64,000 bases of DNA from contig CM061920.1 of NCBI GenBank assembly GCA_031002005.1, positions 108,559,447 through 108,623,446 of the forward strand, read 5' to 3'. The stretch comes from Vandiemenella viatica. Lineage: Eukaryota; Arthropoda; Insecta; Orthoptera; Morabidae. Below the pieces are notes generated by a model. It ran no database searches and was not told the origin of the DNA. It was given only the letters and a program-made list of their open reading frames with translations. The translations under genes were made by a program, and so were the position numbers. Positions 1 to 64,000 of the stretch are shown piece by piece (positions within the stretch are counted from its first letter, which is position 1; every line of letters begins with the position of its first letter).

Positions 1-944
1 CAATCGTGAATATTGCTTCAGTTTACATAACAATAAGAGAAAAAAAAATATATCTGCTTTAGAAATTAACATTAGAACTTGTTAACATTACAAAAACGTA
101 TAGAAATAAATATACCGTAACAATAACTCAAACGAGATGCAGAGCATGATTTCAAATAACCTTTTCCACCATTTCCTACATCTAAAACCTTTCCTACAAA
201 TAAGTTAAATACCCCACATTCTGCGATAATATTGGAAGAAATATTACTTGTTTAGTGAGCAGTTGCCTATACAGCATGCCTCTACAGTGTTTTTTGAATT
301 AACCAGTGTGTAATCGCGTCATTGCTCTATCATTATTTCAATAATAATAGTATATCACAAGACGATTTTTAGAAGTTCGAGCCACGCCCAATCTTCAGGC
401 GTCAGCAAATTGTGATAGTAGAAGTAAGAGTTATTAATGTTGTTAGGGCTTTAGGTCACATTCACAACAAGGTCATTAGCGCCCTAACCAACAACTGGTA
501 GGACAACTTAGCTTAAAAATAGGTTGATTTACTGTATAAATGGCTGGCTGGAAAGAAGTCGGACATACAGACAGCGGTAGCAACAATCCGTTGAAAACTT
601 TAGGTGAAATAGTTTCCCCTTAACAACATCAGTATTGCTAGTGTTATTGTATGCATATATTAATGTGTCTGGTGTGTGTTAAACGTATTGTTAGTGTTGT
701 GTATATTAGAGGGAACTCTTCCTAAGTCACAATGGAAGTCGCCAGTGAGACGTTACCTATCGTCAATGAACACAGTAAATTATAACTTCTTTAAACTTTT
801 AAATGACGTTTGCAATTTATTTGCATGCGTGCTGTCTTTTGAAATAGAAAATGTGTAAAAAAGAAAACGCCGGCGAGGTGGTATGTCAGTGGGTCATTGT
901 AAGAGTCATACTGTTGTAAGTGGAGTATTGAAAAGAGGAACCTT
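1..944. other. No gene seen; AT-rich unique-looking DNA
   Basis: No domain-bearing reading frame, SINE head or terminal repeat was recognised. The 60-codon frame at 676-858 shows no family resemblance and is probably chance. The interval ends at the TTA duplication of the Harbinger-like element. Confidence 0.5.
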
Positions 945-1112
945 TTAGGGCCTTATTACACTAGGCGACTTGGCGGCGCAACCAGCCGCGGCACTGGTGT
1001 CTCTGTTGGCGACGCAACCAGGATTCTGGTGGCGCCGCCAGCCAGCCACTCGCACAACCGAGCAGTCACTTTGCTGTTATCGTCGCATTGTACGCGAATT
1101 GTGTAGTTGAAA

Positions 1113-1180
1113 ATGTCCAGTGAACTACAGAATGTCACTGTGGAAATGAGTGGAAGTGAAAGTTTAGAGAAGACAAAGGG
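1113..1180 (+). CDS. Possible first coding exon inside the Harbinger-like element
   Basis: An ATG at 1113 opens 22 codons reading MSSELQNVTVEMSGSESLEK and a little more, followed at 1181 by GTAAGG, a good splice donor. Full-length Harbinger elements carry a second, Myb/SANT-like gene besides the nuclease, and its first exon could sit here, close to the left terminus. The continuation is lost, probably through deletion and the LINE insertion that starts at about 1309. This is weak evidence: a short open frame plus one splice motif, with no recognisable domain. It could equally be chance sequence. Confidence 0.2.
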
Positions 1181-1308
1181 GTAAGGCATGAAGAATTTCT
1201 CATTTTCGTATCTTTCCCGGCAATATCAACGTTTACTAAGTACAATGATTAAAAGAAAGACGATTTAGACATCCTTAAGTAATTAAAAAACTTGTCGTCT
1301 GAATACAG

Positions 1309-2660
1309 TTTAATTGCGATGGAGCTAACACTCCGGTAGCAATTTGCACATTTACAGCACTCTCTTCACCCTCCTCCTTTCCTCCAATGAGTCCCAATCC
1401 AGCTCCTGTATCATATCAGTTACTGACTGGGTCCTGCGATAATTTCCACAAACAAATCTAGCTGCTCTTCTTTGCACACCTTCCAACTCCTGTATTTGAT
1501 CTCCAAAATGTGGTCCCAAACTACGCCACCATATTCAACAAATGATCTGACCAAAGTTTTGTAACCTAACTCCCTAACTTCTCTGTTACATCCTCTCATC
1601 ACCCTCTTCAGCAAATGAAGGATTTTGTAACCTTTTTCTACCACCTGCCCAATTCAGTTTATCAAACGTTATGCAAAGAATTTACACTTCATCAAGCAAA
1701 TCTGACCCCACTCTGTAATCATAATTAACCTTTAGATCTATTTATCTTTGTATCTTATAAGCCGACTCTTCTTGGCATTTATCTTCATTCCATGCTGACC
1801 TACCCATTTAGATATTCTATCCAGATCATCCTGCAACTGTTCAGTCTTCACCTTTTTTGATCCTATTGTATACCATTGTATCATTTGAAAAATACCTAGA
1901 TTCTGACCGTAACACAGTCATTCATTAGAATAATGAACAGCAACTCCCATATTTACTTCCACTTCTCTTGATAATGTATTTCCTACTCTAACCCTTTGCT
2001 TTCTGACTTTTAAGAATTCCTGTGCCCAGCAAGTAACTTTTTCATTCAATTCAATACATTTCAGTTTATTTAAAACCATTTTATGGCTCACTCTGTCAAA
2101 TGCCTTAGAAAGATCTAGTGCCACACTATCAACTTGGCCTCCCATTTCAAATTCATTTGAAATATCTTGCATATAGCCCACTATCTGAGATTCAAATGAG
2201 TATCCTTGCCTAAAGCTATGTTGTCGATCTGAAAACTAGTTTCGTTCATCACAGACATTTCTGATATAGTTGCATATCAATCTCTCAATCATTCTGCCCA
2301 TCACTGATGACAAACTAATTGGCCAGGAATTTTCACCATATTTTTAACCCTTCCTTTATGAACTGGTGCTACTATCGGTCTTTTCCAATCCTTTGGTAAG
2401 CAGCAAGTCTCCAAACTCATTTTAAACAAAATTTTAAGGTAAGGTACAATATCCTATCCCACAATCTTTAATAAATCTGTAGTAATATTACCTACACCAG
2501 TTACACCAGTTTTAGCTTTCTGAGTTACTTCGCAATTTCCTGAAAATTTATTTCAAATTTTGTAGGTTCGTCATTTATTCCCTCCCATCATAGGATGACT
2601 GTCCCCAGTTGTCTCACCAAACCTGACACTCAGTATCTCTGCAATTTTAAAATTGTAAAG
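1309..2660 (-). mobile_element. LINE-J (Jockey/CR1-like) fragment, decayed
   Basis: Reading the minus strand from 2660 down, pieces of a non-LTR reverse transcriptase appear: a segment like SLISDGQNDRE, then VALDLSKAFDRVSHKMVLNK (2181-1918; the D of AFD is a catalytic-site residue), and the thumb/C-terminal segment GYKTLVRSFVEYGGVVWD (1644-1420). The 3' end at about 1309 has the family tail (TGCTACCGGAGTGTTAGC followed by TCCATCGCAATTAAA on the minus strand), shared with copies at 5190-7670, 13405-14015, 30040-33890, 38190-38905 and 59590-59805. Stops, frameshifts and a deletion just before the tail make it non-functional. The endonuclease region is absent (5' truncation). Confidence 0.85.
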
Positions 2661-2953
2661 TAGGAAGGGGCATATGAACAGTAGACTGAACGCGTGGTGG
2701 CGAGTCTGGCGGCGCCGCCAGGTGGCCTAGTGTAATAAGCTACGTAAGATACAATGCCCCGCCACGACTCTCGGCCACCAGTGGTTGCCCGCCTGGTGGC
2801 CGGGCAGGGCAGCCAGCCGGCCGCCAGTTTCTGGCGGCGCCACTGGCTGCCCTAGTGTAATAAGCTCCATAAGACCCTGTGCCCAGCGACGAGCAGAGCC
2901 ACCAGTGGCCCGGCTGGTGGCGCCACCAAGTCGCCTAGTGTAATAAGGCCCTT

Positions 2954-3079
2954 AATGATTCCAACTATATTCTCGCCGTAGCTGTTTCTGCTTTTAGACG
3001 AGGCCGCTCTAAATATTTCAAGGAACTGGATAGAATTTTTGAACACGCTACCACACACGGAATTTTGTATGAGGAATAG
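2954..3079 (+). other. Exon-like segment, copy 1 of a duplicated pair
   Basis: Directly outside the Harbinger right end an open frame reads through FRRGRSKYFKELDRIFEHAT and HGILYEE to a stop at 3077-3079. A pyrimidine-rich tract ending in TTTTAG (just before position 2999) could be a splice acceptor. The same protein pattern, S-[KE]-YF-x3-DRI-x-E-x-A-x2-HGIL, recurs 300 bp downstream (3278-3405). Conservation at the codon level suggests both once coded. I do not recognise the family; a decayed host exon or an old element exon are both possible. Confidence 0.3.
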
Positions 3080-3277
3080 CGTGTCCACTAGAGCCACATC
3101 CGTTACGTAGCGTGGCGTGCTTGGAGGAGGTGAATGCTTGAATCACTCGGCTTTGTTTCTTATCTATTCATAAAGCGGAGCTCCAGTTGCGGCGGATTAA
3201 CTAGTTTCGAGTAAGTAACGAACTCATGTAATGACACTACGCATGACTGCTACAAGCGCATTCAGCGTTTTTATCTC

Positions 3278-3405
3278 ATGTCACAAGTCCTGTTTAAGAG
3301 ACAGCAGACTGGTTCTGAATATTTCAGACTAGGTGATAGAATTCTTGAAGACGGTGCTAGGCACGGCATTCTGCGAAGAGAAGAAGCGAGAAGGGAGATT
3401 GGCTC
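3278..3405 (+). CDS. Exon-like segment, copy 2 of a duplicated pair, with splice donor
   Basis: The frame is open from 3215 and contains an ATG at 3278. It reads MSQVLFKRQQTGSEYFRLGD then RILEDGARHGILRREEARRE and IGS. GTAAGT follows at 3406, a consensus donor. It is homologous to the segment at 2954-3079, which is interrupted by a stop while this copy stays open to the donor. The charged, helical composition gives no family name. Support comes from the paralogous copy plus the donor; no acceptor is clear, and no further exon was found nearby. Confidence 0.3.
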
Positions 3406-3949
3406 GTAAGTCCTAGTAATGACAGCGTATCACAGATAGTAGTAGAAATATTTACATTACATGGTTAACATGCCCGAACATCAGTTTCATGATAAGATCG
3501 TACAGAAAATATTAATTCAGTATTATTAGCTGCTGTAGATTTGGTACTGTTTCGATTATAGATACTCTGAATACTCGCAAAAAGTTGTTTGATGAATAAT
3601 GTATATCACAAAATAAGTACTGTGAGGTATCAGAGAACTAATAAGTATGAAATAATTATAGTAAATAATATATTAATATTTAAGGTGGAAGTTTCAGCAT
3701 AAGAGTAATTAAGTTGGCTATACTGTAAGCTGGATTGTTAGATACTGGATATCGTTCATCTAAGCAAAGAGAATTACAACGATGTTGTAGGTAGAAATCA
3801 GTGAGACGAACATGAGAAAGAAAGAATTTTTTAATATAGTAGGTATTCAAAACGAAAAGACTCTATAAATGACCATGTAGTCTTTGAAATAAATGATAAC
3901 AGTGTATAAAACGTGAGACGAGTTTTTAAAGTTTACATTGAAAGAAGAA

Positions 3950-5165
3950 GCTATCGTTTGCTATTTATGGTTTATTCAAGATGCAAAAACAGCTATAACA
4001 CATATCTATTGGTTGCCTTGAGATGTATACGGTGTAGCATTTCGTTGGTAGCACAGGGTTTGGTTATCAGATGGAAGGGTCCTATTGAAGATGTTTCTCC
4101 ACACGTTTTTCCAGTTAATATCGGAGCATTTATTTTCTATTTTGTTGCCACGTTTGTGAGCCGTCATGATTGTGTATATCTCTTTGGTATTATTGGGGAA
4201 GTTGTCCTTTCGTGCTGCTGTGATGTAACTGTATTCGAGGAAATAAAACCTGATATGATGGAATGATTTATTGATGTGGGCTATCCCCACAGGTACCGTT
4301 GTACTCGCTGGTTTGTAGTGTTCCAGTAGTTGAGCCGTAATGGTTTCTTAATTTTCAGATATTTTTCTCATTGCTTTTATGAACATCGCGTTTGCTCTGA
4401 CTCTTACGTCCATTAAACCCAAACCTCTTATTAGTTTTGGCGGGGTTAGTGTCTGGAAGTTAATTTTGAATATTTCACCTTGGCTCAAGAACGTTTGGCT
4501 CTCTGAACGTTTTCTATTATTCCTTTGTGTGCAGGGAACACTTGTACAATATAATTTAATTTGCCTAGGACCGCCAGATTTATTAGATTTGTTTTTTGTA
4601 TGTTATTGATCTGACTGGTTTATTGCAAAAAAAGTATACCAGATTTGTTCATGTTGACAGTAGCGCTGCTTTCATTGCCGAAAATCCTTAGTTGGTTGTT
4701 AATTGTAACTAAATCGTTATTGTCGGCAACATAGAAACCAATGTCGTCTGCGTATATTCTTGTAGTGTATCTTATGCCTTGGAACGTTATGCCTTTTATC
4801 ATGGAATGGATGTTCCTTAATAGTGGTTCCATGTATATGGCAAACAAGACCATTGAGAGCGGGCAGCCTTGTCTTAACCCTCGACACATACTGAAGTTTT
4901 CGAGATAAATCCGTTTACTAGGACTCTTGTGGTTGCCCCGTTGGTTCCTTTCTTAATTGCTGATACGAATTTTGTTCCCATTCCCATTTTCCTCATGGAA
5001 TTGTATAAGAACTGATGTTCGACACGATCATATGCTTTATCGAAATCAAGGAAAAGGATTCCCGCTTTTAGCTTCAGGTTGTCTGCAATGTCTCTGTATT
5101 CCAAGATTGCGTGTTGGATCTCGCGATTAGGGATCGGGCCTGCCTGATACGGGCCAAGTATTTTG
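3950..5165 (-). mobile_element. L1/Tx1-like LINE fragment, 3' half
   Basis: On the minus strand, frames read LFLDFDKAYDRVEHQFLYNS (5104-4874), then GLRQGCPLSMVLFAIYMEPL and RIYADDIGFYV (4889-4620), which are the classical RT boxes with the YADD catalytic pair. Then comes RGLGLMDVRVRANAMFIKAM in the next frame (about 4600-4380), and INWKNVWRNIFNRTLPS (4290-4006), typical of the C-terminal region of L1/Tx1-type ORF2. At least two frame changes and stops separate these pieces. The endonuclease is missing. The clade call rests on QGCPLS with YADD and the GLGL...W-VW C-terminal pattern; it differs clearly from the LINE-J and LINE-R families here. Confidence 0.8.
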
Positions 5166-5189
5166 GTATTTCGGTATGAAAATCCTGCA

Positions 5190-7670
5190 ATGTATCAAGT
5201 AATTGAAACAATAAGTTATCACAGTGCAGTACTGATGGCTATTAGGGGATTCAATAAACCAGTGGCCAAAATAGAAGGGGGAAAGGGGTATAGTTATAAA
5301 AAGGCAAAGACTTTAGAATTGAAGAAATATTTCAGGTAAAGGTTCAACAAATGGAAGGTTGGCGCAAGTGCAGTGGACGCGAAGTGGGAAGAGATAATAA
5401 AACAAGGGGAGGAAATGTTTATTCCAATTCAGAAAATAAAGGGAATAACAGAACCTACAGTCCACAATAGGGAGGTAAGAAGATTAAAGAGGCTAGTGAG
5501 ATGGGAACACTACAGAGTTAAGCGACAGGGACTAGTAGGGAATACTTAAAACAACCAAACACGCAATTAATAGGAACAAAGAGAGAAGCCAGGGATGCAT
5601 TTATGAAGAATATTGTTGGTACAGGGGGACCAATGAATCGTGTATCTAGAAATTTCTATGGCTATATTAGAAAACTGTGGGGAAGGGAAGGTATTCAGAC
5701 TATTGTAGATAAGAACGGAGTTGAAGTCACTGAGGATTTTAAAATGGTAGAGATACTGAGTGACTGGTTTAATGAGATTAATAGGGACTATCATCCTGTG
5801 ATAGGAGGGAATAAATCAGAGGATAGTCACCTTAAAGTATAAATGAGGAATTTACAAAATTTGAAACAGATTCTCAGGAAATTACGAAGGAACTCAGAAA
5901 GATTTTGGGATACGATATTGCACCTTACCTTGAAATTTTATTAAAAATGAGTTTGGAGTCTTGCTGCTTACCAGAGGATTGCAAAAGAGCAACAGTATCA
6001 CCAGTTCATGAAGGAGGGGTTACAAATATGGTTGAAAATTACAGGCCAATTAGTTTGACATCAATGACAGGAAAAATGATGGAGAGATTGATATGCAACT
6101 ATATCAGAAATGTCTGTGAGGAAAGAAACTGGTTTGCAGATCGACAACATGGTTTTAGGCAAGGATATTCATGTGAATCTCAGATGGTGGGCTATATGCA
6201 AGATATTTCAGATGAATTGGACAAGGGAGGCCAAGTTGATAGTGTGGCACTAGATATTTCTAAGGCATTTGACGGAGCGAGCTATAAAATGGTTTCAAAT
6301 AAACTGAAATCTATTGTATTGGATGAAAAGGCTTCCTACTGGATAGAGGAATTTTTAATAGCAGAAAGAAAAGTATTAGAGTAGGAAATACATTATCAAA
6401 AGAGGTGAAAGTAAATATGGGAGTGCCACAGGGTAGTGTATTGATACTGTTGCTATTCATTGTTCTAATGAAGGATTGTGTTGATAGATTACTGTCAGAA
6501 TTTGGTTTTTTTTTTTCAGATGATATAATTGTACACAATAGGATCAAAAAAAGTGAAGACTGTGACCAACTGCAGGGTGACCTGGATAGAATATCTAAAT
6601 GGGTAGGTAAGCATGGAATGAAGTTAAGTGCCATGAAGAGTCGGCTTGTTAGGTACACAGATAAAATACTAAAGGTAGTTTATGATTATAGGATTGGGTC
6701 AGAATTGCTTGTCAAATGCTTGAAGTGTAAGTGTCTTGGCATAACGTTTGATAACAAATTCAACTGGGCAGGTGGTAGGAAAAGGCAACAAAATTCTTCA
6801 TTAACTGGAGAGGGTGATAAGAGGATGTACCAGAGAAGTTAGGGAATTGGGTTACAAAACTTTGATCAGACCTTTTGCTGAATATGGTGGTGTAGTTTTG
6901 GACCCATATTTTGGTTATCAAATACAGGAGTTGGATAGTGTGCAAAGAAGAGCAGCTATATTTGTTTGTGCAAATGCTCGAAGGACCCAGTCATTAACTG
7001 TTACGATAAAATCGAGTGTGGTGGGTGAACGGTTAACGCTATGGCTTCGCATTCTGTAGGACACCGGTTCGAATCCCCGTCCGGGCATCCAGATTTGGGT
7101 TTTTCATGGTATCCCCAAATCATTCCAGGCGAATGCCGAGATGCTTCCTTCAAAAGGCCATGGCCGAATTGCTTCTAGTTCCTTGCCTCAGTCCCATCCT
7201 GCCTCTAACTTAATAGATGTCGACGAGGCGTAAAGCCATAAGTAAAGAAAAAACGACGAAGGAGATGGATTGGGAGTCCTTGTAAGAAAGGAGGAAGGTG
7301 AATAGAGTGATGGGAACGTACAGGGATATATGTTGGTGATGGGGCTTGGAAGGATATTGGTCAGAGAATTAGTAATAGTGCATGGAAGGGGAAAAGCGCT
7401 TGATTTCATGCATAAAGGAGTGGGAAAATTTTCTTTTGTCGATAAGGGTGTCAGGGATTGGAACAAATTGCCACGTGATCAATAATTTACCAAAAACGCT
7501 TAAGGAATTTAACATTAAAATTTGTAAATTGGTAAAGAAAATAATGGATGAATTTAACAAAGAAAATTTTTAAAAAATAATAATAAAAAGGGGTAGTTAG
7601 ATGACTAGGGGAATTGCCAGCGGAGCGTTATTTCAATTTCAATTAAAAGTAATAAATAATAATAAATAAA
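5190..7670 (+). mobile_element. LINE-J (Jockey/CR1-like), longest copy, 5' truncated and decayed
   Basis: In order: a linker with NIVGTGGPMNRVSRNFYGYI (5603-5842); RT fingers and palm with NYRPISLTSMTGKMMERL, FRQGYSCESQM and VALDISKAFD (5905-6384); GVPQGSVL and FSDDIIVHN (6405-6842, where the usual A of the [FY]ADD box is S); a LGITFDNKFNWA stretch; the thumb segment GYKTLIRPFAEYGGVV (6814-7059); and the C-terminus with FLLSIRVSGIGTNCHVINNL (7382-7573). The tail carries the family motif AATTGCCAGCGGAGCG followed by AT-rich repeats. Frameshifts separate every block. A SINE-A interrupts it at 7010-7257. No endonuclease domain is present. It abuts the L1/Tx1-like fragment on its left. Confidence 0.85.
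7010..7257 (+). mobile_element. SINE-A, tRNA-headed, inserted in LINE-J
   Basis: A tRNA-like head with a pol III B-box GGTTCGAATCC (about 7066) is followed by a body containing CCCCAAATCATTCCAGGCGA, AAAAGGCCATGGCCGAATTG and GTCGACGAGGCGTAAAGCCA, ending in an A-rich tail. It splits the LINE-J reading between MQSVT-type codons and the following E-W-D codons. Possible target duplications are ACGATAAA before and ACGACGAA after, with one mismatch. It is the most complete SINE-A in the window. Confidence 0.85.
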
Positions 7671-7674
7671 TATT

Positions 7675-8283
7675 TCTTCTGTGGCCCCTGATTTTTTCTG
7701 TCTCCTCAATTGGTTCCATTCTTCATATTGCATTCTCAATCTGTTGAATTCCCTTCTATCCTATTTGTTGATTCCGTATTTTCAGTTTCTGCAACTCTTG
7801 CTCTATTGATAAGGTCTACTTCCATTGTTTGTGCCTATTGTTAACTCATCGCCCTGCATTCCATTCTACGCTACACATTATGATCGGAGCCAATATTATT
7901 TCCCACATGATCTATACAGTCCAAATTTTGGTTTTAAAATGCTTTGCCCACGTAATCTGCCTAAAGTCCTCGTCGTCCACATGTTTCTACATGGGAAATG
8001 ATCCCCTGTAATTCAAAATGGTGTGACTGTCACGATCGATCGGAATTTTTCACATAATTCTAACAGCATTTCCTGGCTCATTTCGTTCTTATAAATTCAA
8101 AGTACCCTTAATACTGCACACTCTACATTCTTCTGTTCAGAATACCTTCCTCTTACGATCAGTAGATTCTCTGCGATCTATATATAAACTTTACTAGCAT
8201 TTCGATTTGGCAATGCTTCTGGTTGATCACTGTTGCGGAGTATACATGACTGATGTATTGGCTCAGTTTATATCAAAGATAAG
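7675..8283. other. No gene seen
   Basis: AT-rich DNA with no supported reading frame; the frame at 7829-8011 shows no family resemblance. Possibly old LINE debris, but I could not name any piece. Confidence 0.4.
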
Positions 8284-8555
8284 CATGGTATTCAACCCGA
8301 AGGTTGGTTGGACCCTCCCAAAGGAGGCATATTTCGTCTGGTATTGGAGGTAAGGTGGCCAGTTCATTTCCTGCTTACCTAACCTAACCTGCTAATCGTA
8401 ACGTGTAAAGGGGACCTACAGTTCAACGAAGAATCCGAACCACCAGAGCTTTCTGGCGTACTTCACATTGCACAACAAGCACATTCGAACCGGTGTCCTT
8501 TGGTTCTCCAGTCACACACCTTAACCACTGAGCGACCTGGCTACCCACCGTTGTG
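8284..8555 (-). mobile_element. SINE-C, tRNA-headed
   Basis: On the minus strand the head near 8550 reads GTCGCTCAGTGGTTAAGG (A-box) with the B-box-like GGTTCGAATGT. The body includes TACTCCTTTTGGGAGGGTCC-like and CCCCTTTACACG motifs shared with copies at 23285-23515, 29645-29942, 31699-31918 and 44040-44305. The distal (3') end on the + strand begins ATTCAACCCGAAGGTTGG, which is important for reading the Transib-like insertion at 27807. Confidence 0.75.
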
Positions 8556-8812
8556 TCCTGATCAATATAATTCTGACTTTAATATTTATTTATTTATTTT
8601 ATCGTTTAGCCCACTAAGGTGCGCGTGGAACCATTAATTTGCATTGTCCTTCTTGCTCATATTCCCCAAACCTCCTCATCCTTTCACTGTACGCTTGACT
8701 TCTCTCTTGTGTCTATGCATTTCTGAGTTTCAGATTTGTTTTGCTCTTGGGATCTTTGGGACAAATTTATTTGAAGTGATTAACTGTCTATATATATTGT
8801 TTGTAGACGTCA

Positions 8813-9300
8813 GTGGGTCTAGACTTTTGCAAGGTCCTTCTGGGTTTCTATAAGCCAGCGTGCTTTGGTTTGTTGGGGTCCATTGACGATGTGGAAAATT
8901 TTCTTGGTCAGTCGCGAGTCATCCATTCGTGCTACATGTCCGTAGAATTTCAAGTGTCTTTTCCGTGCGAGAGAGGTGAATCGTTCCGTCAGTGAATACA
9001 GTTCTTCTGACCCTAATATGTTTAAGCAACTCAACTGTTTCTAATTCTTTAGAAATGCTAGTACAAGGACCCCAGCTTGTTTTATAATTGTTCTAAATTT
9101 CTCCCCTTTCCGCATAAACCTTTGGTGTCATTCCATTCAACCTCACTGATATCAACAATACAGATGTGGATCTGATCCACATCTGTTCGGAAATTCTCTA
9201 ACCTACCTCCCTTATTCAGACGCCGAGATATCGCGCTGTGACTTGTACAATATTTTTCACTATTTTTTTTTCCAGCTGACCTTTTCTGAATAATAATCAC
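8813..9300 (-). mobile_element. RTE-like LINE remnant with the middle deleted
   Basis: Minus-strand frames give two pieces of a non-LTR element. One is an endonuclease-start-like stretch, LNKGGRLENFRTDVDQIHIC with ISEVEWND (9300-9082). The other is a C-terminal stretch, RKRHLKFYGHVARMDDSRLT and ARWLIETQKDLAKV (9034-8819), typical of RTE-type C-termini (FYGH...RM). The whole reverse transcriptase that should lie between them is missing, so the copy is an internal-deletion derivative or two adjacent insertions. Confidence 0.6.
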
Positions 9301-9540
9301 CCAGAGTATTTTGTCCGGGGATATAAGAACACAATGTGATTTTAGAAGATTACATTTCCTCGATGTATCTTGTACTTAAGGAAACGGTTTCCTCTTGTTG
9401 TCGCATGCAAACCTTCCACCTATATGGGTTGTTTCTTATCCCAATATTGTCTTCAAAAATTAACTACATCTATCGTTTCATGGCATTGAGAATGCTTTCA
9501 TATGGAATGAAAAAAAATCTATCCCATGTTACATTTTAAT

Positions 9541-9985
9541 CTTTTTTTTTTTTTTTTTTTGATCACACAGAGAGTAACTAACAGTAAATAAGTTACTGTA
9601 GCAGCAATTACGTGGACAGTGATATGTTGTATAGAAGTGAATTCTGTAGTGATGGGGGAAAAACGTTTCGCAGATAGCTGGCACACCCAAGTTTTCGAAC
9701 TGTGTTTCTGCGCTCAGATCACCTGCGGGTAACATGTAAGTTTAGCTGTACACCGCCAAAATCAGACGCGCCGCACGGGCTAAATGAAGCACTGGCAACC
9801 TGTTGTGTGGTCAGAACGCTGATGGAATATACGAGCAGCTGCCGACGATAGTGTGTAACAGACACCTGCCTGGCTGTGAGCGCCTCACTCTGCTGTAACA
9901 GCACGCCACCCAGGCCAGGGAGCACAGAACTGTGCCCTACGACGAAAGTACGACAACCCAATATAAAGTAGATTCTTTTAGACGA
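9541..9985 (-). repeat. Probable retroposed sequence with oligo(A) tail
   Basis: A run of about 22 T at 9541-9562 reads as a poly(A) tail on the minus strand. The sequence upstream of the tail (9563-9985) is more GC-rich than its surroundings and has a long open minus frame (9719-9961: TFVVGHSSVLPGLGGVLLQQ and onward). This fits a retroposed transcript or a SINE/LINE end. I could not name it and saw no clear target duplication. Confidence 0.35.
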
Positions 9986-10056
9986 GTGTCACGGATGCTG
10001 TGATTTAAATTTGTCAAACAATATTAGAGCTGAAGAAATGTAGGCTTTCTCGGTCA

Positions 10057-10226
10057 GTTGTGTAAAATCTTCTCGAGCTTTCCACCGGGATAGCGCGTCA
10101 GTAAGAGGCGCCGTTTCGTAGCCTGCCTCTGGCGCCGGAAGAAGGAGCCACAGGCAGACTCTGAAACGTCGCCTATTACTGAAGCGCTATCCCGGTGTAA
10201 AGCTCGAGAAGATTTTACGCAAGTAT
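10057..10226. repeat. Long hairpin (inverted repeat), MITE-like
   Basis: Two arms of about 75 bp pair with each other. TGTAAAATCTTCTCGAGCTT followed by CCACCGGGATAGCGC on the left matches the reverse complement of TATCCCGGTGTAAAGCTCGA followed by GAAGATTTTACGC on the right, with a few mismatches. The loop is centred near 10135 (GGCGCCGG). No TIR-type target duplication is obvious. It could be a small MITE or an RNA hairpin source; no coding sequence. Confidence 0.7.
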
Positions 10227-10345
10227 TGGGGCTGCTTTTATTCGCCGTTATTCATTGCTCTAGTAAACAAACACAATATTAGTGATCCTTGATTTTTGTT
10301 TGCTAAAAGATTATTTCGACTTACATTTCTGTCTAGTTACGGTTT

Positions 10346-11490
10346 GCTTATCAGTTTTTTTTTTTTTGCTTTCGGCGACTAAGCCATTCAGCCAGCTCAA
10401 TGGGTTTTGTTTATCCAGTGCGTTTATGCTTCCTATGTATAGACTAGGGATGATCGATATTCATCGATGGTGAATAAACATCGATGTTTAGCTCGAAAAC
10501 ATCGATGTTTTGACATCGATGTTTTTACTTCGATAACATCGACACATCGATGTTATGAGAATAAAATATCGAAACGTCAATATATTCTTTAGGGCCATTT
10601 AGCGTAAATTGGATGTACTAGCTAGATGACTATCGAGTTAAACTATTTTGCTCTAGATGACACTGATCAACGTAACCGGAGTAGGATAGTTACATCTTTG
10701 AATTTTCTAAGGGATTAAAAAAAAAAAACTGTCAACTTCAACGCTCTCGTGATGCTTGTAAATGCGTGTGTGTTGTGAGTGAACTTGTGTAGCGATGCGA
10801 AATTAATTTGCTATTGTTAATAACGAAGTAACAGGTATGGTAAATCTTTATTCTGTATCGTATTATTATTTCTTTGACCAGTAACTTTTGCGGTAATATA
10901 ACCCGACAATGTAGGTACCATGAGTTTGTTCACTGTATTTTTTTCCTACTTTTTACGTTATTTTGTGTAAAAAGTGGATGGATACATTGTCCGAGATTAA
11001 ATATTTCCTGGTTGCTGTTTTTGTTTTGCATTGAAGGAGTGTTAAGGATTCTTTTTTCGGCGTCGGTTGCTTTACATGCAGGTGAATTACCAAATGCTTA
11101 ACGCTTTTTGTATTGCATGGTGGGCTAGTGACGGAGGGATTACGTAGGGTTAGGAATGAGCGATACTAATAGATATTGGCGAAATATTGTATAGTATTTT
11201 CAATAACAATAAACACATTTAATAAATATAATAGACAGTTTTACTTCCTACCGAAAACATCGATGTTTTAGACATATCGATGGTTTTCTATCGATGTTTA
11301 TCGCACATCGATACTTTTGAATCGATGTTAACATCGATGTCAACATCGATGTTTTTCTAATATCGATCATCCCTAGTATAGACACCACAGGACGGACATG
11401 ACATTCACACAGACACACAACACTTAAACATCCATGCCCGCGGCCGGATTCGAACCGGCGACCTTCGGCACGTGGATGCTTATCAGTTTA
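10346..11490 (-). mobile_element. SINE-B, tRNA-headed, split by a hAT-like element
   Basis: On the minus strand the head lies near 11490, with the B-box GGTTCGAATCC (about 11447) preceded by GCCGAAGGTCGCC. The body contains GTTTAAGTGTTGTGTG and GTCCGTCCTGTGGTGTC. It continues after the hAT-like insert (10445-11375) as GAGCTGGCTGAATGGC and ends in an oligo(A) run (T-run at 10350-10367 on +). Copies at 16385-16622 and 21575-21790 confirm that the two halves belong together. Confidence 0.7.
10445..11375. mobile_element. hAT-like non-autonomous transposon with ATCGATG iterons
   Basis: The termini are inverted copies of TAGGGATGATCGATATT. They are flanked by a perfect 8-bp direct repeat GTATAGAC (10437-10444 and 11376-11383), the duplication length of hAT elements. 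Both subterminal zones carry several copies of the palindromic core ACATCGATGT (about five on the left, and as many exact or near copies on the right), resembling transposase-binding iterons. No transposase frame is present in the 931 bp; the longest frames (such as 10874-11101) have no hAT signature. Confidence 0.8.
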
Positions 11491-11775
11491 ATATGTAGAT
11501 TCGAATGTGTTCAGACCAGCTTCAAATTCCACTGTATTCCTTTTATATGATTTCGTACAGGAGATATTCATAACGAGAATACACTTGACTCGTTTCAGTA
11601 TTAAGGTAGTTTCCACTTTTGCTATTCATTTTTGGACCACGAAAACACAATTGTTTGTTTTTTTCTAACTCCCCAACTATCGGTAGCCAAAGAAAGTGTG
11701 TAGTTAATCTGTTTTTTGTGTTACGGTAGTTCGTATGAATGTTGAGTATTAGAAGTTCTCTGAAAAATCCTTTCA

Positions 11776-11915
11776 GTCTGGTTATGGCGCGTGGCTGTAG
11801 AACCGAAGGTCCTCAGTTCGAATCCCGGTCTCGGCTTTAATTCGTTCGGAACTTAAAATTGACCTTCACGTCTGGAAAAGTTTTGCTTTGATCGTGTGAG
11901 GTACACTAGTACGCT
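11776..11915 (+). mobile_element. SINE-D, tRNA-headed fragment
   Basis: A tRNA-like head contains TGGCGCGTGGCTGTAGAACC and the B-box GTTCGAATCCC (about 11817), followed by GGTCTCGGCTTTAATTCG and a short body. The head is distinct from SINE-A and SINE-B, and resembles the head at 31699-31918. The 3' limit is uncertain. Confidence 0.5.
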
Positions 11916-12129
11916 CCGTTTTCGCATTCCTCGCAAAGCTGGCACGTCAGAGGCGCATGCGCATCTAATCGGAACTCTGAAAGTCGGCGATCTCCCTGCC
12001 AAAAACGCCATACGTATTTACACAATTGTAAAGGTACAATCATTTGGCAGATAGGACACTTAATGTATCTGATGCTCTTACAGACGAAAGTGTTCCATTT
12101 TTTCCGGCCCAAAAATTATTTTGGATTTT

Positions 12130-12235
12130 TTTTTGACTCGTCCTTTACGCCTCGTAGACGTTGAGGTCATTATAGGTCTGAAAGAAGTTGGAACTATGAA
12201 CGAAATACCAAACCTGGATGGTCGGAAGGGCATTC
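12130..12235 (-). mobile_element. SINE-A fragment with internal deletion
   Basis: TTTACGCCTCGTAGACGTTG (12145 onward) is the reverse of the SINE-A 3' end. Further right, AAACCTGGATGGTCGGAAGG resembles the head-proximal part seen at 15600-15640. The middle of the SINE is missing. Confidence 0.5.
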
Positions 12236-12239
12236 GAAA

Positions 12240-13020
12240 CCACATCATCGCGGAATGTGCTCTTTTTCTGTGATTGGCTTTTGAATGACCAGTTGGTAGT
12301 GTTAGTACTAAACATTATTTGAATTTTTCCATGTATCCGTCGCATGTCTTGGAATACCGCGCCTATTGGGCTTTTTTCAAAAAGCATTGAGACACAACGG
12401 CAGCTACGATAAGCAACGCCCGAAGGCGAACATTTTGTTTCCGGCATTAGACGAGGATAGAGTTATCCAGCTCTGACAAGTTTGGGTTACAAGCTGCACT
12501 TTCAAATTCGTTTTATTAACTTGAAAATTTTCTACTGACTGATGACAGTTTTCTAAGATCTCAAGTAGACGTGGTAATGATATAGTGCTACGATAATGAA
12601 CGACAGATACTAGTGGACTCATTGCGTCCAAGCGAACCGTATGGTAAGAGCCACATCTAAGTGACTTGCAATCGTCAGTGTCCAAGCGAATTCCGGAGAT
12701 ACCCGGCAGTGATCCGCCGAGCAATCTACATGTCTCATGTTAAAATCTAAATACTTTTATGACATGATAAAACATTAATCAAGTTGAACAATATTGCTTA
12801 TTCTTATAGTTTCCATACAATTGATCATTTATAAAGTTACGTAACCAAATTCATTCAACTGTAATGTTTCTTTTTTTTTTAATATCGAACTTTCTGATAA
12901 CAGTACGTATAAACGAAAGATTAATTTCTAAAGATTGCACATCGCAAATAATAAATTATTTATAGACTAGTTAAAAAACTTAACCCTTACTATGCAGCAT
13001 ACAAATTTAATCATTAAAAA
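12240..13020. other. No gene seen
   Basis: Two overlapping minus frames (12145-12447 and 12404-12724) lack any domain and probably arise by chance. No SINE head or TIR was recognised. Confidence 0.4.
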
Positions 13021-13107
13021 GGTGCCCAGAATCTTATAACGGCCCCCAGACCCTGACCTGTAATGAAATTGTATTTTAAGAATTATTTGTAGCAAGCTGT
13101 ACCAGTT
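13021..13107 (+). repeat. Direct repeat, copy 1 (partner 14892-14974)
   Basis: TTATAACGGCCCCCAGACCC, then TGTAATGAAATTGTATTTTA and AGCAAGCTG, recur at 14892-14974 with a few substitutions. The two copies lie about 1.87 kb apart and in the same orientation, bracketing a coding-like frame and a LINE-J insertion. Confidence 0.7.
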
Positions 13108-13402
13108 TCTGACTTGGAAAAATATCTCGAAATTGACTTAGCTGACACACCCTTTCATGTAAGCGGTAATATGGTAGGGATAATTGCAGAGAAAAATAAT
13201 CTTGTTGTGGAGGAAGGCAGTGAGCCAAACATTAGTAAAAGTGTAGGTAATGATATAGGTAATTTTTCGAATATGGAGAGTAATTATCAGTTATTGAATA
13301 GCGAAGTCGAAAGTAATGAAGGAGTGAATTGTATGAGTGAAGATTGTAAATTTGTGTTGATTGATACAGCAATGTTACAGTTTAGTGACAAACAACAATT
13401 AA
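13085..13402 (+). CDS. Unidentified coding-like frame, interrupted by LINE-J
   Basis: After a TAG at 13090-13092 the frame is open through AVPVSDLEKYLEIDLADTPF, HVSGNMVGIIAEKNNLVVEE and later KFVLIDTAMLQFSDKQQLKV, then runs into the 5'-truncated LINE-J at about 13405. No ATG lies near its beginning, so it would need a splice acceptor (TTTGTAG just upstream) or a lost 5' part. The composition is acidic and hydrophilic, with no recognised domain. It may be the interrupted last exon of a host gene or part of an unknown element bracketed by the direct repeats at 13021 and 14892. Chance openness cannot be excluded. Confidence 0.3.
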
Positions 13403-13404
13403 AG

Positions 13405-14015
13405 GTTTCAAAATTCTGCACTTGTTGGAGAGAGTGATGAGGGGATGTACGAGAGAAGTCAAGGAATTGGGTTACAAAACTTTGGTCAGACCATTGCTCG
13501 AATATGGTAGTGTAGTATGGGACCCTCATTTTACGTATCAAATACAGGAGTTGGAGAGGGTGCAAAGAAGGGCTGCTAGATTTGTTTCTGGAAATTATCG
13601 CAGAATGCAATCAGTGACGGATATGATAAAGGAGCTGGAATGGGATTCATTGCAAGACAGGAGGAGGATGAGGAGGGTCATGGGAGTGTACAGGGCATAT
13701 ACTGGCGATGAGGCATGGAAAGATATTGCAATAGGTATGAAAAGTAGTGCATGGAAGGGAAAAGATGACCATGACCACAAGCTGGCACTCGATTTCAGGC
13801 ACAAGGGTGTGGGAAGATTCTCTTTTTTAGGTAAGGGTGTCAGCGATTGGAATGAGTTACCAAGAGAAATGATGAATAATTTACCGAAAACTTTGAATGA
13901 ATTTAAAGATAAAATTTGTAGAGGGCAAATGCAGGTGGGTGCAGGATAGAGGGAAGATGGGTGTGTAGGGAAATTGCCACCGGAGCCTGTGCTCCATTGC
14001 AATTAAATTAAATTT
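13405..14015 (+). mobile_element. LINE-J 3' fragment, best-preserved C-terminus
   Basis: An uninterrupted frame (13422-13946) encodes the C-terminal region: RVMRGCTREVKELGYKTLVR, PLLEYGSVVWDPH, ELERVQRRAARFVSGNY, DMIKELEWDSLQDRRR, and SFLGKGVSDWNELPREMMNN ending in a stop. The family tail AATTGCCACCGGAGCC and an (AATTA)-type end follow at 13973-14010. The RT palm and endonuclease are absent, so it is a 5'-truncated insertion. The intact C-terminal frame suggests it is younger than the other LINE-J copies here. Confidence 0.9.
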
Positions 14016-14891
14016 ATGGAAACAGAACCGTCAGCTGTATTGTGGATATCCCAAACTCTGCTGTTTGAGATCATTCAATGTTTATGTCTCTTTCAATGTA
14101 TACTAATGCTCTGTGCATATAGAAGTATAGTATTAGATGTTTATACAAAAGTAGAAGTAAATTGGCAGGTACGAAAAAAGTAATTTACGTAGTTTTGGGC
14201 TTTCAGGGATATCCTGAAACCCATTTTCACTATAAAATGTATGCAACTTTACCAATGTCTTGGGGAGGCATGCCCTAATGTTTGCTATTCTGCGTTAGTT
14301 TTTGGAATTCATATTTCTGGGAGGGGTCACTACATGAAAATATATAACTATGTAAATAAGATTGCCTATAAAATAGTACACATGTAACTAGTTTGTATAC
14401 TCCAGGTGAATTCTTAAATAAAATGATACAGAATATTTAAAATGTAATGATTCAGATGCATAAAACAACTGAAACAGTTCTGTTTAGTGACGTTTGGGGT
14501 TTTCATGATGTTGGGGTTGGCTCCACTGCGGCGACCATTGATCAGCTGTCAAATATAAACACTGTTGTCAGTAACAAACAAACTGACAGCATGTGTGTGG
14601 CTTACAGCGAATGAATGACTATCTAAAACTTAAGATGATTTCATTAAAGGTTTATTTTGTAAAAAAGGAAAATGAACTTATAAGAAAATGATTTGCTTTA
14701 TAAATAGATAATTATTTATTGTGACTGGAATAATAGTTGCGAGCTATGTATAGATGTTGTCTGAATTTTGTATTTGTAAACCGTGTTATGATCGGTTAAT
14801 TGAGATTTTTGTATGTTGAACTTCTGAGTTCATACAACCTGTTTAACTTCATGAAGAATTCGATCAATTTTAACTATGTAAAATTAAGTAA
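14016..14891. other. No gene seen; region between LINE-J and the second direct repeat
   Basis: AT-rich, with AATAAA-type motifs (for example near 14418) but no supported frame. With 13021-13402 it forms a unit bracketed by direct repeats, of unknown nature. Confidence 0.4.
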
Positions 14892-14974
14892 ATCCTGGGG
14901 AGGAGTTATAACGGCCCTCAAATCCAGACCTTTAATGAAATTGTATTTTAAAAATTATTTTTAGCAAGCTGGGA
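14892..14974 (+). repeat. Direct repeat, copy 2 (partner 13021-13107)
   Basis: TTATAACGGCCCTCAAATCC, then TTAATGAAATTGTATTTTAA and AGCAAGCTG, match the first copy. After the shared AGCAAGCTG the two sequences diverge. Confidence 0.7.
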
Positions 14975-15444
14975 GTTGAGTAAAAATGGTTTTGTATATT
15001 TATCTTGTAATTAACTGTGAATTTTTCTAAATGAACGTTGTGTTATGGGAAAAAAAGACGATGTAAATGCTATTAAATATGTTCAAGGACAGCACTACGC
15101 ATAAAAGATTAAAAGTTTGTAATTCTAAGTATTGATGTGAGCTACGATGTTTATAAGACAATTTGCGACGGGATGGACTGATAGGTAAATTTGTGTGTAA
15201 ATACCTTTAATTTTTATATCTGTGCATTTCATACTGATTTTGAATGATTTTGTATTAATTCTGATAGTTTTAATGTGACTAATTGTTCAAGTATTGTTTG
15301 AATTCGAGAAACGTCGCTTAGAAGTCTTTGAATTATTCTGGAATTTTCTGTAACGCCTATACAAGCGATAGGCAGAGACGAGTTAATTAGTTGAGTATTA
15401 GTTTTAAAGGTGTTTCAAGCTATAATCGCTGGGGCATTTGTTTA

Positions 15445-15695
15445 CATTTGTACTTTTTTTTATCTGCTTTACGTCTCTCTAACAGCGAGGTCTTTAGAGA
15501 CGAGAAAGGATGGGGGGCAAGGAATGGGAAGGAATTCGGCCATGGCCTTTTGAAGGAAGCATCCCGGCATTTGCCTGGAGTGATTTGGGAAACCATGGAA
15601 ATCCCAAATCTGGATGCCCGTCCTCCCGAATGCGAGGCCAGAACGCTAGCCGTTACACCACCACGCTCGGTCATTTGTACGTAGTATCTTTATAT
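15445..15695 (-). mobile_element. SINE-A, nearly full length
   Basis: Reading the minus strand from about 15690: a head with GAGCGTGGTGGTGTAACGGC, then the body ATTTGGGATTTCCATGGTTT, GGCAAATGCCGGGATGC, AAAAGGCCATGGCCGAATTC, and an end near AGACGTAAAGCAGATAAAAA at about 15450. The B-box region is partly degraded (GGCCTCGCATTC instead of GGTTCGAATCC). The frames at 15391-15684 and 15510-15713 are translations of this SINE, not genes. Confidence 0.8.
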
Positions 15696-15699
15696 GAAG

Positions 15700-16384
15700 T
15701 CCGACGTCTTTGAAAAGAAATAAACAAACCTGAAAGTGATTCTTCTTGGAGCAATTAATTCTTTTAAATGAGATAACTATCAACCTGCTGATCAAAGAGA
15801 TTATCTTTTCTGACGAAAGTTAAAAAAAAAAAAAAAACACTATTGCAGGTATATAGTTTCAAATTTAACGATTTAAATGTGACTATCAACGCCTAATGTT
15901 TATATCGTTTTAATACCAAGAGAAACACGTAAAAAGTTCAGAAGAATATTGTGAAGTATTTCATTCGAAGAAAAGTTATCATGTCAACAACAGAAAAGTC
16001 GATATTTTCTGCCGGCAACAGCTTCAACTTCCCTAAGTAAAATGTGTAGGGCAATGTTTGAAAGAAACAATTTTTAAAAAAAAGCGTAGTAACTTCCCTA
16101 TAACACGGGTGCATGCATAACGCATGACATCGGCTAAACTTCTCTACGCCATACTGTCACAATGGATGGGGGATGCATGCATAAAACATTAGGAGTACGA
16201 AGTGTTTCTTATGTCTCCAAACATTGTGTACACCTTCTTTTGCTTTGTTGCGGTCACGTGTCGACAGTTGAGGAGTAACACCAGAGCTTATGGTTTTCTC
16301 ATTGCTTTCATCGAGCAAGTTTTGAGAAAGAGAAGTGGCTATAGTGAACATGGGTATCATTTATATCTTCACATAGTTTTTAAA
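15700..16384. other. No gene seen
   Basis: AT-rich with an A run near 15825. No supported frame or repeat was identified. Confidence 0.4.
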
Positions 16385-16622
16385 AAATTGGCATTTGGCT
16401 TCCCTTACTTCATACAGCCAGTTCAATTGTGATTTCGGTTCATCTAAAGTTTTCAATTTCCTCCAATGTACGTATTGTTTTTCTAGTAATTATAGACACC
16501 ACAGCATAGAGACCACATGTACACAGACAACACTTAACACCCATAACCTCGACCGGACTTGAACCGGCGACATTCGGCAGGCGGTGCTAGTACTCTAGAT
16601 CCTACGCTACCGAAGCCGGCCA
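16385..16622 (-). mobile_element. SINE-B, with the clearest tRNA-like head
   Basis: The minus strand begins at 16622 with GGCCGGCTTCGGTAGCGTAG (A-box region), followed by GCCGAATGTCGCCGGTTCAA (B-box GGTTCAAGTCC). The body includes GTTAAGTGTTGTCTGTG and CTGTGGTGTCTATAATTAC, and the 3' part includes CACAATTGAACTGGCTG. The layout matches copies at 10346-11490 and 21575-21790. Confidence 0.8.
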
Positions 16623-19600
16623 TCACGTATGTTAAATGAGAAATTTACAACTAATTTCAGCTGCAACGGTGTTATAAATGCCCCCGAAGGTATGCATTCG
16701 GTTTTTGAAATCAAGAAAAGACTCGCGCTTCACAGTTTGTGTTTATCATGGTATTCTACGTGTACAGAAGTTTTCAGCATATAATCCGTTTCTCTATTCA
16801 CGGTGTTCCATAACTGGGTTCGTTAAGGAATTAGCAATATCTTGCAGAGGAGTCGCAAAATGTGTAATTGGAGAATCGGAATGGAATGAAGACCTGGAGC
16901 AGGCGAAGGAAGTAATCAAGATACGAGATCACATTCCATGCCCATTGCACATGTTGACCGTGAGTTCTTATATCTATTTATCCAAAATTAGAGTTTGGCT
17001 GTACTTCGATTTAAAATTAAATAGTTTTTTATGGTAACCCATTTAATGTCATAGTGATGCAAACAGTCGACCAAACAAAAGTTTTGTTCTGCCTACCTGT
17101 TGGTCCGACATCATGTTTCAACGGCAGGACGTTTCTAATACCACAACTGTAGCCAAATGCCTCGTCATAAATTGTATTGAATACACTCTAACATCGAACT
17201 TATTCGAAAAATCTTGACTAATCTACCTGTGATGCTGTGTATTCAGCGCATACTTCCACAGGTATTATTTTTGTTATAGTTATTTAGGTGTTTTATAAAT
17301 TCATACTTTAAATAGTTCAACGCAGGCAAGCAACTTTTATAGGCAGATTTAGCAAGCATTTAAATATATTCCTGAAGAAGATTTGTTAAGAAACGTTGGG
17401 GGATAGGAGGAATCAAATAACAGGGCATTTCACCCCCGAAGTTTAAGACGATTTTTAAGACATCTCTTTCTATCTTGCTCTAACATCTTTATTTTAACAT
17501 TGCTTGGAGAGACAAAAAGAGTGCTCCAAGCGAGTACTCAACGATCACGGATGACTATGGAAGTGCAGTGTTAGATCTTAGGATCATTCTAGCATACTTC
17601 TTATTCCAGACAACTACTCATTTCAGTTTAAAAAGACTATACTTTTCGTTTGAGCATTGCTATGAAAGCTAACTGGTCCCAAAGCAGATCTTAATAATGG
17701 ATTGAGCTGAGTCTGGTAGCGTTGCCCGTTTATCCACGACCAATTGTAACCTTCTATAAAAAGTTTTAAAAAAGTGGGCCTATAGCAGACTATTAAAAAC
17801 TAAGTCAGGGATAAAATGTAAAAATTAAAATGTGTTTGATATGATGAGTAAATAATTAATATTTGGATGAATTTAAAAAAAAAAGGAGGCATGCTGTTAT
17901 GCCATGTTTTAAGACATTGGGGATTGATCAATTTCCTATTAAAATACTGTGGTATGGAAAAAGTGAATCATATGCAAAAGCTTAAAGTATACTTACAAGG
18001 TAACTTATCAGCTATATTGAAAGTGGCACGTGGAAATAAGCAGCATATTGTTCCATTTATGGTTCTACCAGTATTGGTATTAATGATGTTTTCTGTAAGA
18101 ATGGTTCAGTTAAATTTTACTTTTAAAGTTATTGCTCAGACATGGAATTTTGTAAAGAACCAAAAGTTCACAAAAACAGACTCTACATATTGATAACATG
18201 GCCACCAGAGAAACTAACCTCTAATAACATACTTTCTTTAATTAAACGAAAGGCAGTTCACGAAATTAAAGTAAATGAATTAAGTAATTATCGTACTTCA
18301 TTGTACTAAAAGAACAAACTATTGCCCAATGCAAATAGCAAGGAACTTAGAACAGACGTCAATATTTTCAAGATGCAAGTTATAGGTTGTTACTGAATAA
18401 ACAATTAACAACACTTTATAGTCACAATCATTCCATACAGCACACTTTCAGTCTTTATTGGTTGTGCCTACCGGAAAACGAAATAAAATCAGACTTTCTT
18501 TGGCAGTTTTATAGTGAATATACAAGTCATGAAAGACCAAGAAAGATGAATATAGCATAAAATAAAATAAGAATATCTCTCAGATCCCTCCAAAGATGAA
18601 AGACTAATCATATCACGTCAACAGAAACCAAAATCTTGCGCGTGAAATACCAAATAAACAAAATACCATCAGGTCTGATTCCAGGTAATGCATTTATACA
18701 GTATGAGCTAATAGAAACACACCCAATATCACCTCATTGATCATATAATAAAAGTATTGATTCTTCCAGAAAAAATTGCCACTTAACTCAAAAAATGACA
18801 TACTAATTTCTATCAATTCAAAATATTTACTGAAAATATAAGAATTAATTAAGAAAAATTATAAATATCAAGCATGACCGTCACTAAGCACAAGATTACC
18901 ACAAATATAAGGAAAAATAAAGTGTAAGGTTCGGCCATAGCCAATGTTACACGGTTTTGCTACAATATGATTTATATTTGTTGAGAGCGATTTTAGTTAT
19001 ATTGTGCCGTTCGTTTCTCATATTTTGTGAGCAGCTCAATGGCTGATTTCTATTGTAGAATATCCGAATAAATATTTGCGGCCCCTTTTAAGGAGAAAAA
19101 TGCTAATCCGCGTGAGTAAATTGATATTAGTACAGAATGTTACGATGCACGGGAGCTGGTGATAAGCATCATATGCTTCCACACAGTCGTACCTACTCTG
19201 TGAACAAAGCACTGCACCTACTTATTTACCTTCTTCATCTGTTCACTGCAATTTCCACGCTGCCCCTTAGCTCAGCAGCAGTATTACAAATTGAGCAGTT
19301 TGTTTTAGGTTCGAATATGGTTTATCATCGTAGTTTATAATGACTTATACAAGAAATGACACGAAATGGTTTTATCAAATCAGATATGAAAAATATTCGC
19401 TGAATATGTATCATCAAAAAGCATTGGTCAATATTTTAGTTGTGCTATTATGACAGAAATTTAGCAACATGATTCTGAGGTGGAAACGACGAAAGTGGAT
19501 TGTCGTGTACTCTGTTGGGAGTGCTGATTCAGGTGCGCCAATGTCTGGGAATAATTTAGGAGGGGACAGACGTCCACACGGGCAAACTACAGAGCCGTCT

Positions 19601-20580
19601 ATTAATAGAACCCAGCAAATACCATGATGTTCTATCTCGTCGTCAACAAGACGTAAAGGCCGAGCCAAAAAAAACCAACCATTAAACCACTTTAAATCTC
19701 GTAAATTTCTGATAGCTATAGATTTCAGCGATAAGAGTAAAAGTAAACAAATGGAATAGAATATCGCGCAATGAATACAATCCCTTCGATCCCATTTCAA
19801 AAACGTATCAAGTATGTGATGCAATCCACTTCTGTTGTATAACTCGGCATATGAAATTTTTGTGACTTGACTGGTGACCAATTTATGGCGAGATGGTTGC
19901 ATAACAGCATAAAAAGTTGGAAATCATGTACATTTCTCTTTTAGGCCTCAAATCCGATGGCTTAGACGTTTTTTTAAAACTTGGTTCTGGTTATTATTTA
20001 TACCTAGGTACGTAAATTTCATTCATTAATTGTTTAGTCATCATATCACAGCTACTGTCGGTTTTAATTAGTGCAGTAATTTGAATTAATTGCGTCTTTT
20101 CATATTAAGAAATAATGCCTCTATACCGTTTGTTTATTCTACTCAGCGCCTTCTAGACTGAATTTTCTTTTGACGAAATTCTTGTGACATTAACAAAAAG
20201 CAACATACGAGTTACTGAGAGCTGAGACAAGTCAGAAATTATGAAGATATTTTAGACACATCAGAAGAACTCAAATTAATCCCCAAGGAGCATTGGCTTA
20301 GCCTTTACCAGTTATGAATGTGGAGCCTGACACATATTTTAAACTTTTATTTACCTCCTGTTGGAAAATAGATTAATTAGTACACATGCTGTCAAGTGGG
20401 TTACTGGGTAGGATTTATAATGAATAAGGGGTTGAACACCAAATAAACTTTTATGAACTCTTTAATGACAGAATTGTTTTGGTGGGAGTAGAAACTAATC
20501 CTGCTCCAAACGAATTCCAGTTTCACAAGAATTCGATGGTGAAACGCAGAGAATATATTCTGGAACTGAAGAATTAATTT
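16623..20580. other. No supported gene; AT-rich intergenic or intronic DNA
   Basis: Several frames of 100-160 codons exist. The frame at 16678-17037 (+) and the one at 17867-18193 (+, starting MNLKKKGGMLLCHVLRHWGL) show no domain. The 162-codon minus frame at 19902-19414 overlaps GCTCGGCCTTTACGTCTTG, similar to a SINE-A 3' end, so part of it is probably repeat. A decayed unknown element is plausible around 17.9-18.7 kb, but nothing supports a name. Confidence 0.4.
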
Positions 20581-20589
20581 AAAATAATA

Positions 20590-21470
20590 AGAAGGAAGAG
20601 GGAAATCTAGCAATCATGAGTGAATAGAATGCGGTTGTAGCAGAAGGAAAGGAGCGAAATTTGAAGAGAAATTTGGTCTAGGAAAAAGAATGAAGAAGTA
20701 GACTATCAGAATTTAGCTAAAAATAATAAGTTATTGTAGAAAACACGCGATTTAAGAATTATTCCAGACAGATAGAAATATGAAAACGTCCTAGGAACGC
20801 AGGTGATAGGTAGTTTCTATCACGGCTAAACAAAGATACGACAAACAATTTATAGACTGTGAATCACACCTTGGAGCCAAAGGGAAATATGTGCAACGAG
20901 GTGTGAGGAATTAGATAAGGAAATTGTTGTAAGTGAATTCGGACTATAAAAGGATCAGACAAAATCCTGCATAAATGAAGAGAAGACATTTAAGCGTTGA
21001 AACTAAGGGATGGTAGGTACACAAAGAGGAACTATTTTTTTGTGAACGGCCTTAACAATAGTCTACTAGAAAGGAGAAAATGTTGATATGATTTCGTATA
21101 TGTTTACAGCATTTGAACCTAAATAAAGTAATTGGAATTGATTAAATTTCTGTACAATTTGTAAAATTTCAAGAATAGTGGATAAACGTTGTTTAAACTG
21201 AAATAATAATATTAAAAAAATTGACGAAATTCCAACGGATTATAATGGAAGCATCAACTTTACACTACCGAGGAAGTAATAAGGTGTTATTTTTAAAATA
21301 TATATATATATTATTCTGAATAGGATAATATATAGAAGTACAGAAACAAAAGTGTGATAAATGTATTAGATGAAGAATATCGTGTTTCCGAAGAAACCAT
21401 GGAGCAGGAGAAGCAAACCTGACATTAAGATTAATATTTAGAGACCAGATTGAGAGAACATTTTTTATGG
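20590..21470 (+). mobile_element. LINE-R (RTE-like), heavily decayed copy
   Basis: Translation in shifting frames gives endonuclease pieces similar to the copy at 60.99-63.93 kb: AIMSE-x-NAVVAEGKERNL corresponds to IIMGDWNAIVGERKEGNT there, and FIDCESHLGA corresponds to LDCKAYPGAD. Farther on, GAGEANLTLRLIFRDQIERT (about 21400-21460) matches the RT stretch RKNRGTREAILSLRLILEGR. The endonuclease-RT linker is shortened and many stops are present. Confidence 0.55.
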
Positions 21471-21574
21471 TGTTACTCCCTTATTAACATATGAAAACTT
21501 TTTCCGCACCTTTATGCTATTTTTCACTCATATTACTTCTTGTCACACGGCCAATATGCATCCAGACTTTTTTT

Positions 21575-21790
21575 TAATTGTGCATTTGGCAGCTCAAGTA
21601 CGTGTTTAGTTCATCCATTGTATTCAGTTTCTCCAAGTGTATATATATCTTTCAAGTAATTCTAGAAAAACCACAGGACGGACACGACAAGCACAATCAC
21701 ACACAACACTTAAACACCCATGCCCTCGGCCGGACTCGAACCGGCGACCTTCGGAACGTGGGTGCATCCAGAATTCATGGTCCACTTGAC
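21575..21790 (-). mobile_element. SINE-B
   Basis: Minus strand from about 21770: GTTCCGAAGGTCGCCGGTTC (B-box GGTTCGAGTCC), GGCCGAGGGCATGGGTGTTT, TAAGTGTTGTGTGTGATTGT, GTCCGTCCTGTGGTTTT, ending near 21575 with GAGCTGCCAAATGCACAATT and an A-rich run. The frames at 21578-21793 and 21624-21827 are translations of this SINE. Confidence 0.8.
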
Positions 21791-21957
21791 TAATGCAATA
21801 TCTGTCTATTTGACTAACAATTAACATATAACTTTAAAAAGTGAGCATTGAGCTAATTTTTTTATCTTTACGAGGTGAATTATACTATTTCAATACAGAT
21901 GATAACATCTTGTCAACAGTCAGTTCAGTAAGAGCGCGATATTAATCAACGGAGCCT

Positions 21958-22133
21958 GTTGGGTGAGCACTATTAATGAAGCGTTTACGATCCCCGATCC
22001 ACCCTATACTGATTTCGGGTTCCCGACATCACAGCAAGCTAATGCCGGGATGGTTCCTTCATAAGACCATGTCCCAATTCCTTCCAGTTCCTCGCTCCCA
22101 GTTTCAATCACCTCGATGACCTGCGAAGTCTTT

Positions 22134-22166
<33 letters not shown>
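21958..22166 (+). mobile_element. SINE-A, diverged, with long T tract
   Basis: A + strand body shows ATTTCGGGTTCCCGACATCA, AATGCCGGGATGGTTCCTTC, ATAAGACCATGTCCCAATTC and TCACCTCGATGACCTGCGAA. The head (GGTGAGCACTATTAATGAAG) is degraded and lacks a clean B-box. It ends in CTTTTC and about 29 T (22136-22164), where other copies have an A-rich tail, so the tail may be a secondary expansion. Confidence 0.65.
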
Positions 22167-22170
<4 letters not shown>

Positions 22171-22855
22171 CACAAATCATCACATTATTTAAGTTGATAA
22201 CTTTTCGTTACAACCCTGTTTTAAAAAGAGTAGAAAAGAATTTTGCCTAAAAACCGTGATTGCAGTTATTGTTAAAACTGTATAAACACAGGTACTTATG
22301 TCGCCTCCGAATTCTCTCTCTCTCAAGTCCCTTGACGACCACATCATTGGGTGCCGCGTTAGAGTTCCTTATTTTTTGCCCACGAACTCAACTTCTGAAT
22401 ACAGGTGGTGAGGTTACCGTAAAGCTACGAATGCTTTGCATCACAAGTTTAAGCCCTTCCATGCGCCCACACACCTTTGGCAGCAGACTGTGTGGGAGTC
22501 AGAGGCAGCCAGCTTCAAGAGAGAATCCTCGTCTTCATCGGAATTTCTACGCTTCTCGTCTAATTAGTGGTTAGACGCTTCACCGACTTTGCTAATGACC
22601 ACCACAGCACAGAAATATATTTAAAAAAATGAAAATTAACGGAAAACAGACTAGGTTGAATATCCTAATCTTAGAACAAACCACGACAGATGACACTGAT
22701 ATAGTTTTTACATAAACCATTCTCTATGCAGTTAATAGGCAGTAAAACAGGAGCCTGATTTCGAATTACAGACGAATGAATATCGGTCGAAGAGTTTGTC
22801 TGCTGACATCAGAATTAATGATAAAATCGAAAAAACGCACTAGTCAAAATATATT
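22167..22855. other. No gene seen
   Basis: The frame at 22260-22574 is GC-richer than its surroundings but has no recognised domain and no paired splice sites that I could trust. Confidence 0.35.
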
Positions 22856-23766
22856 AGACTAGCCTCGTACCCACGACTTCGTACGCGTGGATTAAGAATT
22901 TTTTGCCAGAATTAAATATAAAAAGTTGTTGGTAACGAAGGATTGGTCCCAAACAATATCGAGTCGGCATAATATGACAGGAAAGCTATCACTATATCAT
23001 TCTACCGTCGAACCTGCGTCTTGAAGAGAATCAATTTCCAACATATTTCTGTCACTATTCGATAAGATTTCAAATTTTCGTGACTACAACTGTTAATCAT
23101 ACTGGAAAAAATATCCTGTGCCCTTCATACAGCTTTCCTTATAAAATTCCATCACAACGATATAGCCATATAGTCGTCAAAACGTAACAAAAAGACAGAG
23201 ACTTACTTCCGTATTTATATTAGTATTACTGTGGTTCACACTCACACACTGACTGCGAACAACACCTGAGGGATCATTATAACGTAAAAAAGTGTACACC
23301 TACAAAATTGCAAGACTACCTACGATTTGCCTCGCATTGCACCCCTAACTTTATAATATCTACAGTTTAACATTCAATCCAAATAACCTACGGCCCAGGC
23401 CTGACTCTTACGATGAGAAACAATTTTTAAAAACCTTAGCCTTTACGGAGATTTGAACCGGAGACCACGACGTTCGTAAGCAAGCTCTTTAGCCATTGAG
23501 CTGCCACTTCCCGGAAACACGGTCTGGAGACGTCCACATCCAACGAGTCTGTCTATCGCTGTATTTCGAAGTTATGACACAACATGTGTTATTTATACAG
23601 ATAATTTTTCAACCAAATGTAGACAGTATTTTTCTCCTTGTTTCAAAGGATAAGTGTGCAAAGTTTCATCGAGATCGGATGAAAACTGTGGATTTTTATG
23701 AAGAATAAACAAACCAACAAACAAACAAACAAACAAACATACATTCATCTTTATATATAAAGATTT
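22856..23766. repeat. Composite dispersed repeat ending in (ACAA)n and a TATATA motif
   Basis: It begins CTAGCCTCGTACCCACGACT then TCGTACGCGTGGA, and ends with TGCAAAGTTTCATCGAGATC, an ACAA/ACAAACAA array (23710-23740) and CATCTTTATATATAAAGAT. Starts of the 'CGACTTCGTACGCGTGGA' kind and ends of the '(ACAA)n...TTTATATATA' kind are common in insect dispersed repeats. A SINE-C sits inside (23285-23515). The superfamily is not decided. Confidence 0.5.
23285..23515 (-). mobile_element. SINE-C with intact-looking tRNA head
   Basis: Minus strand from about 23515: CCGGGAAGTGGCAGCTCAAT (A-box region GGCAGCTCAATGG), then GTGGTCTCCGGTTCAAATCT (B-box GGTTCAAATCT), then a body with ATTTGGATTGAATGTTAAAC shared with SINE-C. 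Cloverleaf-like spacing of the A- and B-boxes is kept, but it lies within repeats and has SINE body attached, so it is not called a tRNA gene. Confidence 0.65.
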
Positions 23767-24019
23767 GCGACATAGAATAATGATAGTTGTTCACAGAAGA
23801 ATTCTGTGACCCCATCTGCCACTATTTCTACTGTTTTAGACCTTCAATGTCTCTTTTACCTACAGTCCATATCTGACTAGCCATATAGTGGCTCTCACCA
23901 CATCACTCGTAATATCATTAATCATTATGACGCAGATCTAGCCTCGCATGAACTTATAGATGTACGTCATGTACTATACGTTAATCTCGCTTCCGCTAGG
24001 GATCTAGCTCCATTTATCC

Positions 24020-24330
24020 CGACGAGCGTGTGTCAAGGCCCAGTCGTAGCCCCCGACTCACTCGAGTTTGGTGTTAACCCCGCTGGTGCCTGTAGCCGCG
24101 TGCAGTGAAAGTCGCCAGGAGTCGCTGGCAGTGAACACTTGTAGCCCTGCGGCGCCCACAAAAGTGAGTACAGTGTTAGTGGCCAGTAGGCTGTGCGAGT
24201 CCTCACGCAGCCAGTGTCCGGGGACCAGCCCTGAATACACAATGCTCGCGGGCGCCGGACATCCTGCTGCGGGCTTTCTCCTCAGCGTCCGGCGCGGCGG
24301 GGGCGCTCGACACTACACCCGCTCACAAAC
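24020..24330. other. GC/CpG-rich stretch, possible promoter or exon region
   Basis: This is one of the few non-repeat stretches that is clearly GC-rich (for example GCGTCCGGCGCGGCGGGGGC at about 24288). Open frames run on both strands. It may be a CpG-rich 5' region of a host gene or an exon; see 24062-24146. Confidence 0.35.
24062..24146 (-). CDS. Possible host exon, 85 bp, unidentified
   Basis: On the minus strand GTGGGCGCCGCAG (acceptor-like) precedes GGCTACAAGTGTTCACTGCC, and the segment ends in AACTCGA followed by GTGAGT, a consensus donor. In the open frame it reads GYKCSLPATPGDFHCTRLQA then PAGLTPNS. No domain is recognised. The + strand is also open here (24068-24472), and the pyrimidine tract before the acceptor is weak, so this is only a candidate. 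Confidence 0.22.
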
Positions 24331-25857
24331 TTCTCTACCTAGCAGTCCGAACTCATACAGGTCAATTCCAATGCTATCGTGTTGCTTTAACAACCTGGTG
24401 AGAGAGTTTCCCTTTACTGCACATGCCGGTTCTGCGCTAACCCTACCTGTTCAAGAAAACGTGAATTCGGAATAGCTGCGTGTGAGTGAGGACATACCTC
24501 GTTCTTGATGGTGATTCGTCTTTCGGATTGGGTCAGCTCATTTGTGTCGCTCGGAAAAGTAGACTTCAATAACCCCTTCGTTAATTCAAACACCTCAACA
24601 CTCAACACGCAACTCATTAAAATCATCGGTACACGAATTTCTACACTAACTACTCAGGAGAGTAAAATTTCCCAAGTCAAGGTGAACACCCTCCTGTTAA
24701 ACTTCTTACTACTGTAGTTAGACATAGACCCTTCTTCAGTTAAATTTTATTTCACAGGGTATCTGTTTCTTGCTTAATGTTTCGGAATAACACAATACTT
24801 TGAACCTGGAATCACTGTTTTTTCTTAGAAATGGCATCACCACTGATCTCCATGTGTACGCCTTTGACTCTAAATATGTTTTGCAGAAGAATTCTCCTAA
24901 TAACAAATCTATAGAATACATGCAGCAAGTTTTCAAACACCAATTTGACTACCTTCAAAACAAAGGTTTTCACAGAATGGATTGGTGTACGTTTCTGTAA
25001 ATATTGCTAATTATTTATCCACAATTCCAAGCGTAAAGCAACTGTAATATCACAATAACTGGTACTATTGTATGACCATGTGACAGGTATTTCACCTACA
25101 TGATTTCATTGTCTAAAAAAAAAAACGATATCACTGCTTTAATGGCTGACATATGTATACTTGACTTTTGTAGGGGAGGTATGTGCTGTTTTTGTGCTAT
25201 TTACTCGTCTCTTCTTTTTCTGGGACATATTTCAGAGTTTCATCTATTATAACTTTGCCCATACATTTTATCTGGTGATAAAGATCTTTTCTTGAAAGAA
25301 GTAAGCAATCGGGGCATACATGAAGCCCGTACTTAATGGAGATCCAGTTGCTAATGTACTACACATTGTGCTACACTGTCCCATTACTAACACCGATCAT
25401 GGTTACTTCTTGATTTCCGGCATCAGCTTTTCTGCTTTCTTTACCTCGGAGGAAACATCTGAGAGGGAAATTCTCACTTCCCCAGAGACACTGAAAATCA
25501 CCGATTAGGATTGGCCGTCCAGCTGACTAAGATCTCGTAAGATTGTCTTTTCTGTACCATATGCCGCTTTCATCTCTGAATTTACTTCGCTAATTTTGAC
25601 CGTAGGTGTAAAAGTTTTCTTTGTAAATATGCACAAAAATAAAAGAAATGAACTGCAGAAAATTTAAGAAAATCTGTGCTTAGCCAAGAAGTTTAAACGC
25701 AACTGTGCAGTCTGATCTGAGTGTATTTATAGTTCATTTCATTCGAAACACGACCGTTTTAATGGCTCTTCGTATATGGGCTGCAGAAAATGTTCTCTTT
25801 CCACTATGCTGTAAGTAACGTCAAGGATATAGAATTCAACTATTCACGTTTGTTGTT
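24331..25857. other. No gene seen
   Basis: Short frames on both strands lack domains and splice context. No repeat was recognised. Confidence 0.4.
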
Positions 25858-26045
25858 TAGGGCTTTACCATTCGTGATTGGAGCCTGGAGAGGAGAACGG
25901 GAAGGAATTGGAAGGAACACCTCCTACATTCGCGATTTCGTGAAACAATTGAATATTGAAGTATGGTTGACTGGATGTGGATTTTAACCCGCTTCCTCCC
26001 GACTGCTAGGCCCGAATGTTATCGCCCATCCAGAGTGTTTGGCAG
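25858..26045 (-). mobile_element. SINE-A, diverged
   Basis: The + strand shows GGGAAGGAATTGGAAGGAAC, CTCCCGACTGCTAGGCCCGA and ATGTTATCGCCCATCCAG, which are the reverse of SINE-A body and head motifs. The central AAGGCCATGGCC part is badly degraded. Confidence 0.5.
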
Positions 26046-26232
26046 CTATTCTAGTTCATTTTACTTCACATAACACATTCTTTAATTATTCCATCTTTTG
26101 TAAACTAAAAATATGTTTGATTTGTCGGGCTGATTTGTTCTTCCATAATTAAGATGAAACATTTGTCGGTTGGATACTGAAAATTGGTGGAGAAAAACTA
26201 GAGACAAAAATACCCACTAAGCAATAAACCAG

Positions 26233-26265
26233 TTGTTGTTGTTGTTGTTGTTTTTGTTGTTGCTT
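26233..26265 (+). repeat. (GTT)n microsatellite
   Basis: GTT trinucleotides are repeated, interrupted once by a T run, followed by GCTTTAGGGCGCGTCGACAT. The following sequence may be a further SINE-like remnant. Confidence 0.8.
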
Positions 26266-27790
26266 TAGGGCGCGTCGACATTAGCGCCCACATTAAACCA
26301 TATCATCTCCAAATAAAGTCAGAAAAGCATTAGTCCCGGAGGAAAAGTAGGATCGGAGTAGAAACCTGAAAACCGCTGTTGTCACCAACGAAACTTTTAA
26401 AGACAAACTTTAACTTCAGGAATAATAGTTAACAGACGTCACCTATTGTTACTACAACTATAGAAATATGAAATGTTTAAAACAAATTTTCCTATTTCCG
26501 ATTGTATTTAATTTTATAAAAACTTTGTTTACTTTGATTATTTAAAAAGTTAGTCGACGACTATCGTGGCTAGCTGGTAAATAGTACTGTGACCTACGAC
26601 GACCGTGGTTGCAAATTCAAATATATTTGATTCATTTACTCAAAAAATTATAGTAAATTTACTGTTTATCAAAACAGGGCAAGAATACGGGCGTTAAGAA
26701 TGTAATGTTATGCAAACCATCGAATGGCTGCGCTATGAAATAGCATGGTGAAAGAGAGTTACGTGACGCTCCTCTGCCTCGATGTTGGAAAAACTGGGGC
26801 ACCACTATCTATTTCTATCGTCTTTAACAGTGCTACTCGTGTTATCACTGACAGATTTTCAAAGTACGCCAGTAATTATGTCTTAATTAAGTCATTATAG
26901 CACATGATGTGACGAAAACAACTGGTGTAGTAGGCTCCAACACATTATTTTACAAGCCTTTAACTGGATCTTCATCAGAAAAATCTTGATTTGTTTCCAT
27001 TAAGTACACGAGGAATGTCAGTTGCCAGTTTTAATTAAGCCAAACAGAATGTAACAAGCAGCAAACTTTAAGTGACAAACTGTGTTTTTCAACAAAGACT
27101 TTCCATGGAAAAATAGTCAAAATAATGTATATAATAAGCAAAAATTGTTGTAGCAAGCCCCTTCTTATTTAGTTTTTTTTATTTTTTTATTTAAGATGTC
27201 ACAAATGTAGCGAAATACTCGCCAGTGTGGCCAGTGTGTTGTGACTCTTGACACTATATCTGGGAAATACAGCCAAGGCCGTCCTGACTATTGTTTTTAG
27301 GAGATTTTCCGCAGCCATCAAGACGAAAGCTGGGACAGTCCCCAGTCTCCGCCTTCTAAACTACACATTTCACAAACAAAAAATACACCTCTCACACGCT
27401 GAACACAGTTGCACATTTCACTTCCTCCATCAGCGCATAGTACGACTTGGCAGCAGGTCAGCAAGGTCATGCGACCGTAAAATTAATGCTCCAAATTTGA
27501 TCATGTCAGTGATAAGTAAAATTCATCAAAGGCAGTCGACCCTTAATGTTGGGAAAAGGTAGTAAAGGAGAAGAATAAAAGTTGCGAAAGAATAAGAATG
27601 TATTTAGCCGTAGTTTGCAGATATTTATGAATGCTTTCTTCGAGGTTCTTACCTTTGGAGGTTAACTGTTTCCTAATTGAATAACTTTCACTCCTTGACG
27701 ATGGTATTTAACTTTCCTCACAAGGCTGCTTCTCCATACCGCATGTTCACAGATCCCACTGTCTCTTACTTTTAAAGTTAAGCTGAGCTT
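26266..27790. other. No gene seen
   Basis: The 104-codon frame at 27248-27562 has no domain and no clear initiation context. Nothing else was recognised. Confidence 0.4.
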
Positions 27791-27806
27791 GTTATTCAAC
27801 CCGAAG
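27791..27806 (-). mobile_element. Distal stub of a SINE-C, separated by the palindrome
   Basis: TTATTCAACCCGAAG matches the distal end of SINE-C at 8284 (TATTCAACCCGAAGGTTGG). The rest of the same SINE resumes at 29645 with CGAAGGTTGGATAAACCCTC. The overlap CGAAG is the target duplication of the insertion. Confidence 0.7.
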
Positions 27807-29644
27807 CACAGTGTGTTATTTTCCAAATCTAGAGGGACAAAAGTCAATTTTGACACTAGTCTACACAGGCAAAATAGTTATTTATATTTAAAGTAGACAA
27901 ACTATATTATTAGGAACAAAGGTTTATTTTACGCGTATCTGCGCCTAACAATAGAAAAAATAATTTGAACAATGGGCTTCCTGTGACCCACCGATCAAGT
28001 GCTCCATTCGGCCGCGCCATTCGACTGAGTTTGGTCGATGATTACGCTGTGTTTCTGTGTGGTATTAGGAATTTGTGTGTTGCTATTGCTTTTGGTGAGT
28101 TTCAAGATAAGTTTAAGCATGATTTTTCCGTAATACGTTTTAAAACTGAATCATGAGCATCATTAAAACAGAGCGAGATTATTTCTGATAAAGAAAAACT
28201 ACTGAGCCAGTTTCATTTTGAGTTTTAGTTTATTATACCACATTATACCAATCTATTTCTATATTTATTTGAAAGAGCAACTTATTAACTACAAGAATTA
28301 AGTTCATTTGTTTGCGCATGTTTGCGACACCCATACAACTTTTCTTCATTTTCAGAATGACTGCACAAATTTCGCGTACAGAATTTTTCAACGTATGGTT
28401 TGCTAACGCAAAACAATCAAGGATAGATGTTTTGTTGCAGTTTGTATTGCAGTAACTAAGTGACAGATCGTTTTCAAATGACATTATAATGAGTTTAAAA
28501 GCTAACATCAGAATTGATTCTCTAAAAATTGAGCAAAGATGGTCTAAAACTGGAAGACATAGAGACCGCTTCCTATTCTAAATGGTTAGAATGAAACGTT
28601 TCACTACCTGATATTGTCACAAAAACTGCACTTCCTGGGACGAGTTTGGGCATATATGGCAGACCACAAAAATACTTTGAGAGTTCAAGTATTAAAGCAA
28701 AAAGACGACGAATCAAGCATCCCCCTGAAACGGCAAGCCAAGAAGAAATTTCGATGGCAACCGAAGTGCAGCTTCGCAAGTCAGGAAAACGAAATCCTGC
28801 TGCAATCGTTAACGAGCTTTGTCTTCATTCACCTAGAAGAGGCACTAATATTTCTAACCACTTAGAATATGTGTTTAGGAAGCGGTCTGTGTGTCTTCCC
28901 GTTTTAAACCATCTTTGCTCAATTTTTTGGGAATCAATTCTGATGTTAGCTTTTAAACTCATTATAATGTCATTTGAAAACGATCTGTCACTTAGTTACT
29001 GCAATACAAACTGCAACAAAACATCTATCCTTGATTGTTTTGCGTTAGCAAACCATACGTTGAAAAATTCTGTACGCGAAATTTGTGCAGTCATTCTGAA
29101 AATGAAGAAAAGTTGTATGGGTGTCGCAAACATGCGCAAACAAATGAACTTAATTCTTGTAGTTAATAAGTTGCTCTTTCAAATAAATATAGAAATAGAT
29201 TGGTATAATGTGGTATAATAAACTAAAACTCAAAATGAAACTGGCTCAGTAGTTTTTCTTTATCAGAAATAATCTCGCTCTGTTTTAATGATGCTCATGA
29301 TTCAGTTTTAAAACGTATTACGGAAAAATCATGCTTAAACTTATCTTGAAACTCACCAAAAGCAATAGCAACACACAAATTCCTAATACCACACAGAAAC
29401 ACAGCGTAATCATCGACCAAACTCAGTCGAATGGCGCGGCCGAATGGAGCACTTGATCGGTGGGTCACAGGAAGCCCATTGTTCAAATTATTTTTTCTAT
29501 TGTTAGGCGCAGATACGCGTAAAATAAACCTTTGTTCCTAATAATATAGTTTGTCTACTTTAAATATAAATAACTATTTTGCCTGTGTAGACTAGTGTCA
29601 AAATTGACTTTTGTCCCTCTAGATTTGGAAAATAACACACTGTG
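27807..29644. mobile_element. Transib-like foldback transposon (1,838 bp palindrome) with RSS-like ends
   Basis: Position x pairs with 57451-x. The pairing holds without indels at widely spaced checkpoints (27807/29644, 27965/29486, 28156/29295, 28233/29218, 28508/28943), so the arms are at least about 710 bp and nearly identical. Inner parts (28521-28594 against about 28857-28930) are also homologous but diverged, with a 9-bp gap. Both tips begin CACAGTG. On the left (27807-27813) a 23-bp spacer and ACAAAAGTC (27837-27845) follow; the right tip mirrors this. CGAAG is duplicated at both edges, inside a SINE-C. The CACWRTG start, 5-bp duplication and RSS layout are the known hallmarks of Transib, the superfamily related to RAG1. 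No DDE core was recognised, so it is likely non-autonomous. Confidence 0.75.
28646..29218 (+). CDS. 190-residue ORF inside the Transib-like palindrome
   Basis: The frame is already open upstream (LPDIVTKTALPGTSLGIYGR) and continues with GRPQKYFESSSIKAKRRRIK, ATEVQLRKSGKRNPAAIVNE and LCLHSPRRGTN, then a region reading MLAFKLIIMSFENDLSLSYC. The first 60 residues are basic, with a KAKRRR nuclear-localisation-like run and the pattern GRP-x-K-x-F-E-x-SS-x-K-x-KRR. I associate that pattern with the N-terminal part of some insect transposon proteins, but cannot name the family for certain. The last 91 codons lie in the palindrome arm, so they are repeated in mirror image at 28508-28233. It is probably a truncated, rearranged remnant of a larger gene. 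Confidence 0.45.
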   Translation: MGIYGRPQKYFESSSIKAKRRRIKHPPETASQEEISMATEVQLRKSGKRNPAAIVNELCLHSPRRGTNISNHLEYVFRKRSVCLPVLNHLCSIFWESILMLAFKLIIMSFENDLSLSYCNTNCNKTSILDCFALANHTLKNSVREICAVILKMKKSCMGVANMRKQMNLILVVNKLLFQINIEIDWYNVV

Positions 29645-29942
29645 CGAAGGTTGGATAAACCCTCCAGAAGGAGGTATACTTAGTCTGGTATTGGAGGTAA
29701 GGTGGCTAGTTCCTTTTCTCCTTACTTACCTAAACCGGTAACCGTACCGTGTAAAGGGGATCTGTAGTTTAACGTGAAACCCGAACCACGCACGCTTTCC
29801 GGCGTATTTCACATTACACAACATGCAGTGCCAGAGGTTAAGATCGGGCTAAGAACCTTGGAAAATCGCCACCGAGACGATTATTCGAACCGGGGACCTT
29901 TCCATTGTTAACCACTGAACCAACAGACCGGTCCTCTCACTT
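29645..29942 (-). mobile_element. SINE-C, main part, interrupted by the palindrome
   Basis: Minus-strand head near 29942: GGTCTGTTGGTTCAGTGGTT (A-box), CCCCGGTTCGAATAATCGTC (B-box GGTTCGAATAA). The body carries ACGTTAAACTACAGATCCCC and CCTTACCTCCAATACCAGAC. The last few bases of the same SINE are at 27791-27806, on the other side of the Transib-like element. Confidence 0.75.
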
Positions 29943-30776
29943 TTATTGACTCGGCATTCATGTTTGCTTAGTTCAAGAACTTATTTTCTCCTGGTGTAAT
30001 TTACTTCGCAGGTTTCTACAAAGGAGGAGGTTGGAAGGTTGGTTAGTTAAAAGACAGCAAGGCAGCAGGGAATATCCGAAACAACTAAACAAGTAATTAA
30101 TAATAGCAAAAAAGGAGGATAAAGATGGGTTTATAATGATTATTATTGGCGGAGGGGTACCAATGACGAATCCAGAAATTCATTTAAAAATTTCTCTGGC
30201 TATGTTAGACAACTGAGGGGCATAGGCCGCAGTGATACAATTAGATAAAGATGGAGAATAAGTTACTGAAGATTTGAAAACGGCAGATATATTAAGTAAC
30301 TGGTTTAATGGGACTATGAATGAGTGGAAGTAGATCAGAGAACGAGTTTATTCGCACAAGTAGAAATAAGAAGACAAAATACTTGAAATTAATGATTATA
30401 AAGGAACAAAGAATGCTAAAAAGCATAAAGCGTCTGGTGCAGATAATATTACCATTGATGTCTTAAAGATAGCAGGATGTTGCATTAAATCTTATCTTCA
30501 AATGTTATTAAAAATTGAGTTTACGCTGGTTACCAGAGAACTAAAAAAGTGCAATAGTAGTACCGGTCAGTCAAAGAAGACTCGAAAATTATATGCAGTT
30601 TAGTTTGACATCAGTGATAGGTAAGTTGATGGAGAGATTTATATAAAGCCACATCAGAGATTTCACTGAGGAACTAAAGTGGTTTTAAATTCGTCAACAT
30701 GGCTTAGGCAATGATATTCACGTGAATCTCAGTTAGTAGGCTATATGCAAGATATTTCGAATGAAATGAACGAAGG

Positions 30777-31080
30777 CAGTGGTTCCCAATTAGTTTTTGC
30801 CGAGTACCACTTCAAGAAAGAGCTCAAACTCGCGTACCCCTTATAGCTGAAATTATAAATAAAAAGTGAAAGTTGTTTTCGCAGTTCATTAAATTATAAT
30901 CCAATAACAAATGTTACAATAAATCAACAAATGTCAAAAAATATAGTTTTCAATAGTAATGTTTGCGTATTTTTTTCTATATTATTATTATCTTAGTGAT
31001 TACCTTAGCCAAGAGAGCGTGCACCTTGAAGCAACTCACGTAACCCTGGTGGTAGGCGTACCACTAATTGGGAACCACTG
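30777..31080. mobile_element. hAT-type MITE (CAGTGGTTCCCAA ends), copy 1
   Basis: The ends are inverted: CAGTGGTTCCCAATTAG on the left, CTAATTGGGAACCACTG on the right. A second copy lies at 37597-37909, with shared internal text such as ACTTCAAGAAAGAG and CAATAGTAATGTTTGCGTAT. The CAGTGG ends are typical of hAT. No 8-bp duplication is seen here, and LINE-J sequence between the NEGG and K-TFD codons is missing, so the insertion was accompanied or followed by a deletion of host DNA. Confidence 0.8.
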
Positions 31081-31301
31081 GACTAAGACTTTTGACAGAG
31101 TGAACTAAAAATGGTGCTAGGTAAGGTAAAACTATTGGAGTGGATGAAAAAGTTATTTGCTGGGTAGAAGAATTTATAAATGGTAGGAAGCAATAAGGGA
31201 AGGGAGGAAATGCAGTATGAAAAATAGTCAAGTGAAAATAGGAATGCCACAGGATAGTGGGACCATTACTATTCGTTATGCTAATGATTGAATGTTTTGA
31301 T

Positions 31302-31508
31302 CAGTGGTGTCAAAGATACGGCCCGCGGGCCGCATCTGGTCCCCGGGCCCTATCAATACGGCCCGCAATGTGACACAGAAAGAAGAATCATGTTTTTTAG
31401 AGCTTTTAGACTTCACTCGATTCCTCTACGGAAGTTTTAAAATGCGCACACTACATTTATCTAAATTTAATATACGGCCTTCTGCAAAAATTGAGTTTGC
31501 CACCTATG
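31302..31508. mobile_element. hAT-type MITE (CAGTGGTGTCAAA ends)
   Basis: The left end is CAGTGGTGTCAAAGATACGG with a CCCGCGGGCC core. The right end, GTTTGCCACCTATG, is a degraded inverse. Flanks GTTTTGAT (31294-31301) and GTTTGAT (31509-31515) are consistent with a decayed 8-bp duplication. LINE-J codons continue on both sides. Confidence 0.65.
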
Positions 31509-31698
31509 GTTTGATGGTTCACTGTCAGAAGACAGGTTGTTTGTTGATGAAATAATTATTTATAACAGGATCAAAATGGTAGAAGACTGAACAGCTGCCA
31601 GATGATCTGGACAGGGTATGAAGCTGGATAAATCAAAATGCGATGAAAATAAATGCAAGGAAGAGTCGCCTTATCAGGCACACAGAGAGAGAAAAAAA

Positions 31699-31918
31699 CG
31701 GTCTAATGGCTCAAGTTAAGATTTCTGACTGGAGATCGAAACACTCCCAGTTCGAATCCCAGTCTCGGCAATAATTTGGATTCTACGTTAAACTGCAGGT
31801 CCCCTCTAGGGTTAACAACCCTAGTTGTAACACGGATGCGTGTACAGTACATCCAAAGAAAATTCAAACAAAGCAAAGGCTTAACTTGGTCCTAGTTGGC
31901 ACAAACGAACAAACCCTC
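31699..31918 (+). mobile_element. SINE-C, + orientation, inside LINE-J
   Basis: The head has TCTAATGGCTCAAGTTAAG (A-box region) and CAGTTCGAATCCC (B-box), then TTTGGATTCTACGTTAAACT and GCAGGTCCCCTCTAGGG, the SINE-C body. The flanks ACAGAGAGAGAAAAAAC and ACAGACAAAAACTG may be a worn target duplication. Confidence 0.65.
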
Positions 31919-31959
31919 ATACAGACAAAAACTGAATGTTGATTACGATTATAAGGTGG

Positions 31960-33269
31960 GTAAGGTATTATTTGTTGAAATATTGTTATGTAAATACTGT
32001 TGAATAACATCTATAAAACGAAAACCGGATAAATGTGAACCAGAAAAACTCAGAAAAATACTGAGCTGATTTCGATGGGGTTTTCACGGTTTTAAAGATT
32101 AGAATCTCAACTGAGTTGTTTGGTATATCTTATGTTTCAACGTTACATAACGCAGGAACATTCAATGAAATTCTCAACGCATGGTAACAAATAACAAGGA
32201 TGGAACGACTAGATGTTGCATTCCGCAGTAAACACACAACTAGAATATCTCTGACCGAGTCTTTAATGAAAGCAATAAAATCAGTTTAAAATAACTATTT
32301 TCCACACTAAATAAAACTTGAAATATTCTTTTCATTATTTCGGGATATTCAATTTTTAAATGCCATAGATGGCCGTAATGAATGCGAGAAACTAATAACG
32401 AAAAGTCAACAGAGATTTCCTTTGATCACAAGCTCTACCAGCACAACTGCAATGTCTCTGGCTATTGTCTTTGCCGTTCTGTTCCCAATAAAATGGCGCC
32501 GCTGTTTGTAATTCCTGAAACAAATTGAAAGTAAAGAATTTTTTCATATCTCGCTTAGTTCGGAATACTTTATTTACAATTTTGAATACCTGATATTCAA
32601 CTGTACAGGTACTGAAAATATTTTAATTTTGTGCTCCGGTGCCAGATGAAGTAACATTATAATAAAAAAATTTTTAGCTCCCAGCTGCAGATGAGTCAGC
32701 ATAATGAGACACATCAATGTTTGAACTGTGGAAACTTGGGCTAAATCGATTCAGCAGTTTTCACGTAATGCTAGATTATTCGTAAAATAAATGTATCGTA
32801 ATGTCTTAAGACATACGTTATATTTTAACATTGATCCCAAGCTATCAAATACTGATAATCAATTCAAAATCTATAATTTCTGCGCGATGCTGGAATAAAC
32901 ATACACATTCCAGATACATTTTTATGAATGTGGTATGTATTAATGTGGTCAATGTTTCTATTTTCGAGCATCAACATTAGCAGATGTATATCCAAACCAC
33001 CCCATTCTTAGAACTGTGTTCCTAAATCAACGTTTAGTTTAGTACCGGAAATCAATGAAGCTTGGTATGCATGAATCTTTTCTGACGGGTAAATCAACTT
33101 CAACCCACTCCTTCCTTGGTAGGGTGCGGGTGAATCTAGGATTGCTTTAATGCCGTAAATGGATGGTGCGAATTGTATGATGCTTGGTACACGTTTCTTA
33201 TTACTTGAATAAAAATGCTGTATGGGTAAATCAACGCCAACTAGACTGGGCAAAGCCAGTAACTCTATT
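31960..33269. repeat. Unassigned 1.3-kb insertion in LINE-J
   Basis: LINE-J stops at about 31959 (ATTATAAGGTGGGT) and resumes near 33270 (CAACTGGGCAAAAC, the FNWA codons). The insert has no long frame. It contains a stretch at 32515-32560 (CAAATTGAAAGTAAAGAATT, CATATCTCGCTTAGTT) resembling the MITE-M family at 51.1 and 52.2 kb. It also contains a short internal direct repeat (GCTTGGTA...GGGTAAATCAAC) near 33060-33100 and 33182-33232. Confidence 0.5.
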
Positions 33270-34004
33270 AGTTATATGCTAAATCCAACTGGGCAAAACA
33301 CATTGAACAGGGAGAAGGAAAAGGCTTCAAAATCGTTCACTTATTTGGGAGAGAGGTGAGGGAATGTATTACACAGGTAAGGGAATAGAGAAACTTGGTC
33401 AGACCATTGCTTGAATGTGGTGGTGTAGATGGACCCACATCTTGGATATCAAATATAGGAGCTGGAAGGGTGCGAGGAAGGGCTCTGGAAATTACTGCTG
33501 GACACAATCAGTAAGTGATATGATAAAGGAGCTGGTATGTCATTCATTGGACGACAAGAGGAGGCTGAAGAGAATAGTGGGAGTATAATGGTAATGAGAC
33601 GTGGAAAGGTATTCGTGGAAGATTTAGAAAGGTTTGTGGAAGGGAAAAGTTGACCATGACTAAAAGCTGGCACTCGATTCAGGCATAAGAGTGTGGGAAA
33701 ATTTTCATTCGTACGTAAGGAGGTCAGGGATTGGAATAAATTATGAATAATTCACCAAAAACGCTGAAAGAATTTAAACTTGAAATTCGTAGAGGGTGAA
33801 ACTAGGTACGTACAAGAAAGGGGGAATTGTATGTAGGCAAAGTGTCACGGGAGCGTGCGTTTAATGGCAATTAACTTAAAATTTTAAAAAAAATATGTAT
33901 TGAATGATCTTTTTTTGAAATATTTCCAGGCTTAATAAAATATATTAATATGTCACTGTGGCAAAATTACACTTAATTTTCGTTTCTTTATTGATAAACC
34001 GTAG

Positions 34005-34085
34005 AAAACCGAAATTTGGATAACGAAACAGTGTGCCCTCCCGAATGCTAGGCCAGAACATTATCGCTGAGCAACCAGACAAACG
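34005..34085 (-). mobile_element. SINE-A fragment
   Basis: CCGAAATTTGGATAACGAAA, then GTGCCCTCCCGAATGCTAGG and CCAGAACATTATCGCTGAGC, are the reverse of the SINE-A head and proximal body (compare 15600-15665). Confidence 0.55.
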
Positions 34086-34089
34086 GCGT

Positions 34090-37000
34090 TAAACTAAAAA
34101 GACACAGAATAAAGAGTATTTAGAAGTCAGAATGGTTAGAGCGGCTTAAATAGCCACCTTTTACGTAAGCAACTGCCTTAATGTTGCTTTCATACAGAGT
34201 ATGGTAACCCCCTTTCCAGCGAGTGTCGTAGAAGTTTCATAACCAACCGAAAAAAAAAAAAGTACATACATGCGACTCTTTGAACGTTGCTCAGATTTTC
34301 AGTTCTGGCTGAGCTTTCCGTTCCTTTCAAATATAATCCATGTTTTATACTTTAAAGAGGACACAGATTATATTCTGGCGCTTCCATCAGCTTTTAAAGC
34401 TTTTTAATGCCTGGAACTCTTCTTATTCACTTCTCTCTCTTTACCTCGTCTGAAAACCTCTGATATAGATGTTTCATCTTTCAAATAATGAATAAGCCAA
34501 TGAGCCTGACAATGAAGCGAAATTTCCTCTGGCAATTATCTGGAAATATTGAGTCTTGTGACTGATTTTTCCATCTTCTACATCTGTGGATCGGCGAACA
34601 GCGTTCGGGATTGCTTGTTCCACTGTTTTAATGTTAGTATCGTTTATTGGCTGGCTACCTTATCTAAATATCTTTAAAGTATGCCACCAGTAATCCTATC
34701 ACCGTTAGTAATAATTCTTTTCCGCATTCAGTGTTTCTCAGTCTTTCTCAGCCCGAGTATCAGTAGAATATCAAAAATACTTCTACGGGAACAATTTCTA
34801 TGTGTAAGTTATCAACAAATCATACCAATTGTTATCAGCACGTTCTATGACCTCTTAAGACATACACCATTAATAAGACTCTCATAAAATGGTTTTTAAT
34901 TTAATTCTCAAAGAAACGCCGCTCTCTCTGATTTCGGCTCGAAACATATTTAGTGATTAGACTATTATAGTAACAGTCATATCCTCTTGTGATTATCGTT
35001 TAAATATTCCTGGGTTTCTTTTAGGAGCCTTATACAATAGGAGTACGGTAAACATTTTATTTGAACAATTTTTACAATTACTTCTTATATCTTTAATTCA
35101 GTTAGATTTAAATTTTTAATATTCTGACAGTCTACCATATGTGCCGTCTTCGTGGATCATAGGTTATTGCATCCTGTATTCGCAATATGTATAATGAAGT
35201 AACAGGAAATGATAAATTACTACAGTGAAAATTCAGTCAACTGCGAATTACTCCCATGCTGATGCTTCCGTATAATCAGTGTGTGTTTGAAATCACTAAT
35301 AATAATATTTTGTGAAAGGTACAAAAAATTTAATAACAAGTGATTTTTAAACAGAGTCCTTTACTCGTTATTTAAATTTCTTTTTCAAATCATACATATA
35401 AATCAAACGCAAAAATATAGTTTTTTAAAAAAATTCATTTTTGTTTTTTTAAATAAAGATATTTCCACGGTATATTATATTTTTTTGAACAAACTATCTA
35501 TTGAGAAACATTTTTTTAAAAAAATTACTCATTTTTGTTTTGCGAAAACCATAAACTGTAGAAATATCACAATTTCATGATGAGTTGTTCCAAAATTAAA
35601 AGAGGAATTGGATTTTTTGTGGTTTTTAGTCAAAAACCCGTATAAATCATGAAATATTTTTCGAAGTCAGCGGGTTGCCAAATTTCATTTGATGACCATT
35701 AAGATAATCTAAAAATTTCTCCTTGATTGCCCCACTAAATACCGTTTAATTAGTTTTACCCACAAGATTTTTCCAATTATTTTGTTTTAATCATGTTCAG
35801 GGTAACGACACTTAAAATATTAGGTATTTACAAATTTCTCAGTTATACGGTTGAGACGTTATGGGGCTGTGTGAGACAGATGGATGAGTAATTTTATAAA
35901 TATTTCACCTTTTATTTGGAAGATACAGAGCTTTAAAAATAAAGTCACCCACGTAAGTTTGGACTTAAGCGAATGATTCGCCAATATACTAGTATAGATC
36001 AAGCCCAAATATTCAACTCGACAACGGACCATTCCGCCAATCGCTTTCCAATAAGAAAATATATTAGATGTTTACATTTCTTTCAATCGTAAAACAACTG
36101 CTATTTCTTCTTCCTTTCCTTGAAAAAAAAAATACATTTATCTGTTTGACATTGCTATTGCACGGCGTAATATTAGTAAATAATGGTGAACACTGCCCAT
36201 AAAGTTGCGCATGCCCTACACCAGATCCGAAGAAGTTACCCACGGAACTTGCCGCCACTACGCTGCAAGAATGGGATTCAAAACAAACTCGGAAAACTTC
36301 CATAGCAAGAAGGTCTTTACTGTCGTGTTTAGTGTGTCTACAATTAATGTACAATCAATGTACAGTATAAACATGTTTCAAACCTCTGTACTGATAGTCG
36401 CTGCGGTTTATTAAGAGGAGTAATATTGGCGATTTAATGTTTGTTAGTATTATTTAATATTGATCAATCAGTAAGCATCAACAGTCTGTCAACTAAAGCC
36501 CTTATATAGAAAAAAAAGTGGTATGACACTATCGTCTGGGAGATCCCTAAGGGCAAACTGCCCGCTTTTAATTTCTTGAGGAATCAGCCTCTTTCATGAG
36601 TATCCTAAACTAACACTGTAATCCTTAAGGTCAATGGCGACCTACAGTGTTAAACGTAATCCGAGAAGCCTTAAAGAAAACTTCACATGAACAAAATAAA
36701 GCTTTCAGAGTGGTGAAGGTCAGTTTATGAAACCTTAGAAGCTCTTGGCTATCCCTAATTGAATTTGGTTTCTTTATCTAGTCCTGCCAAACAAGAGTGA
36801 ATAGGTCCTTCATACAAATTTCCTCCTGTCCAGGGTGAAAGTACTTGTGTCGCTTATTGCCTGATACTACCAGCCTCCTCCGCTAATGACACCGTCGCCT
36901 AATGGACATCACCCGTTACCGCCCGCTATATTAGCGGCTGTACGGTATGAGGACACGAGCCACATAGCTGCCAGAGTGAGATTCGGGGTCTCAAAAGGGA

Positions 37001-37588
37001 CGCGTCCGCTCCCAATACGTGATCGGATGCTCCAGGTTTCACTGACAAAGGCGCCGAGCCAAGAGGAAAAGGCGTGGGGCGTGCAACTGGCAGAGAAACA
37101 AAAGCAACGCGTACAATGATATTATTCACACACCAGAATAAAATATAAGAAAGCTGTAAAATTATAATTTTTTGTTGCGGCTTTTATTTCAAACATTCAA
37201 GATCGTTTTGTTGAAAAATATGAATGAATATTAATAAAAGAGACAATAACTGAAATAGTATCTGCTGTTTCCACGCTTTACAACAATAGTATCTTTGATG
37301 CGTAAAAAAGTGACGACCTCATAAGCATTCGGCTAGGACATTACGTTAAACAGTCATTAAAATGAGGTAAGAATGCCATTTTATAGACGGGATATGAAGC
37401 CGTCTACTCGTGAGTTCTAAAGCAATGCCACCAGCAGAACTGTCGGGACCCTGAATGTAGATATATCGGATCATCTGTGAAAGTCGACGTCAAAAGTCAA
37501 CAGAGTGATCAATTGATACGAATAACTCGAACCACGCATTCAGAATTAAATAAATGACAAATTGCTTCTTTTCGCGCATTTATCAATA
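34090..37588. other. No supported gene
   Basis: The stretch is AT-rich, with homopolymer-rich segments around 35395-35560 where AAAAAAATT(A)CTCATTTTTG-type text occurs twice. The frame at 36886-37119 (+) is GC-richer (TPSPNGHHPLPPAILAAVRY) and could be a decayed exon, but it has no domain and no convincing splice pair. Confidence 0.4.
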
Positions 37589-37596
37589 GATTAGAA

Positions 37597-37909
37597 CAGT
37601 GGCTACCAATTAGTGTATTCAGACTACAACTTCAAGAAAGAGATCAATCTCGCGTGCTCCTTGCACCTAAAACGAAAAATAAATAAAGGCGTTCATCTCA
37701 ATCGAATGCTTCGCAAAGCTACAGCATTACAGTAATATAATTCACAAACACGCAGTTTGTCTTAGTATATATTTTGACAATAGTAATCTTTGCGTATTTG
37801 TTTTTTTAATTATCGTAGTAATTACCTTACCCAAAGATTACCACACGTACCTCTTGGAGCAACCTTACGTACCCCAGAAGATATGCGTACCAAAAAATGA
37901 AAACCTCTG
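37597..37909. mobile_element. hAT-type MITE, copy 2, with 8-bp duplication
   Basis: The termini CAGTGGCTACCAATTAG and, at the right, a degraded inverse ending ACCTCTG match the copy at 30777-31080. Flanks GATTAGAA (37589-37596) and GATTTGAA (37910-37917) form an 8-bp duplication with one mismatch. The internal arms ACTTCAAGAAAGAG and AATAGTAATCTTTGCGTATT are shared with copy 1. No coding capacity. Confidence 0.8.
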
Positions 37910-38189
37910 GATTTGAAAGATTTCTGAAAGTAATTGTAATCTTACGTATTTCCGTCTTCCCTTACCTGTTGTCCTCGGCCTAGTCCATCTGTTGCCAAAA
38001 TAAATATTTGTTCCTTTTTCTTCAATTGATATTTGTTTAAGGTCTCACTAAACAATACACAAATTCTTCAAACGCAATGAAGATAGCTAATCACAAAACG
38101 TTTGTAGTCCATAACAATTAAAAAGTTTCCTCTTCTCTTGCAGCCTTTTTAGAAGAAGTTTAGAAATAATGAAAAAAAATTTCTGATAC

Positions 38190-38905
38190 TTCAATTTAAT
38201 TTAAATTAAATTAATTGCTATCGAACGCTTTCACCGGTGGCAATTTCCCTACACAACCATTTTTCCCCTTTCCTTTCCCACCTACTCATTCCCTCTACTA
38301 ATTTCAATTTTAAATTCTTTTAGCGTTTTTTTTTAATTATTCGTAATTTCTCTTGGTACCTTATTTCATTCCCTGACCGCCTTACAACGAAATAAAGTCT
38401 TACCACACCCTTATGCCTGAAATCAACTGCCAATATTGTGGTCATGGTCATCTTTTCTTATCCATGCATCTCATCTAATTCTTCAACCAATATCTCCCAT
38501 GACTCTCTTCACCCTTCTCCTGTCTTGCAATGAATCCCATTCCAGCTCCTTTATCATATCACTTACTGACTCTGTTCTGCGATAATTTCCAGAGACCAAT
38601 CTAGCAGCAATTCTTTGTACACCCTGAAACTCCGATATTTGATACCCAAAATATGGGTCTCATACTACACTACAATATCCGAGCAATGGTTTGACTAACG
38701 TTTTGTAACCCAATTCCCTTACTTCTCGAGTACATCCCCTCATCACACTCTCCAACAAGCGAAGCTGACTCTTCTTTGCATTTATCTTCATCCCATGTTA
38801 CCTAGGCAGCTAGATATTCTATTTAGATCACCCTGGAGCTGTTCACAGTCCTCTACCTTTTTAATCCTCTTACACAGCATTATGTAATCTGCAAGCAACC
38901 TAACT
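38190..38905 (-). mobile_element. LINE-J 3' fragment
   Basis: On the minus strand: GGGAAATTGCCACCGGTG (family tail, near 38255), and upstream the C-terminal codons (AGGCGGTCAGGGAATGAAAT, ATTATCGCAGAACAGAGTCA, GGAGAGTGTGATGAGGGGAT), reaching the LGI/W-region codons near 38830 and the degraded DDI region at about 38900. It includes a small deletion around 38755. Non-coding now. Confidence 0.85.
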
Positions 38906-38909
38906 ACTT

Positions 38910-41364
38910 CCCAAGTGTTCATCTTCGGTGGATAAACTATCCGAAACTTTGTTACGTTTAACAACACAGAATGTTAAATGCTGCAGTATGTCATTGAATC
39001 CTTATGAAGGTTGTTTACGTAAGAAACCCTTTTATTGATGAATGATGAAATACTACTGAGCTGCATAGCATAGCTTATCAAGTTCCATCCTTAAAATAAT
39101 ATTACGCCTTTTCTCATACGAGGGACATAATCGAAGTTCATACGCACTGCATCACCCCTTGTTTCTCCATTCATAAAACGTAACGTATTTCAAAAATACG
39201 GAGCAGATTTGTAACCATCAATCACCAATGAGTGGTAGTCTTTCGAGATACAATGGTGGTGCTGTAATTCTAAGTGATTATCTCTAGATGCCTTTGGAAA
39301 GCTGAATTGACACTACATTTAATACTAACAGTCAAAACAACGAAAAACAATAATAAGCATTTGCAGATATAAAAAAAGAACTTTCTTAATGTGTATTACA
39401 AAAAGCTCTTTATTTTCTAAACAGGTCCGAAGTAAAATACAGAAAGCACTGAGTGAAAAATCTACCGTGAAATACTTTGATACACACCTTAAAAATTAGG
39501 ATTCAGACTATGTCCTAGCCAATCTCTGTTCTCACTCATTTCAATAAAGCAATAAAGGGAATGAAATAATAATTAGAAAAAAGAATTAGGGATCAAGTAT
39601 ATCTAATACCACTGAGATTATTTCCGGAAACATGAAGGGATTTGGAAAACTTGTTGAACACGGTGGACACTGCTTGAAAATTGACTGTTAAACCGACAGC
39701 AGTATAAAATAAACAAAGGTAACGGAATCCACTCGTAGGAAATTTTGAAAGCTGTTTTGTTGCCTGAGTAGTAAAATAAACGTTAATGACAGAAGCAAGG
39801 TATAAAGTCTAGGTTGGTAAAGCAAAAAATGCTTCCGCCAGAGCTATGGAACGTCAGATATCTCTTTGACAATAGAAAATATTATGAGTTTTGCGTCATT
39901 TGGAAGCAAAATATGGTCCGTGAGAAGCATGCACAGAAACAGAACTGGAACCATTATAATATCATAAACTCATTGGATGAAACAAAATTAAGAAGTAGGC
40001 CTACTTCTTCGACTTTTGAATATATATATACATCGAAATCTTATCCTAGGAACTGGTAGGTTGGCGCGTACATATTTATGCATTACAGATTAATTAATTT
40101 ACTATTAGAAGGAAGTTTCCGTGATATGAAGTGAACACCATAGCATGATTTAAACAAAAAGTTAAAAGTTGTTGTAGGATGCAGTATTTACAATGACATG
40201 AAAATTTAGCATGGGATATATTAGAATACCTACGCGTGAATTGCAGCAGATCATTCCCACGTCCAAACAACTAAAGCAAAAACGGTCGAATCTGTCGAAA
40301 TAATGCGTCTCAAGCGAAACGTTACTAACACGAGAGTAATTAATTTTTACATATCACTGGAAAAGAGATACTTCTTCTTCAAAAATAAGGAACCTTTTAG
40401 TGTCAATCATTGACATAGGATACACAAATAACTTTACAGAGAACTGTACGTATTGAACACAGAAGTTAGCGGACGTAAAGAGTGCATTTTTTGAATACCG
40501 AAAAGGAGAAAAATAGAAGCATTCGAAATCTGAATGTACAGAACGATGGTAAAAATAAAGCACATAAATTACGAAGTGAACATGTTATGCAAATGATGTG
40601 CCACGAAAGAAGATAAACGTCTCTCACAGAAGTAAGAGACAGTATGCTGCGTCACAGATTGAAACATAAGTACTTTATTAATTTGTTCAGTGAAAAGTCA
40701 GAGATGAAAACTTTTAATACGATGAGATAAAGACATTAACTCAGGATAGGAAGAGCCAGAGAGTCTAACCTTAATCATCCTGAAAAATGACGATAAATAA
40801 AATAAAAACTATTTACTTAAAAACTATGTGTGATTATATCAAGGTTCTTGATATTCATTGATATGTAAGGCGCTGTACATTTTTTGGTGACCTCCATGCG
40901 CAGTAACACGTTTCTGTTCGTGAATGCAATCTGGGGCAAAGAACTCACGCTTACCATCCGCTTTGTAGAATGTTAGTTTTGACTGGCGTTCTAATGCTTG
41001 GAGATTACTGAGTAGCCGAGGCTACGTGCCATATTACGCCACGTACGTTCTATGTTTCCATTGGATCGGACTTTGTTATTAGCTCAATATTGGGCAGGCA
41101 GCTCACGTAGGTTCCAGTTAAAGACGTGAGAAGACACTTACAATTAAAAGACGGAGCATCGAGTAAAATGTGAGGTTGCTCGGTGTTATCAACGTCTGTG
41201 TTGTTCCTGTTGACTTGAAAGCAACTATTTAGCCGCTATGAATTCGAAAGTAATGAGTTTCAGCTCTGAAAGCATGATACTTCGTGATACCAAACAGTCA
41301 CCTAATTATTCGTGGTTTTGTTATTTGGTAAGAGCGTGTTAAATATATTTCGGTGAGGTTTAAA
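38910..41364. other. No supported gene
   Basis: Frames such as 39814-40059 (+) and 40563-40354 (-) lack domains. On the minus strand 41300-40830 reads like an old coding sequence with stops (for example ITKSDPMET), possibly a decayed element, but no family can be named. Confidence 0.35.
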
Positions 41365-41437
41365 ATGAATAATGGGAATGCGGAGTTCTACCTCCGTGAC
41401 AGGAGCCGTAGGAACCCGTGACCTTTACCTTTAATGG
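41365..41437 (+). repeat. Repeat-E fragment ((CTTTAC)n-type end)
   Basis: AATGGGAATGCGGAGTTCTA, CCTCCGTGACAGGAGCCGTA and GGAACCCGTGACCTTTACCT match 59510-59598, where the same words occur in the same order and end in TTCACCTTTACCTTA. It is probably the end of a SINE or LINE family. Confidence 0.6.
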
Positions 41438-41687
41438 CCTCACATTTGTTTTCTTAATGTTGCTGTTCATAAATTGATGGATAAACAAGACTTATGGAGC
41501 AATAGGTTTACTAAACCAACTTCCTCTGCGGACCACTACGAATATTTAACAGCAGTCTTGAAGTATGCGAATGTGTACCAAAACTTGAGGTCTCTCAAAA
41601 ATATCTCTTGTAGTAAGGTGATGATCCACAAAATTCTATTAAATTCTTATTTCTTGTTTGCCCTTACGTTGTCGAACCGCCGCTGAA

Positions 41688-41832
41688 CACGCTTTCTTCC
41701 TTTATTTTTTGCTTGTGGCTTTACGCCTCGTCGACGTAGAGGTCATTATAGGTGGGAAAGGACCGGGAAGGAATTCGGCCATTGCCTTTTCAAGGAACCA
41801 TCCCGGCATTCACCTTGAGAGATCATACTACT
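41688..41832 (-). mobile_element. SINE-A, 5'-truncated
   Basis: The + strand text GGCTTTACGCCTCGTCGACG, GGGAAGGAATTCGGCCATTG, CCTTTTCAAGGAACCATCCC and GGCATTCACCTTGAGAGATC is the reverse of the SINE-A 3' two-thirds. The head is missing. Confidence 0.75.
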
Positions 41833-41834
41833 AT

Positions 41835-44035
41835 CAACTAACACAGGATGAGTAGGAAACTTGACGCGATTGATTACTTTGAAATACAGAGCTCGCCAGT
41901 TCGCTGTAGTGCGCGGGGCTGATATCATATGGGCTGTTTCCATTTCAAAACCTGTTGGAATTGCTGCGTAACCTGAACGTTGTGTCGGATATTATCCAAC
42001 ACTAGTATCCCTCGCATGATGGTTCGTTTTTAAAGTTTCATCCAGGCTTATACAACAGTTTCTAGATGAACTAAGAATCCTCTTTTTTCCTCCTCGGTAT
42101 GCATGTTTTTCCTAAGCCCCACTAGCATTCCTTTTTAAAATAATAGAACAATCAACAGGTAGTAGAACGGATGTACTAGCTCTTGCTGGAGTATACAACC
42201 AGCATCAAGCAGTTAAATAAATATCTTGTTATCATCAAATTTGAATTAAATGCTAAATTAAAGCTCATTAAAACAGTATTTGTAGTACCGAATGTGACAT
42301 TCCTACCGGCTTCGTTAAATGCTTGAATTCTTTTTCTATCTAAAAGCTGGGTATGTGACCCAAATACACTGTCACGGATTTCAACAGCCATTGTTCCTCC
42401 AGAGTTTTAATACGTATTTATAATTACCAACCACACCAGGAGTGATCGCTAAAAATAAATGTACGTACAATCTAATAATTTCAAATATTAACTGAAAAGC
42501 AGTAAGTTTTGATGTTTGAATTACGAGTGGAAAAGCATAGACGGACATCAAGATATGAATCAAAAAACCTAAAAAAGTGTTGGTACGATGTGTCAGCCAT
42601 GTAATGAACTCCGAGCTGGGGAGGCAGGGAAACAAATCCGGTGTAATTCTTCATGTCAAGTTGACGGATTGTGTGGGCAAAACGTTTTTTTGCACCTCAT
42701 TTCCTCGTGACTCTATACCTCTCTTTTTTGCATTCTGAGAATACATTTTTTTTACAGAAAGATAGTGTTCATGTGTTTTATGAGTTGTGTATAATCAATA
42801 CTTTCGTTTTACTCATAACCTGAAACAATATGTGTCAGTACATGTAAGTTGAGTGCGTCACAATCGGACGAAGATTTAAAAAAGATTTATTTCATGTACT
42901 TCCTAGAATGTTTAACACAATTTGCGCTTCATATGCGACTTAAATCAGTGTTACTGCCATTAAGAGACCCAACTCCGGTTTGATATTATTGCGATTGCGT
43001 TATCTATTACGTTAATTTGTTTTAAATCGTCAATTTCCAGCAAATTGGTTCCAAAACTATGTAAAATGGAACAATTTAAAAAATGTCCCGTTTATTTCAG
43101 GTTTTGCAATAATGGCATTCTGATGATTTTTTTCTCATTTAGGAGAATATTTGGAAGGTCAGTGTCAAAAACATAAACAATAAAGCAGGAGACTCAATAC
43201 AACATTTACACATCTCGCAACTACTCACGTCCCTCCGTTAGCATATTATCTGTAGAGCCTAAAAACACTCCCGTCCCACCTTCCTACCCTCATCAACACA
43301 CCCCGTGAGAGGGAGATAAAACGTAGTGAAACTTCAGAAATGTTTAATTCTCACTCTAATGATATTCAGTTACGCACAGGATGTTTCATAAAGAAAAGTT
43401 CAGTTCATACCACTTATCCACTAAAGCAAAGAGTATTTCACATATAAGTTCGATTTAAAGCGATCGTCAGTCCGATTATCTTATTTTCGATGGTGTCAGA
43501 AGGAGTCATAGTAAGTCGTAGACCTGCCTTACTGACGTCCGCCACTATCATGTCCGTTTGCTTGGTTCACCGAAATCATCATACTAATGACGTCACGATT
43601 TATTGCTGGAATCCTTCTCACCTCCAGGTAAAAACCCTATAAACAACTGATTTGTTGCAGCTGGATCTCATGAGCCCATGTCAAAACACAGAAAAATTCG
43701 TAGAAATACTATCAAAAGTCAGCTATTTTGTAAATACCTTTTGGTGTATGACAGATATTAGCGAGAGTAATAAATGCAATAACCATGTTACTTACATACG
43801 TGGATACAGTTTTGGATTATAGACCGATGATATTTTGGATTTTAGATGCTATTTAGGTTCATTTGTTCCAAAATTTCTCTTTAATTATCCTTCTTGACAT
43901 TCATTAATTCGCATAAATACACTTAGAAGGTATTCATAATAACAAATTGTAGTACCAAAATACTGGGAATAACGAGAGCTACAGATTTCTTTAATTGATA
44001 ATAATAATTTCGAGTGGTCGTAATAACCTAATAAA
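41835..44035. other. No supported gene
   Basis: AT-rich DNA. Short frames on both strands have no domain, and no element termini were recognised. Confidence 0.4.
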
Positions 44036-44039
44036 AGGG

Positions 44040-44305
44040 TTTCTATTGGCTGCGTATTCCGCCCCTGTCGTAGCCCCCTTAACCTAACGCAGCAGTCCCT
44101 AACGGGTACAGGGGACCTACAGTTTAACGTTAATTCCAAACCACAGAAGCGTTCTGGCGTGCTTCACATTACGCAGCAAGCTATGCCAGAGCTGAAAGTC
44201 GAGTTAACCGCAAATGAAAAATCTCTGAGGAGACAGGGATTCGAATCGCGGACCTTTCTATCTCCAGTCTGACGCCTTTCCACTGAGCCACCAGACCACT
44301 CCATA
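44040..44305 (-). mobile_element. SINE-C with well-kept tRNA head
   Basis: Minus strand from 44305: GGAGTGGTCTGGTGGCTCAG, TGGAAAGGCGTCAGACTGGA, then the B-box GATTCGAATCCC. The body includes GAATTAACGTTAAACTGTAG and GTCCCCTGTACCCG. The A-box (TGGCTCAGTGG) and B-box are near consensus for pol III. Confidence 0.8.
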
Positions 44306-44639
44306 TTACTTAATGAAAGCTCGCGATGATAACGTCTCGTTAGCTTTTGAGTTAATTAGCAATGATTTCCGTAAAATGCAATTCAGTCTAAGATATTATT
44401 TCTAATGTATTAGACTTTAATAAACTTTTCCGAGTCATAGTCTCCTAAGATAATTTTTATTTTGTCTAACAAATTTAACTGCGAAAATCAAATGTCTGAT
44501 TCATAAATATACATTTCAGTTAATACTTTATTGATAGTTTATCTACAATCGGAGTTGTCTTTTATCCTACTGTACTTACTGCAGTGGCAGCACGTACCGT
44601 AACTGATCCATTGCTTTCTCCGACGAGCTCTGTCTCTCC

Positions 44640-45420
44640 AATACTCCTACTGTGGAATGTCTACCAGTCTGGCAACATCCCTGATTGCATCAAGCAACCT
44701 GAAAATAGGTTTTCCGTATAGTCTTATCCCCTCGCAACATCCTTCTACTACCACTTCTTTGATTAGATCCCTGCATCCGTTCATTCTGTGACCATACCAC
44801 GTTAGCCTTTGTACTTTTATCATCGCTTTTACGTCAGACAACTGGTAAAAATCTCTTAAATCTGTCTTATTATTCTCCTTTTATCTCTCTCTTTAACTGG
44901 ACCATAAATTTATCTCTGAATCACATTTTCAGATATCATTAACTTTTTATTTAGGTTAAAGTCCATATTTCGGTACCATAAAATAATATTGGATGTTCTA
45001 TAGTTTTGTATATATACTATGTTTCGATGTTATTTACAATAATTTTGATTTTATCATTTTATCCATCGCAAAACTGCACCTATTACCTACCCGTAGCCTT
45101 GTCAGAATCTCCTTTTGCATGATATTCCTCTCATTCAACAGCCCTAGATACTTAAAATCTTACATTTTTCCAAAGCTATTCCACCCAAATCTATGACCTT
45201 AGGTCCTATATTATGACACCTGCAGGCGTAAATTACCAAAAATCGCTTTCTGCTGCTATTTGTAATTGCTGCAATAATATCCATAAGAATTAACAGAAAA
45301 TTTCCTGATGAAATTCTTAAAGACAAGTTATTTATTTTGTTTATTACACGTTGATGTCCTTGATTTTGTTTGCGTTGATTTTGGTTTCAGAAAAATAAAA
45401 AGTTTATCATTTATCATTTG
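44640..45420 (-). mobile_element. LINE fragment, RTE-like C-terminal half
   Basis: On the minus strand, with frame changes: NERNIMQKEILTRLRVGNRC (about 45150-45075), PILFYGTEIWTLT (about 44990-44950, the conserved [LVI]-YG-x-E-x-WT box), and VQRLTWYGHRMNG (44841-44647). These are in the order expected for the end of an RTE-like ORF. The N-terminal half and endonuclease are absent. It differs from LINE-R enough to be a separate family. Confidence 0.65.
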
Positions 45421-45424
45421 CGGC

Positions 45425-46204
45425 TGGCATACTGAGGCTTGTGATCCTTGAGAACTAATATTGTTTGGGTTTGATGCTAGTTACGTATAGAATATTTAGC
45501 ACGCTGAAGCGATAACTTTAAGTTATCCGCTGGCAGTGCATATCATCAAGTTTCTGGTCCTTTTGATATTACGCCCCCACACTATTTGTCTCCTTTATGA
45601 AGTTTGTTAGGCTGACAGGGGAGACGGCTAAATGATCCTCCCAGCGTCTTGTGATGTCTTCTGGGGCAGAAGAAAGGAAGGGGGCGCGAGGAGAAATTAT
45701 CGGCCCGGAGGCATTATGAAGAGAAATGGAAGTTTATCGGAAAAGAAGTAAGCTCCTCTGACGCGTAATCTCACTTTGTCCTCAAGTTGTACTGTCTCAC
45801 AGATGGTTACTGGCTAATGGAACTAGACCAATAACATTTTACCACCCCATTTCTCCTCTTCAGGGACTTAACCCAATGTTTGATTCTACGGCGTAAACTG
45901 TTATCAGTTCACAATGTGTAAACTACCTTTCGGATTTTTGTAAGAATTCCTTTTCTTTTTAGACACTTCTTATAGTACTAATTTATTTACGTCTATACAA
46001 AATTATAAGTTGCATTCCCATCCCCAAAGGCAAGGAGGAATAAAGAATAGATGCAGACATTAGCGTGGCATTTAATTTCTCTAAGCCTGCCTCTCCTTGA
46101 GACACAAATTTATTAACAGCAGAAGTATTTACCCACAGTCGTAAGTGAAAATGGATTCGGTAAATTCATTCGGAAACAACGTATTTCATCTGCCATACCA
46201 TCTC
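45425..46204. other. No supported gene
   Basis: No frame, SINE or terminal repeat was recognised. Confidence 0.4.
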
Positions 46205-46480
46205 ATCCCAATCCATCTATAAAGTCGACGACATTGTCGTAAGGGCTGAAGCAAATACAGTTCTAAAAAGAGCTGCACTTCTTTGTTCTTTCTCTATGCT
46301 ACACATCAGTTCTAAGCGATACGGATTCCAATCCATACAGCACAACAATATTCAAGATAAGGATGTAGTGTACTATAATTTTATAAGTTATATATACACT
46401 GTATACATCCCTTACAATTCTTCAAAATTCAAATTGTGAATCACAGTAATCAACAACTGGAGTTAGAGCTGACCTCACAT
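46205..46480 (-). mobile_element. LINE-K (Jockey-like) fragment, decayed
   Basis: The minus strand reads HPYLEYCCAVWIGI and a degraded RKNKEVQLFL, typical of the 'LEY-x3-VWDP...VQRRAARF' segment of Jockey/CR1-like C-termini. The words ACAATTCTTCAAAATTCAA occur at the same place in the copy at 53120-53960. Confidence 0.5.
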
Positions 46481-46894
46481 TATGCTGCTTTTTACAGCTA
46501 CGCCAGTAGATAGTCAGATTTGAATAACTTGCTTTGTATTCATAGTATAACGGGACATATGTATTTTAACCGTGGGTACGCCATCTTTACAATATTTTAT
46601 TATAACTAGTCGTTAACTCATTCTGAGATTTACAGTATCAACTACAAGCCAGTTGTAAGTTACACCATCATATTATTGCAACCTGTTTTATTAAATGTAT
46701 GATACCCTTAAATTACAAAAGCTCTTGAAATTATTAGACCAAACAAGTGCCACCGAAGTTGGAATCAAATCGTTCTATTATCAAAATAACACTGATACTT
46801 AAAGTAGTTCGGCACTCATATACTCTTAACACAAATAATAATAGGCGATATTGTACCCTAAGCGGCATTGGGGAACACTATTCAAAATTAGGAG

Positions 46895-47012
46895 AAGAGG
46901 CATGCTAGGCTGATTTATGTTAATGCTGGAACATGTTTAGCCGCATAGTCGAGGCTAATTAAGTGAACTTCTACCAGAGACTCATGCCAGGCTGAATAAT
47001 GTTCATGTCTCG
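46895..47012 (+). repeat. Diverged tandem duplication
   Basis: GGCATGCTAGGCTGATTTAT followed by GTTAATG and, 82 bp later, CTCATGCCAGGCTGAATAAT followed by GTTCATG, are evident relatives in the same orientation. Function unknown. Confidence 0.5.
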
Positions 47013-47549
47013 TCCAAGACAAGGAGCTATCCTAACTAGTGAAGCAAGCGGTCCAGCCAAAACATAATCAACCTAAATGGTGAGCTGCCACGGAGAATTA
47101 ACAACCTGAGAATGAGCTGGGACTGACTGATGCTAACGTTTCTCCCTGGACGGCCAATGAGAACAGCTGGACAAAGTTCTGGGAAGCGAGTTACCAGCCC
47201 GCTTATACAAAAATTACCTTTTTTCATGTGAATTATCCGGTGTTAAGGGGGCGTAATTTTACCTATTTAGGAAATTTAATTTCTCAATTTGGCACTAGTA
47301 ACTTATCTCCAAAGATGTGTGCTTGAGTATATCCATCTTTCTCAAGGACTGTAGAACCACCATAGCACACACTCTTCTGATAGCCGCCTTAGATATATGT
47401 AGTTAAAACAGCTCCTATTTTTTCAGTTGCTAGATCACGAACAGTTTATACTGATGTTGAAGCCATAGAATACTTTATTTTCTATTCTGAGTTCTTGATT
47501 GATCGGTCAGTTGATTCATTGATATTAAAAAGCGACTCATCAAGATGTG

Positions 47550-47735
47550 AACGATGCAGAGTGCAAGGAACATGAAGGAATTTGGCTATGGCATTTTCAA
47601 GGAACCATCCTGGTATCGGATTTGGATAAAACCATAGAACACCATAATCTGCATGGCCAGACAGCAAATCTAACGTGCGTCGTACCGAATGCGAGGCGAG
47701 AACGTTACCGCTCACCCACCATGCTCGGTCAAGAA
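47550..47735 (-). mobile_element. SINE-A
   Basis: The + strand GAAGGAATTTGGCTATGGCA, TTTTCAAGGAACCATCCTGG, GATTTGGATAAAACCATAGA and ACCGAATGCGAGGCGAGAAC, then CTCACCCACCATGCTCGG, is the reverse of SINE-A from the 3' body to the head. The frames at 47482-47795 are its translations. Confidence 0.75.
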
Positions 47736-47739
47736 TTTA

Positions 47740-50700
47740 TTTTTCTATTTTATGTGGCAAAACAAATACATAAATACGTAGGACGTGGTGCATAAATTAA
47801 TTCTCATTAATATTGTAATATTTGTAATTTCGTAGTACAGCAAGAGGATTGTTTTTGTTAGTTGTTCTCTACATGTTTTACAATTTTTTGTGAACTTATT
47901 TACCGTATTACCAGCTGCTGGCAGTGAATAATGTACGGACTGCTCTCATAAATAAAAAAAATTGGGTAAGGACTGAATCTTCAGGATTACAAAAGCACAG
48001 AACTACGATCGAATGAACAGTAAGTTCATTACGGTTGTAATAAAAAACAAAAACTGCCGATCCAATCATGAAAGTCGGTGATGCAAAGATACTGAGAAGT
48101 CCAGTAAACAGATATTTGCATCTGAAGCTGGACAAACGTATAAACTTTCGGAGAGGAATGGGAAAGATCTTTATGTCAGAGACAATTCCAAATACCAGCC
48201 TTGGTGAAGAGAGCATATCACAATTTTATATGAGCATCCATCATATCTTAAGCTGTGAGGGTCTGAGCCAAGCACCTCAGGAAGGTAAAACCGAGGGAGA
48301 AAATTCGGAGGCTACAAAGACCAATGCTAATTAGACTTACTGGCCCATATCGCACATCGCGTTGATAACGATAGTAGCAGGGGTACTGTCAATGGAACTA
48401 GAAGTGGGGAGGCGAGGAGTTATGTATTGGTTGTGGAATAACATGATGAACAAGGTAGTGGAAATAATGGAGAATGTGTGGAATTATGTTATTGAAGAAA
48501 GGCAAAACGAGTGGGATATTTGTGTAAATGGTCGAAGAATTTACTACCTTGTTAAATGTACATCAAAAACCCTTCAACCCTAGCAGGTAGTATTTACAAA
48601 CAACATTGTTGAAGACGATCTTAAGTTATCTCATCATCAGAAAGATCAGTGTTCATATCAGTGAGACCTTTTTGACGCTCTGTTTAGGTAGTAGCACAAC
48701 ATCAAAAGACAGCTCACAGGAAGATTTCTATCTTGAATACCGGAAGCAATAATATCTCTAATACAATGAGACAGCAGAAACATTTTGTAACTTATCGAAC
48801 ACGAGAAATGATCCTTGATTTGATTTGAATCCTCGTGGATTTCAGGTGAACAACAAGAAAAAGCAATCACTAAACCATTAGGATTGTTGTTCTGGTATTT
48901 TTTGCACGTCATTCGAAGCCATTTTTTTTTTTTTTTTTTAATGAAGATGTATATTTACACTTATTGATCGTCAATAAAAGCAAGTGGGTCAAACAATTTT
49001 CCACCTCTTCCCAATGTCCCACATGGGCCCAACTATATTGAATGGGTAAATACAAGTTAACGTCTGCAAAACATCTCAAGTTGAAATATACCTGATAAAT
49101 ATTCTGCAGTTTCCTCCGACATATTAGTAGGTTCAGAAGTGATAAAAAATCCTCCGTTATTTGCTGTGCATTACCCTGCAATTTTCATAATTACATGCAA
49201 CTGCCTGAGGAGGGATGAGCTAGTCAGCTACAGGAGGTGTGATCCTGAACAACTAACTGTTCTGAAATACTGAGCAGTCATGCTATTAAGGCCTTTAAAA
49301 AATGTTTATTTACCGTAAACAAAATAAACAATTCGTGTTCTGGTAGCACGGGATAGAAATGTTGTGCATTTAAATGTAGACTGCAAAACGTATAAAAACA
49401 AAGCACGTTCTTGTAATATATTAGAGAAATTAATTACTGCAAATCTTTGTCCATCAGTTAGGATAGAAGATAGGCACAGTTACGAAATACACTTCCACGT
49501 GCATGGACAATTTTGGAAGGTCGGTGGATGGTGATTACAAAAATTGCTGAAAAATGCTACCGGCTGAATCTGGGGCTGAATGGTTTATTAATTCGTCAAA
49601 ACAAGCGAACGAATTAAACTGAAAATTAGTTACAGTCGTGCTCATTGTTTAGCTGAATATTTTTGAGGCCAAATAACAAATTATTATCAGAGTGAAACTA
49701 TGAGCAGGACAAATTTTTGTTGTAAATCATGTTTTGCAAAATGACTGAGGTCTTTCCTGTCGTTGTAATATCTTTCCAACAGAATTGCGGATAGGAAGAC
49801 TTGCTCTCACTTCTCTGTCATTCAGACTCTCTGACTTCTCTGGATTCAACGATATGATTACTCGCATTTGGCGCAGGTATAAGAAGAAAGAAAAAAATGT
49901 ATTATTTCATCCCCTCTTATCTGTCCAAACAAGATGTGGAGTCAGTATTTTATTATGTTCCGAAGAGGAAATAGAAGATTACGTGTTAATCAACGAAGAA
50001 GCAAATGAAGAATGCATTTTTGCTCCAAATCCCTCTCAGTTCAACCATTATATGAAAATCGATTATGTAAGTTACGTATGGCCACCTATCAACACGAAGG
50101 AAGTTATTCCTTAGCTCTTTGGTACACGTCTTTTTGGGAGTACTGGCTTTCTTGGATTCGTTTCTTCAGCAATCCCCTTAACAACTAATGCAGCTGTCAG
50201 ATGGCATAGCGCATAATATCTAATCATGTGTCTCTAATCGTCTTGACGATATCAATCAGAACTACAGTATAAAAGGCAATTAATTTTAGTTCTGTATACT
50301 GAATGTCACATTTCATGTTCTGGTACAAAGTTTAAACTTAATGTTCTATTCTCACAGATGCTGTTATTACATGTTTAATATCTTTGCTAAAACTTCTGAT
50401 ATCTATTGGTTTTCTTTGCTTCTGTATACAGTTCTGACCACACTGTCTACATATCGAAATTTTAGTGTAAACAGTCAATATGTAAGTACGGAGTTACAAC
50501 ATTCTGCATAAAGTGTTCCATTTTTTAAATGTATGAACGAATGAAGTTGTTTTAGCCGTTCATTTTGTAACTCATCAATAAAACTACGTAGCAGAAATCT
50601 GTTTGCTGTTACTGATACTGTATGCTATTTGATACTAATTTAAATACATCCGTTACGTGCGGTAATTTTGGTATCTTTCGGCTACTTCTTAAAAAGAAAA

Positions 50701-51065
50701 TTTCCTCAGTTGGTGGTCAGTAAAAACAACAAATTCGATTACTAGGGAATGTTATAATGAAAGTTTAACGTAAGGAGATCAGTAGTCCATAATATAATAT
50801 AATTTTACCGGTATTATTTACAAATCATTCTAACAACTTTCATATGGATGAGGTATTGTAATTAGCAATATGGCATTTAACATAAAAGCAACGCAAATTA
50901 GAATTAGATACCGAAATTCTCGTTCCTCGTTCCACACCGCGCAGTGTCAATTACAATTTTTTACAGTTTTCGAAGATAGCAATATATTTTCAATTACATA
51001 TATCAAACTTAAGTGATGGGAACACAAACACAGAACTCATAAGCAACGCAAATTAAAAATGAATG
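47740..51065. other. No supported gene
   Basis: The frames 48068-48334, 48362-48583 and 49785-50114 (+) show no domains. An 18-base T run at about 48921-48938 may mark the tail of an unrecognised minus-strand retroposon to its right. Confidence 0.4.
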
Positions 51066-51069
51066 GGAT

Positions 51070-51478
51070 TATACGATAACCGCGGTGCCACAATTGGATT
51101 CCGCGTTCTTATTTGATTACGAGACAAATCGAAAGTGAAGAATAAAATGTTCCTTTATCTTGCTTACTTTTCGTATCTCAAAATTTAGATGTTTAGGTTG
51201 AAATTCAGTCTGGATCACGAAACATTTCGTCAAAACCACAAGGAACTACACGTTGGACATCCACAATGGGTGTTTTGCGTTCTTCTTTCCGGTTGGGATT
51301 TTGTGGCCTGGACCATAAGAAAACATAGCCAAATGTACAAAGAACTATAGCTGTAACTAATTTTTGACATAAGATATCTCGAGAACTAAGCGAGATGTCA
51401 AAACTTTTATTCTTTCGGTTTGTCTCATTGATTTACATAAAAATCCATCATCAAGTTGCGGCGCAACGGTTATCATAA
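51070..51478. mobile_element. Palindromic MITE-M, copy 1
   Basis: The left arm ATAACCGCGGTGCCACAATT...GAGACAAATCGAAAGTGAAG is mirrored at the right by TTCGGTTTGTCTCATTGATT...TTGCGGCGCAACGGTTATC. Between them lie CACAATGGGTGTTTTGCG and TTTTGTGGCCTGGACCA, both also found in copy 2. No coding capacity. Exact ends and target duplication were not resolved. Confidence 0.65.
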
Positions 51479-51858
51479 AAAAAAGCCAAAAATAAATACT
51501 TTCAGTCGTCATTTTGGTCAAAGGAGCATTACAAATAAACTACAGCCTCCACCAGCATTTTTCTTAGAAACCAAAACTTCAAAACACGCGCAAAAACAGA
51601 CTTACTGTATCGCTGTCAGTGAGAAAACGGGTGGAAGGGGACATTCTCCACCTGACCGGAACTGGTACTGACCTGTTGAAATTTGTTTTAACTGCTCCGT
51701 TATAATGTCCTCTTCACGTTTTGCACTCTCCTTTTTCTGGAAAGTAGCCACGAATTAAGTTAAAAATGCCGAAATATGAGTGTGACGCGTAGCTATTAGA
51801 TGCCATTTCACCATAAACATTGTGTACTCGTAAATTCTCGCTGAAGGACCTCCCTACC

Positions 51859-51880
51859 GGGGGGGGGGGGGGGAGGGGGG
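51859..51880 (+). repeat. Poly(G) tract
   Basis: Fifteen G, one A, then six G. It lies between the two MITE-M copies and could form G-quadruplex DNA; it may also be prone to assembly or sequencing error. Confidence 0.9.
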
Positions 51881-52164
51881 TGAATTGTTTTATTTTCGAC
51901 TTATCAATAATTTTTACCTCTTTTACAAAAAGCGTCTGGAAATCATTTATAATTGGGGGATTCTTCTTACTGTCGACTTCTACTTAATATTGAGACTTAA
52001 TAGCGGCGGAATATACTATCAAGCTTAAAAATTAGGAAATGTCTTCATACAATCTCTTATGTAAGTCTATTCTTATGTCGTATGTAGTAAGTATATTCCA
52101 TTTTAAGGAAATAACGTTCTACTGCCGGAATTATGAAGTTAATATTCTCGATTCATAGATAAAT

Positions 52165-52557
52165 CGAGGATAGTAAAATGACCGTGGCGCCGAAATTTTA
52201 TGATGGATTTTTATGTAACTCGGTGAGACAGCAGAAAGTGAAGCATAAATTTATCGATATATTGTGGTGTGAACCAGAAAAAAAAATCCTCAAAGCGTCA
52301 AGGAAATACACACCGGACATACACAATGGGTGTTTTGTTTTATTCCTAACGCTTATGGTTAGATTGAAATGTGGCCTGAACCAGAAGAAAATCTTTGCCA
52401 AAGGCAATAGGAACTATATAACTAATTTTTCACAGTTGATCTTTCGAGAAATAACTGAAATATATATATATAATATTATTCCTAGCTTTTGATTTATCTC
52501 ATCGGGTTATGTAAGAATCTATCATCTAATTGCGGTGCCACAGTTATGATAGAGCTA
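52165..52557. mobile_element. Palindromic MITE-M, copy 2
   Basis: The left arm ATGACCGTGGCGCCGAAATT...GGTGAGACAGCAGAAAGTGA is mirrored at the right by TTTATCTCATCGGGTTATGT...AATTGCGGTGCCACAGTTAT. Internal words CACAATGGGTGTTTTGTT and AATGTGGCCTGAACCAGAAG match copy 1, so the two are one family in the same orientation, 1.1 kb apart. The 104-codon frame at 52178-52492 is part of the repeat. Confidence 0.65.
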
Positions 52558-52649
52558 CCGATAAATTCTAAAATTATGAGGAATTTTTCCTGTTCTATGT
52601 AGCACCTGCGTAAGTAAAAGTACTTTACTCAGTATCACTGTGTCTGTAG

Positions 52650-52863
52650 GCCCGGGGACGAGTGGCTGCGTATGCGGCCTTCAGCTGTGCTGCGGATGGA
52701 GCGGCCGTGCAAGTGGGTGAAAGCCAACGAGGTGGCGGTGACTTCGGGCTGGAGGACCGGCAGCGGCTCTTACGCGCCTCGGGGGCCCGCTGCCCACTGC
52801 CAGCAAGTGGCTGCCGCGGCCGAGGAGTCACTCGAACACGCCAGACACTTCATTCAGGAATAT
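52650..52863 (+). CDS. Host-gene exon candidate, unidentified protein
   Basis: A GC-rich island (visibly far above its AT-rich surroundings) is bounded by CACTGTGTCTGTAG (acceptor) and GTGAGT (donor at 52864). After one leading base the frame gives 71 codons: PGDEWLRMRPSAVLRMERPC, KWVKANEVAVTSGWRTGSGS, YAPRGPAAHCQQVAAAAEES, LEHARHFIQEY. It ends in phase 0, exactly as the next exon candidate (58457-58597) begins. The C-terminal 25 residues look helical. A second frame is also open across the island (from 52662), so frame choice rests on the codon-complete end at the donor and on phase fit. I do not recognise the protein. Confidence 0.5.
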
Positions 52864-53119
52864 GTGAGTCCGCCACAAGCAAAAATACCCTAGTGGACAA
52901 CCACGTCTTTTGCAGAGTTTTTTACTTTAAATTTTAACGATAGACAGCGCTGGTATCATTCGGCCCGAAGGAGTGCTATAGGGAACATTTTCATCTATAA
53001 TATGTAGTTCACAAAAATCATGTTTGGTATAGGGTACTTTTCACCAGAACTAATTTCTGGTCTGTGCATTCCAATCTCCAATGGCACTAAGGAAGAAAAA
53101 ATTCATATAACCATCAGTA

Positions 53120-53960
53120 TGGCATCTTATTTCTCTGATCTTACCTCTTCTTTCATTGCGATCCAAATAGGTTTGTGAACGAAGTATTTATCGCACCCAT
53201 AAATGAAGGTTGATGATCGCATGTTTGCCAATAAATTCAAACGAAATTTACGTCTACCAGACAATCTCAGCCAAATCTGTGAGTCAATTCTATGAAGCAT
53301 TCGTAAGTACTGAAGTAAGCAGTCAGAAATTGAGCGGCTCTTCTCAGTACTTTCTCTATCGTGGCAATGAGGATCCCAAACGGCACGACTATAAGCCAAA
53401 CGGAAACGCATGAGAGTTTTGTACGCCATCTCCATTTTATGTGCTTTACAATTCTTCAAAATTCAACTTGTAAATCGCACCCTGGAATTAACTCTATCTA
53501 CGACCGAAGATATGTGCAGATCCCATTTCACGTTCCTTTCAACTGTTACGTCCAAATACTTCACTGAATCATCCATGTCAATAACTGAACTGTTTACTTT
53601 GCACACCCGATAAAACTGATTCTTTTTGTTAGTTATACATATAGCCTATGACGTTTTGTAATTCGGTGTAACTTATCAGATCGTGACGAATTTCTAAGCA
53701 ATCTTCAGAATTCCTTCCTTGCTTATAAATTACTGCATCAACAGCGAACATTCTCAAACGTTATCTCCGAAATCATTTATCAAGTGGTCTTATTACACTT
53801 CCCTGATGGACGGAACAACTAGATTAGAAGAAACTTCTCCATCAACGATGACATACAGCATCGACCTAATAGAAAAACTCGTATCCATTCAAAAATTTAA
53901 TCCTATGTACTGTACGGTCGAAACATCGCTAAAAAGCGGTTGTGAGGAACGGATTCGAAT
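53120..53960 (-). mobile_element. LINE-K (Jockey-like) fragment, decayed
   Basis: The minus strand contains AYKTLMRFRLAYSRAVWDPH (53459 onward), the 'YKTL-R-x-LEY-x3-VWDPH' segment of Jockey/CR1-like C-termini. Upstream (53480-53960) decayed RT-palm and thumb codons match the order of such elements (IDMDDSVKYLDVTVERNVKW region near 53540). Stops and shifts are frequent. It lies in the presumed intron between the two exon candidates, antisense to them. Confidence 0.6.
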
Positions 53961-54066
53961 CTCCATTTCTGGAGATAAAAAAAGCATCAATTTGCGAATC
54001 TGCAAAATTGAATTATGTCATGTGAAAATCATTGATCAGGATGAGTAGTCCAAAAATATCTATCTA

Positions 54067-55493
54067 CACAGACGGAAAAAAAAATCCCAACACCAAGAAA
54101 AAATTATTGTAGAGTAATGAAATTTGGACAATGCATTTGTCAAGTGAACATGTTTAATTGATTAAATTTTCAAGATCACAGGTTAATTTAAGCTCAAGAA
54201 AATGCATTTCAAATGTGAAATACTGTTAAATTAATAGCCGGTGTAACCTCCAGAATTTTGAATGCAAGCCTGCAAACGTGAATGCATTGTGTCATACAGG
54301 TTTCGAATGTCACTTTGTGGTATGGAGTTCCATGCTTGTTGTACTTGTGCTGTCAATACTGGGACGGTCAGTGCTGGCTGTGGATGATGCTGGAGTTGTC
54401 GTCCAATGATATCCCATACGTGTTCAATTGGAGACAGATCTGGTGATCTCGCAGGCCAAGGTAACATGTCGACACTCTGTAGAGCACGTTGCGAGACAAC
54501 AGCGGTATGAGGGCGAGCGTTATCCTGTTGAAAAACTCCCCCTTGAATGCTGTTCATGAATGGCAGCACTACAGGTTGAATTACCAGACTGACGTACAAA
54601 TTTGCAGTCAGTGTGTTTGGTATAACCACAAGAGTGCTCCTGCTGTCATAGGAAATTGCTCCCCAGACCATGACTCCAGGTGTAGGTCCAGTGTGTCTAG
54701 GCCGCAGACAGTTTGGTTGCAGGCGTTCCCCTGGCCTCCTTCTGACCAACACTCGGCCATCACTGGCACCAAGGCAGAACCTGCTTTCATCAGAAAACAC
54801 AACAGATCTCCACTCCGTCCTCCAATGAGCTCTGGCTTGACACCACTGGAGTCGCAAACGGCGATGGCTTGTAGTCAGTGGAATGCACGCTACAGGGCGC
54901 CTGGCTCGGAGCTGTCCTTGAAGTAACCGATTTCTAACAGTTCGTTGTGTCACTGTGGTACCAACTGCAGCTCGAATTTCTGCCGCAGACGCAGTACGAT
55001 GCGCCACAGCTGTACGCCGAATACGGCGGTCTTCCCTCTCAGTAGTGCCACGTGGCCTCCCGGAACCCGGTCTTCTTGAGGCAGTACCATCCCTTGACCA
55101 CTGCACCCAACAATCATGCACAGTGGATACATTCCGGCCAAGTCTTTCTGCAATATCGCGAAAAGAAAATCCACCTTCTCGTAGCCCTATTACACGACCT
55201 CGTTCAAACTCGGTGAGCTGTTGATAATGGCTTCTTCGTCTTCTTAAAGGCATTCTTGGCTAACATCAACTCACTATGTCAAATCTCAGCGGTAAATAAC
55301 GTTCACAAACTTTACAGCGCGTATTTAAAGCAAACCTGATTTGCAAGCTCTGAGTAGCGCTACTAGCGCCACACTTATGCGCGAAGCGCGAAATTTGAAT
55401 CGATGTCATCTTTCAGATGTATAAACACGCCTACCAAATTTCGTTTATCTAACACAAGTCTTTCTTGGTGTTGGGATTTTTTTTCCGTCTGTG
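54067..55493 (-). mobile_element. Tc1-like transposon, structurally complete
   Basis: Inverted termini CACAGACGGAAAAAAA followed by ATCCCAACACCAAGAAA pair over about 34 bp; they differ by one A in the A run. TA flanks both ends (54065-54066 and 55494-55495), the Tc1/mariner target site. The 1,427-bp element encodes one uninterrupted transposase on the minus strand. It sits in the presumed intron of the 52650/58457 gene. The TIR identity and intact gene suggest a recent insertion. Confidence 0.95.
54231..55253 (-). CDS. Tc1-like transposase, 340 aa, uninterrupted
   Basis: It catalyses cut-and-paste transposition of its own element. Residues 13-50 form the first helix-turn-helix (LTEFERGRVIGLREGGFSFR, then DIAERLGRNVSTV). 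GSGRPRG at 63-69 is the AT-hook-like linker, and residues 75-118 form the second HTH, completing a bipartite paired-like DNA-binding domain. The DDE core has D155 in VVFSDESRF, D244 in FQQDNARPHTA and E277 in SPDLSPIEHVWD. D244 and E277 are separated by 32 residues, two fewer than the classical DD34E. The protein ends in NSGGYTGY, a C-terminus I associate with arthropod Tc1-like families. Length is normal (about 340). ATG at 55253 is the first in frame. All three catalytic residues are present, so it may be active. Confidence 0.95.
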   Translation of the reverse strand: MPLRRRRSHYQQLTEFERGRVIGLREGGFSFRDIAERLGRNVSTVHDCWVQWSRDGTASRRPGSGRPRGTTEREDRRIRRTAVAHRTASAAEIRAAVGTTVTQRTVRNRLLQGQLRARRPVACIPLTTSHRRLRLQWCQARAHWRTEWRSVVFSDESRFCLGASDGRVLVRRRPGERLQPNCLRPRHTGPTPGVMVWGAISYDSRSTLVVIPNTLTANLYVSLVIQPVVLPFMNSIQGGVFQQDNARPHTAVVSQRALQSVDMLPWPARSPDLSPIEHVWDIIGRQLQHHPQPALTVPVLTAQVQQAWNSIPQSDIRNLYDTMHSRLQACIQNSGGYTGY

Positions 55494-55499
55494 TACTAA

Positions 55500-58450
55500 A
55501 TCCTTTTGTTGGTAGCTATTATGAATGAACTACATAAGAAACAAAGGCTGATGGCCAACCTCTACGACCACAGAAGTTTTGACTTGTGATGATATTTATT
55601 GCTGGGCGTACTTATATGAAAAGTTTGGTCGGGTTAAGACTGGTAGGTAATATTAGTTACTCTGAAGTACTTTGGTTTCGTGGCACTTATTGCCCTGTCA
55701 TAGTGTAACTTTGGCTATTGGGTCGTTCATTAAGTAATTGATCTAAGGGCTTCCTTAACATTATTGTTTTTTTATGCTCTAGTTAAGAGGCAGGCTCTTA
55801 TGTTCTGAGAAAAAGATCAAACAACTGCTTGTGCTGCGTTTTTACGCAGTATGTGCAAAGGGCGTAGCTGCACCAGTCTCCTCCATCTCAGTGCCTCTAT
55901 ATTTTGTGACTTCAAGAAATACACACTGATAAATTCGTGTTCACTTCTTCTGTCACATGGAATGAAGTTTCCTTCGACGGGCTACGTAGAGACTACGACA
56001 ACCATTTTCTCACTGCCGTCTTCGTTTTAGCTGTCTTTCCCTGTGTTGTATCCAACGGCCGACGTCATTCTGAACCGAGGTCTTACTGCTAAAACTTCCA
56101 AATCCCATAGCATTTCACTCAGTAAAGTACCGGAGTGCGTATTAGCTCAAGCAGCAAAGTTTAATTCTACTCTCAACTCACGGACTCGCTGCAGTCTGAA
56201 AACGCTGCAACTCAGCTCGTCTGAAACTTCAGTTAAGCCGTGTTGGTCGCTACCGGCCGCAGTGTGCCGGTACTAAAATCACACAAGCACTTTGGATGTG
56301 TTCTCAGCTAAGTTTCACAATAGTCTTAGATGAATGTACGTGTAAAATGTTACGAAATGATCTTTCGAAATTGAGTTATTCTATTTATGGAATTAAAACA
56401 AACTGAATAAACTATGATTCATGATTTTACATCTTTAAAAAATTGATCTTTAACTGATGGCATAATTTTTTTGTTCACTAATTAGACATAAACCAATTGG
56501 ATAAATAAATTTTTAAAGTATGTTCTTGGTAACTGAGATATTATATTAGAAATGGGAAATTGAAAAACTTATTTTGCCACGACATTACATTATCTGTTAC
56601 GTGTCGCAGCTTTCACATAATTGTTTGTTTTTGTTTATGAAGAAAATTGTATGAATATTTTAAAAATTAGAGAAATCAGTATTTTCTGTGAGCCATTTTC
56701 TAGTGGAGCCGCTACGATGCATTAAACGCTAACATTTAGGCCTTCGTGCACTCGATTTCATTGAACCGACAATAATCATTAAACATTTGTCACAGTTATT
56801 TAAGTTATGGCAACTATGTTATTTCTACCAAACATCATGTGGCGACATTGGAAACCAAGGGGACACATTTGATAGCCTCTGCCAAGCACTAACTGCGAAT
56901 GGCCTTAATGATCACTAGTGGCCTATACAGCAAAATCTGTTCGGTCGGTGGAATTTGTAAGTATTAGAACATCCTAGTGCAGAAGAAAAATCTTAAATGT
57001 TAAATGTTTTTTAATTTGACCGGCTGCCGAGGAAAACTAAAAACAGTTATGAAACTGAGCAACGTATCAAAAAATTTTCATAGCCTTCCACATTGAAATA
57101 ATCATCAAATATGACAGTGTAATGATGGCAAGGATGGAATTATATCACTATTTCATGATTATATCCTTAAAATTATGTACAAGGATACGTTTACATGGAT
57201 AGTTGAGCACAAGTGGTGCCATTTTTGAGAATAATGTATACAAATAAAACGCTTAACTTGGTCATTGAGTAGCCTTGTCCATCACGCCGTGACGTCACGC
57301 TTCCTGCCTTCTTTGCCGAACTAGCTACGGCCAGAGATGTTAATAGAGGTTATGTGCGTTAGATATAAGCGTTCTATTTAGTTAAGCATCCGCGAAGAAA
57401 TTAATTGCCAAAACATATAAATTGAAGTAGATATTTCGTTTAATTTAACATATTAATTATTAGTTGTTTTTATTTATTTATGTTCGTTCGATGAAAATGT
57501 TTTCGTTGAATTATTTGATGAAGAAACAAAACATAAAAGTTTTAATTTTCTGTCAGCAATGTTAGCGGAAGTTTTGATTAGACTGTTATTTAGCCTAGGT
57601 CAGAATTACAACTAGCATGTTACGTTACAGTTACGTTAAAATAGAATAAAAAATGTTTTCTTGAACGACCTGACACTGAATTCATTATGTCGTTTGAATT
57701 ATAGTATTTCCAAATTGATCACGATTTATGCGACCTACCCCACAATTAAAATTAATATTACATAGCATAACGTAAGCTGTTAACATTTACTTTTAATTTC
57801 TTTTGCTTTCACTGACATCATGTTTCTGAGGTAATTATTTCCGCTGCATGTAACTGTGTCAACCGTTCAAACGTTATAATGTCGATCTGAACCACCAATA
57901 ACAGTAAAGAAAGATGTAAGAACCCGTGACGATTTTATGTCAAGTTTATATCGTGATGCATGATGCCGCTATCATGCGGTACAGTAAATGGATTAATTTG
58001 CGAATGATTAAAGTTTTAATTTTCTAGCGGCAATATTGGCATAGTTTGTGAAAAGGTTGAAAAGATTTTTTTAAAAAAAATTGTTAACATTTATTTAGTC
58101 ACGATCAAAAGAATAAATCTGAAAATTAAAAGTGCCTTAAGATTTCTTTGTCAAAAATAAATTCTTTGGTTCCTGGTACCTGAATAAATACGGTCGAAGA
58201 AGAACTGCTATTTTGTCAGAAAATGGCCGTTCGATGCTTACAAATTTTTCGTTTTTGTTCAATGGCTGTGTGTGACGTTTATAAAAGATGATGCATTTGA
58301 TTGGAGAATGAACTTAAAAACGTAAAATCATGTTATTCCAGGAAAACTATATCTACAGCGCTATTATTGATGCAGTCCCTTGGTAGAGATAAGCCAAACG
58401 TTGTGTACCTATCTGTATGTGATGGTTTACTACTTACATTCGTCTTGTGC
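55500..58450. other. Presumed intron remainder; no element recognised
   Basis: AT-rich. A 35-40-bp word, AAAGTTTTAATTTTCT followed by a GCAAT-x-TTAGC-like string, occurs twice (about 57538 and 58010). The frame at 56043-56276 has no domain. Confidence 0.4.
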
Positions 58451-58456
58451 TCGCAG

Positions 58457-58597
58457 GCTAGAGCTTTGCACGGCTTGTCGCTTGAGCAGATGAACGAGAA
58501 GTGGAAGTCCATGTTCATCAGCTGGCTCTACACTCCCGAGGAAGTTCCCAAGCAGCTGGGTGAACGAGTAGATGACGAGTACTTCTATCATACAGAG
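58457..58597 (+). CDS. Host-gene exon candidate, 47 codons, unidentified protein
   Basis: CTTGTGCTCGCAG (acceptor) precedes 58457 and GTGAGA (donor) starts at 58598. The 141 bp are exactly 47 codons in phase 0 at both ends: ARALHGLSLEQMNEKWKSMF, ISWLYTPEEVPKQLGERVDD, EYFYHTE. Codon usage is GC-rich compared with the flanks. The sequence has the balanced, helical look of a conserved cytosolic domain (LEQMNEKWKSMFISWLYTPE). The previous candidate (52650-52863) ends in phase 0, so the join reads ...HFIQEY-ARALHG.... I do not recognise the family. The translation upstream of 58457 in the same frame is intronic. Confidence 0.6.
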
Positions 58598-58599
58598 GT

Positions 58600-59505
58600 G
58601 AGAAGCGTCAAAGATGGCAATCTACGTTGGGATTTAACCAGTGAATTCTACCCTTGGTGACTCTACCTGCTACATCAATTTTATTTCTGACGTAGTAGCC
58701 TTCGCACTTTCGAAATTTTGTAAAGATTTATTTCGAGTATAACTCGAAATAAATCAAAAGATTTTAAAAAAAATGTAAGAATTCAGTATCCACTTTTATT
58801 GTTACTTGACAAATTGCTTCTAGTTACGTTGAAGCTTAAACGTTCAATCTATTTTATTGCTTCTGAAAACTATACAATTATAAATTTTCTGTACAAAGTT
58901 TGTCATATCTTGTCAAATTAGGTGTTTGCAAAAAAAGTTCCATGTTTAAACTTTCCTTTTAAATTCCAATGAAAACTAATTTGGAAATTTTAAGGAGTAA
59001 TGGATAGTGAAGTGCGGAAAGTTCTAGTACAAATCCGTCGTTAGTGCTCCGTTTTCACTGAAATTGCATATTCGCATACTCACTGAGTTTATTAAAACAC
59101 TAATAACAAAAACTGAATGTTTTGGTGTGAAACATCTTTACTTTCATAATTTCACACTATGTTCTCAGATGAATTATAGGCGATGAAAATAGTCTCAATC
59201 GATTTTCTCCATCAAAAATGTCATAGTCGAATTCAGAAATGCTAATGTCCAGCACAGAAGTCGTTCGCGCCTACATGACAACTCGCTTTCATTGTGTCGT
59301 TGCTGAGCGGTAACAAAACAGCTGAAAATGAATTAACTTCGTTACGGCCTTACGCTTTCTTTCAAGACTATTCCTTGTTGTAATTTTATTCAGTACTTTG
59401 ATAGATGTCATGTATCATCATTAATGATTTGAAACAGGTATCATCCATTAATTCAAAACTGCCGGAGCGTCGCGCTGACCCTGTCACATCCATTCTTGTG
59501 CCAAT
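58600..59505. other. No further exon found; a perfect short hairpin lies here
   Basis: No additional exon with both splice sites was found. A perfect 14-bp inverted repeat with a 3-bp loop lies at 58725-58755. The rest is AT-rich. Confidence 0.45.
58725..58755. repeat. Perfect 14-bp hairpin
   Basis: GATTTATTTCGAGT and ACTCGAAATAAATC are exact reverse complements around ATA. It lies 128 bp after the exon candidate, in the presumed intron. Confidence 0.85.
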
Positions 59506-59509
59506 GGTT

Positions 59510-59598
59510 GAAATGGGATTGCGGAGCTCTACCTCAGCGAAACTTACGGGGAGTGGCAGGAGCTGCAGGAACCCAGTGACCTTCACCTTTACCTTAGG
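59510..59598 (+). repeat. Repeat-E
   Basis: GAAATGGGATTGCGGAGCTC, TACCTCAGCGAAACTTACGG, GGAGCTGCAGGAACCCAGTG and CCTTCACCTTTACCTTA share words and order with 41365-41437. It abuts a LINE-J 3' end. Confidence 0.6.
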
Positions 59599-59805
59599 TA
59601 AGGGAGTCAGGGACTGTAACAAATTACAAAGGGAAATATGGAAATTTTACCAAAACCACTGACGGTATTAAACAGGAGTGTAAAGTTGCTATTCGTAAAG
59701 AGCTGGTGAAGGTGCTGAAAAATCATGACATGGAATGATGGGTTTGCAGGGACATTACCACCGGAGCGTGTGTGGTCCATCGCAATTAGAATTAAATTAA
59801 CTGAT
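59590..59805 (+). mobile_element. LINE-J 3'-end fragment
   Basis: GGTAAGGGAGTCAGGGACTG (codons for the GKGVRD stretch), followed by degraded C-terminal codons and the tail CATTACCACCGGAGCGTGTG with ATCGCAATTAGAATTAAAT. It is the shortest LINE-J copy. Confidence 0.8.
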
Positions 59806-59809
59806 TATT

Positions 59810-60985
59810 ATTCTGTTACAAGAAATACGTTATCGCTAAACAAGAAAAGTCTTGTACAGTAGAAGCAGCACTGTGAATAACGTGGGAATGAGTAATAGTA
59901 AATATTAATATAATTCCAGTGGAATCCGTCTTAGATATTCGCCTACTTCCAGTGGTATGAGACACCACATATTTTTTTCATATGTAATAGTACGAACAGT
60001 TAATTCGAATGAAATAATTCTTCTCATACAATAACATCTGCAGAATTTAATTACCATTTTAGAATATAAATTTCAAAAAATAGAAAATTAGTTCATCTAT
60101 TCCACTTTTGGTTTCTTTGATATGGTGACACTTACTGTATGTTAGTTATGTGTTAGGAGAGTAGGTTAGCAACGAAAGGGTCTCCATCTGGGAACTATGT
60201 TACTTGCCTTCCGGCTGATAAGTGTTTTGTATAAAGAATGGTGGCTTTCCCAGTGTATAATTTGTATTTAAAAAATTCCGAAAGCTTCCTCTAGCGAAGC
60301 GCGTCATTGATGTAGCGTTTCGAAATCGCTCTCCAACTTCCAGCTCTCCCCTCGTTGGAGACCCGAGAATTTTTAATACAAGTGTTACTAAAGTGGAGAT
60401 TTAGGATAGACACATCAATCTATTATATCAACACGGAAAAAATTAATTGATACCGCCGATACGTGTTGATCGTGATCTGAAAGTAGATGAGCACTTCAAT
60501 GCGAACGACGTATGCCAGAACATTTAACGTACTGAAATTAAATGTCCACCTTTCACATTTTCGAAAGTATATCTGTTATATCTTAGACCGCTCATCATTA
60601 TCATGATCAGAAGGCTCTGTTTCCAATAAAGAATCTTAAGTAAATTAAATTAAATAATCAAAAATACATAAAATAAGTCCTTCATTGGTGAATAGAACTC
60701 CTACCATCTTGACCGCAGTGCTACGTTCTAATGATTGAGCCAGGAGGACCAACTTAATAAACCAAATCTTATTCAGTTTTTGACGAAAAATCAATTTTTA
60801 GTAATAATTTTGTTTATCTTTTTGCTACTTTTGAAATTCCATGCGGTAAAAATACATTACATCTGCCCAAACACACTGATTTTTATATCTTTCATCGTTT
60901 CGCAATATTAGTTTCTCACTTTTTCACAAATACATGTCTGAGGTACACGTGCAAGATTTTAAAAACCATAATTAACTTTTGAAGA
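59810..60985. other. No gene seen
   Basis: AT-rich; no supported frame, SINE or terminal repeat. Confidence 0.4.
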
Positions 60986-61028
60986 ATAGGATCTCCGGGT
61001 GGGGACTGCTCAGGGAGGAGTCATCAGA

Positions 61029-63866
61029 ATGGATAAAAACATTCTACGACTCGGAGCGTGGAATATTAGAAGTCTGAATAGGGCAGGTAGGCTTGAAAAT
61101 CTAGAAAGGGAGATGGAACACCTTAAGTTAGATGTTGATGGGATTAGTGGGACTAAATGGAAGGACGCACAGGATTTCTGGTCCGGGGAACACAGGATAA
61201 TTAGCACACAAGCTGTCAATGGAGTCACTGGTTTAGGATTTGTAATGAACAAGAAAGTAGGGAAACGGGTGAGTTATTATGAACAGTTTAGTGATGAGGT
61301 TAGAAACTAAGCCCATCCCAACCACATTAGTATAAGTGTATATGCCAACGTCACAGGAAGATGATGAAGAAATAGAAAAAATATACGCTTAAATTGAAGA
61401 ATTAATCCAATATGTGAAGGGGGAAGAAAATCTAATAATCATGGGTGATTGGAATGCAATAGTGGGAGAACGAAAAGAGGGGAATACTCTAGGAAGTTTT
61501 GCTCTAGGCGAAACAAATGAGCGAGGAAGCAGGTTGCTAGAATTTTGTGAAAGATATAAGCTAATAGTGGCAAACACACTGTTTAAGAACCATGCAAGAA
61601 GAATATACACCTAGAAACGTCCTGGAGATACAGGCAGGTATCAGTTAAATTATATCATGATCAAACAGAGATTCAGGAATCAAGTTCTAGACTGTAAAGC
61701 GTACCCAGGAGCAGACATAGACTCTGACCATAATTTGATAATAATGAAGTGCAGGCTGAAAATTAAGAGAATAAGGAAGCAGCATAAGCAGAACAGACTG
61801 GAAATGAATAAACTGAAACAATCTAGCACAAGAGAAAAATTTGCAGAAATGGTAGACCTAGGTTTAAGAATTAACTGTGAAAGGAGCTCAACCGAGGACG
61901 AATGGAATGCATTAAATACCGAAATAATGAAAGCTGGTAAAGAAACATTAGGCTTTAGGGAACAAGCTGCATGAAAACCTTGGAGCACACGAGAAATTTT
62001 GGAGCTGATGGATCAGAGGAGAAGGTACAAAAATGCTCAGGATGAAGAAGGAAGAGAGCAGTACAGGCAATTTAGAAATCATATAAATAGGAAATGCAAA
62101 ATAGCAAAAGAAAAATGGCTGCAAGAAAAGTGTGAATAAATAGAAAAGGAAATGATCGTAGGAAAAGTAGATGTGGCATATGGAAAGATCAAACAGAATT
62201 TTGGAGAAATGAAGAAAAGAGGTATGAACAGCTGCCGATGGGAAACCTCTTTTAAGCTCAGAAGATAGAGCTAACCGATGGAAGGAATACATCGAGAAAC
62301 TGTATGTTGGGGATGACTTGAACAATAGTGTAATTGAAAAGGAAGACGATGTCAACAATGATGACTTAGGAGATCCTGTTTAGAGGACAGAATTTAATAA
62401 CGCTCTGAATGACTTGAAGCAAATAAGGCAGTTGAAATTGATGAGATCCCTGCAGAACTTCTTAAATCCCTAGGAGTAGAAGGGTTCGAAAGATTATTCA
62501 AACTGATATCAAAAAGTTATGAAACAGGAGAAATTCCAAATGATTTTAATAAAAATATCATCTTCACACTTCCAAAGAAAGCACAAGCACAAGAGTTATC
62601 GCACCATTAGTCTAACATCACATGCTTCAAAATTACTTACCAGAATAATATACAGAAGGATGGAAAGGGTAGTAGAAGAGATAGTAGGTGAAGATCAGTT
62701 TGGGATTAGGAAAAATCGCGGTACAAGGGAAGCAATTCTGTCTTTAAGATTAATACTTGAAGGGCGGATCAAGAAAAACAAAGATACTTTCATGGCATTT
62801 GTTGATTTAGAAAAAGCTTTTGATAATGTTAGGTGGGACAAGATGTTCAAAATTTTGAAGAAGTCAGGTCTAAGGTATCGAGATAGAAGAATACTCAATA
62901 AACTATATAAGAATCAAGTGGATATAATAAAAGTAGAGAATCACGAGAGACATGCATCAGTTAAAAAGGGTGTGAGACCAGGTTGTAGTCTATCCCCGTT
63001 AATATTCAACTTGTATGTAGAAGAAGCAATGAAGAAAGACAAAGAAAAATTTCCATGTGGCATAAGTTTTAAGGGAGAAAAAATCAGTATGCTACGATTT
63101 GCTGATGACATTGTCTTGTTAGCAGAGAGGGCTGAGGATATTGAGAAGTTACTGAATGGCATGAACAAAATACTGAAGGAAGATTTTGGGCTGAATATAA
63201 ATCAAAGCAAGATAAAAGTGATGAAATGTAGCAGAAATGATACCAACACTACTAGATTAAATATGAAAATAGGATCGGATGCAATAGGAGAAGTAAGTGA
63301 GTTCTGTTACTTGGGAAGCAAAATTACTACCGATGGCCGAAGCAGGAATGATGTTAAAAGCAGAATAGCACTAGCAAAAAGAGCCTTCATGAAAAAGAGA
63401 AACCTTTTAGTTTCAAATATTGATCTACGAATAAGAAATAACTTTTCAAAAATTCTATGTGTGGAGCACATCACTTTACGGTTGCGAAACATGGACTTTA
63501 GGAATACCGGAAATAAAGAAAATTGAAGCATTTGAAATGTGGTGCTACAGAAGAATGTTGAAAATTAGGTGGACAGACAAAGTAAGAAATGAACGAGTTT
63601 TGGAAATGATGGGTGAGAGAAGAAGTTTATGGAAGAAGCTTACAGAAAGACGAGACAGGCAGGTAGGTCATATTTTGAGACATGCTGGATTGGTTAATTT
63701 GTTATTGGAGGGAACAGTCGAAGGTAAGAACTGTAGAGGAAGACAGAGATCAGAATATATGATGCAGATAATTGAGGACGTGGGTTGTAAGGGGTATGTA
63801 GAAATGAAGAGGTTAGCACAGGATAGGAAGGGATGGAGGATTGCATCAAAGCAGTCGAAAAACTGA
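61029..63866 (+). pseudogene. RTE-like endonuclease/reverse transcriptase, broken
   Basis: ATG at 61029 begins MDKNILRLGAWNIRSLNRAG, an APE start (the N of AWNIRS is the usual metal-site neighbour). IIMGDWNAIVG (about 61438) and SDHNLIIMKC (about 61724) are the middle and last endonuclease motifs. The RT shows YRTISLTSHASKLLTRII, FVDLEKAFDNVRWDKMF, VRPGCSLSPLIFNLY (P replaces the usual Q of RQG) and LRFADDIVLLAE. The end has YLGSKITTDGRS, LYGCETWTL and FEMWCYRRMLKIRWTD. Breaks: stop after EVRN (61308-61310), TAA near 61391, TAG at 61612-61614 where W is expected, TGA at 61972-61974, stops near 62137-62148, and frame changes near 62370, 62595 and 63470. Dead as a single protein. Confidence 0.85.
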
Positions 63867-63871
63867 CGACT

Positions 63872-63873
<2 letters not shown>

Positions 63874-63925
<52 letters not shown>
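63874..63925 (+). repeat. Poly(A) tail of LINE-R
   Basis: Fifty-two consecutive A follow GACGACTGC, directly after the last coding frame (stop at 63864-63866). Confidence 0.95.
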
Positions 63926-63928
<3 letters not shown>

Positions 63929-64000
63929 TTCGTGTATCACAACGGATATATCTCTCAGGCTAAACACAATGGTACCCAGAACGAAAGTCTAGACCACCGC

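Follow-up and report, generated by a model that had tools for sequence, protein, structure and literature searches.

The Foldback and Its Tips

What kind of element carries the layout of a vertebrate 23-RSS at both of its tips, and how does a long palindrome of this kind arise and spread? The question is raised by a foldback of 1838 bp at positions 27807-29644 of the 64,000-nucleotide stretch of Vandiemenella viatica DNA analysed here (the window). The element is very probably a non-autonomous foldback derivative of Transib, a cut-and-paste transposon with a RAG1-core-like transposase, with an origin and spread as set out below.

The heptamer CACAGTG forms the left tip on the forward strand (27807-27813) and the right tip on the reverse strand (29638-29644). 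Inside each heptamer, after a spacer of 23 bp, stands the nonamer-like ACAAAAGTC (27837-27845, forward; 29606-29614, reverse), which matches the RSS nonamer ACAAAAACC at 7 of 9 positions. This arrangement had been described in an earlier, sequence-only reading, and it is exact at both ends and in its coordinates. In the window, only the two foldback tips match the pattern CACWRTG-N23-ACAAAAR, which was absent from all 100 shuffles. A nonamer with at least 7 of 9 matches at one fixed position has p = 0.0021 (observed rate in the window 0.0026), and over all spacers from 10 to 30 the chance of 7 of 9 is 4.3%; the nonamer is therefore modest evidence by itself, and more weight is given to the heptamer, the tips and the duplication of CGAAG on either side (27802-27806 and 29645-29649).

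The arm alignment identifies the left arm (27807-28591, forward, 785 bp) as the 5' end of a Transib, comprising the terminal inverted repeat (TIR), a presumed 5' untranslated region and the start of the transposase frame; by BLAST, this arm is 75-91% identical to the relatives L052, L055, L057, L058 and L059. The right arm (28852-29644, reverse, 793 bp) is an inverted second copy of the same 5' end, and the 260-bp loop between them (28592-28851, forward) is the next part of the Transib frame. Arm against arm, the outer 714 bp are identical, in keeping with the arms of over 700 bp reported earlier, whereas 7 of the inner 71 aligned positions are mismatched and an 8-bp indel is present as well, a mosaic absent from that report. 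The inversion junction used for counting copies lies at 28841-28886 (forward), starting with GGCACTAATAT and followed by TTCTAACCAC. RNA folding of the central 652 nt gives a long hairpin, as expected, which carries no information on transcription.

The Insertion Site

A repeat related to the flanks of the foldback, about 81% identical, lies at 8276-8481 (forward) and is uninterrupted across the insertion point (...TTCAACCCGAAGGTTGG...), with one CGAAG where the foldback has two. The right flank of the foldback is part of a dispersed repeat, whose right-hand remainder (29650-29905, forward) matches 8298-8481 and 44097-44261. The two outer flanks differ from one another and are seamlessly joined in the unoccupied relative. 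This empty-site relative supports an insertion with a 5-base duplication independently of the tips, and it agrees with the duplication of CGAAG proposed from the letters of the window alone. Foldback reads are an existing artefact of long-read data (PMC12870357), but an origin of the palindrome in such an assembly error is next to inconceivable here: differing flanks that join seamlessly at an unoccupied site, arms that differ near the loop, and perfect duplications around 26 of 28 copies at separate places all argue against it.

The sequence of the unoccupied site (27797-27806 plus 29650-29654), CAACC-CGAA-GGTTG, would allow a 5-bp stem closed by a loop of 4 bases. This target hairpin was given no weight, as about 2.5% of sampled window positions are equally good. 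The window as a whole contains many diverged repeats. It also has a Tc1/mariner-like element at 54065-55495, with matching inverted ends and an uninterrupted 340-aa transposase frame (DDE_3 and HTH_Tnp_Tc3_2), a reverse-transcriptase frame (RVT_1) at 62519-63526, and retrotransposon-like frames recognised by eye at 5905-6384 and 13422-13949.

Transposase Remnants and the Affiliation with Transib

Each arm carries the start of a transposase frame. In the left arm it runs from an ATG at 28357 to 28573 (forward); a TAA stands at 28453-28455, and 8 bp are deleted after 28573. In the right arm it occupies 28852-29094 (reverse), with its ATG at 29094 and the same TAA, and is without the deletion. 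The loop continues the reading frame of the arm. The transposase gene in the shared outer arm is thus already a broken one, because the TAA is common to both arms. A putative intron of the 5' untranslated region, recognised by eye, spans 28095-28355 (forward) between a GTGAGT donor and a TTTTCAG acceptor and is mirrored in the right arm; in the relatives P0001 and P0005, a stretch that resembles it in translation lies directly upstream of the ATG. A GRP-containing stretch encoded by the loop is aligned with the beginning of the RAG1 core, the position of the nonamer-binding domain of RAG1 (PMC6941560). Its retention in the loop is probably due to chance, because the frame is broken upstream.

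As a protein query, the combined arm and loop frames retrieved P0001 (732 aa, 62%, E 8e-55) and P0002 (697 aa, 56%), the only two with E <=0.001 among 100 candidates. P0001 aligns with the HzTransib structure 6pqn at E 8.8e-122 and with Pfam RAG1 at 1.3e-11, and the best fold match of its predicted structure (mean pLDDT 78, pTM 0.62) is HzTransib 6pqx (E 9.9e-38). Residues D126, D225 and E436 of HzTransib, which are named in PMC6941560, align with D319, D427 and E637 of P0001 (6pqn alignment; numbering offset 17). The RAG1-core-like DDE domain is thus present in the partner transposase P0001 and absent from the foldback itself. Direct PDB searches with pieces of the foldback gave weak matches only, to kinesin-light-chain-type repeats and SYCP3, and the match to the HzTransib structure needed the full-length relative P0001 as query. 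Eleven of 19 aligned relatives match Pfam RAG1, and among the 120 listed of 339 relatives from a wider protein search, the few that are named belong to insects such as Arctia, Diabrotica, Leptopilina and Spodoptera. No relatives were found in the viral contigs searched, and an Rfam search gave no match at gathering thresholds. A supposed bacterial Transib, the sole genome_contigs match (L001), was rejected as a chance match inside a signal-transduction-like protein, and a sigma-70 promoter scan is without meaning in an animal genome.

Heptamer-like ends and 5-bp duplications are common to Transib and to the RAG-like transposons, as stated in PMC7204232, and the foldback could on that account descend from a RAG-like element (RAG1L-RAG2L, ProtoRAG type) instead of a single-gene Transib. 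Such a descent is very improbable, since P0001 is far better aligned with HzTransib (E 9e-122) than with RAG1 (best chain, E 3e-7) or RAG1L (E 0.09), and the full-length relatives L058 and L059 are elements of 2.9 kb that are mostly taken up by a Transib-like frame. The tips, the duplications and the match of P0001 to HzTransib in both sequence and fold bear out the earlier proposal of a non-autonomous Transib relative.

A Dispersed Family with One Junction

In the host genome of 3.72 Gb, the inversion junction has 89 matches at <=3 mismatches, the window included, of which a few could be haplotype, segmental or assembly duplicates; 33 are exact, and the reversed control gave 0. Further copies, for which the sequence-only reading had suggested a search, are numerous. 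A search with a 148-bp tip gave 1222 first-look candidates, of which 40 were scored, 39 of these being 100% identical over 147-148 bp. Of 20 tip-selected places read, 19 proved to be foldbacks that begin and end with a 5' arm: 17 copies measure 1807-1847 bp, L046 measures 1829 bp, and L047, whose loop holds a nested insertion, measures 5989 bp. L049 is interrupted by an insertion. Long inverted arms that make up most of the element, as is typical of foldback-type elements, are found in the window and in 18 of 18 aligned copies.

Perfect 5-bp duplications surround 18 of the 20 elements formed by the 19 tip-selected copies and the window, and those of L037 and L040 agree at 4 of 5 bases. Twelve of these 18 perfect duplications fit CGNCG, and their G+C content is 88%; the window's own CGAAG fits only CGNNG. 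Because this sample had been chosen by tip, a second one (n=10) was selected by junction. Both tips lie in the stretch read in 8 of its 10 members, with a perfect duplication in 8/8, and the other 2 are without a right tip. Taken together, 26 of the 28 copies with both ends read, the window among them, have perfect duplications, mostly CG-rich. The GC-rich, CGNCG-like character of these targets is that of Transib, for which a CGNCG target is given in PMC5704228. None of the findings that the sequence-only reading had named as refuting it (different ends, another duplication length, a partner transposase from another superfamily) turned up in the copies and relatives examined.

The junction itself is the same in 18/18 aligned copies, barring a base change beside it. 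One founding rearrangement was thus amplified, because the 18 aligned copies and the 89 matches share one junction, and the perfect duplications in 26 of 28 copies indicate that this happened by transposition. The palindrome might instead never have been mobile as a unit, a full-length Transib having inserted at each site and its 3' end having been converted to a 5' end in place. The tips of the full-length relative L059 share 41 bp at 97.6%, and a conversion that started inside the tip would leave the duplication unchanged. A junction at one and the same base in 18/18 aligned copies and 89 matches would, however, not be expected of independent events, which makes conversion in place highly unlikely and leaves transposition of an already palindromic element as the preferred reading.

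Nine of the 28 insertions read at both ends occupy, as judged by eye and with small changes allowed, an identical position within one tRNA-like repeat, GGATTCGAAC | CGNCG | TCCTCCCGAA. These are L035, L038, L040, L042, L046, L047, L050, L060/L061 and L074/L075; in L032 the flank matches the tRNA-like repeat on one side only.

Full-Length Parents and a Longer Foldback

A genome protein search returned 66 matches from 61 scored of 3635 candidates. Two elements of the family, L058 and L059, are full-length. L058 measures 2884 bp and lies between CGGCG and CGGCG; L059 measures 2856 bp and lies between CGCCG and CGCGG, a duplication of 4 of 5 bases. Both have CACAGTG and a 23-bp spacer at each end. 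The nonamer-like ACAAAAGTC occupies the same place as in the foldback at both L059 ends and at the 5' end of L058, that is, at 3 of the 4 ends, and ACCAATGTC (5 of 9) stands at the 3' end of L058. BLAST finds no match between the L059 ends longer than their 41 common bp, and the L058 ends are more diverged than those of L059. Symmetric 23/23 ends are thus the state of the parent. Two tips with a 23-bp spacer had been called unusual in the light of the 12/23 rule, and this claim is not supported: the layout of the foldback is inherited and no breach of the rule, because both full-length parents read have a 23-bp spacer at both ends.

The three longest family relatives read, L058, L059 and L055 (a long copy whose 5' tip is missing and whose 3' end was not found), all have broken frames, and no intact autonomous copy of the family was identified among the 61 scored of 3635 protein-search candidates. 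The broken frames count against the preferred account, which needs a source of transposase during the spread. A pattern from the 3' end of L059 has 4 genome matches at <=3 mismatches, L059 included, a number that is an undercount of parental 3' ends because the pattern misses L058.

L057 and L052 are foldbacks as well, sharing another junction, and represent a longer form (form A) beside the 1.84-kb form of the window (form B). L057 measures 2550 bp, has CGCCG on both sides and CACAATG at one tip, and its arms are identical at 936 of 986 positions; one end of L052 is truncated within the stretch read. The junction of form A has 40 genome matches, one of them exact. Form A consists of about 1-1564 plus inverted 1030-1 and form B of 1-1045 plus inverted 793-1, and the shorter form may thus have come from the longer by one internal deletion, a derivation with which the identity to form B of L052 (91%), the closest of the copies compared, agrees. 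The alternative, separate inversion events for the 2.55-kb and the 1.84-kb forms, deserves serious attention, although it is somewhat the less probable of the two. The junctions of A and B differ, no remnant of A's junction was seen in B, and in identity to B the form A copy L057 (86-89%) barely exceeds the long copy L055 (86%).

The genome also holds other Transibs. L053 (204-3573, reverse complement) and L054 (528-4038) belong to another family; they measure 3370 and 3511 bp, are flanked by ACGTG and GAATG duplications, and have CACAGTG and like sequence at both ends. The spacer of this family is ambiguous as judged from the nonamer-like motif, which matches best (7 of 9) with a spacer of 10 and agrees at 5-6 of 9 bases with a spacer of 22. 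The protein match of L053 has no stop over residues 219-707. A further group was met in six-frame translation (7 matches on 6 contigs, covering P0001 residues 358/359-729 at 47-48% identity), and with its uninterrupted 414-aa frames it is possibly a young Transib family.

Likeness of the Two Arms

The arms of one copy are more alike than chance pairing would make them. Over the outer 700 bp, their divergence within a copy is 1.47%, compared with 3.25% when arms are paired by shuffling (0/10000 as low). At the roughly 66 positions beside the loop, the divergence within a copy is 7.3% and that of shuffled pairs 8.75%; the former lies below every shuffle and is not below that of like arms of different copies (6.3-7.2%). 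The contrast between the outer arm and the loop side is one of degree only, because the shuffle test was passed, by a small margin, beside the loop too.

Exchange from arm to arm appears to be episodic, because in only 5 of 18 copies are the arms closer to each other over the outer 700 bp than to any like arm of another copy. Of the changes confined to a single copy, 20 occur in both of its arms and 87 in one arm only. In a tree of the outer arms, 8 of 16 cherries pair the arms of a single copy and 8 pair like arms of two copies, with support of 0.42-0.996 and none given for the window's pair. In L038/L041, L035/L043 and L039/L044, left groups with left and right with right, and therefore moving as such does not mix the arms. 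Gene conversion is the probable cause of the likeness, and correction during assembly or polishing could in part contribute to the homogenisation. An origin of the two arms from two different Transib copies was the first idea suggested by 714 identical bp followed by mismatches and an indel; it was dropped after comparison with the other copies, since just 7 of the 18 that were aligned carry the 8-bp deletion, and the inner arms are similar in a copy that lacks it, for example L040.

Proposed Origin and Spread

The parent is a Transib of about 2.9 kb with inverted ends of about 40 bp, each reading CACAGTG, 23 bp and ACAAAAGTC or similar. Its cut-and-paste movement is taken from the family; the ends and duplications are shown in decayed copies. 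In the founding event, the 3' half would have been lost and an inverted second 5' end put in its place. This probably came about when repair of the gap left by excision went astray: the 3' tip would have paired with the near-identical 5' tip and the 5' arm would have been copied, the roughly 40 bp common to both tips offering a strand in gap repair a natural place for mispairing. For Galileo, PMC4168063 discusses gap repair that is aborted or that switches template.

A Transib transposase provided in trans by another copy would then have excised the palindrome and reinserted it at CGNCG-like sites with 5-bp duplications, giving about 89 recognisable copies. Such mobilisation is possible because both tips are still valid transposase sites, and we infer it because of the duplications and the tips. 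Copying between the arms of one element would meanwhile keep the outer 700 bp alike and the part adjacent to the loop much less so.

The foldback is a natural experiment on the end requirements of a RAG-type transposase. If this account is correct, nothing inside the outermost ~40 bp of the 3' end would be required for transposition, because about 89 recognisable places were reached by a palindrome whose ends are both 5' ends, and symmetric 23/23 ends would work in this lineage, matching the symmetry of the parents themselves. The full-length parent, the 2.55-kb foldback and the 1.84-kb foldback form a series in which exchange between arms can be measured. The resemblance to the RSS is real and derives from the parent element; the importance first expected of it shrinks because the layout at both tips is inherited from a symmetric parent.

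A further role can be imagined for the foldbacks, namely that of a dispersed, self-spreading silencer of their own Transib parent, similar to Mu killer. This reading, which we regard as improbable, is suggested by the inward-pointing 5' region and transposase start in each arm. A transcript that crosses the loop would form a hairpin, its stem measuring about 785 bp, and give small RNAs against the parent, and the foldback would then be an animal counterpart of the maize locus, but one that transposes. The excess of foldback junctions (89 and 40 matches) over recognisable parental 3' ends (4, an undercount) fits such a role.

Comparison with Known Systems

Transib, as known from HzTransib and from Drosophila and Anopheles, shares with the foldback the CACAGTG ends, the 5-bp duplications, the CGNCG-like target and, in the relatives of the foldback, the RAG1-core-like transposase. 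The Transib terminus CACWRTG is found as CACAGTG at both window tips and in L058, L059, L053 and L054. Transib ends are described as both symmetric and asymmetric in PMC9435367 and PMC8355894. The foldback differs in its palindromic build, both of its ends being 5' ends and its arms measuring about 785 bp, whereas the ends of the parent L059 share 41 bp. The vertebrate 23-RSS has in common with it the heptamer, the 23-bp spacer and a nonamer matching at 7 of 9 positions; in contrast to the pairing prescribed by the 12/23 rule of V(D)J recombination, the spacer is 23 bp at both ends of the foldback, L058 and L059, and there is no partner with a 12-bp spacer.

Galileo and other foldback-like elements of Drosophila share the long inverted arms able to take in transposase coding sequence, and in Galileo an insertion in one arm can pass to the other, again according to PMC4168063. 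Mu killer of maize resembles the foldback in its two transposase-side ends and its inverted duplication of part of the transposase gene, as described in PMC3440606; Mu killer is a locus that silences MuDR, whereas the foldback has 89 dispersed junction matches and is similar in DNA architecture alone. Like MITEs, the foldback is non-autonomous, multi-copy and defined by its ends, but it exceeds the 800 bp given for MITEs in PMC9033116, and it contains remnants of transposase coding sequence. Among the papers listed by searches of a full-text collection, with most subscription papers and Repbase outside its scope, titles and the openings of abstracts showed no Transib foldback in print. What sets the foldback apart from these systems is the second 5' end in the place of the 3' end, together with arms more alike than chance pairing would make them; it is a well-documented form of Transib that has apparently not been described before, clearly amplified and with its arms partly homogenised.
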